Shown here: one piece after another, positions 1 through 64,000 of the stretch
Layout of the letters: each line of letters opens with the position of its first letter
Position numbering within the stretch: position 1 is the first letter of the stretch
Source: Adhaeribacter radiodurans
GTDB taxonomy: Bacteria > Bacteroidota > Bacteroidia > Cytophagales > Hymenobacteraceae
NCBI RefSeq assembly: GCF_014075995.1
Contig: NZ_CP055153.1
Coordinates: 2,356,001 to 2,420,000, forward strand
DNA length: 64,000 nucleotides
Direction of reading: 5' to 3'
Translations under genes and position numbers: made by a program
The notes under the pieces: model-generated
Told to the model about the DNA's origin: nothing
The model's input: only the letters and a program-made list of their open reading frames with translations
Databases searched by the model: none

Positions 1-49
1 AATTGTTACTAAATACTATACACTTATACCTTAAATGTAATTATAGAAA

Positions 50-214
50 ATGGGATTATTTAATTTTTCGGAAGTAGCTACTTATTTTTTTCGCAAAAAA
101 GACCCTAACCGTAAAACTAATTTCAACCTGCGTACCATGCACTTTATTAATAAGTTGTCTATGAGTATTTTTCTGGCAGGTTTAATTTATATGGCCATCA
201 AATACTTGTTCTAA
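50..214 (+). CDS. Small conserved membrane protein (54 aa)
   Basis: Reading from the ATG at 50 gives 54 codons ending in TAA at 212-214. The N-terminal half is basic and polar, with RKKDPNRKTNFNLR around residues 15-28, and the C-terminal half is one hydrophobic segment (SMSIFLAGLIYMAIKYLF, 37-54), so it is probably a single-pass inner-membrane protein. It resembles the short one-helix proteins of unknown function common in Bacteroidota (DUF6728-like, from memory). The stop overlaps the next start as TAATG, which implies translational coupling to the MmcQ/YjbR gene. Function unknown. Confidence 0.7.
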   Translation: MGLFNFSEVATYFFRKKDPNRKTNFNLRTMHFINKLSMSIFLAGLIYMAIKYLF

Positions 215-594
215 TGAACATCGAAGATTTTCGGGAATATTGTCTTTCTAAGGCTGGGGTTACCGAAGAACTTCCGTTCGGGGATAATACGTTGGTATTT
301 AAAGTGGGAGGTAAAATTTTTGCCCTTACCGATATTAATGAATTTGCCAGCATTAACTTAAAGTGTGACCCTGTAAAAGCTATTGAACTTCGGGAGCAGT
401 TTGAGGAAGTAAAGCCTGGCTACCACATGGATAAAAAGCATTGGAATACTATTAGTACTAAGGGCAGCATACCCGACTTGGTTCTAAAAGATTGGATAGA
501 TCAATCTTACAACCTTGTTTATGCTAAACTGACCCGGGCTCAAAAATTAAACATTAATATTCAGGACGAGCCTCCTATTGGCCTTCTCTCATAA
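214..594 (+). CDS. MmcQ/YjbR family protein
   Basis: A 126-residue protein of the MmcQ/YjbR family, a small fold related to CyaY whose members are often called DNA-binding but whose role is not settled. Family features visible: the N-terminal EDFREYCLSKAGVTEELPFG segment, the VFKVGGKIFAL strand pair (about 29-39), and the GYHMDKKHWNTI motif (about 69-80) followed by a C-terminal helix. The start ATG at 214 overlaps the stop of the upstream 54-aa gene by one base, so the two are probably cotranslated. No clear terminator follows; the next gene converges at 843. Confidence 0.85.
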   Translation: MNIEDFREYCLSKAGVTEELPFGDNTLVFKVGGKIFALTDINEFASINLKCDPVKAIELREQFEEVKPGYHMDKKHWNTISTKGSIPDLVLKDWIDQSYNLVYAKLTRAQKLNINIQDEPPIGLLS

Positions 595-842
595 TTATTA
601 GAGCAGAATTAGTTTGTATAATTTATATACTACTTTTGCTCTTATCTTTTTTATAATCAGCTAAATACCAGGTTTAATTTTAGTTGCAAGGAATGAAAAT
701 AGCTGCTTTTTTGGATGGAATATCAAATAAGTCATACTTCATTCTGAAAACTGAAAATTATACTTCTTAAAAAAGAATAAATAACTATTTTTTGATTTAA
801 GCTTTTTAATTTAGTTTAACCTTTCTTAAGTACAATATCTTC

Positions 843-1250
843 TTAAATATTGCTCTTAAATTGTTTCAGCCATTCTAAAGCGCTTTCGCGGTCCGTAAAC
901 AAGCGGGTAGGGTTTTTAGGTTTATTTACCATAATATAAAAGTTAGCCATCATCTTCAGCATGGGGGAATTTACCACCATTGCACTGGCTAAAACTAAAT
1001 CATTGCCTTCATTCGCCATAAAATCGCGGGCTTCCTTAGTAGTTTCTTTCACCTGCGTAATATCAAACAAACAAGGGTAAGATTCTTTTGCAAAAAACTC
1101 CAGCCGGTTTTCTACGGTAACCTTAGCCACGTTAATATCCATAACATCCATTGCTTTAAAGAAGCACTGAAAGATCCCGTCTTGGATATACATTAAGACA
1201 TATTTTGTTTCTTGGGTTCGGGTTCTACTACCTTCTTGGAATTGTGACAT
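843..1250 (-). CDS. STAS-like (SpoIIAA-fold) protein, function unknown
   Basis: A soluble 135-residue protein. The pattern of alternating strands and helices, with CLFDITQVKETTKEARDF (about 60-77) then a region of small and hydrophobic residues ending in RLFTDRESALEWLKQF, matches the STAS-like proteins frequent in Bacteroidota (DUF7793-type, from memory). Such proteins often act as anti-sigma antagonists or regulatory partners, but no phosphorylatable serine motif is obvious here. It is divergent from the oxoamine synthase/GNAT gene starting at 1339 and shares an 88-bp intergenic region with it, so it may belong to the same functional unit. The family call is moderately sure; the role is not known. 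Confidence 0.6.
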   Translation of the reverse strand: MSQFQEGSRTRTQETKYVLMYIQDGIFQCFFKAMDVMDINVAKVTVENRLEFFAKESYPCLFDITQVKETTKEARDFMANEGNDLVLASAMVVNSPMLKMMANFYIMVNKPKNPTRLFTDRESALEWLKQFKSNI

Positions 1251-1338
1251 TTATTTTGAATATAAAGTGCAATATTAGTGTTGTCCAATTTAAAGAGAAA
1301 AACTAAGAAAAATCAACCCTACAAATTTAAAAATTAAA

Positions 1339-3783
1339 ATGGCAAAAATTAGACATAATAACATTATTGATACGGTAGATTCTGTTTTGTCGGTGTCCAA
1401 GAAGAAAGGAATCATTCACCTGCATGCGCAAGACCATTCTTTAAATGGACAATATTTAACTTTAAACAACCATCAAGTTTTACATTTTGGTACGTGTGGC
1501 TACTTAGGATTAGAGCATCATCCTAAACTTAAAGCAGGTGCTATTGATGCCATTGAGCGCTTCGGAACTCAGTTCCCAATGTCCCGGACTTATATATCTA
1601 ACCCTTTATACAGTGAACTGGAAAGCTTAGTTAAGGAAATGTACAATGTTCCGGTGGTAATTTCTAAAAACTGTACGCTTTCTCACTTAACTACTATTCC
1701 CAGCATTATCCGTTCTACCGATTTAGTAATTCTGGACCACCAGGTACACGCCAGTGTGCAGGAAGCCGTAAAAAAATTGCTTACGCAAGGAGTAGCGGTA
1801 GAAATGATCCGGCATAATAATCTGGAAATGCTCGAAGATCGTATTAAAAAGCAACGCAATAAATATGATAAGATCTGGTACATGGCCGATGGTGTTTACT
1901 CTATGTACGGAGATTATGCTCCTGTTAAAGAATTAATTGCATTAGCCGAGAAATACGAACAATTATATTTATATGTAGATGATGCGCATGGCATGAGCTG
2001 GGCCGGAAAACACGGTACGGGTTATGTAATGAGCCAAATGCCCGAAGGTTTATACCGTAAAATGATTCTTACCGCCAACTTAGGTAAAGGATTTGGAGCC
2101 TGCGGAGGTTTGTCGTTATTCCCGAATGAAGAATGGTATAATAAAGTAAATAATTTTGGCGGGCCGCTTACTTTCTCCGTGCAGATAGAGCCCGCTACTC
2201 TTGGAGCTGCTATTGCCTCAGCCCGCATCCACTTAAGTGATGAGATATACGAGTACCAGGAAGAACTGCAACAGAAAATAGCTTATTTTAATAGCTTACT
2301 GAAGCAAACTAATTTACCCTTGGTTCACGAAAATAACAGCCCAATATTCTTTATTGGAACCGGAACCATGGACATGGGTAATTATTTGGTTCAGGAATTA
2401 TTAAATGATGGGGTTTACGTAAATTTAGCTACATTCCCGGCGGTTCCTGCCAAAAATATTGGAATTAGAATTACTATTTCGCTTAACAATTCAATAGAGC
2501 AAATAGAAGTACTGGTTGATAAATTGAAGCTTCATTTCGAAAGTGCCTTGATTGAAACGAATCAAACAGACGAAAAAATCCGGAAAGCTTTTAAAATGGC
2601 TCCCTCGGCCCAAATTTCAACTGCTGCTATTGCCAAGCCGGTAACCTCAAATCTTCTTACTGTTAAACGCTACTCTACCGTTGAAAAAATTGATACTACT
2701 CTATGGAACCAATATTTAGGCAACAGAGGCATGTTTGATTGGCATGGATTAATGTTTTTAGAAAAATCTTTCCGGAATAATGAAGAACAAGAAAACAACT
2801 GGGACTTTAAATACTATGTAGTAGAAGACAGCCAAGGCAAAATAGTTTTAATGACGTTTTTTGTAGTTGGCTTGCACAAAGAAGACATGTTCTCCCAAGG
2901 TTCTGTATCCAGAGTTATTGAGAAAGAAAGAGAACTGAATCCGTATTATCTGACCTCGACAGGTATTTTTATGGGTAGCTTGTTCACCGAAGGCGACCAT
3001 CTTTACATAGATAGAGAAAGCCCTTACTGGAAGAAAGCATTTAAAGGTATACTGGAAGAAGTTTATAAAGAGCAGGATAAAGTAAATGCGAGTAATTTGG
3101 TTTTAAGAGATTTTGCTGCTGGTGATACCGTAATGGATGAATTTATGGTAGAACAAGGCTTTGTGAAAATAGATATGCCGGAATCATGTGTACTGGAGAA
3201 TTTAGACTGGAGTTCGGTGGATGGTTACGTTGAAAGCATCTCTCCGAAAAGCAGACGGCATTTTTCGCAAAAAATTAAGAGAAATGAGCACTTTTTCGAA
3301 GTAAAAGTTAAAAACCAATTACCCGCTGAGGAACTAGAATATGCAATTGGCTTGTTTAAAAACGTAAAAGATAACAATGTTGACTTAAATACCTTCCTTA
3401 GCCCGGATAAGTTGTTTTACGAAATGAACGAAGATCCGGCATGGGAGTTTGTAGTATTGTACCTGAAAGAAGAATATTCCAGCAATAGTAAACCCGTTTC
3501 TGTTTGTTTTTGCCATAAAAATATTGCTGAAATATACAGCCCAATGTTAATTGGTATGGATTATGATTACTTAATGGAATACGGCGTTTATCGGCAAACC
3601 TTATATCAGGTAATAAGAAGAGCAAATGCTTTAGGCTGCAAAAAAGTGAACTTTGGTATTTCGGCATCTATTGAAAAGAAACGAGTAGGAGCTACCCTTT
3701 ACCCTAAAGTAGGTTACTTCCAAGCCAAAGACAACTATGCCATGGAGTTAATAGAAGCCACCATTGCTGTAGAAAAAGACTAG
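1339..3783 (+). CDS. Bifunctional alpha-oxoamine synthase / GNAT N-acyltransferase
   Basis: An 814-residue fusion. Residues about 30-405 are a PLP-dependent alpha-oxoamine synthase (the family of KBL, BioF, serine palmitoyltransferase and CqsA): the DDAHGMSWAGKHGTG motif contains the cofactor-contacting D215 and H217, and ANLGKGFGACGG supplies the Schiff-base lysine K250. Residues about 430-800 look like a GNAT/FemAB-like acyltransferase of the BioF2/COG3146 type. The first half would condense an amino acid with an acyl-CoA or acyl-ACP and lose CO2; the second could N-acylate the amine. Candidate products are an N-acylated amino-ketone lipid (sphingolipid-, capnine- or sulfonolipid-like) or a diffusible signal like that of CqsA/LqsA. 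The next gene, a hybrid histidine kinase, starts 23 bp downstream and is surely in the same operon. Substrates cannot be read from the sequence. Confidence 0.85.
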   Translation: MAKIRHNNIIDTVDSVLSVSKKKGIIHLHAQDHSLNGQYLTLNNHQVLHFGTCGYLGLEHHPKLKAGAIDAIERFGTQFPMSRTYISNPLYSELESLVKEMYNVPVVISKNCTLSHLTTIPSIIRSTDLVILDHQVHASVQEAVKKLLTQGVAVEMIRHNNLEMLEDRIKKQRNKYDKIWYMADGVYSMYGDYAPVKELIALAEKYEQLYLYVDDAHGMSWAGKHGTGYVMSQMPEGLYRKMILTANLGKGFGACGGLSLFPNEEWYNKVNNFGGPLTFSVQIEPATLGAAIASARIHLSDEIYEYQEELQQKIAYFNSLLKQTNLPLVHENNSPIFFIGTGTMDMGNYLVQELLNDGVYVNLATFPAVPAKNIGIRITISLNNSIEQIEVLVDKLKLHFESALIETNQTDEKIRKAFKMAPSAQISTAAIAKPVTSNLLTVKRYSTVEKIDTTLWNQYLGNRGMFDWHGLMFLEKSFRNNEEQENNWDFKYYVVEDSQGKIVLMTFFVVGLHKEDMFSQGSVSRVIEKERELNPYYLTSTGIFMGSLFTEGDHLYIDRESPYWKKAFKGILEEVYKEQDKVNASNLVLRDFAAGDTVMDEFMVEQGFVKIDMPESCVLENLDWSSVDGYVESISPKSRRHFSQKIKRNEHFFEVKVKNQLPAEELEYAIGLFKNVKDNNVDLNTFLSPDKLFYEMNEDPAWEFVVLYLKEEYSSNSKPVSVCFCHKNIAEIYSPMLIGMDYDYLMEYGVYRQTLYQVIRRANALGCKKVNFGISASIEKKRVGATLYPKVGYFQAKDNYAMELIEATIAVEKD

Positions 3784-3806
3784 ATTCAAAGTTTAAAATC
3801 AAGTAC

Positions 3807-5504
3807 GTGAAAGTTCTGAACGATAGAATTGAAGAAATAACTACCCTGATTGCGGAAGTAGCTAACGGTAATTTCGATTACACTATGGAAGCTTCCGAAA
3901 CCGGCGACGAATTAGATGCCTTAATTGCCGGGGTAAGTATGCTGGGACAAGAGTTGAAAAACTCTACCGTCTCCCGCGATTTTATGCAGAGCATTTATCA
4001 AGGGGTGGTAGATATGCTCTTGATTCTTAACACGGATTTTACTATTCGGAATGCAAACGAAGCAGTAGAAGAATTACTTGGTTATACAGAAGCAGAGCTG
4101 CAGGGAATTCCTTTTTCAATGGTGGTGCAGCAGAGTGATAATTCTTTATTGCCTGCCTTGCTGGAAAAGTTTAGGTACGAAGGTAAAGCCTTAAATGAGG
4201 AGTTATTATTTACTACCAAGCAGGATTCTAAAATTCCTGCTTCCTGCTCTTTTTCATTTTTAAAGAATAATGCCAAAGAAGTAGATGGTATTCTGATTAT
4301 TGCAAAAGATATTTCCAAACTTAAACAAACCGAAAGAGAACTGATTGAGGCAAAAAATAAAGCGGAGGCAGCGAACGAAGCCAAAAGCAACTTTTTATCT
4401 ACAATGAGTCACGAAATCCGGACCCCAATGAATGCCGTTATTGGTTTTACCAGTTTATTATTGAATCACGATCCCCGGCCAGATCAACAGGAGTATTTAA
4501 AAGTACTTAAATTTTCGGCGGATAATTTATTAACCTTGATTAATGATATTCTGGATTTTAGTAAGATAGAAGCCGGAAAAATTGAGTTTGAAAAAATTGA
4601 TTTTGATCCTAAAAAATTAATTACCAGAATCAGTGATCCGCTTCATCAATTAGCCATTGAAAAAGGTTTACAGTTAAAATTATTATTAGATCAGGATTTA
4701 CCTACTACTTTGGTGGGCGACCCCGTACGATTGAGTCAGATTTTAACTAACCTTATCAGCAATGCCGTAAAATTTACTAAAACCGGACGCATTATTGTTT
4801 CGGCAGCTATAAAAGATCAAACAAAAACTCACACTACTGTTGATTTCCGGGTAACCGATTCAGGTATTGGTATTCCGGCAGATAAACTGGAGCTTATTTT
4901 TGAGAGTTTTACTCAGGCAAAATCTGATACTACCCGCGAATTTGGAGGTTCTGGTTTAGGACTTACTATTATCAAACACTTACTAAAACTACAAGGCAGT
5001 AATATTCAGGTAGAAAGCCAGGTGGGTAAGGGGTCTACTTTTTACTTTAGCTTAACTTTCGAAAATAGTACCCAGCAATTTTCTTCTGACTCTAAAGATC
5101 CTATAGTTTCTGCCCCAAAAAGTTTAAAAGGAATCCGGTTGTTAATTGCCGAAGATAACCAGATTAATATTTTTCTGGTGAAGCAATTCCTGAACCAGTG
5201 GGAAATAGATTTTGATATTGCCGAAAATGGGTTGATTGCTTTGGATCTTGTGAAAAGCAACGATTATAACTTAGTTTTGATGGACTTGCAAATGCCGGAA
5301 CAAGATGGTTATGATACCACTTTAGCCATTCGACGTTTAGAAGGGGAGAAGTACCAGACGCTACCCATTATTGCTTTAACGGCTTCGGCTATGTTAGATA
5401 TTCAGGATAGAGCTTTTCAAGTGGGTATGAATGATTACTTAAGTAAGCCTTTTAACCCGGATGAATTATATAAGAGAATTGTTAAATATAGTTTTCCGGT
5501 ATAA
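3807..5504 (+). CDS. Soluble hybrid histidine kinase (HAMP-like, PAS, HisKA, HATPase, REC)
   Basis: A 565-residue kinase read from a GTG start. The N-terminal 50 residues resemble a HAMP helix pair, but no membrane segment precedes them, so the protein is cytoplasmic or the gene has lost a longer N-terminus. A PAS domain follows (about 65-175), then HisKA with the box STMSHEIRTPMN (phospho-acceptor H202), a HATPase with DSGIGIPADKLELIFESF and FGGSGLGLTI, and a C-terminal receiver (about 435-560) with the acceptor aspartate in LVLMDLQMPEQDG. It lies 23 bp after the oxoamine synthase/GNAT gene and ends just before a strong hairpin. The arrangement recalls CqsA-CqsS and LqsA-LqsS, synthase plus hybrid kinase, although those kinases have membrane sensor domains and this one does not. 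Confidence 0.9.
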   Translation: MKVLNDRIEEITTLIAEVANGNFDYTMEASETGDELDALIAGVSMLGQELKNSTVSRDFMQSIYQGVVDMLLILNTDFTIRNANEAVEELLGYTEAELQGIPFSMVVQQSDNSLLPALLEKFRYEGKALNEELLFTTKQDSKIPASCSFSFLKNNAKEVDGILIIAKDISKLKQTERELIEAKNKAEAANEAKSNFLSTMSHEIRTPMNAVIGFTSLLLNHDPRPDQQEYLKVLKFSADNLLTLINDILDFSKIEAGKIEFEKIDFDPKKLITRISDPLHQLAIEKGLQLKLLLDQDLPTTLVGDPVRLSQILTNLISNAVKFTKTGRIIVSAAIKDQTKTHTTVDFRVTDSGIGIPADKLELIFESFTQAKSDTTREFGGSGLGLTIIKHLLKLQGSNIQVESQVGKGSTFYFSLTFENSTQQFSSDSKDPIVSAPKSLKGIRLLIAEDNQINIFLVKQFLNQWEIDFDIAENGLIALDLVKSNDYNLVLMDLQMPEQDGYDTTLAIRRLEGEKYQTLPIIALTASAMLDIQDRAFQVGMNDYLSKPFNPDELYKRIVKYSFPV

Positions 5505-5524
5505 TTTAAAATAAAATCCTATTT

Positions 5525-5560
5525 AAAAGCCCGGTAAGTTTTAGTACTTACCGGGCTTTT
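5525..5560. terminator. Bidirectional rho-independent terminator
   Basis: A perfect 15-bp stem (5525-5539 with 5546-5560, core AAGCCCGGTAAGT) closes a 6-nt loop. It begins with a run of A and ends with a run of T, so it can act on both strands. It sits between the convergent kinase gene (stop at 5504) and leuS (stop at 5566). Confidence 0.9.
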
Positions 5561-5565
5561 ACATT

Positions 5566-8511
5566 TTATACTACTACGTTTACAATTTTATTAGGTACTA
5601 CAATTACTTTTTTAGGAGTTTTACCTTCTAAGTATTTATCAATTAACCCCGAACTCACTACTTCCTGCTCAATAAGTTCTTTTGGCATGTTTGTCGGGAA
5701 AGTAAGCTTACCGCGCATTTTGCCGTTTACTGAAATTGGGTATTCAAATGAGTTTTCCGTTAAGAACTGTTCTTGCCATTGCGGAAAACGGGCATACGAA
5801 ATACTATCTACATGGCCCAGCAAATGCCAAAGCTCTTCGGAAATATGCGGGGCGTACGGCGATAAAGCAATAGTAAGCGGTTCTAAAATGGCGCGCTTAT
5901 TACATTTTAAGGCAGTAAGTTCGTTAACGCAAATCATAAACGTACTTACCGAAGTATTAAACGAAAACCGTTCAATATCTTCTTCTACCTTTTTTATGGT
6001 CTTGTGCAAAGTTTTCAGCTCGGCTGGCGTAGGGTCTTCGTCGGAAACGTAAAAAACTCCGTTTGCATCAAAAAATAACTTCCAGTAGCGTTTTAAAAAT
6101 TTATGTACGCCGTCGATGCCGTTGGTGTTCCAGGGTTTAAATTGCTCTAATGGACCCAAGAACATTTCGTACATCCGCAAAGTATCCGCCCCAACTTTAT
6201 GCACTAAATCGTCCGGATTGACTACGTTGTACTTTGACTTCGACATTTTTTCGATTTCCCAACCGCAAATGTATTTTCCATCTTCCAGGATAAATTCAGC
6301 ATCACTTAAATCTGACCGCCAGGCTTTAAAAGCTTCTAAATCAAGTATGTCGTTCTCTACAATATTAACATCAACATACTGCGGTGATATTACCTGCAAA
6401 TACGGTTCTATATTTTTAGTTGGATACTTTTCTTTTAAGTCGATTTTAATTCTATCTAATATCGGGCTTAATAAACTTTCATACTCTTGTTTGCCATCAT
6501 TCTCCTTCAAAACATTATACCAGTGCTTTGAAACAAAAACACTTGGGAAGTGATAACTAGGAAAACCTTCATCTTCTTCTTCACCAGTGAAATTATTACT
6601 AAATAAACCAAATAATTGTTTATAAACGATATTTGATCGACCCTGAATCATGCCTTGGTTGATGAGCTTTTTAAATGGCTCTTCCTGCGAAACTAATCCC
6701 AGGTCTTTTAAAAATTTATACCAGAAACGCGAGTATAATAAGTGGCCCGTGGCATGTTCCGAGCCGCCAATATATAAATCAACGCTACCCCAGTAATCTT
6801 CGGCTTCCGGAGTAACAAACTGTGCCTTATTTTCCGGCGACATGTACCGCAAATAATACCAACTTGAGCCCGCCCAACCCGGCATTGTAGTTAACTCATA
6901 ATGATATTGACCTTGGTAATTCCAATCTTTGGCTCTGCCTAAAGGTGGTTCGCCGGTTTCGGTGGGCAAAAAGGCATCAATCTCTGGTAAAATTAACGGT
7001 AACTCACTTTCGGGTAACGGGTAGGCAATGTCGTCTTTATAGTAAATAGGAATAGGTTCACCCCAGTAACGTTGGCGGCCAAACACCGCATCGTGAATCC
7101 GGTACTGCACCTTACCTTTACCAACTCCTAATTCTTCAAATTTAGCTACGGCCGCTTTTATAGCTTCTTTTACCGCTAAACCATTCAGAAAGCCCGAGTT
7201 CATTAGTATTCCTTCTTTAGCTTCGTAAACTTCGTCGGGGGTAGAGCCTTCTATTACCGGAATAATAGGTAAATTAAAGTGTTTGGCAAAATTAAAATCG
7301 CGGCTATCGCTGGCTGGTACCGCCATAACCACACCGGTGCCATAGCCGGCTAGTACGTAATCGGCAATCCATAAGGGTACTTCCTCGCCATTAATGGGGT
7401 TTATAACATAAGAACCGGTAAAAACACCGCTAATATGTTTTACATCGCTCATGCGGTCGCGTTCCGAACGGTTTTTGGCCGTATTTACGTATTCTTCAAC
7501 GGCCTTTTTCTGGTCAGGAGTTGTTAGTTCGGGTACCCATTCGTGTTCCGGTGCTATCACTAAAAAAGAAACACCATAAATGGTATCCGGACGAGTAGTA
7601 AATACTTTAAGCTGTTGGTCTGAATTTTTAATTTTAAAATTAAGCTCCGCGCCAATAGATTTACCAATCCAGTTGCGTTGCATTTCTTTAATTGGATCGG
7701 TCCAATCTATGTGGTCGAGGTCGTTTAGTAATCGTTCGGCGTAGGCTGAAATGCGCAAACTCCATTGCTTCATTTTCTGGCGAATTACCGGATAGCCACC
7801 TCGTTCCGATACGCCGTCTTTTACTTCGTCGTTGGCCAAAACGGTACCTAAAGCCGGGCACCAGTTAACGGTAGCATCCGACAAAAAAGCCAAGCGATAA
7901 TTTAATAATATTTCCTGCTGTTGTTTTTCACTGTATTGCTGCCATTGACTTGCGGTAAAATCTGGAATTTCTTCTTCGTTACAGGCTGCTTTAACTGTGG
8001 CATTGCCTGAATTTTTAAATTTGTGTAGGAGAGTAGCAATAGGTTCGGCTTTGTTCGTTTCCTGGTTATACCACGAATCAAATAACTTTAAAAAAATCCA
8101 CTGCGTCCATTTATAATAACTAGGGTCGGAGGTTCGAACTTCGCGGTTCCAGTCAAAAGAAAATCCCAGATTCGCTAACTGCTCTTTATAGCGGGTAATA
8201 TTTTGTTCGGTGGTAATGGCTGGATGCTGACCTGTTTGAATCGCGTACTGCTCGGCGGGTAAGCCGAAGGCATCGAAGCCCATGGGGTGCAAAACATTAA
8301 ATCCTTTAATTCGCTTGTAACGAGCTACTATGTCAGAGGCAATATAACCCAGCGGGTGACCAACGTGTAATCCGGCACCGGACGGATACGGGAACATATC
8401 TAAAACGTAGTATTTTGGCCGGTTTGGGTCAATACTTACCCGAAAAGTTTGGTGTTGATTCCAATATTGTTGCCACTTTTTCTCAATCTGGTTAAAGTTG
8501 TAGTCTGACAT
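5566..8511 (-). CDS. leuS: Leucyl-tRNA synthetase
   Basis: Class I leucyl-tRNA synthetase, 981 residues, which charges tRNA-Leu in the cytoplasm. The HIGH-type motif is [10 protein letters not shown] (HVGH at 49-52) and the KMSKS loop is [11 protein letters not shown] near residue 754; the CP1 editing domain and the anticodon-binding C-terminus are present. Bacterial LeuRS is usually about 860-930 residues. The surplus here includes an extra segment of some 60-80 residues just before the leucine-specific region, between [12 protein letters not shown] and [20 protein letters not shown], rich in charged residues. A first inserted stretch near residue 165-215 is common in Bacteroidota. A TAnnTTTG-type -7 box lies about 60 bp upstream. 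Confidence 0.98.
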
Positions 8512-8912
8512 TTCGGTACTTTCTTTCTATAAATTCGCCAATCTCATCCGCTCTATAAACGAGATAAAAGCAAAAATACTTTTTTTTACTAAGTATGTCA
8601 TCATTTCGCTAAAAACCTTGCAGTTATTATAAATAGAACCCAATTTAGTTGCGAGTTTAAAAACTAAGGAAATTCCAGGCAGAGAATTGTAAATTTTTAA
8701 ATAAATATTTTAATCGTAGCGTTTAAAAATAAACTTATATTTAGTAAAAAAATAACCAGAATTCCGGCTACTTCAATTCCTGATAAGTTCAATTATCAGG
8801 TGAAACAAAGTTATTTATTACCTAAAAGGTATTCAAAAACTACCTATCCCTATCGTTACTTGCAACCCGTACCTGTTTAAATTAGAGCATGAAGTAATTT
8901 TTACGCAGTAAA
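8512..8912. other. Intergenic region, leuS / alginate-lyase-like gene
   Basis: This 401-bp AT-rich gap separates two divergent genes and should hold both promoters. I see no open reading frame of note. A small hairpin with an 8-bp perfect stem (CCTGATAA, 8779-8786, with 8793-8800) lies in the leader region of the gene at 8913. Nothing else stands out. Confidence 0.5.
8571..8578 (-). promoter_or_regulatory. Possible -7 box for leuS
   Basis: On the minus strand this reads TATTTTTG, matching the Bacteroidota -7 form TAnnTTTG, 60 bp upstream of the leuS start. No clear -33 TTG is found at the expected spacing, so the call is tentative. Confidence 0.35.
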
Positions 8913-10589
8913 ATGGAAAATAATACTATTGGAAATTATAATCAGCAACTTGTTGAACCTTCGGCATTACCAACTGCTACATTATCCGGAGCCAGAACTC
9001 TTTCGGATAATGCCCAAGCTGTTAGCGTGGATGAGTCTGAACTAGAAATTGATCAACCCTATTCGGAGGACCAGTACCTTAACTTTGAATTTGAACCGGA
9101 AGCAGGAACAACCGATGATACTACTGATCAATCTGATACGGATGCAGATTTTCATTTAGGCACATTTAATAACCTTCGCGGTACATTTACCTGGTCATTT
9201 GCGGCATTGCAAACGAATGCCGAAACGTATAATGCTGTTTTATCCGGGTCCTCTAACCGCATTGCTTTAAAAACGGCTGTCGATAAGCTTAAGAGCTATA
9301 TTAAGAAAAGGAATATTTTAGATAAAACTCCTTACGGTATTGCTCCTAAACCCGAGACCTATAGGTTTCAGGATGAAAGTGGCGCTACAATAACCAAGCC
9401 CATGTTAGCAACCGGGTCGCCGAACGATTATGTAAGTTTAGCAACCTATTGGTGGCCAGATCCAATCAATGAAAAAGGCTTGCCTTATGTTGTTATTGAC
9501 GGCAAAACCAATCCTGAATCTAACGCCATTCCGGATCAAACTTTATTACGAAATATTTGCGAGGATATTCAGTTTTTAGGCTTAGGCTATTTTTTTACAA
9601 GGAAAGAAGCTTATGCCGAACAAGCCTTGAATTTATTAAAGGCATTTTTTCTGGATAAAACCACTCAAATGAATCCACATTTTAAATACTCTCAGATTAT
9701 TCAGGGTATGAACGGAGGGTTTGGGCGGGCCACCGGGTTTGTAGATGCCGAAGTACTAACGATATTATTAGACGGCTACCAATTGCTACAAGGCTCGAAG
9801 GCATTAACGGCTGCCTCTGATGTGGATGCCGGTTTAAAAGATTGGTTCCGAAGCTTATGGGGATGGATGACTACCAATTATAAAGAAGCTCCCAAGGAAG
9901 GTACCGAAGATTTTTACCATTACGAGATGATGTTGGGTATAAAAAATGCCCATAATAATATCCGGAGTGCGTACGAACTTCAGGTATTAACTTATGCTCA
10001 ATTTATCGGCGAAGATGCTTGGGTGGTAGATGAAATTAACAAAATTATTAAAGACACGGAAACCTCCAAAGGTCTATTATCCAATCAAATTTTACCCCAG
10101 GCGGGCAAAATTGAGGTAAAAGATAAAATGGGTGCTGTTAAAGAAATTGCGGTACCCGCAGGCGCCATGCCCGAGGAGTTAAGGCGGACTAAACCCGCGA
10201 CTTATTGTCAGAAAAACCTGGATTTTTTATTGCGCTTAGGGAGCTTGGCCGAAAATGCCGGTATTGATTTATGGAATTACGTTACTCCGGAAGGCGTTTC
10301 AATTAAAAAAGCCATTGAAGCCATATTATACTTTGCTGCTAATCCCAAAGAATGGCCGTGCACCGAACACGAAGATATATTGAACCCCACCATTTACCGT
10401 ATTTTCCGGCAATCCATGCGCCGGGCAAGTGGCGCCTGGCCCAAAGACGAGGAATTACAAAAAAGTATTCAAGGATATTTGGCCCAACTGGATAAGCTGT
10501 TAGGTGCAAATTCGGGTTATTCCGAAACCTCTTACCGGCAAGGTTTAGATTGGCAAATATTAGTGCACAAGCTAGGCTACACTTTCTAA
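8913..10589 (+). CDS. Alginate lyase family protein (PL5-like, PF05426)
   Basis: A 558-residue protein with an alpha/alpha-toroid polysaccharide lyase domain. Family signatures: NDYVSLATYWWPDP (about 171-184), the glycine-rich PYVVIDGKTNPES stretch, the YFFTRKEAYAEQALNLLKAFFLD helices, and MNPHFKYSQIIQGMNGGFGR. Such enzymes cleave uronate polymers by beta-elimination; the substrate here is not determined. Unlike most family members it has no visible signal peptide: the first 75 residues are acidic and low in complexity (DDTTDQSDTDAD). Either the export route is unusual or the enzyme acts inside the cell on something else. It stands alone, not in a polysaccharide utilisation locus with SusC/SusD genes. 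Confidence 0.8.
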   Translation: MENNTIGNYNQQLVEPSALPTATLSGARTLSDNAQAVSVDESELEIDQPYSEDQYLNFEFEPEAGTTDDTTDQSDTDADFHLGTFNNLRGTFTWSFAALQTNAETYNAVLSGSSNRIALKTAVDKLKSYIKKRNILDKTPYGIAPKPETYRFQDESGATITKPMLATGSPNDYVSLATYWWPDPINEKGLPYVVIDGKTNPESNAIPDQTLLRNICEDIQFLGLGYFFTRKEAYAEQALNLLKAFFLDKTTQMNPHFKYSQIIQGMNGGFGRATGFVDAEVLTILLDGYQLLQGSKALTAASDVDAGLKDWFRSLWGWMTTNYKEAPKEGTEDFYHYEMMLGIKNAHNNIRSAYELQVLTYAQFIGEDAWVVDEINKIIKDTETSKGLLSNQILPQAGKIEVKDKMGAVKEIAVPAGAMPEELRRTKPATYCQKNLDFLLRLGSLAENAGIDLWNYVTPEGVSIKKAIEAILYFAANPKEWPCTEHEDILNPTIYRIFRQSMRRASGAWPKDEELQKSIQGYLAQLDKLLGANSGYSETSYRQGLDWQILVHKLGYTF

Positions 10590-10598
10590 ATGAATACC

Positions 10599-10657
10599 CT
10601 TATAAGCTTATTTTACCCACTTAGTTTTATACTAAGTGGGTAAAATAAGCTTATAAG
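10599..10657. terminator. Long perfect hairpin terminator
   Basis: A perfect 27-bp stem (10599-10625 with 10631-10657) closes a 5-nt loop (TTTAT). It separates the convergent alginate-lyase-like gene and the esterase gene, and is likely bidirectional. The stem is unusually long for a simple terminator. Confidence 0.8.
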
Positions 10658-10675
10658 AGGCGCTTTTAAGTAAAT

Positions 10676-11767
10676 TTATTTAACCTTTTTACTTTCAAAA
10701 GATAGATTTTGCGAAAAGAAGCCCAGCATTTTTGTTTCAATCCGTTCGGCAATCCGATTTATGTGGTCGCCTTCGTAAATTTCAAAAGAATGTTTAATGC
10801 CGTAGTTATTTAGTTGCTGATCTAAAACCTGGATGCTGGCGGCTATATTCGTGTCTTTTGTACCGGCATCAAAACCTATGGCGTTCAACTTTTTTACATT
10901 ATTTATATTTTGATCCAGGTTCGCGATGGGCATGTTCGCCATTCTCTTGGCTAGGATTAAAGGTTGAACCTGGCCTTTAGCAGTGGGTAGATCCAGGTAA
11001 AAAGGTGGTTTTTTGGGATTTGGAGCCCAAGCAGCACCCGTAGCAAAAGTAGCTCGCGTTAAAAAATCGGCTTTATTTACTTCTTCCTGCGTTTGTATAT
11101 TCTCTAATCGGGTTAAATTTTCCAGATTTTTTAATTCGTTTTCAGAAGGACTAAGGCAACACGGACTTAATAAATACACGCTCGAAAAAATTTCCGGATA
11201 TTTCTGCCCAATCCGAAAAGCTCCGTAGCCACCCATGGAATGTCCGGCTATGCCTCGGCTGGCCACCTGCGGTATAGTGCGATAATGGCTATCAATATAG
11301 GCCACAAGTTCTTTGGCTACAAAATCTTCCCAATTGCCGGTAGTAACAGAATTCGAATAAAAACTGCCCTGAAAACGAGTATAGGCATTGGGCGTAACCA
11401 AAATCATTTCTTTTAACTGACCAGCAGCTAATGCTTTGTTTACCACATTGGGCAAGTTTATCCAGTGCGTTTGAAAACCGTACCATTGCGCATCATTGTC
11501 GGTGAAACCATGCAATAAGTAAACAACCGGGTACCGTTGCTTAGGATTGGTTTTATAACTGGGCGGCAGATAAATAGAAACTTCCCGGTCGGGAGAGTCG
11601 CCGGATAAATTACCTTCCAAACCTTTTCCGTGTACTTTAATGCGTTCTACGGTGCCTTGCTTAGCCAGAGTTGGGGTATTTTGGCTTATGACCGGTGAAG
11701 AAAGAAAAAAGAAAAAGCAAATTACAGAACCAAAAATAAAACAACGAGTACTTGTTAATTTTCTCAT
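10676..11767 (-). CDS. Secreted esterase, alpha/beta hydrolase (esterase D / PF00756 family)
   Basis: A 363-residue hydrolase with an N-terminal signal peptide (hydrophobic core CFIFGSVICFFFFLSSPVI, about 9-27). The nucleophile elbow is GHSMGGYGAFR, the PF00756 form, and the YPVVYLLHGFTDNDAQW segment provides the oxyanion-hole region. A histidine near the C-terminus (EGDHINRI) is the probable catalytic histidine. Relatives include S-formylglutathione hydrolase, feruloyl esterases and iron-siderophore esterases; the secretion signal favours an extracytoplasmic carbohydrate- or ester-cleaving role. No neighbouring gene specifies the substrate. Confidence 0.85.
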   Translation of the reverse strand: MRKLTSTRCFIFGSVICFFFFLSSPVISQNTPTLAKQGTVERIKVHGKGLEGNLSGDSPDREVSIYLPPSYKTNPKQRYPVVYLLHGFTDNDAQWYGFQTHWINLPNVVNKALAAGQLKEMILVTPNAYTRFQGSFYSNSVTTGNWEDFVAKELVAYIDSHYRTIPQVASRGIAGHSMGGYGAFRIGQKYPEIFSSVYLLSPCCLSPSENELKNLENLTRLENIQTQEEVNKADFLTRATFATGAAWAPNPKKPPFYLDLPTAKGQVQPLILAKRMANMPIANLDQNINNVKKLNAIGFDAGTKDTNIAASIQVLDQQLNNYGIKHSFEIYEGDHINRIAERIETKMLGFFSQNLSFESKKVK

Positions 11768-11842
11768 GGTTTAAGCAGGCTGAAAAGTTAAAATTTCTTA
11801 AATAACTATAATTAGTGGTAGATAAACAACAGGTACAAACCT

Positions 11843-12574
11843 TTAAATACCAGCTAATCCGGTAACCAGCGGATTAATTCCATTCCAGGTACCTTCGGCA
11901 GAGAGGACTTGAAAACGGGCAAATAATTCTTCCTTGTACCATTTTTCGGAGCGGGTACGGTGCACTACTTTCCGGTGGGCTTGGTTTTGATAAGCGTAAT
12001 TTTGCATGTGGGCCTGGCTGCTCCAGATACTAAAAGTAGCTTGCCGTACAAAGGGAAGTTCGCCTAAACCAATTGCTGCCATTACACCCGGAGCACTTTC
12101 CAAAGCCTGGCTGGTAAGCGTACCGTTTTTCCAGAAAGCAGGCAAAGATCGCCAGTTAATGGCAGCCCGGGTTAAAACGGCAACTGATTGCAAGGGAGCA
12201 GGTTCAACAGCAAGGTTAGGTAAAGGGTTTTTCCCATCCCAAAGCCCGTGTGCTTTATAAGGTAAAAGTTTAATCGTCCATATTTCCTGGCTATTATCCT
12301 GATAAAGTTGCATTATCTCCGATTTAGTAAAAAAATCGTTTGCGGCATCTTCGGATTGCCAGGTAGCAAATAAACCATAACGCTTAAAATCAGGTTTTAG
12401 AGAAAATACCTGGCCTTTACCGCTGCCTAATAATTTAAAAAAACTTAAACCTGGAACTGATTTAAGCAGGGGAGGAGAGGTTCCCATTTGTGCCAGCCCC
12501 CAACGGATTCGGTTCGGCTTTAAGCCGAATAAAGTAAGAGTAGTATAAGTAGGTGGTACGTTGGACTGAGGCAA
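11843..12574 (-). CDS. Spheroidene monooxygenase-like protein (CrtA family)
   Basis: A 243-residue protein matching the CrtA family, which introduces keto groups into carotenoids. Characteristic features are FSIWSSQAHMQNYAYQ with a following H-rich segment, and the C-terminal EKWYKEELFARFQVLSAEG pattern. The N-terminal half contains LLPYKAHGLWDGKNPL, also seen in relatives. Other carotenoid genes (crtB, crtI, crtY) are absent from the window, so the enzyme must act on carotenoids made by distant genes or have another substrate. The upstream PNPOx-like gene is on the same strand but a terminator hairpin lies between them. Confidence 0.75.
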   Translation of the reverse strand: MPQSNVPPTYTTLTLFGLKPNRIRWGLAQMGTSPPLLKSVPGLSFFKLLGSGKGQVFSLKPDFKRYGLFATWQSEDAANDFFTKSEIMQLYQDNSQEIWTIKLLPYKAHGLWDGKNPLPNLAVEPAPLQSVAVLTRAAINWRSLPAFWKNGTLTSQALESAPGVMAAIGLGELPFVRQATFSIWSSQAHMQNYAYQNQAHRKVVHRTRSEKWYKEELFARFQVLSAEGTWNGINPLVTGLAGI

Positions 12575-12602
12575 GAATGAAGAATTTAAGAAATACCAAA
12601 TG

Positions 12603-12627
12603 AAAAAAGGAGCTATGCAGCTCCTTT
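12603..12627 (-). terminator. Terminator of the PNPOx-like gene
   Basis: A 9-bp stem (AAAGGAGCT, 12606-12614, with 12619-12627) closes a 4-nt loop. Read on the minus strand it is followed by a run of T, so it should end transcription from the gene at 12649-13143 before the CrtA-like gene. Confidence 0.8.
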
Positions 12628-12648
12628 CTGTGCCATTTTACTAAATTA

Positions 12649-13143
12649 TTATAAATTAATTTTTTTGTTATCGCCGGGATGAGCGGGTTCGCCGGTAATA
12701 GCTGCTTTCGCCATACCATACAAATGCACCAACGTGCTCGAAGGCGCATCCCAATATTCAGCCTGGTCAATTGTAACTTTAATTAAAGCAATATTAGGAT
12801 CGTCTTTGCCTTCGGGGAACCAGGCTTTTAACGGTTCCTTCCAAAGTTCATCTATTTTGGCTTTATCTTTAACGGTGCGGGCTCTGCCTGAAACAGATAC
12901 GTACGTATTGCTGGCATCATCCATATAACTTACGTTTACGTGCCGGTCTTGCTGTATTTCGTGCGTTTTAGCCGAATCTTCTCCGGTAAAAAACCAAAGT
13001 ATACCATCAGGTTTTACCTGTTGCGTCCGCATAGGGCGGCTGCGCAAAGTACCATCCACTTCGGCGGTAGTAAACATGGCCGTTTTAATATCTTTAATTA
13101 AATCTATTAGCTTTTCCAGATCTTGGCTAGGCGTATTTTCCAT
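12649..13143 (-). CDS. Pyridoxamine 5'-phosphate oxidase family protein (general stress type)
   Basis: A 164-residue split-barrel flavoprotein of the PNPOx-like family, closest in pattern to the general-stress-protein-26 type. Signatures: AMFTTAEVDGTLRSRPM (about 22-38), ILWFFTGEDSAKTHEI, and VNVSYMDDASNTYVSVSGRA. These proteins bind FMN, FAD or F420 and are linked to stress or small-molecule reduction rather than vitamin B6 synthesis, since the full PNPOx active site is not present. It is monocistronic, ended by the hairpin at 12603-12627. Confidence 0.85.
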   Translation of the reverse strand: MENTPSQDLEKLIDLIKDIKTAMFTTAEVDGTLRSRPMRTQQVKPDGILWFFTGEDSAKTHEIQQDRHVNVSYMDDASNTYVSVSGRARTVKDKAKIDELWKEPLKAWFPEGKDDPNIALIKVTIDQAEYWDAPSSTLVHLYGMAKAAITGEPAHPGDNKKINL

Positions 13144-13294
13144 AGTTTTTATCGTTTAATTTTTCGTTAATTCCAGTACGAATGACTTTTTTAAAAGTTA
13201 TTTCCGGACTAATCAAGCGTACACGTACTAATTCTTTTATACGGGATAAATTTATTTATGTAGATTTAACCAAAAACCAGGTAATTGGTTTTGA

Positions 13295-13900
13295 TTGGAG
13301 AAGATAAATAAAAGCATATTGAATTTTTTAGCGCATACTTTTTTATCTGGTTCCGACGAAGAACTATTAGTAGGTAACTTTATTGCCGATTCGGTAAAAG
13401 GCCGGCAAAAAGATGGATACCCCGCGGGTATTCGCCGGGGAATTGAACTGCACCGGTTAATTGACACGTATACCGATTCGCATCCTATTGTGCATCAGAC
13501 CAAAGAGCGGCTCCGGCCTGAGCAAGGGAAATTTGCTGGTGTTACCACCGACATGTTTTACGACCACTTTCTGGCAGCAAATTTTGAGAAGTACGCTTCC
13601 ATTTCCTTGCTCGATTTTTCGTTGTACGTCTACCAAACAGTAGAAAGTTACTCCCATATATTACCCGAAAGGGTTCACTATTTTTTGCCGTACATGGTCA
13701 AACAAAACTGGTTGCACCGCTACGCTCAAATTGCGGGCATTCAAGATTCTTTAAATGGTTTAAGCCGCCGAAGTACATTTGCTTCCAATATGTCTACGGC
13801 CACCCAAACGTTAGAAGAAAATTATCAAATTTATAAGCAAGATTTTGAGCAATTTTTTCCTGAGTTGCAGAATTATGTTAAACAGGTTGTGGCTACTTAA
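13295..13900 (+). CDS. acpH: Acyl carrier protein phosphodiesterase (AcpH-like)
   Basis: A protein of up to 201 residues of the AcpH/DUF479 family, which removes the 4'-phosphopantetheine arm from holo-ACP. The family signature runs through LNFLAHTFLSGSDEELLVGNFIADSVKG, IRRGIELHRLIDTYTDSHP and MFYDHFLAANF, including the metal-binding D and H residues of the HD-like core. The open frame begins with TTG at 13295, but homologues usually start at MNFLAH; a second TTG at 13319 (codon 9) would give exactly that N-terminus and is the likelier start. Convergent with slyD; a hairpin and a terminator lie in between. Confidence 0.85.
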   Translation: MEKINKSILNFLAHTFLSGSDEELLVGNFIADSVKGRQKDGYPAGIRRGIELHRLIDTYTDSHPIVHQTKERLRPEQGKFAGVTTDMFYDHFLAANFEKYASISLLDFSLYVYQTVESYSHILPERVHYFLPYMVKQNWLHRYAQIAGIQDSLNGLSRRSTFASNMSTATQTLEENYQIYKQDFEQFFPELQNYVKQVVAT

Positions 13901-14069
13901 TTTTGTTTTGAGGGATTGTTCTTTTCGGCTAGAAGGATTATATGGGGTTTGAATTTTACTAAATCTAAGTACTATTCTATTGGTATCATTCAACTGAAAA
14001 GAACAAGGTAAAATAGATTGATTACCTAAATTAAACTCAAGCAAAAAGTAAAAATAAGTTGAGGTATTT

Positions 14070-14129
14070 GATTCACTCAGCAGGAAACTATTTAGGTGCG
14101 TAGTAAACTTGTTTCCTGCTAAATGAATC
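14070..14129. repeat. Hairpin element with 19-nt arms
   Basis: Arms 14070-14088 and 14111-14129 pair over 19 positions with about three mismatches (GATTCACTCAGCAGGAAAC against GATTCATTTAGCAGGAAAC) and close a 22-nt loop containing GTGCGTAGTAAACTT. A related loop sequence recurs in hairpins near 18263-18338 and 60001-60074. It lies in the 393-bp gap between the convergent AcpH-like gene and slyD; apart from this and the terminator at 14248 I see nothing else in that gap. Confidence 0.6.
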
Positions 14130-14247
14130 GAAAAAAGATTTATCTACTTTAACTAATTTTTTACCTACTACTAAGTTTTAAGTAATTGACCTTAGCCCTG
14201 TTTGCTTGTAGTAGATATTACAGCAAGAAGGAAATTACGAGCATAAA

Positions 14248-14272
14248 AAAAGCGGGATGTTCTCCCGCTTTT
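14248..14272. terminator. Terminator of slyD
   Basis: A 10-bp stem (AAAAGCGGGA, 14248-14257, with 14263-14272) closes the loop TGTTC. It is flanked by A and T runs and sits just downstream of the minus-strand slyD stop. Confidence 0.9.
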
Positions 14273-14293
14273 ACATTTAAACTTAAGTCTAAA

Positions 14294-14806
14294 TTAATGA
14301 TGGTGACCGTGTTCGCCGTGAACGTGTCCATGGGATAGTTCTTCTTTTGTAGCTTCGCGTACACTTACTACTTTCCCATCAAAATGCATAGTACGACCAG
14401 CCAAAGGATGGTTAAAATCCATCTGAACTTCATTGTCTCCCACTTCTACAACCTGACCCTGCATCTGGTTACCTTCGCTGTCGGCCATAGGAATAAAGTT
14501 GCCGGGTTCCAGCATTCCATCCGGAATAGAGCCTTCTACCTCAAAAACATTCTTTGGTATACTTACTAAAGCATTTTCGTCGTAATCGCCGTAGCCTTCT
14601 CCAGATTCTAAAGAAAAAGAAAAAGTATCGCCTTCCTGTAAACCATCCAGGTGTTCTTCAAATTTGTCTGGTAAACCGCTCACGCCGTAAAGAAAAACCA
14701 TTGGGTTTTCGGAACCCGCTGTTTCTACGTGGCTTTTTTCGCCGTTTTCATCTAATACACTCAGATCATAAGTCAGCGTTACCACGGTATTATTGCTAAT
14801 TTTCAT
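14294..14806 (-). CDS. slyD: FKBP-type peptidyl-prolyl cis-trans isomerase, SlyD type
   Basis: A 170-residue cytoplasmic prolyl isomerase and chaperone. The N-terminal FKBP half contains NTVVTLTYDLSVLDENGE and the flap insertion (IF domain) spans about 65-125, with the LEPGNFIPMADSEGNQMQG segment. VQMDFNHPLAGRTMHFDGKV is the conserved FKBP motif that returns after the insertion. The protein ends in a histidine-rich tail (HGHVHGEHGHHH), which in SlyD binds nickel and other divalent metals. A TAACTTTG -7 box lies 26 bp upstream of the start, giving a short leader, and a hairpin terminator follows the gene. Confidence 0.93.
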   Translation of the reverse strand: MKISNNTVVTLTYDLSVLDENGEKSHVETAGSENPMVFLYGVSGLPDKFEEHLDGLQEGDTFSFSLESGEGYGDYDENALVSIPKNVFEVEGSIPDGMLEPGNFIPMADSEGNQMQGQVVEVGDNEVQMDFNHPLAGRTMHFDGKVVSVREATKEELSHGHVHGEHGHHH

Positions 14807-14831
14807 AAAGTCTAATAGTTTTTTAAGTTGG

Positions 14832-14839
14832 CAAAGTTA
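14832..14839 (-). promoter_or_regulatory. Probable -7 box for slyD
   Basis: On the minus strand this reads TAACTTTG, an exact TAnnTTTG match, with its downstream edge 25 bp before the slyD start. No convincing TTG was found at the -33 position. Confidence 0.45.
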
Positions 14840-14883
14840 AGGATATATTATCTACGTTCCCGGTAATTATTTCCGGTATACGG

Positions 14884-16845
14884 TTATTCTAGAATATTGG
14901 TCAGTTCCCAGGCACTTTTATATGCCCCAATACTCTCGGTGTAAGTTAAAAATTCGTTGTAAAACGGATGCCGGGTAAGCGTAGCACTATCGCCAATAAT
15001 TACTAACTTTTTGCGGGCTCTGGTCATAGCAACGTTCATGCGCCGGATGTCGGCTAAAAAACCAATTTCGCCCACGCTGTTACTACGAACCATACTAATG
15101 TAAATAATATCGCGTTCCTGGCCCTGAAAAGAATCTACGGTGCCCACACTTAACATCCGACGATTCTGTAAATCGCTTAATTGGGGATTGTGTTCAATTT
15201 CGTCTTTCAGGTAATTAATCTGAGCCCGGTACGGCGAAATAATGCCAATCTTTAACGGAATTTCCTGTTTTTGCTCCGGGCTATAATCTTTTAGTAAATT
15301 CTGAATATGCTGTAATAGTAAATCTGCTTCTTCGGGGTTAGCTACGCTGGAGCTTTCGGAAAAGGCTCTTTCGTTGTACCCACAACCGGCTGTATCTACA
15401 AATTCAACGGCCAGGTTACCGGCAAAAATCTCGTGAAAGGCTGGTAAATCTGCCGCAGCTACGCTTTCGTGCGCTAATAATTCGCCCCCGTAAAATTGCT
15501 GGTTCGAAAAATTCATAATGTGCTCGTGCATGCGATATTGCGTTTTGAGCATTACCGCTACCTGGGGCTGTCGCTCAATGCATTTTTCGAACAAAGTTGT
15601 ACTTAGGCCTTTTTTATCGGCTTCAATGGATTTTACCGTAGGAGGTAACTGGCAATGATCGCCGGCTAAAATTACCCGGTTGGCCCGCGTAATCGGAATC
15701 CAGCAGGCAGGCTCCAGGGCTTGAGCGGCTTCGTCGATAAAAACGGTATCGTAGGTTAAATGGCGGATTACCCGGTTTGCCGAACCCACCAAAGTACAAG
15801 TAATAACCTGCACCCGATCGAGTAAATCATCAATAATATACCGTTCCATATTTTCGGCTTCGGCCAGCATTCTCCGGCTTTCTTCTTTCATTAAACGACG
15901 TTGTTCGCGTTCTTCCCAGCCAAATTTGCGTTTAAACTGAAAGGCCATCGATTTGTATTCTTCGGCATTTTTGCGCAGCACCTTAATATCTTTGTAGTCC
16001 CGGTGCGCCATAATTTGGGCATCCAAAGTATGTTCCAAAAGCAAATCCGACACGCGCGAAGGATTACCAATCCGGATAACGTTAATCCCTTGGGCGGCAA
16101 GTTTCTCGGTGAGTAAATCCACGGCCGTATTGCTGGGGGCGCATACCAGTAAGCGGCGCTCGTTTTGCAAGGTGTGCATTATGGCTTGTACCAGGGTAGT
16201 GGTTTTGCCCGTACCTGGAGGACCATGAATAATAGCTACATCCTGGGCCTGGTGAATATTTTTTACTGCCTGGTTCTGCGATTCGTTTAATTCCGGAATA
16301 GACTGAAACGTAAAATGTTCTTTAAACCGAGCCGGCTCATTACCCAGTAAAATATCTCTTAGTTGGGCTAAACGACTTTTATCTGCCTCTATCACCTTCC
16401 GCAAGGCAATTTCCATTTCCCGGTAACTCATCTCGTCGAAGGTCAGGTCAATACCTAATTTGCCTTCGTCAATCCAGTCGGGTAAGTCTTCTTTGGTAGT
16501 AGCTAATGTGAGTTTGTTGCGTTTTAAACTGGTAATAACCCCGGTTAATACCTGCCCATCGTGGCCCTGGCTACCCGAAGCATTGGAGAAAATCTGAGCT
16601 GCTTTACCGGTTTGAAATAAGTGTAATTGGTCTTTCCCGGAGGTGCGTTCCAGTTCAACTACTACCTTACTGCCAAAACCAATTTCGGTTTTAGTAACTA
16701 CAATCGGGTACCAGCATAAGCCATTTTCTTTTCGCTCCGAAATGGGACTGCGGGTACTCTTTAATTTATATTGATTTAAGTCTTCTTCTTGTTCTAATTT
16801 AAGCAAGGCTTGGGTTCGCCTTAACTCTTCTGTAATATCTATCAT
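14884..16845 (-). CDS. SF1B helicase, DNA2/NAM7 (IGHMBP2/UPF1-like)
   Basis: A 653-residue superfamily 1 helicase. An N-terminal beta-barrel region (about 40-130) precedes the first RecA domain, with Walker A GPPGTGKTTTL near residue 207 and Walker B/DEAA in FIDEAAQALEP. Later motifs are visible: AGDHCQLPPTV (motif III), QYRMHEHI (IV), SVGTVDSFQGQERDIIYISMVRSN (V) and NVAMTRARKKLVIIGD (VI). UPF1-like enzymes unwind nucleic acids 5' to 3'; the bacterial representatives are little studied, with likely roles in RNA or DNA repair. It is transcribed alone or behind the membrane coiled-coil gene at 17025. Confidence 0.92.
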   Translation of the reverse strand: MIDITEELRRTQALLKLEQEEDLNQYKLKSTRSPISERKENGLCWYPIVVTKTEIGFGSKVVVELERTSGKDQLHLFQTGKAAQIFSNASGSQGHDGQVLTGVITSLKRNKLTLATTKEDLPDWIDEGKLGIDLTFDEMSYREMEIALRKVIEADKSRLAQLRDILLGNEPARFKEHFTFQSIPELNESQNQAVKNIHQAQDVAIIHGPPGTGKTTTLVQAIMHTLQNERRLLVCAPSNTAVDLLTEKLAAQGINVIRIGNPSRVSDLLLEHTLDAQIMAHRDYKDIKVLRKNAEEYKSMAFQFKRKFGWEEREQRRLMKEESRRMLAEAENMERYIIDDLLDRVQVITCTLVGSANRVIRHLTYDTVFIDEAAQALEPACWIPITRANRVILAGDHCQLPPTVKSIEADKKGLSTTLFEKCIERQPQVAVMLKTQYRMHEHIMNFSNQQFYGGELLAHESVAAADLPAFHEIFAGNLAVEFVDTAGCGYNERAFSESSSVANPEEADLLLQHIQNLLKDYSPEQKQEIPLKIGIISPYRAQINYLKDEIEHNPQLSDLQNRRMLSVGTVDSFQGQERDIIYISMVRSNSVGEIGFLADIRRMNVAMTRARKKLVIIGDSATLTRHPFYNEFLTYTESIGAYKSAWELTNILE

Positions 16846-16858
16846 TAATTTAGGTGGC

Positions 16859-16891
16859 AGGCTGCTTTTACTTATTAAAAATAAGCAGCCT
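16859..16891. other. Small hairpin upstream of the helicase gene
   Basis: A 9-bp perfect stem (AGGCTGCTT, 16859-16867, with 16883-16891) closes an AT-rich loop. It lies between the 17025-17582 gene and the helicase start. It lacks a clean T tract, so whether it is a terminator or a leader structure is open. Confidence 0.4.
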
Positions 16892-17024
16892 AGTATTTAA
16901 AAATGAATCAATTAAGTGCAATAGTATATAATCCATTTAACTGTAAAAAGGTTTCGAAATTCCTGGGTTTGTACTATCTCAATGGGTATACTACCAACCT
17001 AGACAGGGAAAATTGGGTGTGCGC

Positions 17025-17582
17025 TTATTTACGGAATTTACCGGCAGAAAGGCTTAGTTTCCGGCGTAAATTAAAAATATACAATAGCATTCCAATTAAC
17101 AGCATAGCTGTCAGGGCAATAATTTTGTCGCGGTCGCTGCGTTTGGCACGTTCCTGATTTACTTCTTCGGTTAATTCGTTTATTTTCCGTTGTCGCGATT
17201 TTTGTAAATTATCCAGGTTGGCAATCTGGGTTTTAAGCGTGTAAATAGTGTTGGTAATGGCTACTTTATCGTCTTTTACCTGTTCGGCAACTTTGTTTTG
17301 TTCTACCGTTAAAGTAGCCGCTTTCCGTAAAGTGCTGGTTTTAATAGTGTTTATAATTTTGCTGTCGTTCCGGATAATACCTTTCAAGGTATCAATAATC
17401 CGGAGTAAATCTTTTTTCGATTTTTTGCCCCAAAAGTTGCTGTTCTGCGCATTATAAAACTGGTAGTCTTTTACTAATTTTTCGCGTTGCGTTAATAAAA
17501 CACGCAAGCTATCGTCTTGTACAAATGCGTAGGATTGCCAGGTAATTAACGAGAACAGGATTGCAAAGAAGATTATTTTCAT
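17025..17582 (-). CDS. Signal-peptide, coiled-coil, membrane-anchored protein
   Basis: A 185-residue protein of unknown function. It starts with a signal peptide (IIFFAILFSLITWQSYA, about 3-19), continues with a polar, helical region containing repeated lysines and heptad-like spacing (about 30-150, including TLKTQIANLDNLQKSRQRKINELTEEV), and ends with a transmembrane helix (IIALTAMLLIGMLLYIF, about 154-170) followed by a short basic cytoplasmic tail (NLRRKLSLSAGKFRK). The topology is therefore a periplasmic coiled coil anchored at the C-terminus, compatible with a scaffold or envelope-sensing role. I do not recognise the family. Confidence 0.75.
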   Translation of the reverse strand: MKIIFFAILFSLITWQSYAFVQDDSLRVLLTQREKLVKDYQFYNAQNSNFWGKKSKKDLLRIIDTLKGIIRNDSKIINTIKTSTLRKAATLTVEQNKVAEQVKDDKVAITNTIYTLKTQIANLDNLQKSRQRKINELTEEVNQERAKRSDRDKIIALTAMLLIGMLLYIFNLRRKLSLSAGKFRK

Positions 17583-17974
17583 TTTAAAAGTAAGGCATTA
17601 AAAGCAATTTATTCAGATGGAAAGATAGACAAATTCTAACATCTTCGCTCAAAGGAGCTTTTTCTTTCAAGTTCTAATTCGCGTTGAACGCTCATTATAA
17701 ATGGTTCTTGGTTTGTAACGTAACAATATTCAGTTTACTTGCTTTTAGTAAATTGTAGTCATTCACCTTAAAGTTGTTTAATACTTTTAAAATAAGTAAA
17801 AAATTCGCCTAAAGTGGTGTCCTCACAACCTTGTATGGGCTTTCAGCGGACTTATTGTTACAGAAATTACCCTATAATGGATAAACTTCTAAAAGGCAAT
17901 ACAGCTTTCTTTTAAAGATGATTTTATAGAATTTGTAAAAGGAATTAGTTACTCCTTAATAATAGCTATTTACG

Positions 17975-18165
17975 TGAAGGCTTGAAAAGCCTTCATTTAA
18001 TGGTGCTGATGCGGGGAACGGTAACCAGTTTGCCTCGTGGCTGGCGGGCTTCGTTCGGCTCTTTCGCACTCGCTATCTTTCCTCCTGCCGTCGGCATGCT
18101 ACGCACCGGAAATCTAGCAGGTGCTCCATAGCCAAACTGGTATTGTTGCGAGTAGCTACCTTTTT
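17975..18165 (+). repeat. Dispersed intergenic repeat, copy 1
   Basis: The element begins with a perfect 9-bp hairpin (TGAAGGCTT, 17975-17983, with 17987-17995) and continues through a GC-rich core that runs from ACCAGTTTGCC to GCCAAACTGGT, which form imperfect terminal inverted repeats. The core matches the second copy near 18390-18600 in opposite orientation at roughly 70 per cent by eye. Its GC content contrasts with the AT-rich surroundings. No open frame of note. Confidence 0.6.
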
Positions 18166-18262
18166 TACCAGAATATTAACTATAGTATTTTAGTAAAATT
18201 AGCTTTTTTAAAGCTTACCGTTTCATATGAGTTTGCCATCGGATTGATTTGCTTCTTCAATT

Positions 18263-18338
18263 GAATCCTTCTATCGTACCCGTAATTTAGGAAGAGAATA
18301 GTTGGCTACGTAGTTAACTAGTTTCCTCCAGAAGGATA
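18263..18338. repeat. Degenerate hairpin element
   Basis: Outer arms ATCCTTCT near 18265 and AGAAGGAT near 18330 are complementary, and an inner AGGAA/TTCCT pair surrounds the central GGCTACGTAGTTAACTAG. The central part resembles the loop of the hairpins at 14070-14129 and 60001-60074. Confidence 0.4.
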
Positions 18339-18389
18339 GATTTATTTTACTAATTTAGTGCAGGCACTCAATTAGTAAATGCTCTAATT

Positions 18390-18600
18390 GTTTAAAGTTA
18401 CAAGAACAGTGGCTACTGGCAACTGACACCAGTTTGGCTGTGGAGGGCCTTTTAGCGTTCCGGTGCTGCAAAGCAGCATGGCGCAACGGAGTGAGCCAAG
18501 GTTCGCTAAACCGCCCGAGAGAGCCAAACGAGGCCCGCCGGCCATGAGGCAAACTTGAAGCTAGCAAACTAGTTAGCACTTAAGCATCGAGCCTTGGAAA
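18390..18600 (-). repeat. Dispersed intergenic repeat, copy 2 (inverted)
   Basis: Reverse-complement counterpart of 17975-18165. Shared blocks on the minus strand include AGTTTGCCTCATGGC, GGCGGGCCTCGT, TTGGCTCT, CACCGGAA and GCCAAACTGGTG, in the same order, and the flank GCCAGTAGCCACT. A short hairpin (GAGCCTT with AAGGCTC, near 18584-18600) sits at the end corresponding to the hairpin of copy 1. The 1.1-kb gap from 17583 to 18671 holds these elements and no credible gene. Confidence 0.6.
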
Positions 18601-18671
18601 GGCTCCAAAGAAAAAGCCTTTAATTTTTTAATTAGGATAACACTGGTCTAATACTACTGGAAAACTAAATG

Positions 18672-20966
18672 TTACTGATTCTGAATTTGCTTCTGCGCTA
18701 CTTTCCCGGCCACTTTAGTTTTAGGCCGGAAGAAGTAAACTACTAAAATGGGAAGCAGCAATAAATCGGATAAAACGGCGAATAATAAGGTTAAGCTGAT
18801 TAGTAAGCCAACGTAAAAAGTACCTTCAAAAGAAGAAAATATCAGGGTACAGAAACCCGCCATTAAAATACAACTGGTAATTATAACTGCTTTGCCGGTT
18901 GTTAAATACGTTCGCTTAACAGCGTAATACAAAGGTTTGCCACTTAGTAATTCTAATTTTAATTTACTAATAAAGTGAATGGTATCGTCGATGGCAATAC
19001 CTAAGGCAATGGTGAAAATAATGGAGGTAGATACTTTCAAGTTGATATCCGCTATTCCCATAAAAGCTCCAATAAGAACGATTGGGAGAATGTTGGGTAA
19101 CAAGGTAATCACAATCATTTTAAACGACCGGAACATTAAGCCTACTATTCCGCCGATAAATAAAATATCCAGCAGCAAGCCTTCCATTAAATCGCGGGTA
19201 AGCGTGTCGTTGTTTTTATCCAGTAGCAAAGAACTACCCGTTACATGGGTCAGCAGCAATTTAGAGTCTGTATTTTGCCGTATAAATTCCCGAAACTGGT
19301 CTGTAAGCACGGTAGCCCGGGCACTGCCAATATCCCCCATTTTGCCGCTTAAGCGTCCTTCGGTTTGATCGGCACTTACCAGGGAATTTAACTCCGGACG
19401 TTTCCGGAATAGTTTTAATTTGGATTGCAGTTTACGCCATTGAATTTCCGTATCTGGTAGTTTAAAAAAAGTCTCCGAGCCGCCATTTACCGCCCGGTTC
19501 AGGTTTTTAACAATAGTTACCGGAGAAAAAATAAATTTTAATCCATATTGAGAACCCAGGTACTTTTCTATTTCTTCTACTTCGCGCAGAACCGGTAATT
19601 CATAAAGAGTGTGGCCCGGAACGGCTTTCAAATACAACTCAAAAGGGCGAACACCCGAAAAATTTTGCTCAAAATATTTAAAGTCTAGTTTTACGGGATC
19701 ATCGTCTGATAAATCATCCAGCAAGGTGGTATCTAACCGGATTAAACTAATGCAATAAACTGAAACCAGAATAATACCCACGGTACCTGCCAAAATGCGA
19801 TTGCGGTATTTAAACACAAATAAAAGCAGGCGGCGCAATAAAAAAGGCCAGGTAAAAGCTTCTTTTTTAGGAGCCGTGCGCGGTGGTAAAGGCATGAGCA
19901 TCATCATGGCGGGCAACATTGTCATAGAGAGCAGGTAGGCTACTACCACCGCAATACCCGTGTACACCCCAAAATTCCGGATCGGACCAATATCGGCCGT
20001 TAGTAAAGTTAAAAAACCAATAGCGGTAGTAATAGCCGTAATAAAAGTTGCTAATCCCACATCCTTAACGGTGGTAACAATAGCCTTGGTTTTGGATTTT
20101 CCTTCTGCTACTTCAGAAACGTACTGGGTTAAAATATGCACCGAATCCGACATGCCCACCACAAACATAATAGTAGGTAACAGCATGGTCATAACATCTA
20201 TGTTGGTGCCGGTAAGACCCATTAAGCCCATCGCCCAGCAAATAGAAATTAAAACCACCATTAAGGGCATTACCACGCCCCACCAGGTCCGGAAAGTGAA
20301 GTAGAGAAAAATAACTACCATCGCAATGGAAATGGACATAAACAACGCCAGTTCGTATTGCATCCGGTCCACGAAAATAGATTGGGCTACCGCTTTCCCG
20401 GCAATGTGGTAATCCGGTAAATTGATTTGCTGGAGTTTCTCTTTCAGGTGAAGGAGTAAAGAATCGCTGGGTAATTTGGTCAGGTTCGGCGAAGTTTGAA
20501 TCAGGAGCGTAACGGACCGGGCATCGGGCGAAAAAAATGTACCTACCAAACCTTCGGATTGGTAAATAGCCAGGCTATCTTGCCGGTATCGTTCCGGTTG
20601 GTTCACGTGCAGATAAGGCACTTCAAATATGCCAAAAGATTCAATAATCGGGCTGCTGAGGGTAGTGGGAGATTGTACCCGTTCTACGTGGCGAAGCTGA
20701 GAAATAAACGTTGTTAAAGAATCTACTTTTTTTAAAAAAGTTGAATCAAACAGAGTTTTGGGGTGCGATAAACCGAGTAATAAATAATCGTTATCGTTGC
20801 CGAATTTTTCGCGGTACTTTAAATAAAAACTCAGATCCGGATCGTGTTTCGGGAAAAAGTGATCAAAGTTATAATCAAAGCGCAGGCGCGAAATAAAAAA
20901 TAAACTAAGGCACGTAAACAGAAAAATCAGGAGGAGTACGCTATAACTAAGTTTTTTATATAACAT
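18672..20966 (-). CDS. RND superfamily exporter, MMPL-type
   Basis: A 764-residue inner-membrane transporter with the internal two-fold repeat of the RND superfamily. One transmembrane helix at about 8-28, a periplasmic loop to about 195, five helices to about 360, a second lone helix near 390-410, a second large loop to about 600, then five more helices. The GMSDSVHIL stretch in the first repeat and the ALGIAIDDTIHFISK stretch in the second repeat are the conserved TM4/TM10 regions with the acidic proton-relay residues. MMPL and HpnN-like members move lipids and other hydrophobic molecules; no periplasmic adaptor or outer-membrane channel gene is adjacent, which fits that type better than a drug pump. 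Confidence 0.87.
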   Translation of the reverse strand: MLYKKLSYSVLLLIFLFTCLSLFFISRLRFDYNFDHFFPKHDPDLSFYLKYREKFGNDNDYLLLGLSHPKTLFDSTFLKKVDSLTTFISQLRHVERVQSPTTLSSPIIESFGIFEVPYLHVNQPERYRQDSLAIYQSEGLVGTFFSPDARSVTLLIQTSPNLTKLPSDSLLLHLKEKLQQINLPDYHIAGKAVAQSIFVDRMQYELALFMSISIAMVVIFLYFTFRTWWGVVMPLMVVLISICWAMGLMGLTGTNIDVMTMLLPTIMFVVGMSDSVHILTQYVSEVAEGKSKTKAIVTTVKDVGLATFITAITTAIGFLTLLTADIGPIRNFGVYTGIAVVVAYLLSMTMLPAMMMLMPLPPRTAPKKEAFTWPFLLRRLLLFVFKYRNRILAGTVGIILVSVYCISLIRLDTTLLDDLSDDDPVKLDFKYFEQNFSGVRPFELYLKAVPGHTLYELPVLREVEEIEKYLGSQYGLKFIFSPVTIVKNLNRAVNGGSETFFKLPDTEIQWRKLQSKLKLFRKRPELNSLVSADQTEGRLSGKMGDIGSARATVLTDQFREFIRQNTDSKLLLTHVTGSSLLLDKNNDTLTRDLMEGLLLDILFIGGIVGLMFRSFKMIVITLLPNILPIVLIGAFMGIADINLKVSTSIIFTIALGIAIDDTIHFISKLKLELLSGKPLYYAVKRTYLTTGKAVIITSCILMAGFCTLIFSSFEGTFYVGLLISLTLLFAVLSDLLLLPILVVYFFRPKTKVAGKVAQKQIQNQ

Positions 20967-21074
20967 TTTAAAATATTACGCCGAATGCAGCGTTTCACAA
21001 AAAGATAGGAAGCCTTTTCTAAGGTAAGTAACCCGATAATAACCTCCATTGTTCGACTATAAACGGATATTATC

Positions 21075-21401
21075 ATGAAAAAATTTGCCCTATTGCTCTC
21101 TTTCTTAGCTTACGTGGGCAATTATGCCTCCGAAGGCTCTATTCTGGTAAACACCGTCTCGTTTGCCGATTTGCCCGCTAAAGTTAAACCCACCCATACG
21201 GTTACTGGAAAAAAGGTAAATAAAAGTACAACTAATTCTACTTGCTCAGCTTTTCCAGCTTCTAAATGTTTAGTAAAAGTAAAAGCCTGCTCGGTGGTTA
21301 CTAAAACTGTTGTTCGGCCTAAAAAATCTTGCCTACACCAAAAAGCTAGTTTGCTGGTAGCGAAAGCCACACCCGATCCTATCGTATCTCTGTTGAATTA
21401 A
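21075..21401 (+). CDS. Small secreted protein of unknown function
   Basis: A 108-residue protein with a probable signal peptide (MKKFALLLSFLAYVGNYAS, 1-19). The mature part is basic, rich in K, T, V and S, and has five cysteines (TNSTCSAFPASKCLVKVKACSV and KKSCLHQ) that could form disulfides. No family recognised. It is framed by its own terminator and is divergent from the RND exporter. Translation in another frame is less likely because this frame alone has a signal peptide. Confidence 0.55.
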   Translation: MKKFALLLSFLAYVGNYASEGSILVNTVSFADLPAKVKPTHTVTGKKVNKSTTNSTCSAFPASKCLVKVKACSVVTKTVVRPKKSCLHQKASLLVAKATPDPIVSLLN

Positions 21402-21421
21402 GTAAAAAATATAAGCATGGG

Positions 21422-21451
21422 AAAAGTCTGCTAGTTTCGGCAGACTTTTTT
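21422..21451 (+). terminator. Terminator after the small secreted protein
   Basis: A perfect 10-bp stem (AAAAGTCTGC, 21422-21431, with 21440-21449) with an 8-nt loop, followed by T residues; 21 bp downstream of the stop at 21401. Confidence 0.9.
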
Positions 21452-21586
21452 ATTTTTGGCTTTAAGCAATTTCAGTTTCAGCTTCCCTCAACTTTAAACA
21501 AAAAAAGAGGTTTAGGGTTAAGATGGGAATACAGGGAGTAAACAGCTTTAAAATTTTTACTTTTTTTACCAGCAGAATAAACAACT

Positions 21587-22381
21587 ATGCGGCAATACCT
21601 CGACCTGATCGAACACATTATTCAAAATGGAGCCCGGAAAGAAGACCGGACCGGAACCGGCACGCTAAGTGTTTTTGGTTACCAGATGCGCTTTGATTTG
21701 GCCGAAGGCTTTCCGTTAGTAACCACTAAAAAAGTACATTTAAAGTCGATTATTCACGAGCTGCTATGGTTTTTAAAAGGCGATACCAATATTAAGTATT
21801 TAAAAGATAACGGCGTTTCAATCTGGGACGAATGGGCCGACGAAAATGGTAATTTAGGTCCGGTATACGGATCGCAGTGGCGTTGCTGGCCTACGCCGGA
21901 CGGTGGCCACATCGACCAGATTACCCAGGTTATTAACCAGATTAAATCTAACCCGGATTCGCGGCGGCTGATTGTGAGCGCCTGGAACGTAGCCGAAATT
22001 AATAAAATGAAACTGCCGCCTTGCCACGCTTTTTTTCAATTTTACGTGGCCGATGGTAAACTTTCCTGCCAGTTGTACCAGCGCAGTGCCGATGTATTTT
22101 TAGGTGTGCCGTTTAACATTGCTTCTTACGCTTTGCTTACCTTAATGGTAGCGCAGGTTTGTAACTTACAAGCCGGCGAATTTATCTGGACCGGTGGCGA
22201 CACTCATTTGTACCTGAACCACCTGGAACAAGCGCAACTACAATTAAGTCGTGAAACTCGTTCTTTGCCGCAAATGCAAATAAATCAGGCCGTTACTTCT
22301 ATTTTCGATTTTACTTACGACGATTTTAAACTCGAAAATTATAATCCTCACCCGGCAATTAAAGCGCCGGTAGCCGTATAA
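21587..22381 (+). CDS. thyA: Thymidylate synthase
   Basis: A 264-residue ThyA, the same length as the E. coli enzyme, which methylates dUMP to dTMP using methylene-tetrahydrofolate. Active-site features are intact: the dUMP-binding [14 protein letters not shown] loop, the catalytic cysteine C146 in [14 protein letters not shown]-type context, RRLIVSAWN and the [20 protein letters not shown] segment. Fifteen bases separate it from the MFS transporter downstream, so the two are probably cotranscribed. In many Bacteroidota thyA is followed by folA; here a transporter takes that place. Confidence 0.98.
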
Positions 22382-22395
22382 GCCGCCGGTATCGC

Positions 22396-23523
22396 ATGAA
22401 ATTAGACCGGCTGGCCGTTAACGTTATTTTCCTGATTAACGGCTTTATCTACGCGAACTGGATTGCCCGGCTGCCGCGCATCCAGGAATTGTATAATCTC
22501 GATAATAAATCTCTAGGGTTGGTACTGCTCTTTGTTTCGATGGGAGCCATCAGTTCTATGCCTTTCACAGGTTGGCTAATTCATAAAAAAAGCAGCCGCT
22601 TTATTACTTTGCTGGGAGCTATAATCTTTTGCCTTTTGGTTCCGCCTATTCCCTTGCTGCCGGAAGTGTGGCAGGTAAGAATTTTGTTTTATTTACTGGG
22701 AGTGTCGGCGGGATTACTGGATGTATCCATGAACGCCCAGGCGGTTTTAGTAGAAAAAAAATACCAAATGCCCATTATGTCGTCGTTTCATGCTTTGTTT
22801 AGCGTGGGCATGATGATAGGAGCAGGATGCGGCGCTTTATTTGCCCAATTTAATGTAAGTTTATTCGCTCATTTTGTAAGTGTAGTCATTGTCAGCCTAT
22901 TGTTAGTGGCTTGGGCTTCCCGGCATCTGATCCGGGATACTCCGCAGGCACAATCCGGCGAAAGTGGGGGAGGGTTCCAGTTACCAACTAAAGCCATATT
23001 GAGTATTGGCATTATTGCCTTCTGCGGCATGACCGGTGAAGGAGCCATGTCGGATTGGAGCTCGAATTACATGGAAAACGTTGCCCATTCCTCCCAAGCA
23101 TTAGCGCCTATTGCATTAGCCGCGTTTTCTATGGCCATGACCATTGGCCGCTTGTTTGGCGATCGGGCACGATCTTACTTTGGCGACCGGAAGTTGTTGG
23201 TTTATAGTGGTAGCGTAGCTTTTATTGGGCTTGCCTTGTCCTTGGCTTTTCCGGTTTCGTTATTAGTAATTACTGGATTTTTTATTGTGGGTTTGGGTCT
23301 AGCTACCGTGGTACCCATTGCCTACAGCATTGCCGGTAATGCGCCGGGTTTGCCGTCGGGAGTGGGCCTATCCATGGTTACTACGGTCGGATATTCCGGT
23401 TTTTTGTTTGGCCCGCCCATTATTGGTTTTCTCGCAGATTGGCAGACTTTACGGATCGCTCTTCTTTTTGTAGCTGTATTATTTGCTTTAATGACTTTTC
23501 TGGGGTTTAGAAGTAAGTTTTAG
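22396..23523 (+). CDS. MFS transporter
   Basis: A 375-residue major facilitator with about twelve hydrophobic segments. The N-terminus NVIFLINGFIYANWIARLPRIQ and the later GLLDVSMNAQAVLVEK and GLGLATVVPIAYSIAGN motifs are characteristic of the sugar- or YbjJ-like MFS group. The substrate is unknown. It follows thyA by 14 bp with no terminator between; whether this reflects a shared role is unclear. A very long hairpin lies about 90 bp after its stop. Confidence 0.85.
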   Translation: MKLDRLAVNVIFLINGFIYANWIARLPRIQELYNLDNKSLGLVLLFVSMGAISSMPFTGWLIHKKSSRFITLLGAIIFCLLVPPIPLLPEVWQVRILFYLLGVSAGLLDVSMNAQAVLVEKKYQMPIMSSFHALFSVGMMIGAGCGALFAQFNVSLFAHFVSVVIVSLLLVAWASRHLIRDTPQAQSGESGGGFQLPTKAILSIGIIAFCGMTGEGAMSDWSSNYMENVAHSSQALAPIALAAFSMAMTIGRLFGDRARSYFGDRKLLVYSGSVAFIGLALSLAFPVSLLVITGFFIVGLGLATVVPIAYSIAGNAPGLPSGVGLSMVTTVGYSGFLFGPPIIGFLADWQTLRIALLFVAVLFALMTFLGFRSKF

Positions 23524-23611
23524 GGGAAGCTTTTTAATTTCATATTTACTAAATTTTGTTCTTTGCTTTTATTTAGAATCTACATCTAGTTATGAAATGT
23601 CTTCTTTGGAA

Positions 23612-23711
23612 TAGTTAAGCGGAGGATTTTCAGTTTTTAGGTTAATAGAGGGGAGATTTATAAAATCTCCCCTCTATTAACCTAAAAAAACGAAAATCCT
23701 CCGCTTAACTA
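23612..23711. repeat. Very long intergenic hairpin (48-bp arms)
   Basis: Arms 23612-23659 and 23663-23711 are complementary over about 44 of 48 positions, with a 3-nt centre and a small mismatched bulge in the middle. The arms carry AGTTAAGCGGAGGATTTT and TTAATAGAGGGGAGATTT. It could serve as a terminator between the MFS gene and the convergent cheB gene, but is far longer than that needs and looks like a mobile or remnant palindromic element. Confidence 0.75.
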
Positions 23712-23754
23712 CTTCAGAGAAACAGAGTGGTTAAAATCCTTTCATCGAAAAGGT

Positions 23755-23872
23755 GGCGCAAGGCTCCTGCATAGTATCTACTATCAGGTAGGCCACTGGT
23801 CGAATAAACTTGAATTTAAAAGTAAATAAAAGCTCTAGCTGGCCTGAGACCGGACAATATGCATCAGGAGCG
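23755..23872. repeat. Degenerate copy of dispersed palindromic element
   Basis: The segment begins GGCGCAAGGCTCCTGCAT and ends with ATGCATCAGGAGCG, an outer inverted pair, with inner parts GTAGGCCACTGGTCG and TGGCCTGAGACCGG. The layout matches the better copies at 31152-31292 and 47192-47330, but the sequence has drifted. Between this and the stop of cheB at 23937 I see nothing further. Confidence 0.4.
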
Positions 23873-23936
23873 AAGAAGGTTGCGATAAAACTATAACTAA
23901 ATTACTCTAATAGGGAATTCCCAAAAAAAGTAAAAA

Positions 23937-24995
23937 TCAACTAGCTTCCCGGTTATCATCTCCATTATTAAGATCTAAATGGCGGGCTACTGAATTCCGA
24001 TTCAGGAGAATTTCTTTTAGGCGGTCTACGTGTACTTTCATTTCTTCGGCGCGTTCCTGTTGCATAGCTGCCCAGCGCGACTGGCCTTTGTTGCGGTCTT
24101 GATCGGCCATGGTCATGAGCATGTTGCGGCGTTCTTCTAATATCCGCATCGATACCCACAAGGTTTCTTCGAGCATGGAGCTCATGCTGTTCAATAGGCT
24201 TTCATCGTTATACGCGTGGCCGGAGTGGCAACGGTAGCGGTTAACCTTTCCTTGTTTTAATTCCCAAAGGCCACCGCCGCATTCGGGGCAACTATAACTG
24301 GAACGCTGCCCTAATTCATCCATGCTTTCTATACTACTCATGGTACTATTGGTCATAACCCGTTCAACCATTTGGGCTTCGCTTACAATATCATTCGGTA
24401 CGGTAATACTATCACTAGAGGGCATACGACTAATATTATGTACCAATTTACCCATCTCCGAAATAGGTACTACATAATCAGCCGATACACTACGGAGGGC
24501 ATTGCGGGGCATGTCCGGGTACTCCGCCTCATCCGGGTCTTGTACTATGGCTATACCACCGCTACGTTTTATGGCATCCAGTCCTACGGTACCATCGTTC
24601 ATCATACCGGTTAAAATAATGCCGATTACTTTAGAACCATGGTAAGCGGCTGCCGAACGAAACAAAGGATCTACCGCGGGCCTAAATTGGTTTTCGCGGG
24701 GACCTTTTACTACTAAAATTTGCTTTTTGGTGAGCAATATGTGGCGGTCCGCAGGTACCATATACACCATGCCATGGTGAAAAACTTCGTTATGTTCGGC
24801 TACCTTTACTTTTAATGCGGTATGTTTTTTTAAACGATTCACCAACAGACTACTGGAAGAGTCCATACTTAGGTGCTGCACAATAAAAATGGCCGCGGGC
24901 AGGTCTGCAGGAAGTTGTGAAACTAATTTACACAATGCTTCCATACCGCCGGCCGAAGTGCCAATAACCACAATATCATGTCCTGAGGCAACCAT
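23937..24995 (-). CDS. cheB: CheB-type protein-glutamate methylesterase without receiver domain
   Basis: A 352-residue protein. Residues about 5-190 are a CheB methylesterase domain with the catalytic triad S14 (GTSAGGMEAL), H41 (VQHLSMDSSS) and D134 (GMMNDGTVG). There is no N-terminal receiver domain, so control is not by the usual CheA phosphorylation. A C-terminal extension contains a possible zinc ribbon, SYSCPECGGG ... YRCHSGH, and a long helical region (about 270-340) rich in charged residues. It is divergent from the CheB-CheR-kinase gene at 25215 with a 219-bp gap. No chemoreceptor or flagellar gene is nearby, so the target is probably not classical chemotaxis. Confidence 0.88.
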   Translation of the reverse strand: MVASGHDIVVIGTSAGGMEALCKLVSQLPADLPAAIFIVQHLSMDSSSSLLVNRLKKHTALKVKVAEHNEVFHHGMVYMVPADRHILLTKKQILVVKGPRENQFRPAVDPLFRSAAAYHGSKVIGIILTGMMNDGTVGLDAIKRSGGIAIVQDPDEAEYPDMPRNALRSVSADYVVPISEMGKLVHNISRMPSSDSITVPNDIVSEAQMVERVMTNSTMSSIESMDELGQRSSYSCPECGGGLWELKQGKVNRYRCHSGHAYNDESLLNSMSSMLEETLWVSMRILEERRNMLMTMADQDRNKGQSRWAAMQQERAEEMKVHVDRLKEILLNRNSVARHLDLNNGDDNREAS

Positions 24996-25214
24996 TTATT
25001 AAATTTATTTTACAATTTATAAGTTACTTAACGCATAAAAATAGATTAAGGATAAATCTCCCATAAATTTAAGTATCCTTACCGCCGCCATCGGGGTTTA
25101 CCGTAATTTGTATACTTGTTTGTTACGGCATTTTAGCGGTTTATACGTATTATATAGTTTACCATACAAATCCCTGCCTGCCTTTTACTAACTTAACGCT
25201 TTCTTGCCTTATTT

Positions 25215-28200
25215 GTGATGACGTATTCTGAAGAGAACCCAGGAAACAACCTGGATAAAGATAAACCCGAAGAACCAACCCGTGCTGGTTCTACTAATGT
25301 AAAGAACGATCCGTTTGTAGTAGGAATTGGCGCTTCGGCAGGAGGCTTGCAGGCGTTGCAGCTTTTTTTTGAGCATACTCCCCCGGATAGTGTGGCCTAC
25401 GTAGTGGTGCAGCACCTGGCCCCGGAAAGCCAAAATGTGCTCAGCAGCATCTTAAAGCGCCAATCGGTATTATTAATTGCCGATATCCAGGACAGCATGC
25501 CCATAGAAGAAAACCGGGTGTATATAATGCCCGCCGGCAAGCACGTAATTATCAGGGATAATGTATTGTATTTAACCGATCGCCAAACCGAAATAAACAC
25601 GTTACGGTCTATTGATTTATTTTTTAAATCATTGGCCACCGATAAAGGCAAAAAAGCGATTGGCGTTATATTATCGGGTACCGGCAACGATGGTGCCGAG
25701 GGGGTAACGGCAATTAAAAAAGCCGGGGGCCTGGTAGTGGTGCAAGATCCGGAAACAGCTAAGTTCGATGGCATGCCGCGCAATGCTATTCAAAAAGGGC
25801 ACGCTAATTTTGTATTGCCGCCCGAGCTTATGCCCGAAGAAATTTTTAATTACGTTAAAGTTGCGCCCTTATCCGAGGAAATATCCGAATCTATTAAGAG
25901 CCAAAACAACGAAACCATAGAACAAATATTGGGCATGGTACACGACCGCACCGGCCTGGATTTTCATAATTATAAGCGGCCTACTATTATCCGGCGTTTG
26001 TCGCGGCGAATGGCGGTTACCAACCAATACAACCTGGTCGATTATTTAGATTACCTGCAACTGCACCTCGAAGAAGTAGAAACCATTAGCCGGGAATTTT
26101 TAATTGGCGTAACCAAGTTTTTTCGCGACGAAGATGCCTTTGAGGTAATAGAGCATTCGGTAATCCCCGATTTAATCGACGAAATAGAAAACTCCGGTCA
26201 GTTACGTATTTGGGTAGCCGGTTGCTCTACCGGCGAGGAAGCTTACTCTCTGGCTATTTTAGTGCGCGAATATCTCGAAAACACCAAAAAAGACATTGAA
26301 GTAAAAGTATTTGCTTCGGATATTGATCGGAACTCGCTGGAATTTGCCGGTAAAGGTTTATACCCCTACAGCAGCTTGCACGAGGTATCGGAACAGCGAA
26401 TCTTGAAATATTTTGTGAAAGAAGAAGGCAAGTACCGGGTATGTCAGCAAATCCGGAAAATGGTAATTTTTGCGCCCCATAATATTATCAGCGACCCGCC
26501 TTTTAGCAAAATAAATCTGGTGAGTTGCCGCAACATGCTCATTTACCTGAATCCTTTGCTTCAGAAAAAAGTAATGGCCAAGTTTCATTATGCCCTCCAG
26601 AAAAGTGGTTACCTGTTTTTAGGTTCCAGCGAGAGCGTGGGCGACATGAAAAACTTTGTGGAGATTAATAAAAAATGGAAAATTTTCCGCAACACGGAGC
26701 AAGCTATGCCTCTGGGCCTGGAGAATTTTTCGGTTGGCTTAACCCGCAAAGATTATAATCCGGATAATCAAAAATTTATTCGGGAGGTAAGCCATAATCT
26801 GGCGCTTACCAATCATATTGCCGAAGCTTTAAACGAAACCCTGCTGGAAGAACTCGGGTACGCTGCGGTTTACGTCGACGAAAATTTTAACGTTATGCAT
26901 GGGGCCGGTAATTATAATCATTACCTTACTTTGCCGGACAGAGCGCTTACCATGAATTTGCTGAAAATGGTACCCGCCGATTTGGCTTTGAACCTGGGCA
27001 CACTGCTTCGCAAAGCCGTACGCGATAAAGAAAAAATTACCATTACCAACGTACAGGTTCGTCACCACGACGTGATGCGCCGCCTGAACTTAGTAATAAA
27101 ACCTTACTTAGAGGACCGCCGCTTACTGCAAAAATTTATTCTAGTGCTTTTCTCCGAAGAAGTGTCGGAGTCTATTGGCATTAAAGATCCCGAAAAACAT
27201 TGGTACGAACAGCAAAACGAAAGCCGGGTTTCTGACCTGGAACTGGAATTGCAGCACACCAAAGAAGATTTGCAGGCCGTGGTAGAAGAATTGGAAACTT
27301 CGAACGAAGAACTGCAAAGTACTAATGAAGAACTGCTTTCGTCAAACGAAGAATTGCAAAGCACCAACGAAGAACTGCAATCGTTAAACGAAGAGCTGCA
27401 TACCATTAACGCCGAGCACCAGTATAAAATAAAATTGCTGATGGAGCTCGACGACGACCTGAATAATTATTTCCGGAGCACCAATATCAGCCAGATTTTT
27501 GTGGATCGTAAACTGGAAATCCGGAAATATACGCCATCCGCTACCCAACAGATTAACTTAATTGAAAGCGACATAGGCCGTTCTATTTACCAGATTTCTA
27601 ATAATTTAATTTATAACAATTTAATTGAAGATATAAGAGAGGTAATTGTCCGGCCCACTCCCATTGAGAAAGAAGTACAAGACAAAGTGGGTACCTGGTA
27701 TTTAATGCGGGTAATGCCTTACATTACCCAGGATGGCCGGATAGACGGCGCCATTATTATTTTTATAGATATTAATGAAATTAAAAGTTTGCAGTTATTG
27801 CATTCGGGTATTTTAAACAGTTCTGTAAATTTAATTCAGGCTTTTAAGTCTATTCGCAACCAGGCTGGCCAAATTGTAGATTTTGAATGGAGTTTGTTAA
27901 ACGCGCCGGCCCAGGAATTTTTAAAATGTTCCGAGTTTCAACTCCTTAGCCGGCGCATCCGACAAGAATTTCCGGATTTTTTACAACCTGATTTATTTAA
28001 TAAATTAGTGCAGGTAGTAGAAACCGAGCAAACTTTAAAAACAGAAGTAAACCAGGAATACGAAGGTAAAACCTACTGGTTTTACGTAGTAGCGGTTAAA
28101 CTTAACGATGGCCTGGTACTAACTTTTAATGATATTACCGACCGCAAACTGGCCGAAGAAGAACTAGAGACAAACCGCTACTTTGTGCGGCAAATAGCCG

Positions 28201-29588
28201 AAACCTCTCCTGATTTAATTTATGTGTTTGACCTGGCTACGCAACAAGAGATTTACGTGAACCGCAGTATTGCCGAAGCCTTGGGCTACTCGCCCGAAGA
28301 ATTTAATCACAATCCGGAATTTATTTTGCTTCAACTCGCTCACCCGGACGATGTACCGCGGCTAAAAGATTTTTTACAAAAACCCAGTATTTCGGAGGAT
28401 AGTCCTATTCAGGAATTAATGTACCGGGTAAATGACGCAAAAGGCCAATATTGTTGGTTCCGCGACCGCTTTACGGTGTTTAAATACGCTCCCACCGGCG
28501 AACCCCTGCAAATAATGAGTGTGGCCCAGGATGTAACCGGCGAAGTAACTACCCAGGAGAAATTAAAGCACGAAAAAGAATTTTCGGAAAGCCTGCTCAA
28601 TAACAGCATCGATGGTATTGTGGCCTTTGATATGGATGCCCGTATAACTGCCTGGAATACCGTAATGGAAGAATACAACGGCCTACCTCGGGAAGAAGTA
28701 TTAGGTAAAAGTATTTTCGAGCTTTTTCCGGAATATCGGATTAACGACGAAGGTAAAGCCATACAAAAAGCTTTAGAAGGCGAAAAAACCATATTGCACG
28801 ATCACCCTTACGGGCTGCGGCAAGGCTATTACGAAACCATTACCATTCCGCTCTTCGACAATGAAGGGAAAGTAATGGGCGGTTTTAGTATTATCCACGA
28901 TATTACCGAACGCAAGCGCCTGGAAGATGAGCGCATTAATACCAAACTAAACCAACAAAAAGAAATCTTAAATGTTATTCTGGAAACCCAGGAAAGCGAA
29001 CGTAAACGAATTTCAGAGGCGCTGCACAATGGTTTGGGTCAGTTGCTTTATGCCACTAAGTTAAAGCTCAGTGACATGCACCCCGATAAAAAGGAAGATA
29101 AAGAATTACAAACCGGTATTGATACATTATTGAACGATGCCATTAGAGAAACCCGCCAGCTTTCGTTTGAGTTAATGCCTTCTATCCTGCGCGATTTTGG
29201 TTTAGCCGCTGCCATTCAGGAAATCTGCAAACGGGTAAATTCTACTAAAATTCAGTTGCAATGCGAAGTATTGGGTTTACCCGACCGGCTCGATGAAATA
29301 CTGGAAACGGCCATTTTCCGGATTTGCCAGGAACTGCTCAATAACATTTTAAAACATTCGCAAGCTACCGAAGCCAGCATCCAGATTTTAAATCAAAAAA
29401 CAAAAATTGTATTACGCGTGGAAGATAATGGCATAGGCTTCGACCCTGAACAAGTAGACATAACCGGTCTTGGTCTCAGCAGCATTCGCAACCGCCTGCA
29501 ACTCATCGACGGTACCCTCGACATTGATTCCGAACCCGGCAAAGGCAGTTTGTTCACGATTAAGTTTAATAAAACTAAGTTAAAGTAA
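25215..29588 (+). CDS. CheB-CheR-coiled coil-PAS-histidine kinase fusion
   Basis: A 1457-residue signalling protein. In order: CheB methylesterase (about 30-225; GASAGGLQAL, VQHLAPES, GTGNDGAEG), CheR N-terminal helices and SAM-dependent methyltransferase (about 235-490; WVAGCSTGEEAYSLAI, then NMLIYLNP), a coiled coil of repeated ELQSTNEEL units (about 670-735), several PAS domains (about 740-1240), and a HisKA_3-type kinase with the box ESERKRISEALHNGLGQLL and a HATPase ending in GLGLSSIRNRL. The ORF opens at GTG 25215 but an ATG follows directly at 25218 and is the likely start. It combines opposing methylation and demethylation activities with a LuxR-type kinase in one chain; partner response regulator is not adjacent. 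Divergent from cheB. Confidence 0.92.
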   Translation: MMTYSEENPGNNLDKDKPEEPTRAGSTNVKNDPFVVGIGASAGGLQALQLFFEHTPPDSVAYVVVQHLAPESQNVLSSILKRQSVLLIADIQDSMPIEENRVYIMPAGKHVIIRDNVLYLTDRQTEINTLRSIDLFFKSLATDKGKKAIGVILSGTGNDGAEGVTAIKKAGGLVVVQDPETAKFDGMPRNAIQKGHANFVLPPELMPEEIFNYVKVAPLSEEISESIKSQNNETIEQILGMVHDRTGLDFHNYKRPTIIRRLSRRMAVTNQYNLVDYLDYLQLHLEEVETISREFLIGVTKFFRDEDAFEVIEHSVIPDLIDEIENSGQLRIWVAGCSTGEEAYSLAILVREYLENTKKDIEVKVFASDIDRNSLEFAGKGLYPYSSLHEVSEQRILKYFVKEEGKYRVCQQIRKMVIFAPHNIISDPPFSKINLVSCRNMLIYLNPLLQKKVMAKFHYALQKSGYLFLGSSESVGDMKNFVEINKKWKIFRNTEQAMPLGLENFSVGLTRKDYNPDNQKFIREVSHNLALTNHIAEALNETLLEELGYAAVYVDENFNVMHGAGNYNHYLTLPDRALTMNLLKMVPADLALNLGTLLRKAVRDKEKITITNVQVRHHDVMRRLNLVIKPYLEDRRLLQKFILVLFSEEVSESIGIKDPEKHWYEQQNESRVSDLELELQHTKEDLQAVVEELETSNEELQSTNEELLSSNEELQSTNEELQSLNEELHTINAEHQYKIKLLMELDDDLNNYFRSTNISQIFVDRKLEIRKYTPSATQQINLIESDIGRSIYQISNNLIYNNLIEDIREVIVRPTPIEKEVQDKVGTWYLMRVMPYITQDGRIDGAIIIFIDINEIKSLQLLHSGILNSSVNLIQAFKSIRNQAGQIVDFEWSLLNAPAQEFLKCSEFQLLSRRIRQEFPDFLQPDLFNKLVQVVETEQTLKTEVNQEYEGKTYWFYVVAVKLNDGLVLTFNDITDRKLAEEELETNRYFVRQIAETSPDLIYVFDLATQQEIYVNRSIAEALGYSPEEFNHNPEFILLQLAHPDDVPRLKDFLQKPSISEDSPIQELMYRVNDAKGQYCWFRDRFTVFKYAPTGEPLQIMSVAQDVTGEVTTQEKLKHEKEFSESLLNNSIDGIVAFDMDARITAWNTVMEEYNGLPREEVLGKSIFELFPEYRINDEGKAIQKALEGEKTILHDHPYGLRQGYYETITIPLFDNEGKVMGGFSIIHDITERKRLEDERINTKLNQQKEILNVILETQESERKRISEALHNGLGQLLYATKLKLSDMHPDKKEDKELQTGIDTLLNDAIRETRQLSFELMPSILRDFGLAAAIQEICKRVNSTKIQLQCEVLGLPDRLDEILETAIFRICQELLNNILKHSQATEASIQILNQKTKIVLRVEDNGIGFDPEQVDITGLGLSSIRNRLQLIDGTLDIDSEPGKGSLFTIKFNKTKLK

Positions 29589-29618
29589 AATTAAATCAAT
29601 TGATTTTACCAGTAGGTG

Positions 29619-29765
29619 AGTAAGAGGCCAGAAAAAAAGTAAATTATTCTGATATTCAGGCAGAAACTCCCGGTGGCAGGATAGTTAAGTCCTTCCGTGC
29701 ATAAACTGGCGCGAGCGTCCTGGCTCGTGGCTATTATCGGGTAGGCCTCTGACCGGGCAAGTGGA
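29619..29765 (+). repeat. Left arm of a long inverted repeat
   Basis: This segment matches the reverse complement of about 31225-31384. Shared runs include CCAGAAAAAAAGTAAATTATTC, cut here to AGAAAAAAAGTAAATTATT, then ATTCAGGC, GAAACT, CCCGGTGGCAG and TGGCGCGAGCGTCCT. From 29710 it contains a partial copy of the palindromic element seen at 31152 and 47192. The rest of the gap to 29903 shows nothing I recognise. Confidence 0.7.
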
Positions 29766-29903
29766 TAAGCTTTGGCTACGCGTTTGTAATGTTAAGGTCC
29801 TAACTTGTAAAGCACCTTGGTTAATCAAGCAGTTTGGGGCTTAGCCAACCAATAGGCAAGGCTATCCGTTTATCCAGGTATTTGTTACCTAGATTGCATC
29901 CAG

Positions 29904-30839
29904 ATGAAAAATTTACTTTTAATTATTTTTATTAGTTTTTTTGTTTTTTCCTGCTCCGAAGACGATGATACCACTTCTGGTCCTGTAACCCAGGAAAGTT
30001 ATGTGCTGCCCGGTAATACCTTTTTCCCGGAGGGTATTGCTTACCACGAAAAGTCCAATGCTTTTTTTACCGGTAGCGTTACCAACGGCGATATTCTGCG
30101 GGTGAAAGTACAAAACGGTGAAGCCAATTTATTTGCTAAAGGCGACCTGCAATACCGGGGAGCGGCTACCGGTTTAAAGATTGATCCCATGGACCGCCTT
30201 TGGGTGTGCGGAGGATCAAGTAATACCATTCAGGTGCTGGATATGAACGGCATGGTTCTGCAAAGCTGGAATACCAAAGCTTTATTTGACTCAGGTTTTA
30301 TTAACGATTGCATTTACGACGATACGCATATTTACTTCACCGATTCGCAGGTAAAAAAGATTTACCGCACCACCATTGGCGAAACCGTTTCGGAGGACAT
30401 GGAAGAATGGCTAACTTTTACCGATACCCAAATACCTTATGGTACCAGCACCAACGCGAATGGAATTGTTAATACGCCGGATAATAAATATTTAATTATA
30501 GTAGTTTCCAGCTCGGGTAAGCTGTACCGTATCGAAAAAGCCACCAAAGCCATTACCGAAATAACGCTAAATACCCCCGTAACTGCCGGTGATGGTCTTT
30601 ATTTAATCGATAAAACCTTGTATGTTTCCCGCAACGCTACCGGCCAGATTTTTCCGGTAACCTTAAACGACGATTTTACGCAAGGTAATGTAGGCACAGG
30701 CTTTGGCAGCAATTTATTATTTAATACTACAATTGATAAAGTAGGAAATTACTTTTTGGTAGTAAACGGCCAATTGAACAAACGGACAACTAACGATCCG
30801 GTGTTACCTTTTACTATTTCGCGGGTAGCTATTCCTTAA
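29904..30839 (+). CDS. SMP-30/NHL-like beta-propeller lipoprotein
   Basis: A 311-residue protein with a lipoprotein signal peptide: hydrophobic LLLIIFISFFVFSC, lipidation cysteine C17, followed by the acidic EDDDTTS linker typical of Bacteroidota surface lipoproteins. The rest has repeated propeller-like blades, for example GNTFFPEGIAYHEKSNAFFTGS, RLWVCGGSSNTIQVLDMNG and YGTSTNANGIVNTPDNKYLIIV, similar to the SMP-30/gluconolactonase or strictosidine-synthase-like fold. Enzymatic activity cannot be judged. The gene is flanked by long inverted repeats and ends in a strong hairpin. Confidence 0.8.
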   Translation: MKNLLLIIFISFFVFSCSEDDDTTSGPVTQESYVLPGNTFFPEGIAYHEKSNAFFTGSVTNGDILRVKVQNGEANLFAKGDLQYRGAATGLKIDPMDRLWVCGGSSNTIQVLDMNGMVLQSWNTKALFDSGFINDCIYDDTHIYFTDSQVKKIYRTTIGETVSEDMEEWLTFTDTQIPYGTSTNANGIVNTPDNKYLIIVVSSSGKLYRIEKATKAITEITLNTPVTAGDGLYLIDKTLYVSRNATGQIFPVTLNDDFTQGNVGTGFGSNLLFNTTIDKVGNYFLVVNGQLNKRTTNDPVLPFTISRVAIP

Positions 30840-30860
30840 AAAATTAGTTTCTGTACCAGC

Positions 30861-30913
30861 ATAAATAAAGTAAGCCGGTCTTTCAAGAAGAAAGACCGGC
30901 TTACTTTATTTAT
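30861..30913. terminator. Long perfect hairpin terminator
   Basis: A perfect 24-bp stem (30861-30884 with 30890-30913; core AAGTAAGCCGGTCTTTC) closes the loop AAGAA and lies 21 bp after the lipoprotein stop. Confidence 0.85.
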
Positions 30914-31009
30914 ATAATTATACGGTTTAAATGGAAAGGATATAAGTAAGTGGACGAAATTAGCTTAAAGTAGCGAAAGACAATTTTTTGGGATTGTACA
31001 CGGAAAATC

Positions 31010-31072
31010 GTTTGTGAAGACACAAACAATTGCAACAAAATTTAATCGCTCATGGGCAGTGTCTTCACTGCC
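31010..31072. repeat. Two short hairpins with complementary cores
   Basis: GTTTGTG-AAGA-CACAAAC (31010-31027) and GGCAGTG-TCTT-CACTGCC (31055-31072) are each perfect 7-bp stems with 4-nt loops. The two loops are complementary, and the cores GTGAAGACAC and GTGTCTTCAC are exact reverse complements. Confidence 0.55.
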
Positions 31073-31151
31073 TGCTTTTGCCAAAGTTTTAATTATTAAA
31101 AACGAAAATATCTTATACTACTCTCTCCAAAAAGTAGAATTCTCATTATAT

Positions 31152-31292
31152 CGCGAGCGTCCTCGCTCGTGATGCCCATCGTCCGGCCTCTGGCCGATTG
31201 GAATTTGTTGCTGATTTGCTTTTAAGAAAGGTATATCGGTTAGCCCAGCCAGAAGCCTCCCAAATAGCTAGACACAAGCGAGGACGCTCGCG
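31152..31292. repeat. Dispersed palindromic element, full copy
   Basis: A 141-bp imperfect palindrome beginning CGCGAGCGTCCTCGCTCGTG and ending with the complementary CGAGGACGCTCGCG. Inner blocks GTCCGGCCTCTGGCC and CCAGCCAGAAGCCTCC pair as well. The same element occurs at 47192-47330. Its outer half belongs to the long inverted repeat that ends at 31384. Confidence 0.8.
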
Positions 31293-31384
31293 CCAGGTTT
31301 TGTATAAAAGAACTTAATTATACTGCCACCGGGAAGTTTCCGCCTGAATATTAGAATAATTTACTTTTTTTCTGGTCTCTTACT
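31225..31384 (-). repeat. Right arm of a long inverted repeat
   Basis: Inverted counterpart of 29619-29765, about 85 per cent identical by eye over the outer 95-100 bp. Together they enclose the lipoprotein gene. Confidence 0.7.
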
Positions 31385-31410
31385 TTATTTTACTCATTAT
31401 AATTAAAAGG

Positions 31411-31418
31411 TACATTTG
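31411..31418 (+). promoter_or_regulatory. Possible -7 box for the HD-domain gene
   Basis: TACATTTG, an exact match to TAnnTTTG, 70 bp upstream of the start at 31488. No clear -33 box. Confidence 0.35.
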
Positions 31419-31487
31419 TTAAGTGTAACCTAAATCAGAATTCAAAAAATAGTTTTTTAAGTATATTTAGCTAAGCCACCCGATAAA

Positions 31488-32090
31488 ATGAAACACATTG
31501 ATTTTTCTAAAATTCAAGAATTTGTTACGCATAAATTAGTTACCGGATTATCAGAAAAACTTACCTATCACCACCTCAAACATACTCTGGATGTGTTCGA
31601 ACAAAGTTTAGTTATTGCTGATTTAGAAAATGTCACTGCCGAAGAAGATTTATTTTTACTAAAAATAGGGGCATTGTACCACGATGTAGGATTTTTAGAT
31701 ACTTACCAGGGCCACGAAGAAAAAGGATGTGAAATTGCGGAAAAAGATTTAACGTATTTTGGCTTAACTTCCTTACAAAAAGAAATTGTGTTTGGCTTAA
31801 TCAGAGCTACCCGCATTCCGCAAGCTCCTGAAACAAAATTGCAGCAAATAATTTGTGATGCCGATTTAGATTACCTCGGCCGACAGGATTTTGATGTTAT
31901 TGCCCAAAGCCTGTACCAGGAGTTTTTGTGGCAAGGCCTGGTAAAAAATGATTTAGATTGGAACAAAGTACAGGTTAAGTTCCTGGAAAGCCATCATTAT
32001 TTTACGCCTTCTTCTAGGCAACGCCGTAACCCTGTGAAACAGCAGCATTTAGCCCAGATTAAAGCGAAGGTTGCCCGGCTGGAGAGTTAA
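31488..32090 (+). CDS. HD-domain phosphohydrolase
   Basis: A 200-residue cytoplasmic protein with the metal-binding HD pattern: H-x-x-H in YHHLKHTLDV (about 26-35), LYHDVGFLD (the HD pair, about 67-68), a conserved histidine in QGHEEKGCEIA, and the distal aspartate in IICDADLDYLG. HD enzymes hydrolyse nucleotides or cyclic nucleotides. Its 3' end overlaps the 3' end of the minus-strand cyclic-nucleotide-binding gene by 32 bp. Given the cyclase and CNB protein next door, cyclic-nucleotide or nucleotide breakdown is a reasonable guess but not shown. Confidence 0.85.
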   Translation: MKHIDFSKIQEFVTHKLVTGLSEKLTYHHLKHTLDVFEQSLVIADLENVTAEEDLFLLKIGALYHDVGFLDTYQGHEEKGCEIAEKDLTYFGLTSLQKEIVFGLIRATRIPQAPETKLQQIICDADLDYLGRQDFDVIAQSLYQEFLWQGLVKNDLDWNKVQVKFLESHHYFTPSSRQRRNPVKQQHLAQIKAKVARLES

Positions 32091-32517
32091 CTTTTACTTC
32101 CGCCATTTTAGCGTCCATTATGCGCAAACGCCGGCCCAGAGTTTTTAAAATTCCTTTGAGTACTTCGGCATTGGTCATCATAATATCGTAAAAAGGTTCT
32201 TGTTCCAGCTTTAAAAGGATAGTTTCCTGCAGCGCCGTAGCACTCGCCGAGCGGGTTTCGGCATCCAGCACCGATAATTCACCTAAAATTTCATTCTCTT
32301 CTAAAACCGCTAGCGTAAGATTTTCGTCGTGAATGCGGATTTGTCCTTTGTAAATAAAATACATGCATTCGCCCACGTCCCCTTTTTTAAATAAAGTCTC
32401 GTTAGGTTCCAGGTAAAGTTCTTCTAATACGCTGGCCAGCTCCACTAATTCTGCTTCGGGAGTATTATGGAAAATTTCCGAAGACCGTAAGGTTAAAACT
32501 TTTTCAATTAATAACAT
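32059..32517 (-). CDS. Cyclic nucleotide-binding domain protein (no DNA-binding domain)
   Basis: A 152-residue protein that is almost only a CNB domain. The phosphate-binding cassette is ILGELSVLDAETRSASATA (about 77-95), retaining the G-E-L and the R-S-A residues that contact the cyclic phosphate and ribose of cAMP. The beta-roll is preceded by LEPNETLFKKGDVGECMYFIYKGQIRI. There is no Crp-type helix-turn-helix, so it is not a transcription factor by itself; the last 30 residues form a basic helix. It starts 7 bp after the NTT-HEAT gene and likely works with that protein, as a ligand-sensing subunit for the cAMP made by the nearby cyclase. Confidence 0.85.
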   Translation of the reverse strand: MLLIEKVLTLRSSEIFHNTPEAELVELASVLEELYLEPNETLFKKGDVGECMYFIYKGQIRIHDENLTLAVLEENEILGELSVLDAETRSASATALQETILLKLEQEPFYDIMMTNAEVLKGILKTLGRRLRIMDAKMAEVKVNSPAGQPSL

Positions 32518-32524
32518 TGGGCAA

Positions 32525-35287
32525 TTATAACTCTACTTGCGATAAAATAAAATTTTTTGTTTCGCTGTACAAAGGATTATTCTCTTCGACCTGAGCCTCC
32601 ACTAAGATTTTATTTAGCGATTTATCCCTGAAAGTCGGAATTAAGTAAACAGCCACCGACTTCGTCCAGACATTAAAACTGGCGGAACTTATTACATCCT
32701 GTATAACCGGGGTAAATTCTGAGGCAGAGTTAAATGATTTTTCAGTTGGAGTAAGGCTACTATCGAGTAAAAATTCCAGAATACTATCTACCCGTGAAAA
32801 ATACCGTTTGGGAATACTCAGTTCCAACATCTCAATGGCATTATAAATGCGGGTATCGTTGCCGGCATTTTTTACTAATTGCAACACCCGTTCCAGTCCG
32901 TACCGATCGTACAACAGGGCAAATGCTTTAATAATAACCAGCAAGTCTTGCTCTATTTCTGATTTAATGGCATTAGCCAACAAAGCCACGGATGCAAAAG
33001 ACGCTAGCTTTTGATAAGTACTTACCTTATGGGTACACTGATCTAACTTATTTTCCAGCCATAAAACAATTTCTTTTTCACCGGAGCCAGCCAGATTTAC
33101 TTTTTTGTGGAAGAGCGATGCCATAGCAGCATCTTTAAATTCCTTCTGTAAATTTAAGCAATGTAGTAGGTAAGCTGTTGAATATTTGCCGGTACAATTA
33201 CCTGCCGTATTTATCTGTGCTAATAGAAAAGTATCTGGTACATTATCGGAAAGCCTATATTCCGGAGCAAAAATAGAATCACCAAAAAAAAACATTGCTT
33301 TCTGCAGAGAATGAACCGCTTTATTTTGAATGGCCATTTGTGCTGCTGCTTGCCACAAAGTAAAGGCTTTTACCTTACCAACTGTTTCTATTGCTTTTCT
33401 GTAAATAGAGGGCGCCGGATCTTGCAATAAAAGTTTTAGACTAAGGTTAAAATTACCATGAAGCGCTTCGGATATAATATCCAGTGCAAGTGTTCGGTCT
33501 TCTTTGTGTGTACTGGAGGCTAGTAAACTTACTTCCTGCTCTACAAGATTACTAAATTTCAATTCGGTTCGGGCAGCCAAACCTAGCAAAGCAGCTTTCT
33601 TACTTAGCGGTTCATAATTATTAAATTCAGCTTGTGCCCAGGTTTGGTCCGGGTTTAAATAATAAAAAGTTCTAATTAAATCGGGTTTTATTTCCGGATC
33701 AGGACCAGTATGTAATTGTTGTTGCACCAGTGGTAAGGCACCAGAAATGTTCCGGCGGATAATGCGGGAAAGAACAAATTTTTTAACTATGGCAAAAGGG
33801 CTAATAAGTTCTCTTAAAAGTAAATTATTTAATTTCGTATAGCCCGATTTTTCCAATAATTCTAAAGCAAAAAGCACTTCTTTGGGTTTTGCGCTTTCGG
33901 CTTTGGCTAATAATAAATTTCTGACGGCCTGGTCGTTTAAGAATAGCTGGTTACCGGTAAAATATCCTTTTTTTAAGGCCTGAATAATTATTTGTAAATA
34001 CTCTTTTTTAATCCGGTAAACGAGTACTGACCAGAAAATTAGTAATACCGCCAGCGTACCGCAAACCAACGAAATGGAAATATCGCCATTTTTATTCCGG
34101 AAAATAAAAGCAAAAATACTAACCACTACTAAGGCAAAGGGCAAAGTATAGCCTTTGGTAATTAAATGGCCTTTTAAACGGGTATGGGGATGAAGAGGCT
34201 GGAACAAAATAAAAAAAGCCGGGTCCTGTACCGCCGATTTCAAGACTTCCGAGAATAAAACCATTATTCCAAAAACGATTAAACCTGTATTTAAGGAATT
34301 GCCCGGAATTAAAACGGTGGCGGTAATAAATAATAAAACAGCCGGAGTAATAAGTAAAGAATTAGCTAAACCCAGCCGGTTAATTACGCGGCTACTAAAA
34401 AGTAATTTTAAAAAAATGGCTAACACGCGGCCAATAGCAAAGAAAATCCCCAGAATAGAAGCTAATTCGTGACTCGATTTAAATCTAACTTTAACCTCGG
34501 TAATAAAAGTAAGATCGATAAGGGAGTAAATAGTAAAACCAACGAAGGACCAAAAAGCAATTACCAATATGAGGTTATTCTGAAAAAAACGTTCAACCAG
34601 GCCGGAATGGTGATTGGTTAAATGGCCAGGCGCATGGGAAGAATGGCTATGTTCCGGAATAGCTACAATACTGGCATGATTAAATTTATTTAAATAATAA
34701 TAGCCTAAAAGGAAAGCCACTATAGAAAGAGCTAACACATTTATTACCCCAATTAAGGGGGCTAAAACGGCCACGGCTGAATAACCAATAATTTTGGCGG
34801 GAATATCGCCGGAACCCACTATAGAAAATATTCTTCTGCTTTCCCGTACGTTAAAAATAATGGCCGTCATTCCCCAGAAAGCATAACCTACCAGCATGTA
34901 CACTACTAAATTCCAGGCAGATAAGAAAAAGGGCAGCCACGAAATGGAAAAAAGGGTAGCCTCTAACCAGGTGAAAACAATAGAACCTAAAGAAAATAAT
35001 ATTATTACCTGAAGCAGCTTCTTCGCGGATAATTTGGCTTCTAAACGAGCGTAAATATAGTTGGCCACCAACAATAACCCGGCCGCCAGCAACGATACTT
35101 TGGGCAGTTCTTTAATGGGGTAGGTTGCTAAAAATAACGTTAGGGCACTGGTAAATAAAAAGGAAGTAGCTACCCCTAAAAAAAACTGCACCAGAAAAAG
35201 TTGCTTTACCAGCCCAACTTCCGTTGGTTTAATATTTAATAAGGTAACTATCCGACTTTTCATAAGAAGATACTGGGCACTAGGCAC
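32525..35287 (-). CDS. NTT-type (ADP/ATP translocase family) membrane protein with C-terminal HEAT-like region
   Basis: A 920-residue protein. The first about 410 residues contain eleven to twelve hydrophobic segments in the pattern of the nucleotide transporter (NTT/Npt) branch of the MFS, including FNVRESRRIFSIVGSGDIPAKIIGY, a region well conserved in that group. The remaining about 500 residues are soluble, alpha-helical and repetitive (for example ALLGLAARTEL, AILISEALHGN-like and ALYDRYGLERVL helices), consistent with HEAT-like repeats. Free-living bacteria are known to carry NTT proteins joined to HEAT or cyclic-nucleotide-binding domains, here with the CNB domain as the next gene. Transport substrate unknown. 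An array of 7-bp repeats sits at its 5' end. Confidence 0.8.
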   Translation of the reverse strand: MPSAQYLLMKSRIVTLLNIKPTEVGLVKQLFLVQFFLGVATSFLFTSALTLFLATYPIKELPKVSLLAAGLLLVANYIYARLEAKLSAKKLLQVIILFSLGSIVFTWLEATLFSISWLPFFLSAWNLVVYMLVGYAFWGMTAIIFNVRESRRIFSIVGSGDIPAKIIGYSAVAVLAPLIGVINVLALSIVAFLLGYYYLNKFNHASIVAIPEHSHSSHAPGHLTNHHSGLVERFFQNNLILVIAFWSFVGFTIYSLIDLTFITEVKVRFKSSHELASILGIFFAIGRVLAIFLKLLFSSRVINRLGLANSLLITPAVLLFITATVLIPGNSLNTGLIVFGIMVLFSEVLKSAVQDPAFFILFQPLHPHTRLKGHLITKGYTLPFALVVVSIFAFIFRNKNGDISISLVCGTLAVLLIFWSVLVYRIKKEYLQIIIQALKKGYFTGNQLFLNDQAVRNLLLAKAESAKPKEVLFALELLEKSGYTKLNNLLLRELISPFAIVKKFVLSRIIRRNISGALPLVQQQLHTGPDPEIKPDLIRTFYYLNPDQTWAQAEFNNYEPLSKKAALLGLAARTELKFSNLVEQEVSLLASSTHKEDRTLALDIISEALHGNFNLSLKLLLQDPAPSIYRKAIETVGKVKAFTLWQAAAQMAIQNKAVHSLQKAMFFFGDSIFAPEYRLSDNVPDTFLLAQINTAGNCTGKYSTAYLLHCLNLQKEFKDAAMASLFHKKVNLAGSGEKEIVLWLENKLDQCTHKVSTYQKLASFASVALLANAIKSEIEQDLLVIIKAFALLYDRYGLERVLQLVKNAGNDTRIYNAIEMLELSIPKRYFSRVDSILEFLLDSSLTPTEKSFNSASEFTPVIQDVISSASFNVWTKSVAVYLIPTFRDKSLNKILVEAQVEENNPLYSETKNFILSQVEL

Positions 35288-35450
35288 TAGACATTAGATA
35301 TTAGATGTTGGATACTATTGGTTAATACGATAATCTGTCAGGCATTTATATTAAAACAAATTAAGCCAGTTATTATCAAGTAAGTAGAATAATGAACATT
35401 TACTATTTATTGTCTACTGTCTAACATCTAGCGTCTAAAATCTATTGTTA
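35274..35450. repeat. Inverted arrays of 7-bp tandem repeats
   Basis: Six or seven units of a TAGRYAY-type heptamer (TGGGCAC, TAGGCAC, TAGACAT, TAGATAT, TAGATGT, TGGATAC) run from 35274 to 35315. A second array, ATTGTCT, ACTGTCT, AACATCT, AGCGTCT, AAAATCT, ATTGTTA (35409-35450), is the same heptamer in reverse complement. They bracket the 160-bp gap between the cyclase and NTT-HEAT genes and slightly overlap the end of the cyclase gene. Confidence 0.75.
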
Positions 35451-36491
35451 TTCTAAAACTTCGTAAATAACAACCGGCTTCACTTTATTTTTAAGACTTA
35501 CTTCTTTGATTTTCTGGCAGCTAAAAGATTCTTTTGCTTTTTCGTAAGAAGCCTCGGAAATTAAAATCTGGTTTGGTTCGGCAATAGACTGCAAGCGCTG
35601 GGCTAAGTTTACCTCGTCGCCGATAACAGTATAATCTAAACGCCGCAGCGAAGCCGAGCCAATATTACCTGAAATCACTTCGCCCGAATTAATGCCGATG
35701 GAAATTTTGGGTTGAAACGCAATGCCTTCTAACTGCACTTCTGCTTCGCGGGCTAATTTTTCTTTAACCGCCAGGGCAGCATCAATGGCCCGGTCCAGGT
35801 GGAATTTTCCCCGGAATACTGCCATTACCGCATCGCCCATAAATTTATCTACGTGCCCTTTCTGCGCAATAATTTCTTTTACCATCAAGTCGAAATATTT
35901 ATTTAGCAGATTTACTACCAAGTTCGCCGACACTTTTTCGGTAATGGATGTAAAGCCGCAAATATCAATAAACATAATGGTGGCTTCCAGGGTCTCGTTT
36001 ACCATTAGGCCGTTCTCGAACTCTTTGTGCGTCATAAATTGCAGCACATTCTCGTCCACGTACATTTTTAGGATGTTATTTTCCTTAATGGCCTGCATGG
36101 TTTCCCGCATTTGCCCTACGTGGTTCAAAGTTTTATCCATGGTTAATTCCAGGTCTTCGAAATTAACGGGCTTGCACACAAAATCGAAGGCCCCACGGTT
36201 CATGGCCATCCGAATATTATCCATATCGCCGTAGGCCGAAACCATTACTGCTTTTAACAGCGGGTTTAATTCGGGCAATTTAGTTAATAGTGTTAAGCCA
36301 TCCATTTCGGGCATGTTAATATCGCTCAAAACAATGTCTAAATCAGGGTGCTCGGTTACTTTTTGCAAAGCTTCCAGCCCGTTATGAGCAAAAACAAACT
36401 CATAAACATTTTCTCTTATTTTGCGCCTGAATTTTTGCTTTATAAGTAATTCTAAATCTGTCTCGTCGTCTACCACCAATATTTTGGCCAT
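35448..36491 (-). CDS. Response-regulator adenylate cyclase (REC + class III cyclase)
   Basis: A 347-residue two-domain protein. Residues 1-125 are a receiver with phospho-acceptor D57 (IVLSDINMPEMDG) and a conserved K in CKPVNFEDL. A short coiled linker leads to a class III nucleotide cyclase (about 165-345): metal-binding aspartates in MFIDICGFTSITE and VDKFMGDAVMAVF, a lysine before the second (KFMGD) that selects adenine, and VIGDEVNLAQRLQ with the transition-state N and R. All catalytic residues are present, so it should make cAMP when phosphorylated. Its ATG overlaps the stop of the upstream response regulator as TGATG, implying coupled translation. Confidence 0.92.
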   Translation of the reverse strand: MAKILVVDDETDLELLIKQKFRRKIRENVYEFVFAHNGLEALQKVTEHPDLDIVLSDINMPEMDGLTLLTKLPELNPLLKAVMVSAYGDMDNIRMAMNRGAFDFVCKPVNFEDLELTMDKTLNHVGQMRETMQAIKENNILKMYVDENVLQFMTHKEFENGLMVNETLEATIMFIDICGFTSITEKVSANLVVNLLNKYFDLMVKEIIAQKGHVDKFMGDAVMAVFRGKFHLDRAIDAALAVKEKLAREAEVQLEGIAFQPKISIGINSGEVISGNIGSASLRRLDYTVIGDEVNLAQRLQSIAEPNQILISEASYEKAKESFSCQKIKEVSLKNKVKPVVIYEVLE

Positions 36492-36868
36492 CAGGTTGCA
36501 ATCGTTTTAAGTTTTTCTTTTAAGGTACTAAAGTCCAAGGGTTTAGTTAAAAAGTCGTCGGCCCCATATTGCATGGCTTGCTGGTAATTTTGTTCGTCGC
36601 CGTAAGCTGTAATCATCATTACGGCGGGCGGTTTGCTGGCGTGTTTCGTCCGGATAAAGCGCAACAAATCCAGGCCACTCATTCCGGGCATGTTAATATC
36701 CGATAAAATAAGCACTACCTCAGAGTCGTGTAGTTCAAGGTAAGCACAGGCTTCTTCGCCCGATAGAGCAAATTGAAACTCCAGCTCACCCGCCCGCACT
36801 TCGCGCCGGAAACGTTGTTCAAACAGCGGGCGTACATCTGCTTCATCGTCTACAACCAATATTTTCAT
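36491..36868 (-). CDS. Single-domain response regulator
   Basis: A 125-residue receiver-only protein with D7, D8, phospho-acceptor D57 (LILSDINMPG), T in MITAYGD and K in LTKPLDF. No output domain, so it is a phosphorelay intermediate or acts on another protein. It is placed between the membrane kinase gene (38 bp upstream) and the response-regulator cyclase, with which it shares overlapping stop and start codons. Confidence 0.92.
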   Translation of the reverse strand: MKILVVDDEADVRPLFEQRFRREVRAGELEFQFALSGEEACAYLELHDSEVVLILSDINMPGMSGLDLLRFIRTKHASKPPAVMMITAYGDEQNYQQAMQYGADDFLTKPLDFSTLKEKLKTIAT

Positions 36869-36906
36869 GAATTTTCTATTACAGATTATTACTAAATTGT
36901 TATTAA

Positions 36907-38262
36907 TTATCCATTTCTCCGAGGCAATCGCAAGATAAATTCGGAAAACTCTCCTTCTATGGTGTTAATATCCATAGTCCCGCCGTGCCCTTTGGTTATA
37001 ATGTCGTTGCAAATAGATAAGCCTAAGCCGGTTCCCTTCCCCGAAGGTTTAGTAGTGAAGAAAGGTTGAAAAATTTTATTTTTTACATTTTCCGGAATAC
37101 CCGTGCCATTATCGCGCACCCGGATTTCTATTTGTCCGTTTTGTTCTCTGGTAGATACGGTTACAGTTGGGTTAAAGGTCCCATTCAGCTTTTTCTTTTT
37201 CTCGGCAACGGCATAAAATGCATTATTAAACAAATTCAACAATACGCGGCCTATATCCTGGGGCACTACTTCTATTTTAATTAAATCGGGCGTTAAATCG
37301 GTTTGCAAAGCCGAATTAAAATTTTTGTCTTTGGCACGTAAACCATGGTACGAAAGCCGCAAATATTCGCTGGCTAAGGCGTTTATATCCGTTAATTGTT
37401 TTTCGCCCACACTTGCCCGCGAATGCTGCAACATTCCTTTTACAATATTATCGGCGCGTTTACCATGCTGAATAATTTTACGCTCATTATCTACAATATC
37501 TTTGGCGATTAATTTTACTTCGTTCAGATTACCCTGATCTATTTCGTGCTGTAATTCGTCCAGCAACTCCATGTTTATTTCAGAAAAATTATTGACGAAG
37601 TTGAGCGGGTTTTGGATTTCGTGGGCAATGCCAGCTGTAAGTTCCCCCAAAGAGGCTAGTTTTTCTTGCTGAATTAATTGGGCTTGGGTGGTTTGGAGTT
37701 CCTTTACGGCTAATTCCAGTTCTTCTTTTTGTTTGGTAATTTCGGCGGTGCGTTGGGCTACTAAAACTTCTAACTCTTCTTTCCGGGCTGAAATAATTTT
37801 ATTCTGTTGTTCTTCCTGTAAGCGTTGCTGCCTTTCGTATTCCAGGGCTTTTTGCTGTTTGTTGGCATTTACCCAATTCGCAAAATTCCAGACAAAAGCG
37901 GCCAGTAGAGCGGTGCTCCAATAGTTTTCCCATTTTTCATAAAATTCAGGTAAAATTAAATCAACAATTGCGCTTAAAAAGGTGATTACCGCAAATGGAA
38001 TAACCGGATAAAGAAACGAGCGGAAAGGAAAAAATTCAGGTTCTTTATAAATGTAAACCAATACTATCCAGAGGTAAAAGGCTGCCGCTAAGCCCGCTAC
38101 TTTATCGTTTACGAAACCGCTGATAGAAAAAGCAAGACCAACCGTCACCCAACTGGTAATATTCAACCATTGTTTCCATTTAAAAAAAGCCGGACTGCCC
38201 TGGGTAGAACTAATCAGGCGTCTTAAAAGCAGGAAAACCGCTAGAAACGTAAAAAAATACAT
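36907..38262 (-). CDS. Membrane sensor histidine kinase
   Basis: A 451-residue kinase. The first about 130 residues contain four to five transmembrane segments (for example WVTVGLAFSISGFV, LAAAFYLWIVLVYIY, YPVIPFAVITFLSAIV) with little periplasmic sequence; then a coiled coil (about 135-200), the HisKA box ELTAGIAHEIQNPLNFVNNFSE and a HATPase (VRDNGTGIPENVKNKIFQPFF, GKGTGLGLS). No receiver domain. The kinase cassette is nearly the same as that in the propeller kinase next door and in two genes at 54-58 kb. It probably phosphorylates the receiver proteins encoded immediately downstream. Confidence 0.92.
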   Translation of the reverse strand: MYFFTFLAVFLLLRRLISSTQGSPAFFKWKQWLNITSWVTVGLAFSISGFVNDKVAGLAAAFYLWIVLVYIYKEPEFFPFRSFLYPVIPFAVITFLSAIVDLILPEFYEKWENYWSTALLAAFVWNFANWVNANKQQKALEYERQQRLQEEQQNKIISARKEELEVLVAQRTAEITKQKEELELAVKELQTTQAQLIQQEKLASLGELTAGIAHEIQNPLNFVNNFSEINMELLDELQHEIDQGNLNEVKLIAKDIVDNERKIIQHGKRADNIVKGMLQHSRASVGEKQLTDINALASEYLRLSYHGLRAKDKNFNSALQTDLTPDLIKIEVVPQDIGRVLLNLFNNAFYAVAEKKKKLNGTFNPTVTVSTREQNGQIEIRVRDNGTGIPENVKNKIFQPFFTTKPSGKGTGLGLSICNDIITKGHGGTMDINTIEGEFSEFILRLPRRNG

Positions 38263-38293
38263 AAAATAATATTCTAAATCTGAAAGGCGGTTT

Positions 38294-41200
38294 TTAGCCT
38301 ATAATGGTTTTAGTAGCTAGGGGTAATATAATAATAAATTCGGTAAAAGCACCTAGTTCGGTTTCTACTTTCAATTCACCATTATGGACGTTGGTAATAA
38401 TATCGTAGGAAAGGGAGAGACCTAAACCCGTTCCCTGGCCAGTGGGTTTAGTAGTGAAGAAAGGTTGAAAAATTTTGTGCTTGAAATTTTCAGGTATTCC
38501 AGTGCCATTATCCCGCACTCTGATTTCTACTTTTCCATCGTGATTGCAGGTGCTTACTTTTACTTCCGGTTGGTATTGGCCATTTAGTTGAGTTTTCTTT
38601 TGCTGGGTGGCGTAAAAAGCATTGTTGTATACATTAAGTAGTACTCTTCCCAGGTCCTGGGGTACCACTTCAACTTTCCCGATGGTGCTATACAATTCGG
38701 TTATTAAGCTGGCGTTGAAATCTTTGTATTTTGCTCTTACGCCTTGATAGGAGAGACGCAAGTATTCTTCAGCTATTGCATTAATATCGGTTAATTGTTT
38801 CTCACCACTTGATGCACGGGAGTGTTGCAACATACTTTTAACGATGGAATCGGCTCGTTTGCCGTGATGTTGTATCTTTTCTAAATTTTGCTCCAGGTCA
38901 TTCAAAATTACTTCTGCTTCTTTTTTTTCTGAGAATGGCAGGTTTAGGAAAGGCCCTTCTTTTAATTCTTCGACCAGCTCGGTACTTACTTCTGAGAAAT
39001 TATTGACAAAATTTAAAGGATTCTGTATTTCGTGGGCTATGCCAGCAGTGAGTTCACCCAAAGAAGCCATTTTTTCTTTTTGGATAAGTTGTTGTTGCGT
39101 TTGTTTTAACTCATGATAAGCCCGTTCGATTTCGTGGGCTTGCTCTAGTTCTCTCTTTCTGGCTTTGTTCCGCTCCCTTTGTACTATCCTCCGCCTCTGA
39201 AAACGGTCTAAGGCAAACATTCCAACTAAAAAGCATAGAAAATAGAATCCATAGGCCAACCTAGTTCGCCACCAGGGAGGATGTATGATAATACGGATAA
39301 AAGTACCTTTTTCATTCCAAACTCCATCGTTGTTAGAACCTTTTACGCGGAAGATGTAGGTGCCAGGATCGATATTGGTATAGCTGGCAAATCGCTGAGA
39401 TCCGGAATAAACCCAATCGGAGTTAACTCCTTCCAACTTATAAGCATATTGGTTTTTCTGACTGTTTGTATAATTGAGAGCGGCATATTCAAAAGAGAAA
39501 AAATTCTCCCGGTACTTAAGCTCAATATCTCTTTTTGGGAGCTTGCCTACCAGTGGTTTATTAAAAACTTTTATTTGGGAAATTACAATTGGTGGTAAGT
39601 AATTATTAGGCTTTATGGAACTTGGCTGGAAATAACTTAGGCCATTTGTTCCCCCAAAGTAAAGTGTTCCATCTTTCCCTTTAAAGGCAGCTCCTATACT
39701 GAATACATTACCTTGCAAACCGTCACTATAATCGTAATTAATAAATGTTTTCTGAGTAGGTGAAAACCGGGAAAGCCCTTTACCTGTACCCAACCACAGA
39801 TTACCGCCTTCATCTTCTAGAATAGAGAAAACTGTATTGTTACCAAGACCGTGCTTTTCGGTGTAAGTAGTAAAGTTTTCTTGCTCAAAGTTGAATTTAC
39901 ACAAACCGCCACCCAAGGTGGCAAACCAGAGGTTTCCCCTTGAATCTTCATAAATAGAAAAAACAATACTGGAGCTTAAACTAGTAGTATCGAGCCGGTT
40001 AGGTAGGTAGTGTTTAAATTTACCTGTTTTAGCATCTAATCTGCTTACACCAACACTGCCGTGGCCTGCCCAAAGATCACCTTTTTTATCCTTTAGGATA
40101 GTATAGACTTCGTAATCACTTAACCCTTGGGAGTTTTTGGGATCGTGCCCGTAATGATGAATTATTTTTCGGGTTACAGGATCGAAGCCTTTAATCCCAT
40201 TTTTAGTGCCTATCCAAATAATTCCATGAGGGTCTTCGTAAAGGGTAATAACATAGTCTAAACCCTTAATTATAGGATTAGATTTTCCGGTTTTGGGGTT
40301 GAACTGAGATAGCATTCCGGAACTTGCGATCCAAAGTATCCCAGACTGGTCTACCAAGAGGGGTTGTACGTTGTTACTTGAAATACTTTGGGGGTTGTTC
40401 GGGTCATGTCGGTATTGGGTAAACTTACCTGTTTTATTATCAAAAGCATTTAAGCCGTCTTTCTGGGTGCCAATCCAAAGAACGCCCTCTTTATCCTCGC
40501 AAATAGAAGTAACTAAATTGTTACTTAAAGAATTAGGCAGATATTGGTTAATTCGAAGTAGCTTAAATGGTTTTTGATGAGGATCCAATTTGTTTATACC
40601 ACTTGAATTGGATCCTATCCACAGAATTCCTGACCGATCAAGGAAGAGATACGAAAGTAAATTGGTGCTGAGGCTGGAAGGATCAGTGGTATCATGATAA
40701 TAATGCGTAAATCTACTTTGTTTTCGATCAAAGCGGTTTAAACCGTTTTGCGTGGCTACCCATAGATTACCCGCTAAATCCTCCGCAATACTGGAGAGGC
40801 CAATAAAATTATTACTTAAAGAAAAAGAGTTTTGTGGGTCGTGCTGTAAATGGGTAAAGGCACCTGTTTTTGGATCCATCCGGTTTAAACCTCCGCCATC
40901 AGTTCCAATCCAAAGTACCCCAGTATGGTCTTGGTATATACTAGTTACATAATTATGGCTTAAGCTGCTTGGATTGAAGGAATCATGATGGAAATGTTTA
41001 AAACTGACCTTATTGGGAGCACCGTTCTTTTCGGGGGTGAGAATAAGTTGATGTAAACCAGTTTTACCACCAAACCACAATGTTCCGCTTTTATCTTTGA
41101 AAGAACTTAAAATAGCGAAATCAGAGGAACTATTATTTCCCTTAATGGAGGGTGGCTCTATTTCATAACTTGCCAAGAATTTACCAGTTTTTTTATTAAA

Positions 41201-41683
41201 TCGACGTAATTCACCGCCCCAATTAGCTATCCAAAGCAGCTCTTCGTTATCACTGTTAATCACCGAAACCGATCTAAATTCTGGTACGAAACTGTTTTTA
41301 AGCTGAGTAGGCTGAAAATTTGTAAATTTTTCGGTGGTTGGATCAAATCTACTTATACCACTTTCGGCTGTTCCTATCCAGATTAAACCATCTTTATCTT
41401 CATATAAAGCAGAAACAAAGTTGTGGATAAGCGATGTAGGATCAAACGGATCCATTTTGTACGTTTTAACCGAATATCCATCGTACTTGTCCAAACCCAT
41501 GTATGAACCAAACCACAGATAACCTTTCTTATCCTGCAACATTCTCCAAGTTGTATTGGAAGAGAATCCATCGGCAGTGGTAAGGTGTTCGAAACGAAGT
41601 TTTCCTGTTTGAGCGAAACTTATATACTGATTGTTTATTAGAAGGAATAAACTAATTAAACAAATGAGTAAAAGAGTTTTCAT
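38294..41683 (-). CDS. Two-component propeller sensor histidine kinase
   Basis: An 1129-residue sensor with a signal peptide, a large periplasmic region made of Reg_prop repeats that form two beta-propellers (repeated units such as GLIWIGTAESGISRFDPTTEKF and GVLWIGTDGGGLNRMDPKTG, about 40-690), a Y_Y_Y domain (about 720-800, NYTNSQKNQYAYKLEGVNSDW), one transmembrane helix (YGFYFLCFLVGMFAL, near 810), and a kinase core with ELTAGIAHEIQNPLNFVNNFSE. Such sensors often detect oligosaccharides in Bacteroidota. Unlike classical HTCS proteins there is no receiver or AraC output, so the signal must go to separate regulators, most likely those encoded downstream. Confidence 0.92.
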   Translation of the reverse strand: MKTLLLICLISLFLLINNQYISFAQTGKLRFEHLTTADGFSSNTTWRMLQDKKGYLWFGSYMGLDKYDGYSVKTYKMDPFDPTSLIHNFVSALYEDKDGLIWIGTAESGISRFDPTTEKFTNFQPTQLKNSFVPEFRSVSVINSDNEELLWIANWGGELRRFNKKTGKFLASYEIEPPSIKGNNSSSDFAILSSFKDKSGTLWFGGKTGLHQLILTPEKNGAPNKVSFKHFHHDSFNPSSLSHNYVTSIYQDHTGVLWIGTDGGGLNRMDPKTGAFTHLQHDPQNSFSLSNNFIGLSSIAEDLAGNLWVATQNGLNRFDRKQSRFTHYYHDTTDPSSLSTNLLSYLFLDRSGILWIGSNSSGINKLDPHQKPFKLLRINQYLPNSLSNNLVTSICEDKEGVLWIGTQKDGLNAFDNKTGKFTQYRHDPNNPQSISSNNVQPLLVDQSGILWIASSGMLSQFNPKTGKSNPIIKGLDYVITLYEDPHGIIWIGTKNGIKGFDPVTRKIIHHYGHDPKNSQGLSDYEVYTILKDKKGDLWAGHGSVGVSRLDAKTGKFKHYLPNRLDTTSLSSSIVFSIYEDSRGNLWFATLGGGLCKFNFEQENFTTYTEKHGLGNNTVFSILEDEGGNLWLGTGKGLSRFSPTQKTFINYDYSDGLQGNVFSIGAAFKGKDGTLYFGGTNGLSYFQPSSIKPNNYLPPIVISQIKVFNKPLVGKLPKRDIELKYRENFFSFEYAALNYTNSQKNQYAYKLEGVNSDWVYSGSQRFASYTNIDPGTYIFRVKGSNNDGVWNEKGTFIRIIIHPPWWRTRLAYGFYFLCFLVGMFALDRFQRRRIVQRERNKARKRELEQAHEIERAYHELKQTQQQLIQKEKMASLGELTAGIAHEIQNPLNFVNNFSEVSTELVEELKEGPFLNLPFSEKKEAEVILNDLEQNLEKIQHHGKRADSIVKSMLQHSRASSGEKQLTDINAIAEEYLRLSYQGVRAKYKDFNASLITELYSTIGKVEVVPQDLGRVLLNVYNNAFYATQQKKTQLNGQYQPEVKVSTCNHDGKVEIRVRDNGTGIPENFKHKIFQPFFTTKPTGQGTGLGLSLSYDIITNVHNGELKVETELGAFTEFIIILPLATKTIIG

Positions 41684-42248
41684 TAACCTGTGAAATAGGA
41701 ATTACTAAAATGAAAACGTATATAGCTAATCTGATTTAAATAGAACTATGACCCAAACCATCTAAAGCCTTAGATTAAAAATTAAGGCAAAATTTTTAAT
41801 ATAGCAAGGTTATCCTTCTATTCAAACAGCTCAAGAAGATTAGAAACAAGAGCAGGTGCCTTGCTTAACGGGGAGTTCAATTTATATTAAAGGTTAAGCC
41901 AAGTCCACTTGGTTGCTTTCACCTTATTAACTTAAAAGAAAAGGTTGAAATTAGTTCTCCAAGTTAAGCTTATTCTTATAAATTATATAATTATTGCTTT
42001 TAATGTTTTAATTATTTTTCTAAAATTCTTTTAACCTAAAGGGGTAAATAGATAGGCCAAATTTTATTTAAATAATTTCTATATTGATGCATGTACCCGT
42101 TAGTTTTACTTTATTTCCATTGACATAGAATAAGTAAACAACTAACGAAAAATTAATAAACTACAATCATTATTAGTTTAACCTAATGCACTACATAGAT
42201 TTAATTTAATAAGAAAACAACATCTTAAACCTCCTAATCATAAATCGG
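41684..42248. other. Intergenic region, propeller kinase / Nramp-like operon
   Basis: This 565-bp, very AT-rich gap separates two divergent genes and must contain both promoters. I find no gene and no exact TAnnTTTG box close to either start. The only local structure is a small stem CCAAGT/ACTTGG near 41899-41912. Confidence 0.5.
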
Positions 42249-43517
42249 ATGGATATTAAAGTTACGGACCAACCAGAGAATAGCACTGCCAGTAGAACCC
42301 ATACCCCCAAAATTATAAACTATTTAAAAAAAGGTTTGCTGTCTTTGGGTCCGGGTATTATTACAGCCGCTTTGGTTTTTGGACCGAGTAAAATGACCAT
42401 CACCTCTAAATTAGGGGCGGTGTATGGTTATTCGCTTTTGTGGATAGTAGTGGTAGCTATTTTTTTTATGACCTTATTTACCACCATGAGCGCCCGGATA
42501 GGAGTAGCTACGCAGCAATCCTTGTTAAGTACTATCCGGCTTAAATGGGGGAAAGCGGCAGCCATTGCTATAGGCATTGGGGTGTTTTTTGTGACTACTT
42601 CTTTCCAGGCGGGAAATTCCGTGGGGGTAGGTATTTCCATTGCCGAAGCCAGCGGTACCTCACCGGTTATCTGGATTGTTTTCTTTAATATTTTAGGCAT
42701 TGCCTTACTCTTTTTCCGGAGTTTTTATAAGGTACTGGAAAAACTAATGATCTTTCTGATTGCCCTTATGCTTTTTGCCTTTATTACTACTTTGTTTATG
42801 GTTAAGCCCAGTTTATCGGGAGTAGCCAGCGGGTTTGTACCTTCTATTCCAGCGGGTTCCTTAGGTTTGGTAATTGCCTTTACGGCTTCCTGTTTCTCCA
42901 TTGTGGGCGCTTTTTACCAATCCTACCTGGTGCAGGAGCGGATTAAACTAAACCCGGAAATAAAAGAAAAAGATAGCAATAGTATACCCGGTATTTTTAT
43001 TCTGGGTTTAATGAGTGCCATTGTTTTAATATGTGCGGCTGCGGTATTACATCCCAAAGGCATTCCGGTAACAAGCGCTTCCGATATGGCCAAAGCACTG
43101 GAACCACTATTTGGTAAATATTCTTCTATCCTGTTTTTAACGGGTTTGTTTGGAGCAGCTTTTTCCTCGCTGGTAGGTAATGCCAGTGTAGGTGGTACTT
43201 TATTGGGCGATGCCTTAGGTTATGGTAGCCAATTGAACAACCAAATGGTACGATTACTTATTGCCTTGGTAATGATTATTGGAGCCATAATCGCGATTGT
43301 TTTTGGGAAATTGCCTTTGGAGTTGATTGTTTTTGCTCAGAGCGTTACTATTTTCTTAGTACCGTTTATAGGCATTGCTCTTTATTTTGTAGCCAACGAT
43401 GCCCACTTAATGGGTAAGCTCAAGAATACAGTTACCATGAAAATATTTGGCTCTTTAGGCTTATTGATCCTTATTTTATTGGCCGCCAGTAATATAAACG
43501 AGTTGTTCTTAAAATAG
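42249..43517 (+). CDS. Nramp-like transporter with atypical TM1 motif
   Basis: A 422-residue membrane protein with about eleven helices and the Nramp (SLC11) arrangement. The N-terminus SLGPGIITAALVFGPSKMTITS is recognisable Nramp TM1, but the canonical metal-binding DPGN is replaced by GPSK (residues 45-48). In the TM6 region, SCFSIVGAFYQSYLVQERIK lacks the usual metal-binding methionine context. This argues against divalent-metal transport; the APC/LeuT fold can carry organic substrates. It is the first gene of a run with an epimerase, a DHDPS-like aldolase and an enolase-superfamily enzyme, and may import their substrate. Confidence 0.8.
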   Translation: MDIKVTDQPENSTASRTHTPKIINYLKKGLLSLGPGIITAALVFGPSKMTITSKLGAVYGYSLLWIVVVAIFFMTLFTTMSARIGVATQQSLLSTIRLKWGKAAAIAIGIGVFFVTTSFQAGNSVGVGISIAEASGTSPVIWIVFFNILGIALLFFRSFYKVLEKLMIFLIALMLFAFITTLFMVKPSLSGVASGFVPSIPAGSLGLVIAFTASCFSIVGAFYQSYLVQERIKLNPEIKEKDSNSIPGIFILGLMSAIVLICAAAVLHPKGIPVTSASDMAKALEPLFGKYSSILFLTGLFGAAFSSLVGNASVGGTLLGDALGYGSQLNNQMVRLLIALVMIIGAIIAIVFGKLPLELIVFAQSVTIFLVPFIGIALYFVANDAHLMGKLKNTVTMKIFGSLGLLILILLAASNINELFLK

Positions 43518-43531
43518 TATGTAGCTTTTAT

Positions 43532-44482
43532 ATGATTGATTTACAATTATTAGAACAAGAATTACTAAAACCTTCGGAAGCTTTAATAGCCGACATGTAC
43601 GACCTGGAAGGGGATATTATCTTGTTGGGAGTAGGTGGGAAAACGGGCCCAAGTATGGCGCGCTTAGCCAGGCAAGCAATTGATTTAGCCGGAGTAAAAA
43701 AACGCATTATAGGAGTTTCCCGTTTTTCAGACCCTCAGACCCAAACCGAACTGGAAGCTGAAGGAATTGAAACTATTGCCGCCGATTTACTAAATGAAAG
43801 CCATTTAGCGGCGCTGCCCGATGCGGCCAACGTACTTTACTTGGCGGGTACTAAGTTTGGCACCACCGGAAAAGAACCTTTTACCTGGGCCATGAATGCT
43901 TATTTGCCGGACCGGGTGGCGGAACGTTATAAAGATTCCCGGATTGTGGCTTTTTCCACGGGTAATGTATATCCCTTTAGCCCGGTAAGTTCGGGCGGTC
44001 CTTCCGAAGATTATCCTACCGGGCCGGTGGGCGAATACGGTCAATCTTGTTTGGGTCGGGAGCGCATTTTCCAGTACTTCTCCGAAAAAAACCAGACTCC
44101 TACGCTTATTTACCGGCTGAATTACGCCATCGATTTTAAATATGGGGTACTGCTGGAAATTGCAAAAGCGGTTAACGAGGAACGGTCAATTGACTTAACC
44201 ACCGGCAATGTAAATGTAATTTGGCAGGGCGACGCTAATGAAATAGCTCTCCGGGCTTTAAAGCATTGTAGTGTTCCGACCAAAATCTTAAATGTAACCG
44301 GTCCCGAAACTGTTTCTGTTAAATGGCTGGCTGAACAATTTGGCGGACTCCTGGGCAAAGAACCAACTTTCATAAACGAAGTACAACCCACTGCCTTATT
44401 AAGCAATGCTTCGGAAGCGCACTGGTTGTTTGGTTACCCCCGCGTTACCTTGCGCCAAATGATGGAGATAACGGTTACCTGA
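43532..44482 (+). CDS. NAD-dependent epimerase/dehydratase family protein
   Basis: A 316-residue extended short-chain dehydrogenase. The N-terminal Rossmann part has a glycine motif GVGGKTGPSMARLA (about 33-46), and the catalytic-loop region AFSTGNVYPFSP includes the serine/threonine and the tyrosine of a Y-x-x-x-K-type site in an altered form, GEYGQSCLGRE, where lysine is not evident. The substrate is likely a nucleotide sugar or sugar acid. It starts 14 bp after the Nramp-like gene, so they are cotranscribed. Confidence 0.82.
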   Translation: MIDLQLLEQELLKPSEALIADMYDLEGDIILLGVGGKTGPSMARLARQAIDLAGVKKRIIGVSRFSDPQTQTELEAEGIETIAADLLNESHLAALPDAANVLYLAGTKFGTTGKEPFTWAMNAYLPDRVAERYKDSRIVAFSTGNVYPFSPVSSGGPSEDYPTGPVGEYGQSCLGRERIFQYFSEKNQTPTLIYRLNYAIDFKYGVLLEIAKAVNEERSIDLTTGNVNVIWQGDANEIALRALKHCSVPTKILNVTGPETVSVKWLAEQFGGLLGKEPTFINEVQPTALLSNASEAHWLFGYPRVTLRQMMEITVT

Positions 44483-44551
44483 TTGCAGGGCGGAGGCAAA
44501 ATTTACAATAAACCTACTCATTTTCAGGAAAGGCAAGGTAAGTTTTAATAT

Positions 44552-45631
44552 ATGAAAACATACGAATTAAAACCCGAGATAAAAACTTTATTGCACGAGG
44601 GCACGGTTATTCCGGCGCATCCTTTAGCCTTAACGCAGGAAAAGAAATTAGACGAAGAACGCCAACGTGGACTCACCCGTTACTACCTGGCAAGTGGTGC
44701 CGGTGGAATAGCCGTAGGGGTTCATTCTACCCAATTCGAAATCCGGGACCCGAAGGTAAATCTGTACGAAACGGTACTGCGCCTGGCCGCCGAAGAAGTG
44801 GCAGCTGCCCAATTAAATCGACCTATTATAAAAGTTGCCGGATTAGTAGGCCCAACTGAACAAGCCCTGAAAGAAGCGCAAATAGCCGTTAAGCATGGTT
44901 ATGATTTAGGTTTATTGAGCATGGGTGGTTTACAAGGCTGGACCGAAGAGCAAATTTTGGAGCGGGTGAAAGCAGTAGCAGATATTATTCCGGTATTTGG
45001 GTTTTACTTGCAGCCTGGTGTCGGCGGCAGGATTTTTAGTTATGATTTCTGGTATGCCTTTGCTCAAATTTCAAATGTACATGCCATTAAAGTAGCAGCT
45101 TTTAACCGGTACCAGACTTTAGATGTGGTGCGGGCCGTTTGCTCTTCCAATCGCCGGAAGGAAATTGCTTTGTATACCGGCAACGATGATAACATTATCG
45201 CTGATTTGCTAACTACTTATCGTTTTAGAGTAGCAGGTGAAATTCTAGAAAAAGATTTCGTGGGTGGCTTATTAGGCCATTGGGCCGTTTGGACCAAAAA
45301 AGCAGTTGAATTGCTGACCGAAGTAAAAACAGTTAAGCAGCAGGCAGGAGTAGGATTAGCAGAGTTGTTAACCAAGAATATTGCCGTAATTGATATGAAT
45401 GCCGCCATTTTTGATCCGGCGCATCATTTTCAAGGTTGTATACCGGGTATTCACGAAGTTCTACGCCGCCAAGGTTTATTAGCCGGCACTTGGTGCTTAA
45501 ATCCGGATGAAGAATTATCGCCCTGTCAAATGGAAGAAATTGAGCGGGTATGTGCCGCATACCCTGACCTGGTGGACGATGAATTTGTTAAGGAACTACT
45601 CTCCGGAGAAGTAGGAGTAAGCCAAGCATAA
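44552..45631 (+). CDS. Dihydrodipicolinate synthase/N-acetylneuraminate lyase family aldolase
   Basis: A 359-residue member of the class I aldolase superfamily that includes DapA and NanA. A TIM barrel is indicated by TRYYLASGAGGIAVGVHSTQFEI, and the Schiff-base lysine lies in VHAIKVAAF (K180), with the GLLSMGGL and GFYLQPGVGGR loops. It is longer than DapA (about 290 residues), with an N-terminal extension and a C-terminal addition. The genomic setting (transporter, epimerase and enolase-superfamily protein) suggests a catabolic keto-acid aldolase or decarboxylating enzyme rather than lysine synthesis. Confidence 0.85.
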   Translation: MKTYELKPEIKTLLHEGTVIPAHPLALTQEKKLDEERQRGLTRYYLASGAGGIAVGVHSTQFEIRDPKVNLYETVLRLAAEEVAAAQLNRPIIKVAGLVGPTEQALKEAQIAVKHGYDLGLLSMGGLQGWTEEQILERVKAVADIIPVFGFYLQPGVGGRIFSYDFWYAFAQISNVHAIKVAAFNRYQTLDVVRAVCSSNRRKEIALYTGNDDNIIADLLTTYRFRVAGEILEKDFVGGLLGHWAVWTKKAVELLTEVKTVKQQAGVGLAELLTKNIAVIDMNAAIFDPAHHFQGCIPGIHEVLRRQGLLAGTWCLNPDEELSPCQMEEIERVCAAYPDLVDDEFVKELLSGEVGVSQA

Positions 45632-45712
45632 GCATTAGTAAATAAGTACTTCAACGAAATTAGTTAAGAGCATGATTTAAAGTAGTACCCTGAAAACCTG
45701 AATCTTATTAGT

Positions 45713-45747
45713 CGAACAACGAACAACTAAGAACGAGCAACTACTAA
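45713..45747 (+). repeat. 7-bp tandem repeats abutting a start codon
   Basis: Five units with period 7: CGAACAA, CGAACAA, CTAAGAA, CGAGCAA, CTACTAA. The array ends three bases before the ATG at 45751, so it makes up the ribosome-binding region. Confidence 0.7.
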
Positions 45748-45750
45748 TTA

Positions 45751-47136
45751 ATGAACAGACGCGATTTTGTAAAGTTAACTAGTGCCTTGATAACCGCTAA
45801 TACTATTCCTTTGGAAACATTTGCCAGCCCAATTAAATACGCTCTCAAAACAATACAAGTTACCCGTACCGATTCTAATTTTGAGCGTGAAAAATTGGTG
45901 CGCCCATTTGGTTTTAAAGGGGGGTATTTAACTGAGCTATGGCAAACAATAACGAAACTGGAAACAGCTTCGGGTAATAGCGGCATTGGCTTGGCTACCC
46001 AGAGCGTTTTATACGCCGATGCCGATTTATTTGCTGCTCATTCCGAGGCTGGCGGCAATGCTTTAAAATATGCTTTAACCGAACAAGCCTTACAATTGGT
46101 AAAGCAAACCCCTTTTTCAACACCGGTAGAACTAATCCAAAAGATATTTCCGGAAGCGATGCGGTTAGGTAAACAGATAACCGGCAAGCAAGATTTAAGC
46201 CCTATTTTTACTTATATCGCTTTGGTAAGTCTGGACAATGCGGCCTGGGTTTTGTATACGGCGGAAAATAAATTTAAAAATTTCGATGAGATGGTTCCGG
46301 AGCCTTATAAAAAGGCTTTATCGGCGCGCAGCAACAAAATAGCCATTATGTACCAGGTGCCCTATGGTATGCCCACGAACGATTTGAAAGCGGCGGCTCA
46401 GGAAGGTTATTTTGTCTTTAAAATAAAAAGTGGTGCACCGGGTTCTCAAGCCGAAATGTTACAAAAAGACATGGAACGTCTTACTTTAATTCATGCTACT
46501 TTAAAGAATCTCCGGACCGATCATACGCCTAATGGTAAACTAATTTACACCATCGATCCCAATGCGCGCTATGAGAAAAAGGAAACGTTTCAACGTTACC
46601 TCGATCATGCTAAAAAAATAGGCGCATTCGAACAAATCTTATTTGCCGAAGAACCGCTAAATGAAAAAAACGATGAAAATGTAAAAGACCTGGGTATTGC
46701 CATTGCCGGCGATGAAAGTGTTCACGACGAAGCCAGCGCTATTAGAAGGTTGGAGCAAGGTTACGGTGCTTTGGTTTTGAAAGGAATAGCTAAAACTTTA
46801 AGTTTTTCGATGAAAGTAGCCAAACTCGCTCAAGAACGGGGTGTGCCATGCCTGTGTGCCGATTTAACGGTAAACCCCATTTTAGTAGATTGGCATAAGA
46901 ACCTGGCGGCGCGGGTTACTCCTTTTCCGGGTATAAACATGGGGTTAATGGAAACCAACGGTAACATGAATTACCAAAACTGGAAAACCATGATGGGGTA
47001 TAACCCAGCGGCAAATGCTTCCTGGAACAAAGTGAACAATGGCGTATTTGAGTTAGGTAAGGATTTTTACGACCAAAGCAGCGGTATTCTTCAGCCCTCT
47101 CTTCATTATCAGCAGGTATTTACTAAAACTCCGTGA
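45751..47136 (+). CDS. Mandelate racemase/muconate lactonizing enzyme family protein (enolase superfamily)
   Basis: A 461-residue enolase-superfamily enzyme with an N-terminal signal that has twin arginines (MNRRDFVKLTSALI), so it may be exported by Tat. The K-x-K motif FKIKSG, the metal ligands in TIDPNARY (D), FAEEPLNE (E) and GDESVHD (D/E), and a lysine in LKGIAK make up the usual acid/base and metal set. Members abstract a proton next to a carboxylate to cause dehydration, racemisation or epimerisation. It is the last gene of the run starting at 42249, with a 119-bp gap containing the heptamer repeats. Confidence 0.85.
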   Translation: MNRRDFVKLTSALITANTIPLETFASPIKYALKTIQVTRTDSNFEREKLVRPFGFKGGYLTELWQTITKLETASGNSGIGLATQSVLYADADLFAAHSEAGGNALKYALTEQALQLVKQTPFSTPVELIQKIFPEAMRLGKQITGKQDLSPIFTYIALVSLDNAAWVLYTAENKFKNFDEMVPEPYKKALSARSNKIAIMYQVPYGMPTNDLKAAAQEGYFVFKIKSGAPGSQAEMLQKDMERLTLIHATLKNLRTDHTPNGKLIYTIDPNARYEKKETFQRYLDHAKKIGAFEQILFAEEPLNEKNDENVKDLGIAIAGDESVHDEASAIRRLEQGYGALVLKGIAKTLSFSMKVAKLAQERGVPCLCADLTVNPILVDWHKNLAARVTPFPGINMGLMETNGNMNYQNWKTMMGYNPAANASWNKVNNGVFELGKDFYDQSSGILQPSLHYQQVFTKTP

Positions 47137-47191
47137 ATTTTTGCAGAACTAAATTTATTGGCGATTGAAATACGTTTTATAACATTTATAT

Positions 47192-47330
47192 CGCGAGCGT
47201 CCACGCTCGTGATGAAGATCGTCCGGCCTCTGGCCGGTTGGAATTTATCTGTATATCCTTTGTATATAGGTTTATCGGTTCGCCCGGCCAGAGGCCTACC
47301 AGATAGTAGACACGAGCGTGGACGCTCGCG
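47192..47330. repeat. Dispersed palindromic element, full copy
   Basis: A 139-bp imperfect palindrome from CGCGAGCGTCCACGCTCGTG to CACGAGCGTGGACGCTCGCG. Each end is itself a small hairpin, and the middle has GTCCGGCCTCTGGCCGG with CCCGGCCAGAGGCC. It matches the copy at 31152-31292. The remainder of the 333-bp gap (47137-47469) shows nothing else. Confidence 0.85.
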
Positions 47331-47469
47331 CCAGTAGTAATATTTATGAAATTTCGCCGATAAGCATAACCTTTGTGATTAACCAAAGCTAATTTTTGAT
47401 TAAGGCTGTAAATAATTAGAAGAACTTGTGTGCTATATCTTGCTTTAATACATTAAATCTTTACCGAAT

Positions 47470-48690
47470 TTAAACTTTCAAGAATATTTTATTCCGATAT
47501 AGAAAATACAGGAAGAACCACACGAGTAACATAGCCCCAAAAGCCTGGTAAACCTCGTGCCAGGGTTCTGGAGGAGGTGCATATAAACCGCCAAAAAGCA
47601 GTTTTGAAGTATGCATAAAATCAATGAACCGGTAAGACAGGTACACGGTAAGGGAATTCATCCCGATTACCATAAAGAAGAAAGCCCATTTTCGGAACTT
47701 AAGGACATCAATAATTAAATAAAAACCGGCCAGAAAAATAAAAGCCATGCCTGCTGTTAAGCAAATAAAAGAGCTGGACCAAAGGTGTTTGTTAATCGGG
47801 AAATGCAAGTCCCAGAGAAGACCAAAAATAATTCCGGCAATACCAACCAGCAAAAGCGTAATTACTTTTCGGTTTTCTGACCAGGTGGTTCGTAAAATAT
47901 CGCCAGCCATAGCCCCTAATATAGTAAGACAAATAGCCGGAAATTGGGTTGGGAGGCCTAATTCATCGTAAGTCTTTTGCAATAACCGGCCGGGTAAGAA
48001 AGTACGATCGATCCAGCCTACCAGGTTTCCTTCAAAAGTCAGGTTACCGGCACCATAACCGGGCACAGGAATAAGAAAGAGAGCGGCATAGTATAAAATT
48101 AGTATGATACCTACAACAGTTAAACGCTTTTGCCAGGAATAATTTAGATACAGTAAAGTGGTAACAAAACCAGCTAAACCAATTCGCCCTAAAACACTAC
48201 CAAGTCTTATTTGCGAAGGTTCGAAAAAAGGAAAAGGTGCATTTTTATCTAAAATACCCAAGACAATTAAAATTACCATCCGCCAGAAAGCCTTGCGGTA
48301 TAAATCTGATTTGTTCATTCCCATTTCCAAGCCCTTGTTCAGGGAAAAAGGCAACGACACGCCGGCCAGAAATAGAAATAAAGGAAAAATAAAGTCGTAA
48401 AAAGTAAATCCGTGCCAAGCCGGATGGGTTAATTGATCGGCTATCCAATTTATCCAAGACAATCCGGTTTTATCTTTCATTAACACCAGAAAGGTACCAC
48501 CGCCGGCAATCAACAACATATCAAAACCTCGTAGCGCATCAATCGAAAGTAAGCGATTTGCTTTTTTGTCGTTACTGAAAGGTAGAGTGGATGGGGCAGG
48601 ATACTTCGCTTTTACATCCGATGAACGTTGGGGTTGAACCAATTGCTTCGCGGAAGAAGACCAGGAATGGAGCAAAGATTGATTTTTCAT
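47470..48690 (-). CDS. DUF5009 / heparan-alpha-glucosaminide N-acetyltransferase-like membrane protein
   Basis: A 406-residue integral membrane protein with about ten to eleven hydrophobic segments. The N-terminal RLLSIDALRGFDMLLIAGGG motif and the GFTFYDFIFPLFLFLAGVSLPFS stretch are diagnostic for this transmembrane acyltransferase group, which moves acetyl groups across the membrane to sugars. The first 50 residues are polar and may be removed or reflect an over-long start. Convergent with the catabolic operon, from which it is separated by a palindromic repeat. Confidence 0.88.
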   Translation of the reverse strand: MKNQSLLHSWSSSAKQLVQPQRSSDVKAKYPAPSTLPFSNDKKANRLLSIDALRGFDMLLIAGGGTFLVLMKDKTGLSWINWIADQLTHPAWHGFTFYDFIFPLFLFLAGVSLPFSLNKGLEMGMNKSDLYRKAFWRMVILIVLGILDKNAPFPFFEPSQIRLGSVLGRIGLAGFVTTLLYLNYSWQKRLTVVGIILILYYAALFLIPVPGYGAGNLTFEGNLVGWIDRTFLPGRLLQKTYDELGLPTQFPAICLTILGAMAGDILRTTWSENRKVITLLLVGIAGIIFGLLWDLHFPINKHLWSSSFICLTAGMAFIFLAGFYLIIDVLKFRKWAFFFMVIGMNSLTVYLSYRFIDFMHTSKLLFGGLYAPPPEPWHEVYQAFGAMLLVWFFLYFLYRNKIFLKV

Positions 48691-49428
48691 GGACCTATTG
48701 AAATTTTGTAAATATCAGATTACATGATTTAAGCTTATTCGTAAATGGGGAAAGTACTTTTATCTAAAATTGAATTATTGGTTATTATTTGAGGACTTAG
48801 TTGCCTTAAACTAAATGCTCTTTGGGTGCTACAAGAATCCTTTCAATATAATTAAAAATTCGGAATAGAAATTATCTCTTTTCGATTAATATAGCTTCAT
48901 TCTTTCTACACTACAGTTTTTAAAACTTTACCTTCCAGCAATTCGCCTGTTAACTCTACTGGCATTCTAAATTTACTATTTGTTCCCTAATCTAGAATAA
49001 CTTAATCAGGTGTTCTGTTGATGAACAAAGTCTAGACTATTTAAAAGCGGAGACAAACATCAAACAAGCGGGTTTAAGAACTTATTTAAAGCCATCCTAG
49101 TGTTCGTATTCAGGCTAATTACAGATTTTACCATTTCGTTGCATGGTACAGAACAATAAAGGAACAAGTCTGAAAGTATAGTTTGAATTGGTATGTTAAA
49201 AAATAGATTAAAAGCGTTATAAATATAACAATGAACATATTACACATTACATATATTTTTTGTAACTTAAGAAACAACAGGTATTTTATACAAAAAGCGC
49301 TTTATATGCCCAAAAATAGATTAGTTGCTTAACAGCAACCTTTGTTATGTAAATAATTGAGTTGATTAGCTGTTAAATAGTCTACGGTGTAAAGTATTTC
49401 TGAGAATGTTAATTTAAAGATTACCAAC
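48691..49428. other. Intergenic region upstream of the prkA operon
   Basis: A 738-bp, AT-rich gap between divergent genes. I see no coding sequence. A small hairpin (GTTGC/GCAAC, near 49324-49339) is the only structure noted, and no exact TAnnTTTG box was found near prkA. Confidence 0.5.
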
Positions 49429-51357
49429 ATGAACATTTTAGAAAAAATTAAGACTAATTACAGTGCCTCAATGAATGAAATGACAGTGGCGGCTTACCTG
49501 GAGGAATGTAAGAAGGACCCGAAAGTGTATGCCAAGCCCGCTGAAAGAATCCTGGATTCAATTGGGGAGCCGGAAATATTAGATACGCGTCAGGACCCGG
49601 CGCTTAGCAGGATATTCTCCAATAAAAAGATTAAAATTTATCCAGCCTTTAAGGACTTTTATGGGATGGAGAGTACCATCGAACAGATTGTTTCTTATTT
49701 CCGGCACTCGGCGCAAGGCTTAGAAGAAAAAAAACAAATTTTATATTTGATGGGGCCGGTAGGTGGGGGTAAAAGCTCTTTAGCCGAAAAATTAAAGCAC
49801 CTGATGCAGCAAAACCCCATTTACGTATTAAAGGCAGGTGATCAAATAAGTCCGGTGTTCGAGAGCCCGCTGGGTTTATTTGCCGATTATACCGGAGAGT
49901 TAGAAGAAGAGTACCACATTCCGGCGCGTTACATTCCTAGTTGTATGAGTCCGTGGGCTTCTAAAAGGCTGCGGGAGTTTGACGGCGATATAAACCGGTT
50001 TAAAGTAATCCGTTTGTTTCCTTCTATCCAGGAACAAATTGCAATATCTAAAACGGAACCCGGCGATGAAAACAACCAGGATATTTCTACCCTGGTAGGC
50101 AAAGTGGATATTCGTAAACTGGCCGATTACCAGCAAAGCGACCCGGATGCCTATTCCTATACCGGTGGTCTTTGTTTGGCTAATCAGGGTTTACTGGAAT
50201 TTGTAGAAATGTTTAAAGCGCCCATAAAGGTACTTAACCCACTTTTAACCGCCACTCAGGAAAAGAATTATAAAGGCACCGAACCCATTGGCGCTATTCC
50301 GTTTGATGGCATTATTCTGGCGCACTCCAACGAATCAGAATGGGCTAAATTCCTGAATGATAAAAAGAACGAGGCTTTTCTGGACAGAATTTATAAAGTA
50401 CAGGTGCCTTATTGCCTGCGCGTAAGTGAAGAAATTAAAATTTATGAAAAACTCATCCGGGATAGCTCTCTCCGCGATGCGCCTTGTGCTCCTAAAACCA
50501 TTGAGTTACTAGCCGAATTTTCGGTGTTGTCGCGGTTAAAAGAGCCGGAAAATTCTTCTATTTATTCTAAAATGCGGGTTTACAACGGAGAAACCTTACG
50601 GGAAACCGATCCGAATGCCAAGTCTATCCAAGAATATCGCGATGATGCCGGTATAAACGAAGGAATGCAAGGAATATCTACCCGATTTGCTTTTAAAATA
50701 TTATCAAAGGTTTTCAATTTTGATAGCGAGGAAATTGCGGCCAACCCGGTGCATTTATTGTATGTACTGGAGCAGGAAGTAATTAAAATGATGTTGCCGC
50801 CTGAAACGGAAACCAAGTATTTGCATCTGATAAAATCATTGTTGGCCAGTAAATACGCCGAATTTATTTCCGATGAAATTCAGAAAGCCTATATCGAATC
50901 GTACAGTTCTTATGGTCAGAATATTTTTGAAAAGTATGTCATTTATGCCGACCACTGGATGCAAAATAATGATTACCGGGATCCGGACTCCGGTGAAATG
51001 CTTGACCGCAGAATCTTGAATGATGAATTAGAGAAAATTGAAAAACCGGCGGGTATTGCCAATCCAAAAGATTTCCGGGCCGAAGTTACTAATTTCTTTT
51101 TGCGGCATAAGGCTAATAACAGCGGTAAAAGCCCGCGGTGGGATTCCTACGAAAAAATTAAAAACGTTATCGAGAAAAGAATTTTCACCAATACCGAAGA
51201 CCTGTTGCCGGTAGTTTCCTTTACCGTAAAAACCAACGAAGAAGACGAGAAGAAACACCGTGATTTTACCAGAAGAATGAAAGACCGAGGCTATACCGAT
51301 AAGCAAATCCGGATACTGGTAGATTGGTTTATGCGCGTTAGAAAAACACTAGCTTAG
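49429..51357 (+). CDS. prkA: PrkA family serine protein kinase
   Basis: A 642-residue protein of the PrkA/YeaG family. The AAA+ N-terminal region carries Walker A GPVGGGKS (G109-S116) in the context LYLMGPVGGGKSSLAEKL, and the C-terminal part corresponds to the PrkA kinase-like domain. In E. coli, YeaG is a stress- and starvation-induced protein associated with nitrogen limitation. It is followed by the YeaH-like and SpoVR-like genes in the same order as in E. coli and many others, which implies a shared complex. Confidence 0.95.
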   Translation: MNILEKIKTNYSASMNEMTVAAYLEECKKDPKVYAKPAERILDSIGEPEILDTRQDPALSRIFSNKKIKIYPAFKDFYGMESTIEQIVSYFRHSAQGLEEKKQILYLMGPVGGGKSSLAEKLKHLMQQNPIYVLKAGDQISPVFESPLGLFADYTGELEEEYHIPARYIPSCMSPWASKRLREFDGDINRFKVIRLFPSIQEQIAISKTEPGDENNQDISTLVGKVDIRKLADYQQSDPDAYSYTGGLCLANQGLLEFVEMFKAPIKVLNPLLTATQEKNYKGTEPIGAIPFDGIILAHSNESEWAKFLNDKKNEAFLDRIYKVQVPYCLRVSEEIKIYEKLIRDSSLRDAPCAPKTIELLAEFSVLSRLKEPENSSIYSKMRVYNGETLRETDPNAKSIQEYRDDAGINEGMQGISTRFAFKILSKVFNFDSEEIAANPVHLLYVLEQEVIKMMLPPETETKYLHLIKSLLASKYAEFISDEIQKAYIESYSSYGQNIFEKYVIYADHWMQNNDYRDPDSGEMLDRRILNDELEKIEKPAGIANPKDFRAEVTNFFLRHKANNSGKSPRWDSYEKIKNVIEKRIFTNTEDLLPVVSFTVKTNEEDEKKHRDFTRRMKDRGYTDKQIRILVDWFMRVRKTLA

Positions 51358-51358
51358 C

Positions 51359-51547
51359 AGTTAAGAGTTATGGGTTAAGAGTAATGAGTTGATGATTGCA
51401 CCATATTGAATCAATTTATTGCTCATTACTTTAATCAAGCTCTTGGTAGGAGTTCATTTCGGGCTATAGTTTTTACTTAAGTACCCACCCCATACAATCC
51501 GGACTCCTTAATTGTAATTCATAACTCATAACTCATAACTCATAACT
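51359..51547. repeat. Inverted arrays of 7-bp tandem repeats
   Basis: AGTTAAG, AGTTATG, GGTTAAG, AGTAATG, AGTTGATG run from 51359 to 51394. Four exact CATAACT units (51520-51547), the reverse complement of AGTTATG, lie at the other side of the gap, 16 bp before the next start. Both arrays are in the 205-bp space between prkA and yeaH. Confidence 0.8.
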
Positions 51548-51562
51548 TTTAATTTTAGACGC

Positions 51563-52831
51563 ATGAGCCATATAATTGATAGAAGAAAAAATGATAAAGG
51601 AAAATCTACGGGTAACCGGCAAAAGTTCCTGAGAAGGGTGGAGGGCCAAATCAGAAGGGCTATTCCGGATATTATAAGCCAGGAAAGCATTAAAGACAGC
51701 AATACGGGGGGCAATGTAAAAGTACCCGTTCGGGGATTAAAAGAACCTAACTTTCAGCATGATCCTAAAACCGGCAAAAAACAAATTGTAAAGCCAGGCA
51801 ATGACCGATTTAACGAAGGGGACCGCATCCCTAAACCAAAAGAAGGAGAGGGCGGTATTGGTGGCCAAAAAGGATCTAACAGCCCGGAAATATCGGAAGA
51901 TGAGTTTACCGTAGTTTTGTCGCGGGAAGAATTTATGAAATACTTTTTCGATGATCTGGCGCTTCCCAATATGGTAAAAAAGTTAATGGAAAGTACCGAA
52001 ACCTTTGAAATGAAAAGGGCAGGCTATACCCGCGATAGCGTTCCTTCCCGCTTAAATATCAAGTCAAGCTTCCAGCAATCGTTGGGCCGACGTTTAGCTT
52101 TAAAAGGGGTATTAGATAAAAAACTGCAGAACCTTCAGGCGCAATTTGCCAATTGTAACCATCCTGACCAAAAGGAAGCTTTGGCAGAGGAAATAGAAAA
52201 AGTAAAACGGCAGTCTATTACCATTCCTTTTTTCGAGGATATCGACCTACGATATAACAATTTTGAACGGATAAATATTCCGGTTACATCTGCTGTTATG
52301 TTTTGTATTATGGATGTTTCAGGTTCCATGGGCTTTCACGAGAAAGATATATCCAAGCGGTTTTTTACGCTTTTGTATATTTTTCTTACCAGGCTGTATA
52401 AAAATGTAGAACTGGTATTCATCCGTCATCACACCGAAGCCAAAGAAGTAAACGAAGACGAATTTTTCAACTCTAGAGAAAGCGGCGGAACGGTAGTGGC
52501 TCCTTCTTTAAAATTAATGCATCAGATTATTCGCACCCGGTACGATGAAAACTGGAATGTGTATTGTTGCCAGGCATCCGACGGAGACGTGTGGTCGAAA
52601 CAAGATGCCCTGGAATGTAAAAAGCTGGTAAAGGAAACTATTTTACCAATTATTCAATACATGGCCTATATCGAAATAAACAATCGGACCAAACAAAGCG
52701 ATCTGTGGCAGGCTTACAACCAAATCAGCAATGACGAAAACTTTGCCATCAGGCATATTAACGAAGTATTTGACATATGGCCGGTCTTCCAGGGACTATT
52801 CCGGAAAAGAAATAATGTAAAAGCAGGGTAG
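51563..52831 (+). CDS. yeaH: YeaH/YhbH family (DUF444) protein
   Basis: A 422-residue protein of the DUF444 family. A von Willebrand A-like domain in the C-terminal half has the MIDAS motif DVSGS (D251-S255) within CIMDVSGSMGFHEKD. The N-terminal third is charged and probably disordered. It always accompanies PrkA in this arrangement and is thought to be a partner or substrate of that kinase. 22 bp separate it from the SpoVR gene. Confidence 0.93.
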   Translation: MSHIIDRRKNDKGKSTGNRQKFLRRVEGQIRRAIPDIISQESIKDSNTGGNVKVPVRGLKEPNFQHDPKTGKKQIVKPGNDRFNEGDRIPKPKEGEGGIGGQKGSNSPEISEDEFTVVLSREEFMKYFFDDLALPNMVKKLMESTETFEMKRAGYTRDSVPSRLNIKSSFQQSLGRRLALKGVLDKKLQNLQAQFANCNHPDQKEALAEEIEKVKRQSITIPFFEDIDLRYNNFERINIPVTSAVMFCIMDVSGSMGFHEKDISKRFFTLLYIFLTRLYKNVELVFIRHHTEAKEVNEDEFFNSRESGGTVVAPSLKLMHQIIRTRYDENWNVYCCQASDGDVWSKQDALECKKLVKETILPIIQYMAYIEINNRTKQSDLWQAYNQISNDENFAIRHINEVFDIWPVFQGLFRKRNNVKAG

Positions 52832-52853
52832 AGGCGGAAAAAAGTAAATAATA

Positions 52854-54362
52854 ATGGATACAGAAAATTATAGGGCCCTGTTCTGTAACCCGAATTGGGA
52901 TTATGACACCCTGGAAGCGGCAGATAAAATTATAAGTAAAATCGGGAAAGAATACCTGAAATTAAAAACGTACCCGAACCAGATAGAGATTGTAACCTCG
53001 GAGCAAATGCTGGATGCATACTCGCTAACGGGTTTACCTACTTCTTACCCGCACTGGAAATTCGGGAAAGATTTCGTCTTGAACCAGAATAACTATACCA
53101 AAGGGCGTATGGGGCTTTCCTACGAAATGGTTATTAATTCTAATCCCTGCATTAGTTATAACATGGAGAATAACTCTACTTGTATGATGCTGCTGGTTAT
53201 TGCGCACGCCTGCCAGGGACACAATGCCTTTTTCAGGAACAACTACCTGTTTAAAGAATGGACTTCGGCGGGAACAATAGTAGATTATATGGTTTTTGCC
53301 CGTGATTTTATTTTAAAATGCGAAGAAGAATTTGGTGGAGACGAAGTAGAAAGTGTTTTAGATGCCTGCCATGCCCTGATGAACCACGGAGTGGATAATT
53401 ACAAAAAGCCTTCTCGTTTATCGTCGGTAGAAGAAAACGAAAGGCTGAAAAAGCTGATTACGATTAAAAGAGAAAACTTTAACGAACTATGGAAAACCTT
53501 ACCTACCGGTTTAAAATTACCGGAACCTAGCCCCGGAGAAGAACAGAAGTTTCCGAAAGAGCCCGAAGAAAATATTTTGTATTTTATTGAAAAATACGCC
53601 CCCGCTCTGCCCGCCTGGAAAAGAGAAATTATTAGAATTGTAAGAAAAGTAGCGCAATACTTTTACCCCCAAGGTGCCACTAAGGTAATGAACGAAGGTT
53701 TTGCCACTTTTACGCATTATCATATTATTAATAAGCTTTTCGAGGAAGGCTATTTAAACGATGGCTTTATGCTGGAGTTTTTAAAAAGCCACAGCGGCGT
53801 TTTATACCAACCAGAATACAATAGTAAATATTATTCGGGCCTGAACCCGTATACCTTAGGTTTTAATATTTTTATGGATATTAAACGGATTTGCCAGAAT
53901 CCGACCCTAGAAGATAAACAATGGTTCCCGAACCTGATCGAAAAAGATTGGCTGGAACAGATGCATTATGTTATGGAAAATTTCCGGGACGATAGTTTTA
54001 TTTTACAATACCTGTCACCGAAAGTTATCCGGGATATGAAATTATTTACCATTGTAGATAACGAAAACGATGAAGAGTACGAGATAGGATCCATCCACAA
54101 TGAGCGGGGTTACAAAAAAATCCGGGAACAGTTAAGTAACCAATACGACCGATCTTTTCATGTCCCGAACATCCAGGTTACTAAAATAGATCAGCACCAA
54201 ACCAGTAAATTATACCTGACGCATTATATTCAAAAAGATCGCAGACTGGATATTGAAAGTACGCAAGAAACGCTGGAGCATATCCGGTATTTATGGGAAT
54301 TCCCGGTTGAACTTCACTCTAAAAACAAGCTGGGGATCAATGAAAATACGTTTGAAGCGTAG
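52854..54362 (+). CDS. spoVR: SpoVR family protein
   Basis: A 502-residue protein of the SpoVR/YcgB family, third gene of the prkA-yeaH-spoVR set. Characteristic segments include EIVTSEQMLDAYSLTGLPTSYPHW, cut to YSLTGLPTSYPHW here (about 56-68), AHACQGHNAFFRNNYLF with histidines, and NEGFATFTHYHIINKLFEEGY. In Bacillus SpoVR is needed for the spore cortex, in other bacteria for stress responses; this organism is unlikely to form spores, so a stress function is expected. Confidence 0.95.
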   Translation: MDTENYRALFCNPNWDYDTLEAADKIISKIGKEYLKLKTYPNQIEIVTSEQMLDAYSLTGLPTSYPHWKFGKDFVLNQNNYTKGRMGLSYEMVINSNPCISYNMENNSTCMMLLVIAHACQGHNAFFRNNYLFKEWTSAGTIVDYMVFARDFILKCEEEFGGDEVESVLDACHALMNHGVDNYKKPSRLSSVEENERLKKLITIKRENFNELWKTLPTGLKLPEPSPGEEQKFPKEPEENILYFIEKYAPALPAWKREIIRIVRKVAQYFYPQGATKVMNEGFATFTHYHIINKLFEEGYLNDGFMLEFLKSHSGVLYQPEYNSKYYSGLNPYTLGFNIFMDIKRICQNPTLEDKQWFPNLIEKDWLEQMHYVMENFRDDSFILQYLSPKVIRDMKLFTIVDNENDEEYEIGSIHNERGYKKIREQLSNQYDRSFHVPNIQVTKIDQHQTSKLYLTHYIQKDRRLDIESTQETLEHIRYLWEFPVELHSKNKLGINENTFEA

Positions 54363-54423
54363 TAGGTTTTTATAAGTTCGAAAAATAAAAAAAGTAACCT
54401 TAGGTGTTTTTTACTATTTGGTA

Positions 54424-55392
54424 TTACAACGGTAACAAAATTGTAAACTCCGAATATTCTCCTTCCCGGCTTTCAATCTTCAGCTCACCGCCATGCCCTT
54501 TGGTAATAATGTCGTAACTCAGCGACAAGCCTAATCCGGTACCTTGTCCGGTGGGTTTGGTGGTAAAGAAAGGCTGGAAGATTTTATGTTTTACACTTTC
54601 CGGAATACCGGTACCATTATCGCGGATCCTAATTTCCACTTTCCCATTAGTCCGGCAGGTTGTTACTCTCACCTCGGCCTGAAATTGGCCGTTCAATTGT
54701 GCTTTCTTCTGCTGGGTGGAATAGAAAGCATTATTTAATAAGTTTAATAACACTCTTCCCAGTTCCTGCGGTACAACTTCCACTTTGTCAAGGCTATAAT
54801 CAAAATCAGTGACTAAGATGGCATTAAAATCCTTATTCTTGGATCGGAGGCCATGGTAGGAGAGGCGTAAGTATTCATCAGTTAAAGCATTAATATTTGT
54901 TAATTGTTTCTCGCCCGAACTGCTGCGGGAGTGTTGTAGCATACCTTTTACAATGGAGTCGGCACGTTTGCCATGGTGGTTTATTTTTTGTTCGTTTTCC
55001 TCCAGATTAGCTGCCAGTTCTTTTACTTCTTCCAGATTACCTTTTGCCAGTTCTTCTTTCATCTCAGCAATTAACTCTTGGTTTACTTCTGAAAAGTTAT
55101 TGACGAAATTTAAAGGGTTTTGTATTTCATGCGCAATGCCTGCGGTGAGTTCACCGAGGCTAGCCATTTTTTCTTTTTGAATTAACTGCGACTGCATAGT
55201 TCTTAACTCAGATAAACTTGCTTCAATTTGTTGTTTAGCACTTTCCAGTTTTGTAAAATCGTCGTATCTGGCATAAGCCGTAGAAAAGGCATTTGCCAGC
55301 GATTGAACCAGGCTGATTTCATCTTCGGTAAGTGGTGCGGTATTGCCTACATACAACATGCCTTGCAAAAAAGGCACAAAGTGTAAATACAA
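54424..55392 (-). CDS. Histidine kinase core, downstream part of a frameshifted gene
   Basis: A 322-residue reading frame with HisKA box ELTAGIAHEIQNPLNFVNNFSE and HATPase motifs ([30 protein letters not shown]). Without the upstream gene it would lack a sensor. The frame is open upstream of its first ATG to about 55429, and the upstream gene (55424-57418) ends in an out-of-register frame at an A7 run. Removing one base would join both into a kinase of about 1000 residues (continuing KDEKYSAEKPLENLYLHF). Either the sequence has an error, the gene is broken, or the run is used for slippage. Confidence 0.75.
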   Translation of the reverse strand: MYLHFVPFLQGMLYVGNTAPLTEDEISLVQSLANAFSTAYARYDDFTKLESAKQQIEASLSELRTMQSQLIQKEKMASLGELTAGIAHEIQNPLNFVNNFSEVNQELIAEMKEELAKGNLEEVKELAANLEENEQKINHHGKRADSIVKGMLQHSRSSSGEKQLTNINALTDEYLRLSYHGLRSKNKDFNAILVTDFDYSLDKVEVVPQELGRVLLNLLNNAFYSTQQKKAQLNGQFQAEVRVTTCRTNGKVEIRIRDNGTGIPESVKHKIFQPFFTTKPTGQGTGLGLSLSYDIITKGHGGELKIESREGEYSEFTILLPL

Positions 55393-55423
55393 GTTTTCTA
55401 GTGGTTTTTCAGCACTGTATTTT

Positions 55424-57418
55424 TCATCCTTTTTTTATAAGGCTTGCTTCCACTAAGCTTTTTGTCCAGGCGGCAAATTTTTGTGCATCCCAATGGTCAA
55501 CGAATATTCGATTGTTTCGCCAGTGGCTCAATACACCTTCAATTAATTCTGTATTTTTAAACGGCAGCTGAAAGGCAGCAATGGCCTTCCCATCGGGTGT
55601 AGATAAATAAACATGAGCTTGCTGTTGTTCTTCGCTCATGATAAAAACACCGCATCGGATAAATGCCACATTCAGTACGGATAATTCTTTCCAAATTAAT
55701 GGCGTAATCCGTTCCAGGTCGCTGGTGGTGCGCATACTGGCTATTTCGGCACGTACCCGATCTAATGATGCTTGCCTTACTGCCTCTTTGGCGCCTGCTT
55801 CAGCTTTTTGCAGGTCCAGAAAGCGGGTATAGGTTTGCTCGAACACTTTGCCAAACCGTTTTAGGGTATTATTCTGTTCTTCTGAATATAAAACGCCGTC
55901 GTAATTTTGAATGTTCAGGGCAACTGTTTTCATTAACATAGAAGATTGTGCCCAGCCATTGCTACTATACACAATATTTCTTCTATCTTCCGGTACTGGT
56001 GCATATTTAAAAAAATGGTCAAAAAATCTGTTTTTTTCCTCTTTGGTACAGGTAAGTATATAAAATTCTTCTCCTTTTTCTTTTGCTTCCACATAACGGT
56101 TAAATATTAGATGATTTAAATAAGGAAAATTAATCCGGGAGGCATATTGCTGGCCGGGTGCCGCCACCCAGACCCTTAAATCATTACTTTCGTTCAATTC
56201 AACCGCAAAACTTGCTGAATGGATGTTAAAATTAAGGTCGCATAACCGATCCAACACCAACTGAATTACTTCTCTTAACTCCTCACTTTTTTGCATGGCC
56301 ATGGAGCAGCTTCTTACTCTTTCGAGTGCAGTTTCTATTTGGGCTTCTCTGGCTTGCTCTTCAGCTTTTTGCAAGTCGAGAAAACGGGTAAAGGTTTGTT
56401 CAAAGACATTACCAAATCGTAAAACCGTAATATTCTGTTCTTCGGAAAAAGGAATTCCGGAGTAATTATAAATATTTAAGGCCACTGTTTTCATTAATAC
56501 AGATGATTGCGTCCAACCAGTGCTACTGTACATGACTTTTCTTCTTTCCTCCGTTACCGGAGCGTATTTAAAAAAATGATCAAAAAACCTGTTTTTCTCT
56601 TCCGTTGTGCAGGTAAGTGCATAAAAATGCTCCTCTTTCTCCTGTGCTTCAACCAAGCGTTTAAATATTGGATGATCTATATAAGGAAGATTGATTAGGG
56701 AAGCGTATTGCTGACCGGGGGCTGCCACCCAAACTCGCAAATCAAGGCTTTTTCTAAAATCTACCACAAAGCTCGCTGAGTCTATATTGAATTGTAGCCC
56801 GCATAGCTGATCCAGTATCAGTTGAATGACTTCCTTCAACTCCTCACTTTTATGCATGGCCATCATCTTGGCTCGTACTCTTTCCAAAGCGGCTTCAATC
56901 TCTAACTGCCGGTTTTTATGTTCCAGGTCAGCGGTTTTTTCATTTACCAGCTGTTGTAGTTGCTCATTTTTACTTTCCCACTCCTTTAAATGCAAAGTGC
57001 CCCCGCTTGTTGATCTATCGTCAGATTTAGAAGCATGTACATGAACAGCCAGCCATTGTTCATTCTGAAATTCCATTACCGTTGTTAGTCTAATACAGAT
57101 TTCATGCTGATTGCCCTCTACCATTATTTTTAGTATTAATTTTGTGACAATGGTTGCGACATCTTCCTTTGCTGAAGTTTTGTGAAATACAGGAGTTGCT
57201 GCAATTTGGACAATATGACCTTTTGATTGTTCCCGTTGATTGGATACTATTTGCAGATAATCTTTTAATGAAAACACTCTTTCATCCTTGGCAGTATCAT
57301 AGATCATCATGTTTTCTGCCACAAGACCAGGAGCTAATTCTAAGGGCACGTTGCCTAAATTTAGCTGTATAAATTTCTCATACGCATCAAGTAAGGCTTG
57401 TTCTTTTTGTAGGGTCAT
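55424..57418 (-). CDS. Sensor part of a frameshifted histidine kinase, with duplicated GAF-like domains
   Basis: A 664-residue soluble protein with no membrane segment. An N-terminal SnoaL/NTF2-like domain (about 1-130; LLDAYEKFIQLNLGNVP, ...AVHVHASKSD) leads into a coiled coil, then two tandem GAF-like units of about 170 residues each. Both contain LRVWVAAPGQQYAS, EEKNRFFDHFFKYAPV and a tail of QTFTRFLDLQKAE type, so one arose from the other. A third, weakly related region (about 530-660) precedes the broken end. The coding sequence stops after SLIKKG; in the +1 frame it continues into 54424-55392. Very probably one kinase with an interrupted frame. Confidence 0.75.
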   Translation of the reverse strand: MTLQKEQALLDAYEKFIQLNLGNVPLELAPGLVAENMMIYDTAKDERVFSLKDYLQIVSNQREQSKGHIVQIAATPVFHKTSAKEDVATIVTKLILKIMVEGNQHEICIRLTTVMEFQNEQWLAVHVHASKSDDRSTSGGTLHLKEWESKNEQLQQLVNEKTADLEHKNRQLEIEAALERVRAKMMAMHKSEELKEVIQLILDQLCGLQFNIDSASFVVDFRKSLDLRVWVAAPGQQYASLINLPYIDHPIFKRLVEAQEKEEHFYALTCTTEEKNRFFDHFFKYAPVTEERRKVMYSSTGWTQSSVLMKTVALNIYNYSGIPFSEEQNITVLRFGNVFEQTFTRFLDLQKAEEQAREAQIETALERVRSCSMAMQKSEELREVIQLVLDRLCDLNFNIHSASFAVELNESNDLRVWVAAPGQQYASRINFPYLNHLIFNRYVEAKEKGEEFYILTCTKEEKNRFFDHFFKYAPVPEDRRNIVYSSNGWAQSSMLMKTVALNIQNYDGVLYSEEQNNTLKRFGKVFEQTYTRFLDLQKAEAGAKEAVRQASLDRVRAEIASMRTTSDLERITPLIWKELSVLNVAFIRCGVFIMSEEQQQAHVYLSTPDGKAIAAFQLPFKNTELIEGVLSHWRNNRIFVDHWDAQKFAAWTKSLVEASLIKKG
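55430..55436 (-). other. Frameshift site in an A7 run (minus strand)
   Basis: On the minus strand ATA AAA AAA GGA TGA ends the upper reading frame. With six A instead of seven the sequence reads on as KKDEKYSAEK into the kinase core. So one extra A at this homopolymer accounts for the break. Confidence 0.8.
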
Positions 57419-57428
57419 CTTTCAATAT

Positions 57429-57966
57429 TTAAGCAATAGGTAATATAACTATAAATTCTGCGAACTCTCCTTCTTTTGTCTCCACCTTCAGCTCCCCGCC
57501 GAGACCTTTAATAACAATATCATAGCTTAATGACAAGCCTAAACCAGTACCTTGCCCAGTGGGTTTAGTAGTAAAAAAGGGTTGTAAGATTTTCTGTTTG
57601 ATTGAATCCGGAATACCCATGCCATTGTCGCCCACTCTTACTTTTACTATTCCGTTACTAAATTTAGAACGGCTAAAGAGAAATTACCTTTCATGCTGGA
57701 ACTGCTGGCCTGATTAATCCGGGTAACTGCTTCCCCGTAATGATAGCGCAGCAATTGAGCCCTTCTAATAATTTCTTTACTTAATATTTAAGCCGAATCC
57801 AGGTTAACGCGAGTCAACAGCCGTATTTTTTGGTTTATCAAATTAATGCGGGCTGTTTCCGAAGCAGCTTTTATAATTAGTAACTCCAAACTATCTAATT
57901 GGGTACTTTGCGCTGGGGCAGTTGCCGCCATACACCATAGTAACAGGGCTATAAAATAACTTTCAT
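57429..57966 (-). pseudogene. Decayed TPR-histidine kinase, internal deletion
   Basis: Conceptual translation with shifts gives a signal peptide-like start (MKVIL then ALLLWCMAATAPAQS), a TPR-like segment beginning TQLDSLELLIIKAA with ETARINLINQKIRLL, an in-frame stop after NLDSA, and [20 protein letters not shown]; then it jumps directly to [20 protein letters not shown] and the end of a HATPase (57429-57635). The TPRs, coiled coil, HisKA box and most of the ATPase are missing. At least one stop and two frameshifts separate the pieces. It is a remnant of a TPR-containing sensor kinase like others in Cytophagales, lying behind an apparently intact kinase locus. Confidence 0.75.
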
Positions 57967-58570
57967 CGTTAAGCTTATGAAAGATGCACTTAAAGAAATT
58001 TAAATTAGAATAGCATTTTTAGTAAATAAAAATCTTGTCCACGATGATTGATACCTGTTATATTCTGATTTGCATTAAATCATCCTTTCTGTTTAAAAAT
58101 ATAAATTTTACTGTCTTTAGGAAAGCAACTATTCAGCTTTCTTATAAATTGAAAATCATTTATAATTATAAGAAATTAAGCGCTGTTGGGGTTAGGTGCT
58201 GGTTCTAAAGCCGCTAAAGAAAGTATTGTAGATATAAATCTCTTCTCTTGTTGCCCGCTGTTAAATGCATAAAATACTTAAACAATATAAGGTTTTATAA
58301 ATTATAATAGAAAAAATAGGCCAAAATTTAAATAATTAGGCTAGTAACTAATGTTAACTACAACTTTAATAAATGCCAATAATTGGTAACCGAGTAAATA
58401 CTTTAAACAAAATAATACCGGTTAAATCTGGTAATACTAATTTCTGGTCTTAAAGCAATAGAACCTTGAAACCTTTCCCTATCCATTTAGGTTTTCCTGC
58501 TGATTAACAGTCGGGCTATTTAACCTGTAGCGTAGCACTCCACCGTAGTAATTTAATACTAGCTATTTAG
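57967..58570. other. Intergenic region upstream of the GAF kinase
   Basis: A 604-bp AT-rich gap, divergent on both sides. The one structure of note is an inverted repeat TTTCTTATA (58138-58146) with TATAAGAAA (58167-58175). I see no gene. Confidence 0.5.
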
Positions 58571-59785
58571 ATGATTAATTCTCAAGACGATTTGTTTAAA
58601 GATTTCGAGACCGTAAGGCAGATTTCGATTATCCCCACCATGTTAGAAGTTATTTGCCAACTAACCGGAATGGGTTTTGCCGCTGTAGCAAGGGTAACAA
58701 ATGACAGGTGGCTGGCTTGTAAGGTGCGGGATGAAGTGGCTTTTGGCTTAAAAGAAGGTGAAGAATTAAAAGTAGAAACAACACTTTGTAACGAAATCCG
58801 GGATATTCGCCAGCCCATTATTATTGATAATGTAGCGGAAGATCCGGTTTTTTGTAACCATCATACTCCTAAAATATACGGTTTACAAAGCTACATCTCT
58901 TTTCCAATTATTTTAAAAGATGGAACTTTCTTCGGTACGCTATGCGCCATAGATGCTAAACCAGCCGATTTAAACAATACAAAGGTTGTTGGCACCTTCT
59001 CGTTATTTACCGAACTTCTATCTTTTCATTTACAAAGCGTGGACTTACTGGAACGGAGCCATACCAGTAATATTAGTTTACAGAATAAAAACAGAATTCT
59101 CACGAATGTAAATAACGAACTAGATGATTTTGTTCACTCTGCCTCGCACGATTTAAAATCGCCGATTACCAATATTGCCAGCTTAGTTGATATTTTGGGG
59201 GAAATTGTGGAAGAAGAAATTATCGATAAACCAATGACTCAGCAAATTATAGGGTTGATAAAGTCTGACTTAAAGAGATTTACCGGCACCATAAAAGACC
59301 TTACCACTTTTGTAGAAGTTAATAATAGTAACGATACAGAAAGATGCGAAGAAATAAATATTTCTGAAGTGGTAGAAAGTGTGAAACAAGATTTAAATAA
59401 TTGGATTATTGAATCCAACGCCAACATCAAGGTGCAGGGAGAAGATCATATCTGGTTAAATTTATCTAAAAAGAATTTTAAAAGCATCTTATATAACTTA
59501 CTGAGTAATGCCTTAAAATATCGTTCGCCAGAAAGAGTTCCGGAAGTTTTAGTAAAAATAAACCATGGAAATGGCAAGGTAATTCTTACAGTAACCGACA
59601 ATGGTTTGGGAATTCCGTTTGACAAACAGGATAAAATATTTACTATGTTTAAACGCTTTCACAACCACGTAGAAGGCAGCGGTGTTGGTTTGTACATTGT
59701 AAAGCGAATGGTCGATAATATTAACGGTCAAATTCTGGTAAACAGCACCTTAAACCAAGGCACCACAATTACTATTTTATTTTAA
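58571..59785 (+). CDS. GAF-domain sensor histidine kinase
   Basis: A 404-residue cytoplasmic kinase. A GAF domain (about 20-155) contains AVARVTNDRWLACKVRDE and SYISFPIILKDGTFFGTLCAID, followed by a helical linker, the HisKA box DDFVHSASHDLKSPITNI (the histidine lies before DLKSP) and a HATPase with TVTDNGLGIPFDKQDKIFTMF and GSGVGLYIVKRM. It has no transmembrane helices or receiver domain. The GAF type resembles those that sense small molecules, redox state or light, but no chromophore cysteine is obvious. Monocistronic, with no adjacent response regulator. Confidence 0.9.
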   Translation: MINSQDDLFKDFETVRQISIIPTMLEVICQLTGMGFAAVARVTNDRWLACKVRDEVAFGLKEGEELKVETTLCNEIRDIRQPIIIDNVAEDPVFCNHHTPKIYGLQSYISFPIILKDGTFFGTLCAIDAKPADLNNTKVVGTFSLFTELLSFHLQSVDLLERSHTSNISLQNKNRILTNVNNELDDFVHSASHDLKSPITNIASLVDILGEIVEEEIIDKPMTQQIIGLIKSDLKRFTGTIKDLTTFVEVNNSNDTERCEEINISEVVESVKQDLNNWIIESNANIKVQGEDHIWLNLSKKNFKSILYNLLSNALKYRSPERVPEVLVKINHGNGKVILTVTDNGLGIPFDKQDKIFTMFKRFHNHVEGSGVGLYIVKRMVDNINGQILVNSTLNQGTTITILF

Positions 59786-60000
59786 AGGTGAGTTTAATTA
59801 CTAATTTTCTTTAACTATAATTTAAAGAATCCCTGGAAACAAAGTTATAATAACGCATGAATTTTTTCGGCAAAAACTTTTTTAAGACTTACAGTCAACT
59901 CTCCTTTTAAATAAATAATAGACTGTTTACGTCTTAATTTACTTATTCTAATATGCGTTCAAGTTAAGAAAGGAACACCTTTAGAAATTAGTTATTCTAC

Positions 60001-60074
60001 TTTAATGAGGTTCTTCCGGAGAAAAAATTAGCGTCACGTGGTCACTAGTTTTCTCCGGAAGGACCTACATTAAA
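60001..60074. repeat. Hairpin element with about 25-nt arms
   Basis: Left arm 60001-60025 and right arm 60049-60074 are complementary with few mismatches (TTAATGAGGTTCTTCCGGAG, TTCTCCGGAAGGACCTACATT) around a 23-nt loop containing GTCACGTGGTCACTAG. The loop resembles those at 14070-14129 and 18263-18338. It separates the GAF kinase from the convergent YceI gene and may end both transcripts. Confidence 0.65.
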
Positions 60075-60084
60075 ATGCCTACCC

Positions 60085-60708
60085 TTAAGATCTGTGTCCG
60101 TTTAATAGTAGGTGAATGCTTACTGCGGGTAAAATATGATGCTCTCCTAAGGCAGGATCAGCGGCATAGTTCATGCCCCATTTAGTGCGGTCGAGGGTAA
60201 AAGTAGCTTCCGCCGTAAGCTTTTTGTTATTTATATTTATTTTAGCCGGAAAACTGATGGAGTTAGTTTTTCCCAAGAGAGTAAAATTGCCGTTTACAAG
60301 GTAGTTAGCGCCTATAATGGCCGTACTTTCTTTGCCAGTATAAGGCGTTACCTGCACAATCGTAAAAGAAGCTTCCGGATACAAAGCTAAATTAAAAAAG
60401 TCAGGACTTTTTAAGTGGTTTAAAAGCTGCGGTTTTACTTCTTCTGATAAATCAAAATTCCGGATCGAAGCAATGGGAATAGTAAACGTACCACTCTTTA
60501 TTTTAGCATTTACTACTTTTAGGTTAGTACTACTTACCGAAAAATCTCCTTCGTGAAATAAGGCTGGACTGGAGCCTTTCCATTCGGCAACTGAGTTGTT
60601 ATCGAGTACATACGTTTCTTTTGCTTCTGGTTCGGTGTGTTTGCAGCTACTCAATAAAAGCAAAACATTTATAAATAAGAGGGTGCAAAAAGTTAGAATT
60701 GATTTCAT
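60085..60708 (-). CDS. YceI family lipoprotein
   Basis: A 207-residue protein with a lipoprotein signal (LFINVLLLLSSCKHTEPE, lipidation cysteine C22) and a YceI-like beta-barrel, which binds polyisoprenoid-type lipids. Typical features are VLDNNSVAEWKGSSPALFHEGDF, VVNAKIKSGTFTIPIASIRNFDL and the C-terminal FTLDRTKWGMNYA. Physiological role in Bacteroidota unknown, sometimes linked to acid or electron-transport stress. Separated from the downstream cupin/unknown pair by 234 bp with no hairpin found. Confidence 0.88.
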   Translation of the reverse strand: MKSILTFCTLLFINVLLLLSSCKHTEPEAKETYVLDNNSVAEWKGSSPALFHEGDFSVSSTNLKVVNAKIKSGTFTIPIASIRNFDLSEEVKPQLLNHLKSPDFFNLALYPEASFTIVQVTPYTGKESTAIIGANYLVNGNFTLLGKTNSISFPAKININNKKLTAEATFTLDRTKWGMNYAADPALGEHHILPAVSIHLLLNGHRS

Positions 60709-60942
60709 GACGATTATAGAAAATTTTATAGTTTAAGAATTAATTAGAATTTAGTAAGTTTTGGGCATAAGACTGCCAGGCTATTATTTTTATAATAGCT
60801 GCTTTTGTATTATTTATAGTTGTTGTTTTATTTAGATAAGAGTGGGTAAACTTAAAAAAAGTAAATTTCTGCCAGATTTAGAAAGGTAAAACAGCCAGCG
60901 CTAGCTGTTTACTTGCACAATCTAGTTTTTATAAGATAAGAT

Positions 60943-61308
60943 TTATTTAAGGGTGTAAGGATATTGTTTTCGCCATTCGTCGAGGCAGCCCAATTGTTGA
61001 ATTAATAGGGATATCTGGCCGTTGGTAATTACTGAATGACCTGGTTTAAGCGAGATTTCTGTTAAAATAACGCCTATCTGCTCAAACAAACCTGCTATTA
61101 TATTTTTTGAATTTTGAAAAGAATAAAAATAAGCGCTAATAACCTGTAAATAGTTTACTAGTAGCTCTGCCGCATCCTGCTCCAGTAATACGGATTTTTT
61201 GCCAATAACGAGCTTGGCCGGATTAATTGTAAACGTACCATCCTTATTTTCCGGTGGCCGGAGTACCGAAACATTCGGTGATTTAAAAAGGATGGTTGCT
61301 TTAGTCAT
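60943..61308 (-). CDS. Conserved hypothetical protein (121 aa), second gene of the cupin operon
   Basis: A small soluble protein; FTINPAKLVIGKKSVLLEQDAAELLVNYLQVISAYF near the middle forms helices, and the protein ends in WRKQYPYTLK. No family recognised and no catalytic motif seen. It lies 31 bp downstream of the cupin gene on the same strand and shares its promoter, so it belongs to the AraC-linked unit described in the findings. Confidence 0.65.
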   Translation of the reverse strand: MTKATILFKSPNVSVLRPPENKDGTFTINPAKLVIGKKSVLLEQDAAELLVNYLQVISAYFYSFQNSKNIIAGLFEQIGVILTEISLKPGHSVITNGQISLLIQQLGCLDEWRKQYPYTLK

Positions 61309-61339
61309 ATTTACAGAATAATGGCTGGTTGAAAAAGGC

Positions 61340-61819
61340 TTATATAAATAATACCCCGTATTTTTGATTTAATTCCGACATCATAAACGCAATATGTTCA
61401 GAGGGTGGAGGCCCTTGAGGAGGAATTACTTGTACTTCTTCGGCGGCCGGAAAACTAAACTGCATAAAATATTCCAGGAAGTTACCGGGGGTAATTAAAG
61501 ATAAAAACCGGGCACTGGGGGTATTTATTTTAAAATGGTGCGGCACTTGCCGGGGAGCAAAAATAGATTCTCCGGTCTTTAATTTAGTAACTTTTTCTCC
61601 TACGTAAAAAGTAATTTCCCCTTCTAAAAGGTAAAATGTTTCGTCTTCGCGCGAATGTAAATGTACGGGAGGTTCCACTCCTTGCGGTAAGGTCATATCA
61701 ATCAACGCAAAGTTGCCCTGGGTTTCTTCCGGCGAAATTAAAACTTTAAAAAATCCACCCTGGTAGTTACGGTAAGCACTAATCTCAGGGTTAATAAGGT
61801 TTGTGGTTAAGGTTTGCAT
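61340..61819 (-). CDS. Cupin-domain protein
   Basis: A 159-residue single-cupin protein. Metal-binding motif 1 is H-x-H in PPVHLHSREDETFYLLEGEITFYV (about 51-74), with the E and a later H in QVPHHFKIN (about 94-102). This form is typical of quercetinase-like or other small-molecule-binding cupins. It is the first gene of a two-gene unit with the unknown protein at 60943-61308. A TATATTTG -7 box lies about 32 bp upstream of the start, with a motif shared with the AraC gene at 61881-61898. Confidence 0.88.
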   Translation of the reverse strand: MQTLTTNLINPEISAYRNYQGGFFKVLISPEETQGNFALIDMTLPQGVEPPVHLHSREDETFYLLEGEITFYVGEKVTKLKTGESIFAPRQVPHHFKINTPSARFLSLITPGNFLEYFMQFSFPAAEEVQVIPPQGPPPSEHIAFMMSELNQKYGVLFI

Positions 61820-61850
61820 CTTTATAAATTTTTAGTGATTTAGAATGATA

Positions 61851-61858
61851 CAAATATA
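61851..61858 (-). promoter_or_regulatory. -7 box of the cupin gene
   Basis: TATATTTG on the minus strand, an exact TAnnTTTG match, implying a leader of about 25 nt. The shared 18-nt motif starts 22 nt beyond it, in the position where a -33 box is expected. Confidence 0.6.
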
Positions 61859-61880
61859 GAACACCGCTAAAGTTAATGAT

Positions 61881-61898
61881 TGTATAAAAACGACATGA
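61881..61898 (+). promoter_or_regulatory. Shared 18-nt motif, candidate AraC binding site (cupin promoter)
   Basis: TGTATAAAAACGACATGA matches TGTACAAAAACGACATGT at 62960-62977 at 16 of 18 positions, in the same orientation and 22 nt upstream of the -7 box in both. The conserved core is AAAAACGACATG. Binding by the AraC protein is inferred. Confidence 0.6.
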
Positions 61899-62005
61899 TA
61901 TTAATTGATGATTAACTAAATAAATTTTTGTTTAGGATTAAAATGATAAAAGCGAACACACAAAAAAATGTGGTTCGCCTATCTGTTTTATAAATATTTG
62001 CAGTA

Positions 62006-62896
62006 TTACTTAGTTGCTAAAATGCTCGTTTTCCGAGACAAGTTCATAGGCTTTTGCTTCACAAAACATTCCCCGTGGGTAACAAATAATTCATGGGAAG
62101 TTTGCGAAAAAAGCTGGGAAGGACTAACCCCTGCAATTCCCTTAAAGTCGCGGGAGAAGTGAGCTTGGTCGTAGTAACCCGCTTCGTAAGAAAGTTGCGT
62201 GAGAGAAGCAGTAGGGTTAGCTTCGAGGTTAGAAAAAGCGCAGTTGAGCCGAATAATTTTACTCATTTCCTTAGGCGATAAACCTAGCCGGGTCCGGAAT
62301 AACCGTTCGAGTTGCCGGGTACTGATACCTAGTTGCCCTTCCAGGCTTTTAATTGCTAAATTACCTTGGTTTAACTTTAATTGAGCCAACGTATAATCTA
62401 CGTAATCTACCTGATTGTTTTGGGGCAACAGGCGATTTTCCAAAAAATTGTTTAAGTAATTTATTCTTTCCACATCTGAGTTGGCCTCAAAAATTTGCTC
62501 TAACAGTAAAGAAATAGACTTACCCCAAATGGCTTCTAAATCCAGGCTCGGTACATTCGTAAATTCTTCCATGTTCATGGGCAGAAATTGCTGCGCGCCG
62601 GTATCTTTAAACTGAATTTTTATTAAACGGGTATGACCGGAAAATTTTAACCAAATAGGCTGCGTTAGCTGCCCAACCATAAAAGCTTGCCGGGTTTTTT
62701 GCATGGGGGCAGTTGGCCCTATTAAGTTATATTCATGGGCATCGCCGTACAGAAAGAGCATCGATATTTTTCCGTAAGGTATTAACCGCCACACCGATGC
62801 CAGCGCAGCCGTATCTTGCCAGTTGATATCTACCAGCATGTAATTATCAATGTATTGCCTAAGAAAAGGACTTGGTTTAAATATTTCGGCCTTCAT
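62006..62896 (-). CDS. AraC family transcriptional regulator
   Basis: A 296-residue regulator. The N-terminal two thirds are a ligand-binding/dimerisation domain not closely matching known sensors. The C-terminal region (about 185-285) has the double helix-turn-helix: GNLAIKSLEGQLGISTRQLERLFRTRLGLSPKEMSKIIRLNCAF and TASLTQLSYEAGYYDQAHFSRDFKGIAGVSPSQL. It likely activates the cupin operon to its left and its own promoter, since both have the same element in the same position. It could respond to a small molecule bound by its N-terminal domain. Confidence 0.92.
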   Translation of the reverse strand: MKAEIFKPSPFLRQYIDNYMLVDINWQDTAALASVWRLIPYGKISMLFLYGDAHEYNLIGPTAPMQKTRQAFMVGQLTQPIWLKFSGHTRLIKIQFKDTGAQQFLPMNMEEFTNVPSLDLEAIWGKSISLLLEQIFEANSDVERINYLNNFLENRLLPQNNQVDYVDYTLAQLKLNQGNLAIKSLEGQLGISTRQLERLFRTRLGLSPKEMSKIIRLNCAFSNLEANPTASLTQLSYEAGYYDQAHFSRDFKGIAGVSPSQLFSQTSHELFVTHGECFVKQKPMNLSRKTSILATK

Positions 62897-62929
62897 GTAC
62901 TCTTAAACTAATAAGATTTTTACTTTCTT

Positions 62930-62937
62930 CAAAGATA
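62930..62937 (-). promoter_or_regulatory. -7 box of the AraC gene
   Basis: TATCTTTG on the minus strand, an exact TAnnTTTG match, with an expected leader of about 27 nt. Confidence 0.6.
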
Positions 62938-62959
62938 TAGTATTAAAAATATTTACGCT

Positions 62960-62977
62960 TGTACAAAAACGACATGT
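62960..62977 (+). promoter_or_regulatory. Shared 18-nt motif, candidate AraC binding site (AraC promoter)
   Basis: TGTACAAAAACGACATGT, the counterpart of 61881-61898. It begins 64 bp upstream of the AraC start, compared with 62 bp for the cupin copy, and 22 nt from the -7 box in both. Confidence 0.6.
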
Positions 62978-63152
62978 AGAAGAAAGAGTATTCCTTATCT
63001 TTTACCCTTATTGGTAAAAAGCCGTGCTGCGAATATTATTTAGGCCTTATATTTTTATGAATTTACTTAATGAATATGGAGTCAGATAATACTAGACTTA
63101 TAAGCATAATTATGTAAAAACAACTTTTCTTTATTGTTACTGAATTATTATT

Positions 63153-64000
63153 TTAAACACTGCCACTTCCGTTGTAGGTTTCCCAGGATAAAGTAACTGT
63201 ACACCCCGAGTTGCTAGAAATGGGAAATCCGGTAAGATGAGATCCGGCGTAAAATTCCTGCTCGTAGGTGAGTTGCAGGGGAAGTGGCGGAACGAGGCTG
63301 TCGGGAATGCGCAGGCTTAAGGCCGAGGTAAATTTCGGTTGCAGGTATTTGGCAAAGAACATGGAAACTATATCGGCGGTTATGACCGGAGTGCGGGTAC
63401 AAGGGCCGCGGCCATTCTCGCAGGTACTCATACCGGCTGGTAAATAATCCCAGTGCCGGCCATCTTTAAATACTGTCATGTGTTTTTGCAAGGCCAGCGA
63501 AGACCATAACAAATTACTCACATTAGTAAACCAATCATCCGTGCCCCGGATAAATAAAGTAGGTTTAGTAAATCCTGCTATAGGCAACGAGCCGGATGGC
63601 CAATCTTCCCAAACTCCGGCTATAGAGGCATAAGCCGCTAATTGCTGCTGCACCGCAAAACGGGCTCCCAATAAGGCTCCGTAAGAATGACCAATAATGC
63701 CCGTGTGCGCAGCCGAAGAAAATAATAAATTACTATGCGGCCAACCCGACCGCATCCAGGTTACTATTTGAGCCAGGCGGGTTAAACTGGGATGATCCGG
63801 ATTAGAAGGGTGAATGCTAATGCCGGGCATTTCGGGTACCACTACCACGTACCCGCAACGGGCTAGTTGAGCCGGTAGTTGAAACCATTTTGTATAATGG
63901 TTCATCTCGTCGCAGTGGCCATGCGCTAAAATTATAAGTGGGTAAGAATAGCGGGCGGGTAAAATAGTCGCATTTTGGGGTGAACCATCAATAGTAGGAA
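63153..64000 (-). CDS. Alpha/beta hydrolase, cut by window end (N-terminus missing)
   Basis: The open frame continues past the ATG at 63905 to the edge of the window (upstream residues PTIDGSPQNATILPARYSYPL, then IILAHGHCDEMNHYTKW), so the real start lies outside and this is a partial gene. The oxyanion segment is AHGHCDE and the nucleophile elbow is GHSYGALLGAR. Later residues (FIRGTDDWFTNVS, with D, and DGRHWDYLP, with H) give the rest of the triad. It resembles chlorophyllase- or cutinase-like/PET-hydrolase-like lipases of this fold. Nothing in the neighbourhood identifies the substrate. Confidence 0.8.
   Translation of the reverse strand, partial: PTIDGSPQNATILPARYSYPLIILAHGHCDEMNHYTKWFQLPAQLARCGYVVVVPEMPGISIHPSNPDHPSLTRLAQIVTWMRSGWPHSNLLFSSAAHTGIIGHSYGALLGARFAVQQQLAAYASIAGVWEDWPSGSLPIAGFTKPTLFIRGTDDWFTNVSNLLWSSLALQKHMTVFKDGRHWDYLPAGMSTCENGRGPCTRTPVITADIVSMFFAKYLQPKFTSALSLRIPDSLVPPLPLQLTYEQEFYAGSHLTGFPISSNSGCTVTLSWETYNGSGSV

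Follow-up and report, generated by a model that had tools for sequence, protein, structure and literature searches.

A fused alpha-oxoamine synthase-GNAT protein and its linked sensor in Adhaeribacter radiodurans look like an undescribed chemical signalling system

What might be made by a single polypeptide that joins an alpha-oxoamine synthase (AOS) to a GNAT acyltransferase, and why does its gene lie beside that of a hybrid histidine kinase? This question is raised by a locus in the window, the 64,000-nucleotide stretch of A. radiodurans contig NZ_CP055153.1 analysed here, for which a first-pass annotation had offered two readings, a one-protein ceramide- or sulfonolipid-like aminolipid synthase or a signal synthase with its sensor.

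Layout of the fusion locus

The annotation had described an AOS and a GNAT/BioF2-like half in one polypeptide, with a hybrid histidine kinase 23 bp downstream, and both descriptions hold. The 814-aa ORF matches PF00155 with its N-terminal half alone (5.4e-22) and PF13480 with its C-terminal half (1.7e-4; 22.2 bits, cut-off 22), and the ORF that follows the 23 bp gap carries HisKA, HATPase_c, receiver and PAS domains in Pfam. The features of the locus are:

843..1250, minus strand: DUF7793 gene, 135 aa, divergent to the fusion (PF25056, 7.2e-41)
1251..1338, no strand: 88 bp intergenic region between the divergent DUF7793 and fusion genes, presumed regulatory
1339..3783, plus strand: AOS-GNAT fusion gene, 814-aa ORF
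1339..2589, plus strand: AOS half, residues 1-417, with H137, D214, H217, K250 and R377
2617..2646, plus strand: poorly defined linker, residues 427-436 (pLDDT < 50)
2659..3765, plus strand: tandem GNAT half, residues 441-809, predicted FemX-like double-GNAT fold, with K780
3807..5504, plus strand: hybrid histidine kinase, predicted soluble, 565 aa, GTG start (ORF and domain matches)
3807..4331, plus strand: HAMP-like and PAS sensory half of the kinase, residues 1-175, common to fusion loci

The full-length AF2 model of the fusion has a pLDDT of 90.5 and a pTM of 0.86. Of 69 loci where most of the query is matched, 66 translate as one open frame (the exceptions being L096, L102 and L139), which rules out a frameshift or assembly artefact. 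The DUF7793 gene was missing from the first-pass annotation. There are three DUF7793 copies in the genome, and the family profile, built from 55 sequences, matches the solved structure 3bl4 (2.3e-15); DUF7793 is possibly STAS-like. In the open-licence literature we found no description of an AOS-GNAT fusion, and no mention of DUF7793, PF25056 or PRK07505; the term BioF2-like came up in one paper.

The two halves of the fusion protein

The whole 814-aa protein gave no match to PF00155 up to E=1, and the fusion is absent from the matches of a genome-wide search with this family. Six residues of the AOS half (H137, D184, D214, H217, K250 and R377) are identical in 67/67 sequences. The active site had been assigned to D215, H217 and K250; the latter two stand, but alignment to Alb29 places the PLP-binding Asp at D214, the first D of DDAH. 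With the PLP fold, the catalytic Lys and Asp, and the stacking His and carboxylate-binding Arg, which we take to be H137 and R377, this half belongs to the AOS superfamily. Comparison of folds, which the annotation had proposed, placed Alb29, SPT, AONS and KBL among the best 50 Foldseek matches to the full fusion model, these 50 being AOS structures only. Both by alignment and among these 50, the closest solved AOS was Alb29 (AOS fold, 1.2e-29), described as an enzyme from S. albogriseolus (PMC11906848).

The best-scoring curated model for the AOS half was PRK07505 (NF005697; 302 bits against a 342-bit cut-off), an AOS subfamily named 'hypothetical protein' whose model spans the AOS half only. 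The CqsA/LqsA-type model NF005526 (PRK07179) gave 78.8 bits against a cut-off of 428, and the SPT models NF047599, NF047600 and NF047603 gave 146.4/500, 143.7/640 and 127/670 bits. As judged from sequence by these curated cut-offs, the fusion AOS is not CqsA, SPT or BioF. A plasmid search returned relatives of the AOS half only, with ~30-35% identity in the best 20 of 96 records.

These scores bear on the reading as an aminolipid enzyme, in which a long-chain 3-keto base, the product of the AOS, would receive an N-linked fatty acyl chain from the GNAT; the lipid formed would resemble an oxidised ceramide or sulfonolipid, and the sensor and DUF7793 would regulate membrane-lipid supply. Bacterial ceramide synthesis (Spt, bCerS, CerR) likewise uses an AOS and an N-acyltransferase, both cytoplasmic, the latter proposed to act before reduction (PMC11087976), but in the window the enzymes are fused and sensor-linked and the SPT scores (127-146 bits) lie well under the cut-offs (500-670). 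In favour of an aminolipid role, 0/4 scanned AOS proteins of the genome reach a curated SPT cut-off (a weak fifth match, L013, lay outside the scan). However, an enzyme of the cysteate-C-fatty acyltransferase type, L012 (match to 28eh at 4.5e-182), is encoded elsewhere in the genome; by sequence L012 suits the role of sulfonolipid enzyme, which disfavours the fusion for it.

In the predicted model, the GNAT half has the double-GNAT fold of FemABX proteins, with FemX-type aminoacyl-tRNA transferases as its closest structural matches (FemX, 4.0e-12; double-GNAT matches in Foldseek 1xf8, 7z5y and 9wqx). K780 is invariant (67/67 sequences), aligns with the FK Lys of 18 weak-PF02388 proteins (hhalign probability 97.9) and takes the place of the active-site Lys of the second GNAT domain, presumably as the equivalent of FemX Lys305. 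An active-site role of Lys305 in FemX is described in PMC12945691. Unlike FemABX proteins, the GNAT half is fused to an AOS and has no PF02388 match, this family not being among the eight matched by 62 GNAT-half members at E ≤ 0.01. Acyl-CoA-dependent GNATs carry the CoA-loop motif Q/R-x-x-G-x-G/A; the pattern occurs in 10/62 C-halves, at no position common to two sequences, and a CoA loop at a fixed place was not found in the 62.

Two further observations are consistent with an aminolipid role. PF04339 is matched by 19/62 GNAT-half members and, among 14 control genomes, occurs in Caulobacter, whose proposed ceramide N-acyltransferase is CC_1154 (PMC11324152), and in Synechococcus, although the latter suggests a family not tied to ceramide. 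N-myristoyltransferase is likewise a fold match to the GNAT half, a weaker one (rank 35, 2.4e-7).

Conserved partners and distribution

Partners were counted within 3 kb of the fusion in a set of 73 fusion loci, 58 of them with at least 3 kb on both flanks, and in a separate set of 20 that includes the window. In the 58, DUF7793 was present in 51, a sensor homologue (counted with a profile built iteratively from the same loci, weakest included match E=8.7e-13) in 48, and both in 48. This rules out a random kinase neighbour, and the linkage, which the annotation had proposed to check in other genomes, is conserved. For all 73 loci the figures were 58, 54 and 53, and both partners were found in 16 of the other 20. 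The counts for the 58 and the 73 loci include a six-frame recheck of loci without a partner, which recovered DUF7793 at L103 and a PAS kinase at L124; longest-ORF gene calling misses true genes at some loci, and in G+C-rich loci some neighbour frames called in this way are probably not genes. Gene order differs between loci while the association is kept. Mirror-tree correlations over 59 loci, a few of them near-duplicates, were 0.69 for fusion and sensor, 0.64 for fusion and DUF7793, and 0.73 for the two fusion halves, values to which common species descent also contributes.

We found no support for DUF7793 and the sensor being a generic pair beside an enzyme. A sensor lay within 3 kb of DUF7793 in 51/57 fusion loci having DUF7793, compared with 3/20 DUF7793 loci away from fusions (two of the three being weaker matches, 5.2e-12 and 1.6e-7), and was directly adjacent in 1/20 of the latter. 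Across genomes, DUF7793 occurs in 15/17 with the fusion and 38/274 others (Fisher p=1.3e-10). Neither partner was present in 14/73 fusion loci, or 13 if the PAS-bearing hybrid kinase adjoining the fusion at L124 is counted; partnerless loci include L123 and L143 of Bacteroidota and L145 of Nannocystis, L136 on six-frame recheck, and four of the set of 20 (L056, L058, L059 and L061). Other kinases lie beside the fusion outside the main group at L111, L113, L124, L130 and L135. At L062 an AOS-only gene has both partners, so that the GNAT half can be dispensed with in some cases; neither partner was found at eight further AOS-only loci of its set, nor at 5/6 AOS-only loci elsewhere.

Given the specific sensor linkage, a signal synthase paired with a sensor is favoured over an enzyme of membrane-lipid synthesis. 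An aminolipid role, already set back by the SPT scores and L012, is also at odds with the patchy distribution of the fusion (17/291 genomes) and with RteC-type mobile-element genes near 18 loci, which one would not normally expect beside a housekeeping lipid gene, and we regard it as rather unlikely.

The neighbourhoods also bear on a secondary metabolite under regulation, such as an antibiotic or another aminoketone, with the DUF7793/PAS neighbours sensing stress or redox and not the product. Alb29 as the closest solved AOS fits this reading; PAS domains are frequently sensors of redox state or cofactors, and in Flavobacteriaceae the module adjoins mobile-element genes. However, in 29 clustered neighbourhoods, all outside the set of 73, clusters other than AOS, DUF7793 and sensor/kinase were each limited to four loci at most. 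A transporter, resistance or tailoring gene common to these neighbourhoods was thus not found, and this reading too seems rather unlikely to us.

The sensor and the signalling reading

Over stretches of 19 residues the mean hydropathy of the kinase peaks at 1.06, and for want of a strongly hydrophobic one it was judged soluble and cytosolic; its HAMP-like stretch falls under the cut-off (21.5 of 25 bits). Among 57 sensor proteins, HATPase_c was found in 27, HisKA in 17, a receiver in 12, HisKA_3 in three and an AraC-type HTH_18 output in 25, with Pfam HAMP matched by only 6/57 and PAS_9 by 31/57 (E ≤ 0.001). Thus the predicted sensor half is constant across loci and the output varies, being a kinase, an AraC-type domain or none. 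Conserved beside the synthase are a HAMP-like/PAS sensory protein and DUF7793, but in place of the kinase output there is often an AraC-type domain or none. In its own genome, a search with the sensory half gave one full-length match and two partial PAS matches (1.7e-5 and 6.5e-5).

In CqsA-CqsS and LqsA-LqsS, an AOS gene lies beside a sensor kinase gene, as here, and the window had been likened to them. This holds for gene logic only, given a soluble sensor and an AOS that reaches just 79 of the 428 bits set for the CqsA-type model. The window also differs in its HAMP-like/PAS sensory half with swappable outputs, the kinase part being optional, in its extra DUF7793 gene, and in its fused GNAT, of which we know of no counterpart in CqsA. 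Vibrio CqsS is described as a 6TM sensor (PMC4821796), whereas the window kinase has no hydrophobic segment. Although its AOS adjoins a hybrid kinase, a CqsA/LqsA-type alpha-hydroxyketone system is highly improbable.

The locus none-the-less looks like an undescribed chemical signalling system, with a fusion synthase and an internal sensor, and we hold with moderate confidence that it is a small-molecule signalling module. To our knowledge, few such systems are known in Bacteroidota. RpfF-RpfR, where a signal synthase gene lies beside that of a cytosolic PAS sensor, is alike in this arrangement and differs in enzyme class and outputs. An alpha-aminoketone would be formed by the AOS half from an amino acid and an acyl thioester, and its amine would be acylated or aminoacylated by the GNAT half. 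The PAS domain would detect the resulting molecule, or one derived from it, intracellularly, and the PAS protein would then drive a phosphorelay, as in the window, or transcription in the AraC forms, with DUF7793 a putative accessory partner. The sensor could instead regulate the pathway on another cue.

The FemX-type nearest fold and the kept lysine K780 make a pyrazinone-type signal a live reading, if quite an improbable one: the fusion would be a dedicated single-protein synthase of a DPO/AI-3-like signal, and the linked cytosolic PAS protein its receptor. The AOS half would supply the alpha-aminoketone, the FemX-like half, going by its modelled fold, would add an aminoacyl group from aminoacyl-tRNA, and the N-aminoacyl aminoketone would cyclise. 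VqmA is a cytosolic PAS-type receptor. For Vibrio DPO, aminoacetone, an alpha-aminoketone, is N-aminoacylated, and product and precursor activate VqmA (PMC12930378). According to that source DPO apparently has no dedicated synthase, whereas the window fusion could perform both steps and, should the aminoacyl reading prove right, would be a synthase of the dedicated sort reportedly missing for DPO. If true, a pyrazinone-type module would amount to a Bacteroidota signalling class, with Myxococcota outliers and mobile-element cargo in Flavobacteriaceae. With its conserved synthase and linked cytosolic sensor, whose output is swappable, the module is a directly testable signalling candidate, and among the tractable species that carry it is Flavobacterium johnsoniae.

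Architecture of the fusion enzyme

The module is encoded by three genes of the window:
843-1250, minus strand: DUF7793 gene, 135 aa (PF25056, 7.2e-41), divergent from the fusion and 88 bp from it
1339-3783, plus strand: fusion ORF, 814 aa, among the first genes of the window
3807-5504, plus strand: hybrid kinase ORF, 565 aa, 23 bp after the fusion

The first-pass annotation had described one polypeptide joining an alpha-oxoamine synthase (AOS) to a GNAT-like acyltransferase, and a single frame does carry both, with the AOS half matching PF00155 when submitted alone (5.4e-22) and the GNAT half matching PF13480 at 22.2 bits against a cut-off of 22. An AlphaFold2 model of the fusion (67 sequences) gave a mean pLDDT of 90.5 and a pTM of 0.86; its linker (residues 427-436) was ill-defined. 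H137, D214, H217, K250 and R377 were invariant in 67/67 sequences, in agreement with the earlier assignment of H217 and K250 to the active site; the PLP-binding aspartate had been placed at D215, one residue off, since alignment with Alb29 gives D214.

The best NCBIfam model for the AOS half was PRK07505 (302 bits, below the 342-bit cut-off), and this half also fell below the cut-offs for SPT (146/500, 144/640 and 127/670 bits), CqsA-type synthase (79/428 bits), KBL, ALAS and BioF. The same assembly encodes a separate KBL-type enzyme (696 bits vs a cut-off of 493), a BioF-type enzyme (341 bits vs 426) with, by eye, an apparent biotin gene run around it, and a sulfonolipid-type enzyme (28eh, 4.5e-182; 7u7h, 2e-186), and the fusion is therefore, judged by sequence, an AOS additional to these three.

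Modelled separately (62 sequences), the GNAT half reached a pLDDT of 93.0. In the structure comparison proposed earlier, for a half then read as an N-acyltransferase, Foldseek ranked FemX first (4.0e-12). Next came the aminoacyl-tRNA-dependent peptide synthases Sbb17 and Sba18, VipF, tandem GNATs and MprF-type domains, and N-myristoyltransferase was a weaker match at rank 35 (2.4e-7). Among the 62 members PF13480 was matched by 52 and PF04339 by 19, with PF02388 absent from the families matched, and the CoA-loop pattern used on the C-terminal halves occurred in 10/62, with no position common to even two sequences. K780 was invariant and aligned with the FK-motif lysine of 18 proteins weakly matching PF02388 (hhalign probability 97.9). 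We take this lysine to occupy the place of FemX Lys305, a residue whose role is described in PMC12945691. The K780 alignment fits an aminoacyl-tRNA donor for the GNAT half but is no proof of one, as fatty N-acyltransferases may belong to this superfamily too.

Linkage of the fusion with DUF7793 and a sensory half

The DUF7793 gene had been missed in the first-pass annotation. A 55-sequence DUF7793 profile matched one solved structure, the uncharacterised protein 3bl4 (2.3e-15), and a SpoIIAA-like match, weak at E=0.019, points tentatively to a STAS-like fold. Two further DUF7793 copies in the same assembly adjoin neither an AOS nor the sensor; the second close copy (neighbourhood L155, 4544-7993) lies near a 134-aa protein without a Pfam match and an alpha/beta hydrolase, presumably RsbQ-like from its appearance.

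Neighbourhoods were searched with iterated profiles for DUF7793 and for the first 175 residues of the kinase (its HAMP-like/PAS sensory half), and partners were counted within 3 kb of the fusion. The main set, the best 80 of at least 588 pattern matches, held 73 fused and 6 AOS-only loci by ORF and HMM classification, plus L136, where ORF calling gave no anchor yet a full-length relative is encoded. Where 3 kb or more flanked the fusion at each end (58 loci), DUF7793 was present in 51, the sensor in 48 and both in 48; across all 73 the counts were 58, 54 and 53. These include a six-frame recheck of loci lacking a partner, which added DUF7793 in L103 (ORF 5390-5779) to gene-call counts of 50/48/47 of 58 and 57/54/52 of 73. 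In L124, a Myxococcaceae MAG, the six-frame search also located a hybrid kinase of 672 aa with a PAS domain (8614-10632), immediately downstream of the fusion and overlooked in gene calling; it is excluded from the sensor count as by eye it starts without the HAMP-like part. In a second set of 20 fused loci including the window, 16 had both partners and 4 neither; the sets share genomes (e.g. L050/L109, L044/L076) and so are not independent. Gene order differs by lineage: in Pontibacter the sensor lies downstream of the fusion, in Flavobacteriaceae upstream of it and behind DUF7793, and in others it is convergent, and despite this the three genes stay together.

Both partners accompanied 0/6 AOS-only loci of the main set (L153 has the sensor) and 1/9 of the second set. 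This one, L062, has an AOS gene without a GNAT half (9061-10347), with DUF7793 and a HAMP-like/PAS protein still its neighbours.

At the genome level, DUF7793 occurred in 15/17 fusion genomes vs 38/274 others (p=1.3e-10), 25 of these 38 exceeding the Pfam cut-off. As a control we hand-chose 20 DUF7793 loci away from fusions, mostly stronger matches, and, applying a single rule to both sets, found the sensor within 3 kb of DUF7793 in 3/20 (directly adjacent in 1/20), compared with 51/57 main-set fusion loci with a gene-called DUF7793; the pairing of DUF7793 with the sensor thus belongs largely to synthase loci. The genome that holds the window yields a single full-length hit to the sensory half and two partial PAS matches.

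Sensor outputs and a proposed signalling role

The window kinase, located 23 bp downstream of the fusion as first annotated, contains PAS, HisKA, HATPase and receiver domains, and hydropathy gave no membrane segment. Outputs matched by Pfam in 57 sensor proteins were HATPase_c (27), AraC-type HTH_18 (25), HisKA (17), receiver (12) and HisKA_3 (3), and short forms of ~217 aa had no output domain (L052 scanned). PAS_9 was matched in 31/57 and HAMP in only 6/57 (E up to 0.001), so the shared sensory half is defined by our profile more than by Pfam. The sensory half is constant and the output variable, the window kinase being one variant; linkage to the synthase is conserved rather than random for the sensory half and DUF7793, while the kinase output is often replaced or absent.

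Other kinase-like genes adjoin the fusion in L111 and L113. In two Myxococcota/deltaproteobacterial loci (L130, 4041-6098; L135, 2649-5024) the gene just 3' of the fusion encodes a hybrid kinase with no match to the sensory half; by eye the two kinases share an N-terminal region, without a Pfam match in L135, the one scanned, and possibly an alternative sensor domain.

With the enzyme anatomy and linkage established, we infer a product, a ligand and a role for DUF7793. In the best-supported account, to which we give an even chance, the fusion would make an N-capped alpha-aminoketone, to which a PAS sensor inside the cell would respond. Two observations count against this account and the bolder one below: the AOS-only locus L062 keeps both partners, and in a minority of lineages the fusion lacks these neighbours. 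Pyrazinones related to DPO are signals in several bacteria (PMC10979472). DPO is reported to form from aminoacetone and alanyl-adenylate by way of N-alanyl-aminoacetone, itself also an activator of VqmA, and seems to lack a dedicated synthase (PMC12930378). The boldest reading, which we consider improbable, would make the fusion a dedicated pyrazinone-type signal synthase.

Distribution and probable mobility

The fusion was found in 17/291 genomes of the order, with 22 matches of at least 580 bits listed, two of which end early; three candidates were scored per genome, so copy counts are a lower bound. The main set spans Pontibacter, Flavobacterium (including F. johnsoniae CI04), many other Flavobacteriaceae, Sporocytophaga, Fulvivirga, Nannocystis and Myxococcota or deltaproteobacterial MAGs. 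A contig labelled Saccharospirillaceae (L122, a gammaproteobacterial MAG) carries a complete module with a HisKA_3 sensor, reflecting either transfer or misbinning.

An RteC-matching gene lay in the fetched neighbourhood of 18 loci, all of which we take, by genus, to be Flavobacteriaceae; 8 of them, as well as L138, also had a topoisomerase-like gene. RteC (PF09357, 4.8e-72) comes directly after the fusion in F. johnsoniae CI04, and the genes beyond it encode an HTH_17 protein, a DUF4099/DUF3945 protein and a topoisomerase. This gene run is typical of Bacteroidota integrative elements, so the module is, from gene content, probably mobile cargo in those Flavobacteriaceae. Of the 18 loci, L091 (8529-13492) has RteC together with excisionase-like HTH, DUF4099/DUF3945 and topoisomerase genes by the module, which suggests that an integrative element carries it.

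Stand-alone AOS relatives were seen elsewhere. One (L070, 3569-4727) is broken into two open frames and is apparently a decayed copy. Another, of ~31% identity, adjoins a response regulator on R. leguminosarum plasmid pSK04 (L158, 6160-8212), near Ti-type conjugation genes, and similar relatives occur in a total of 96 plasmid records (95 rhizobial).
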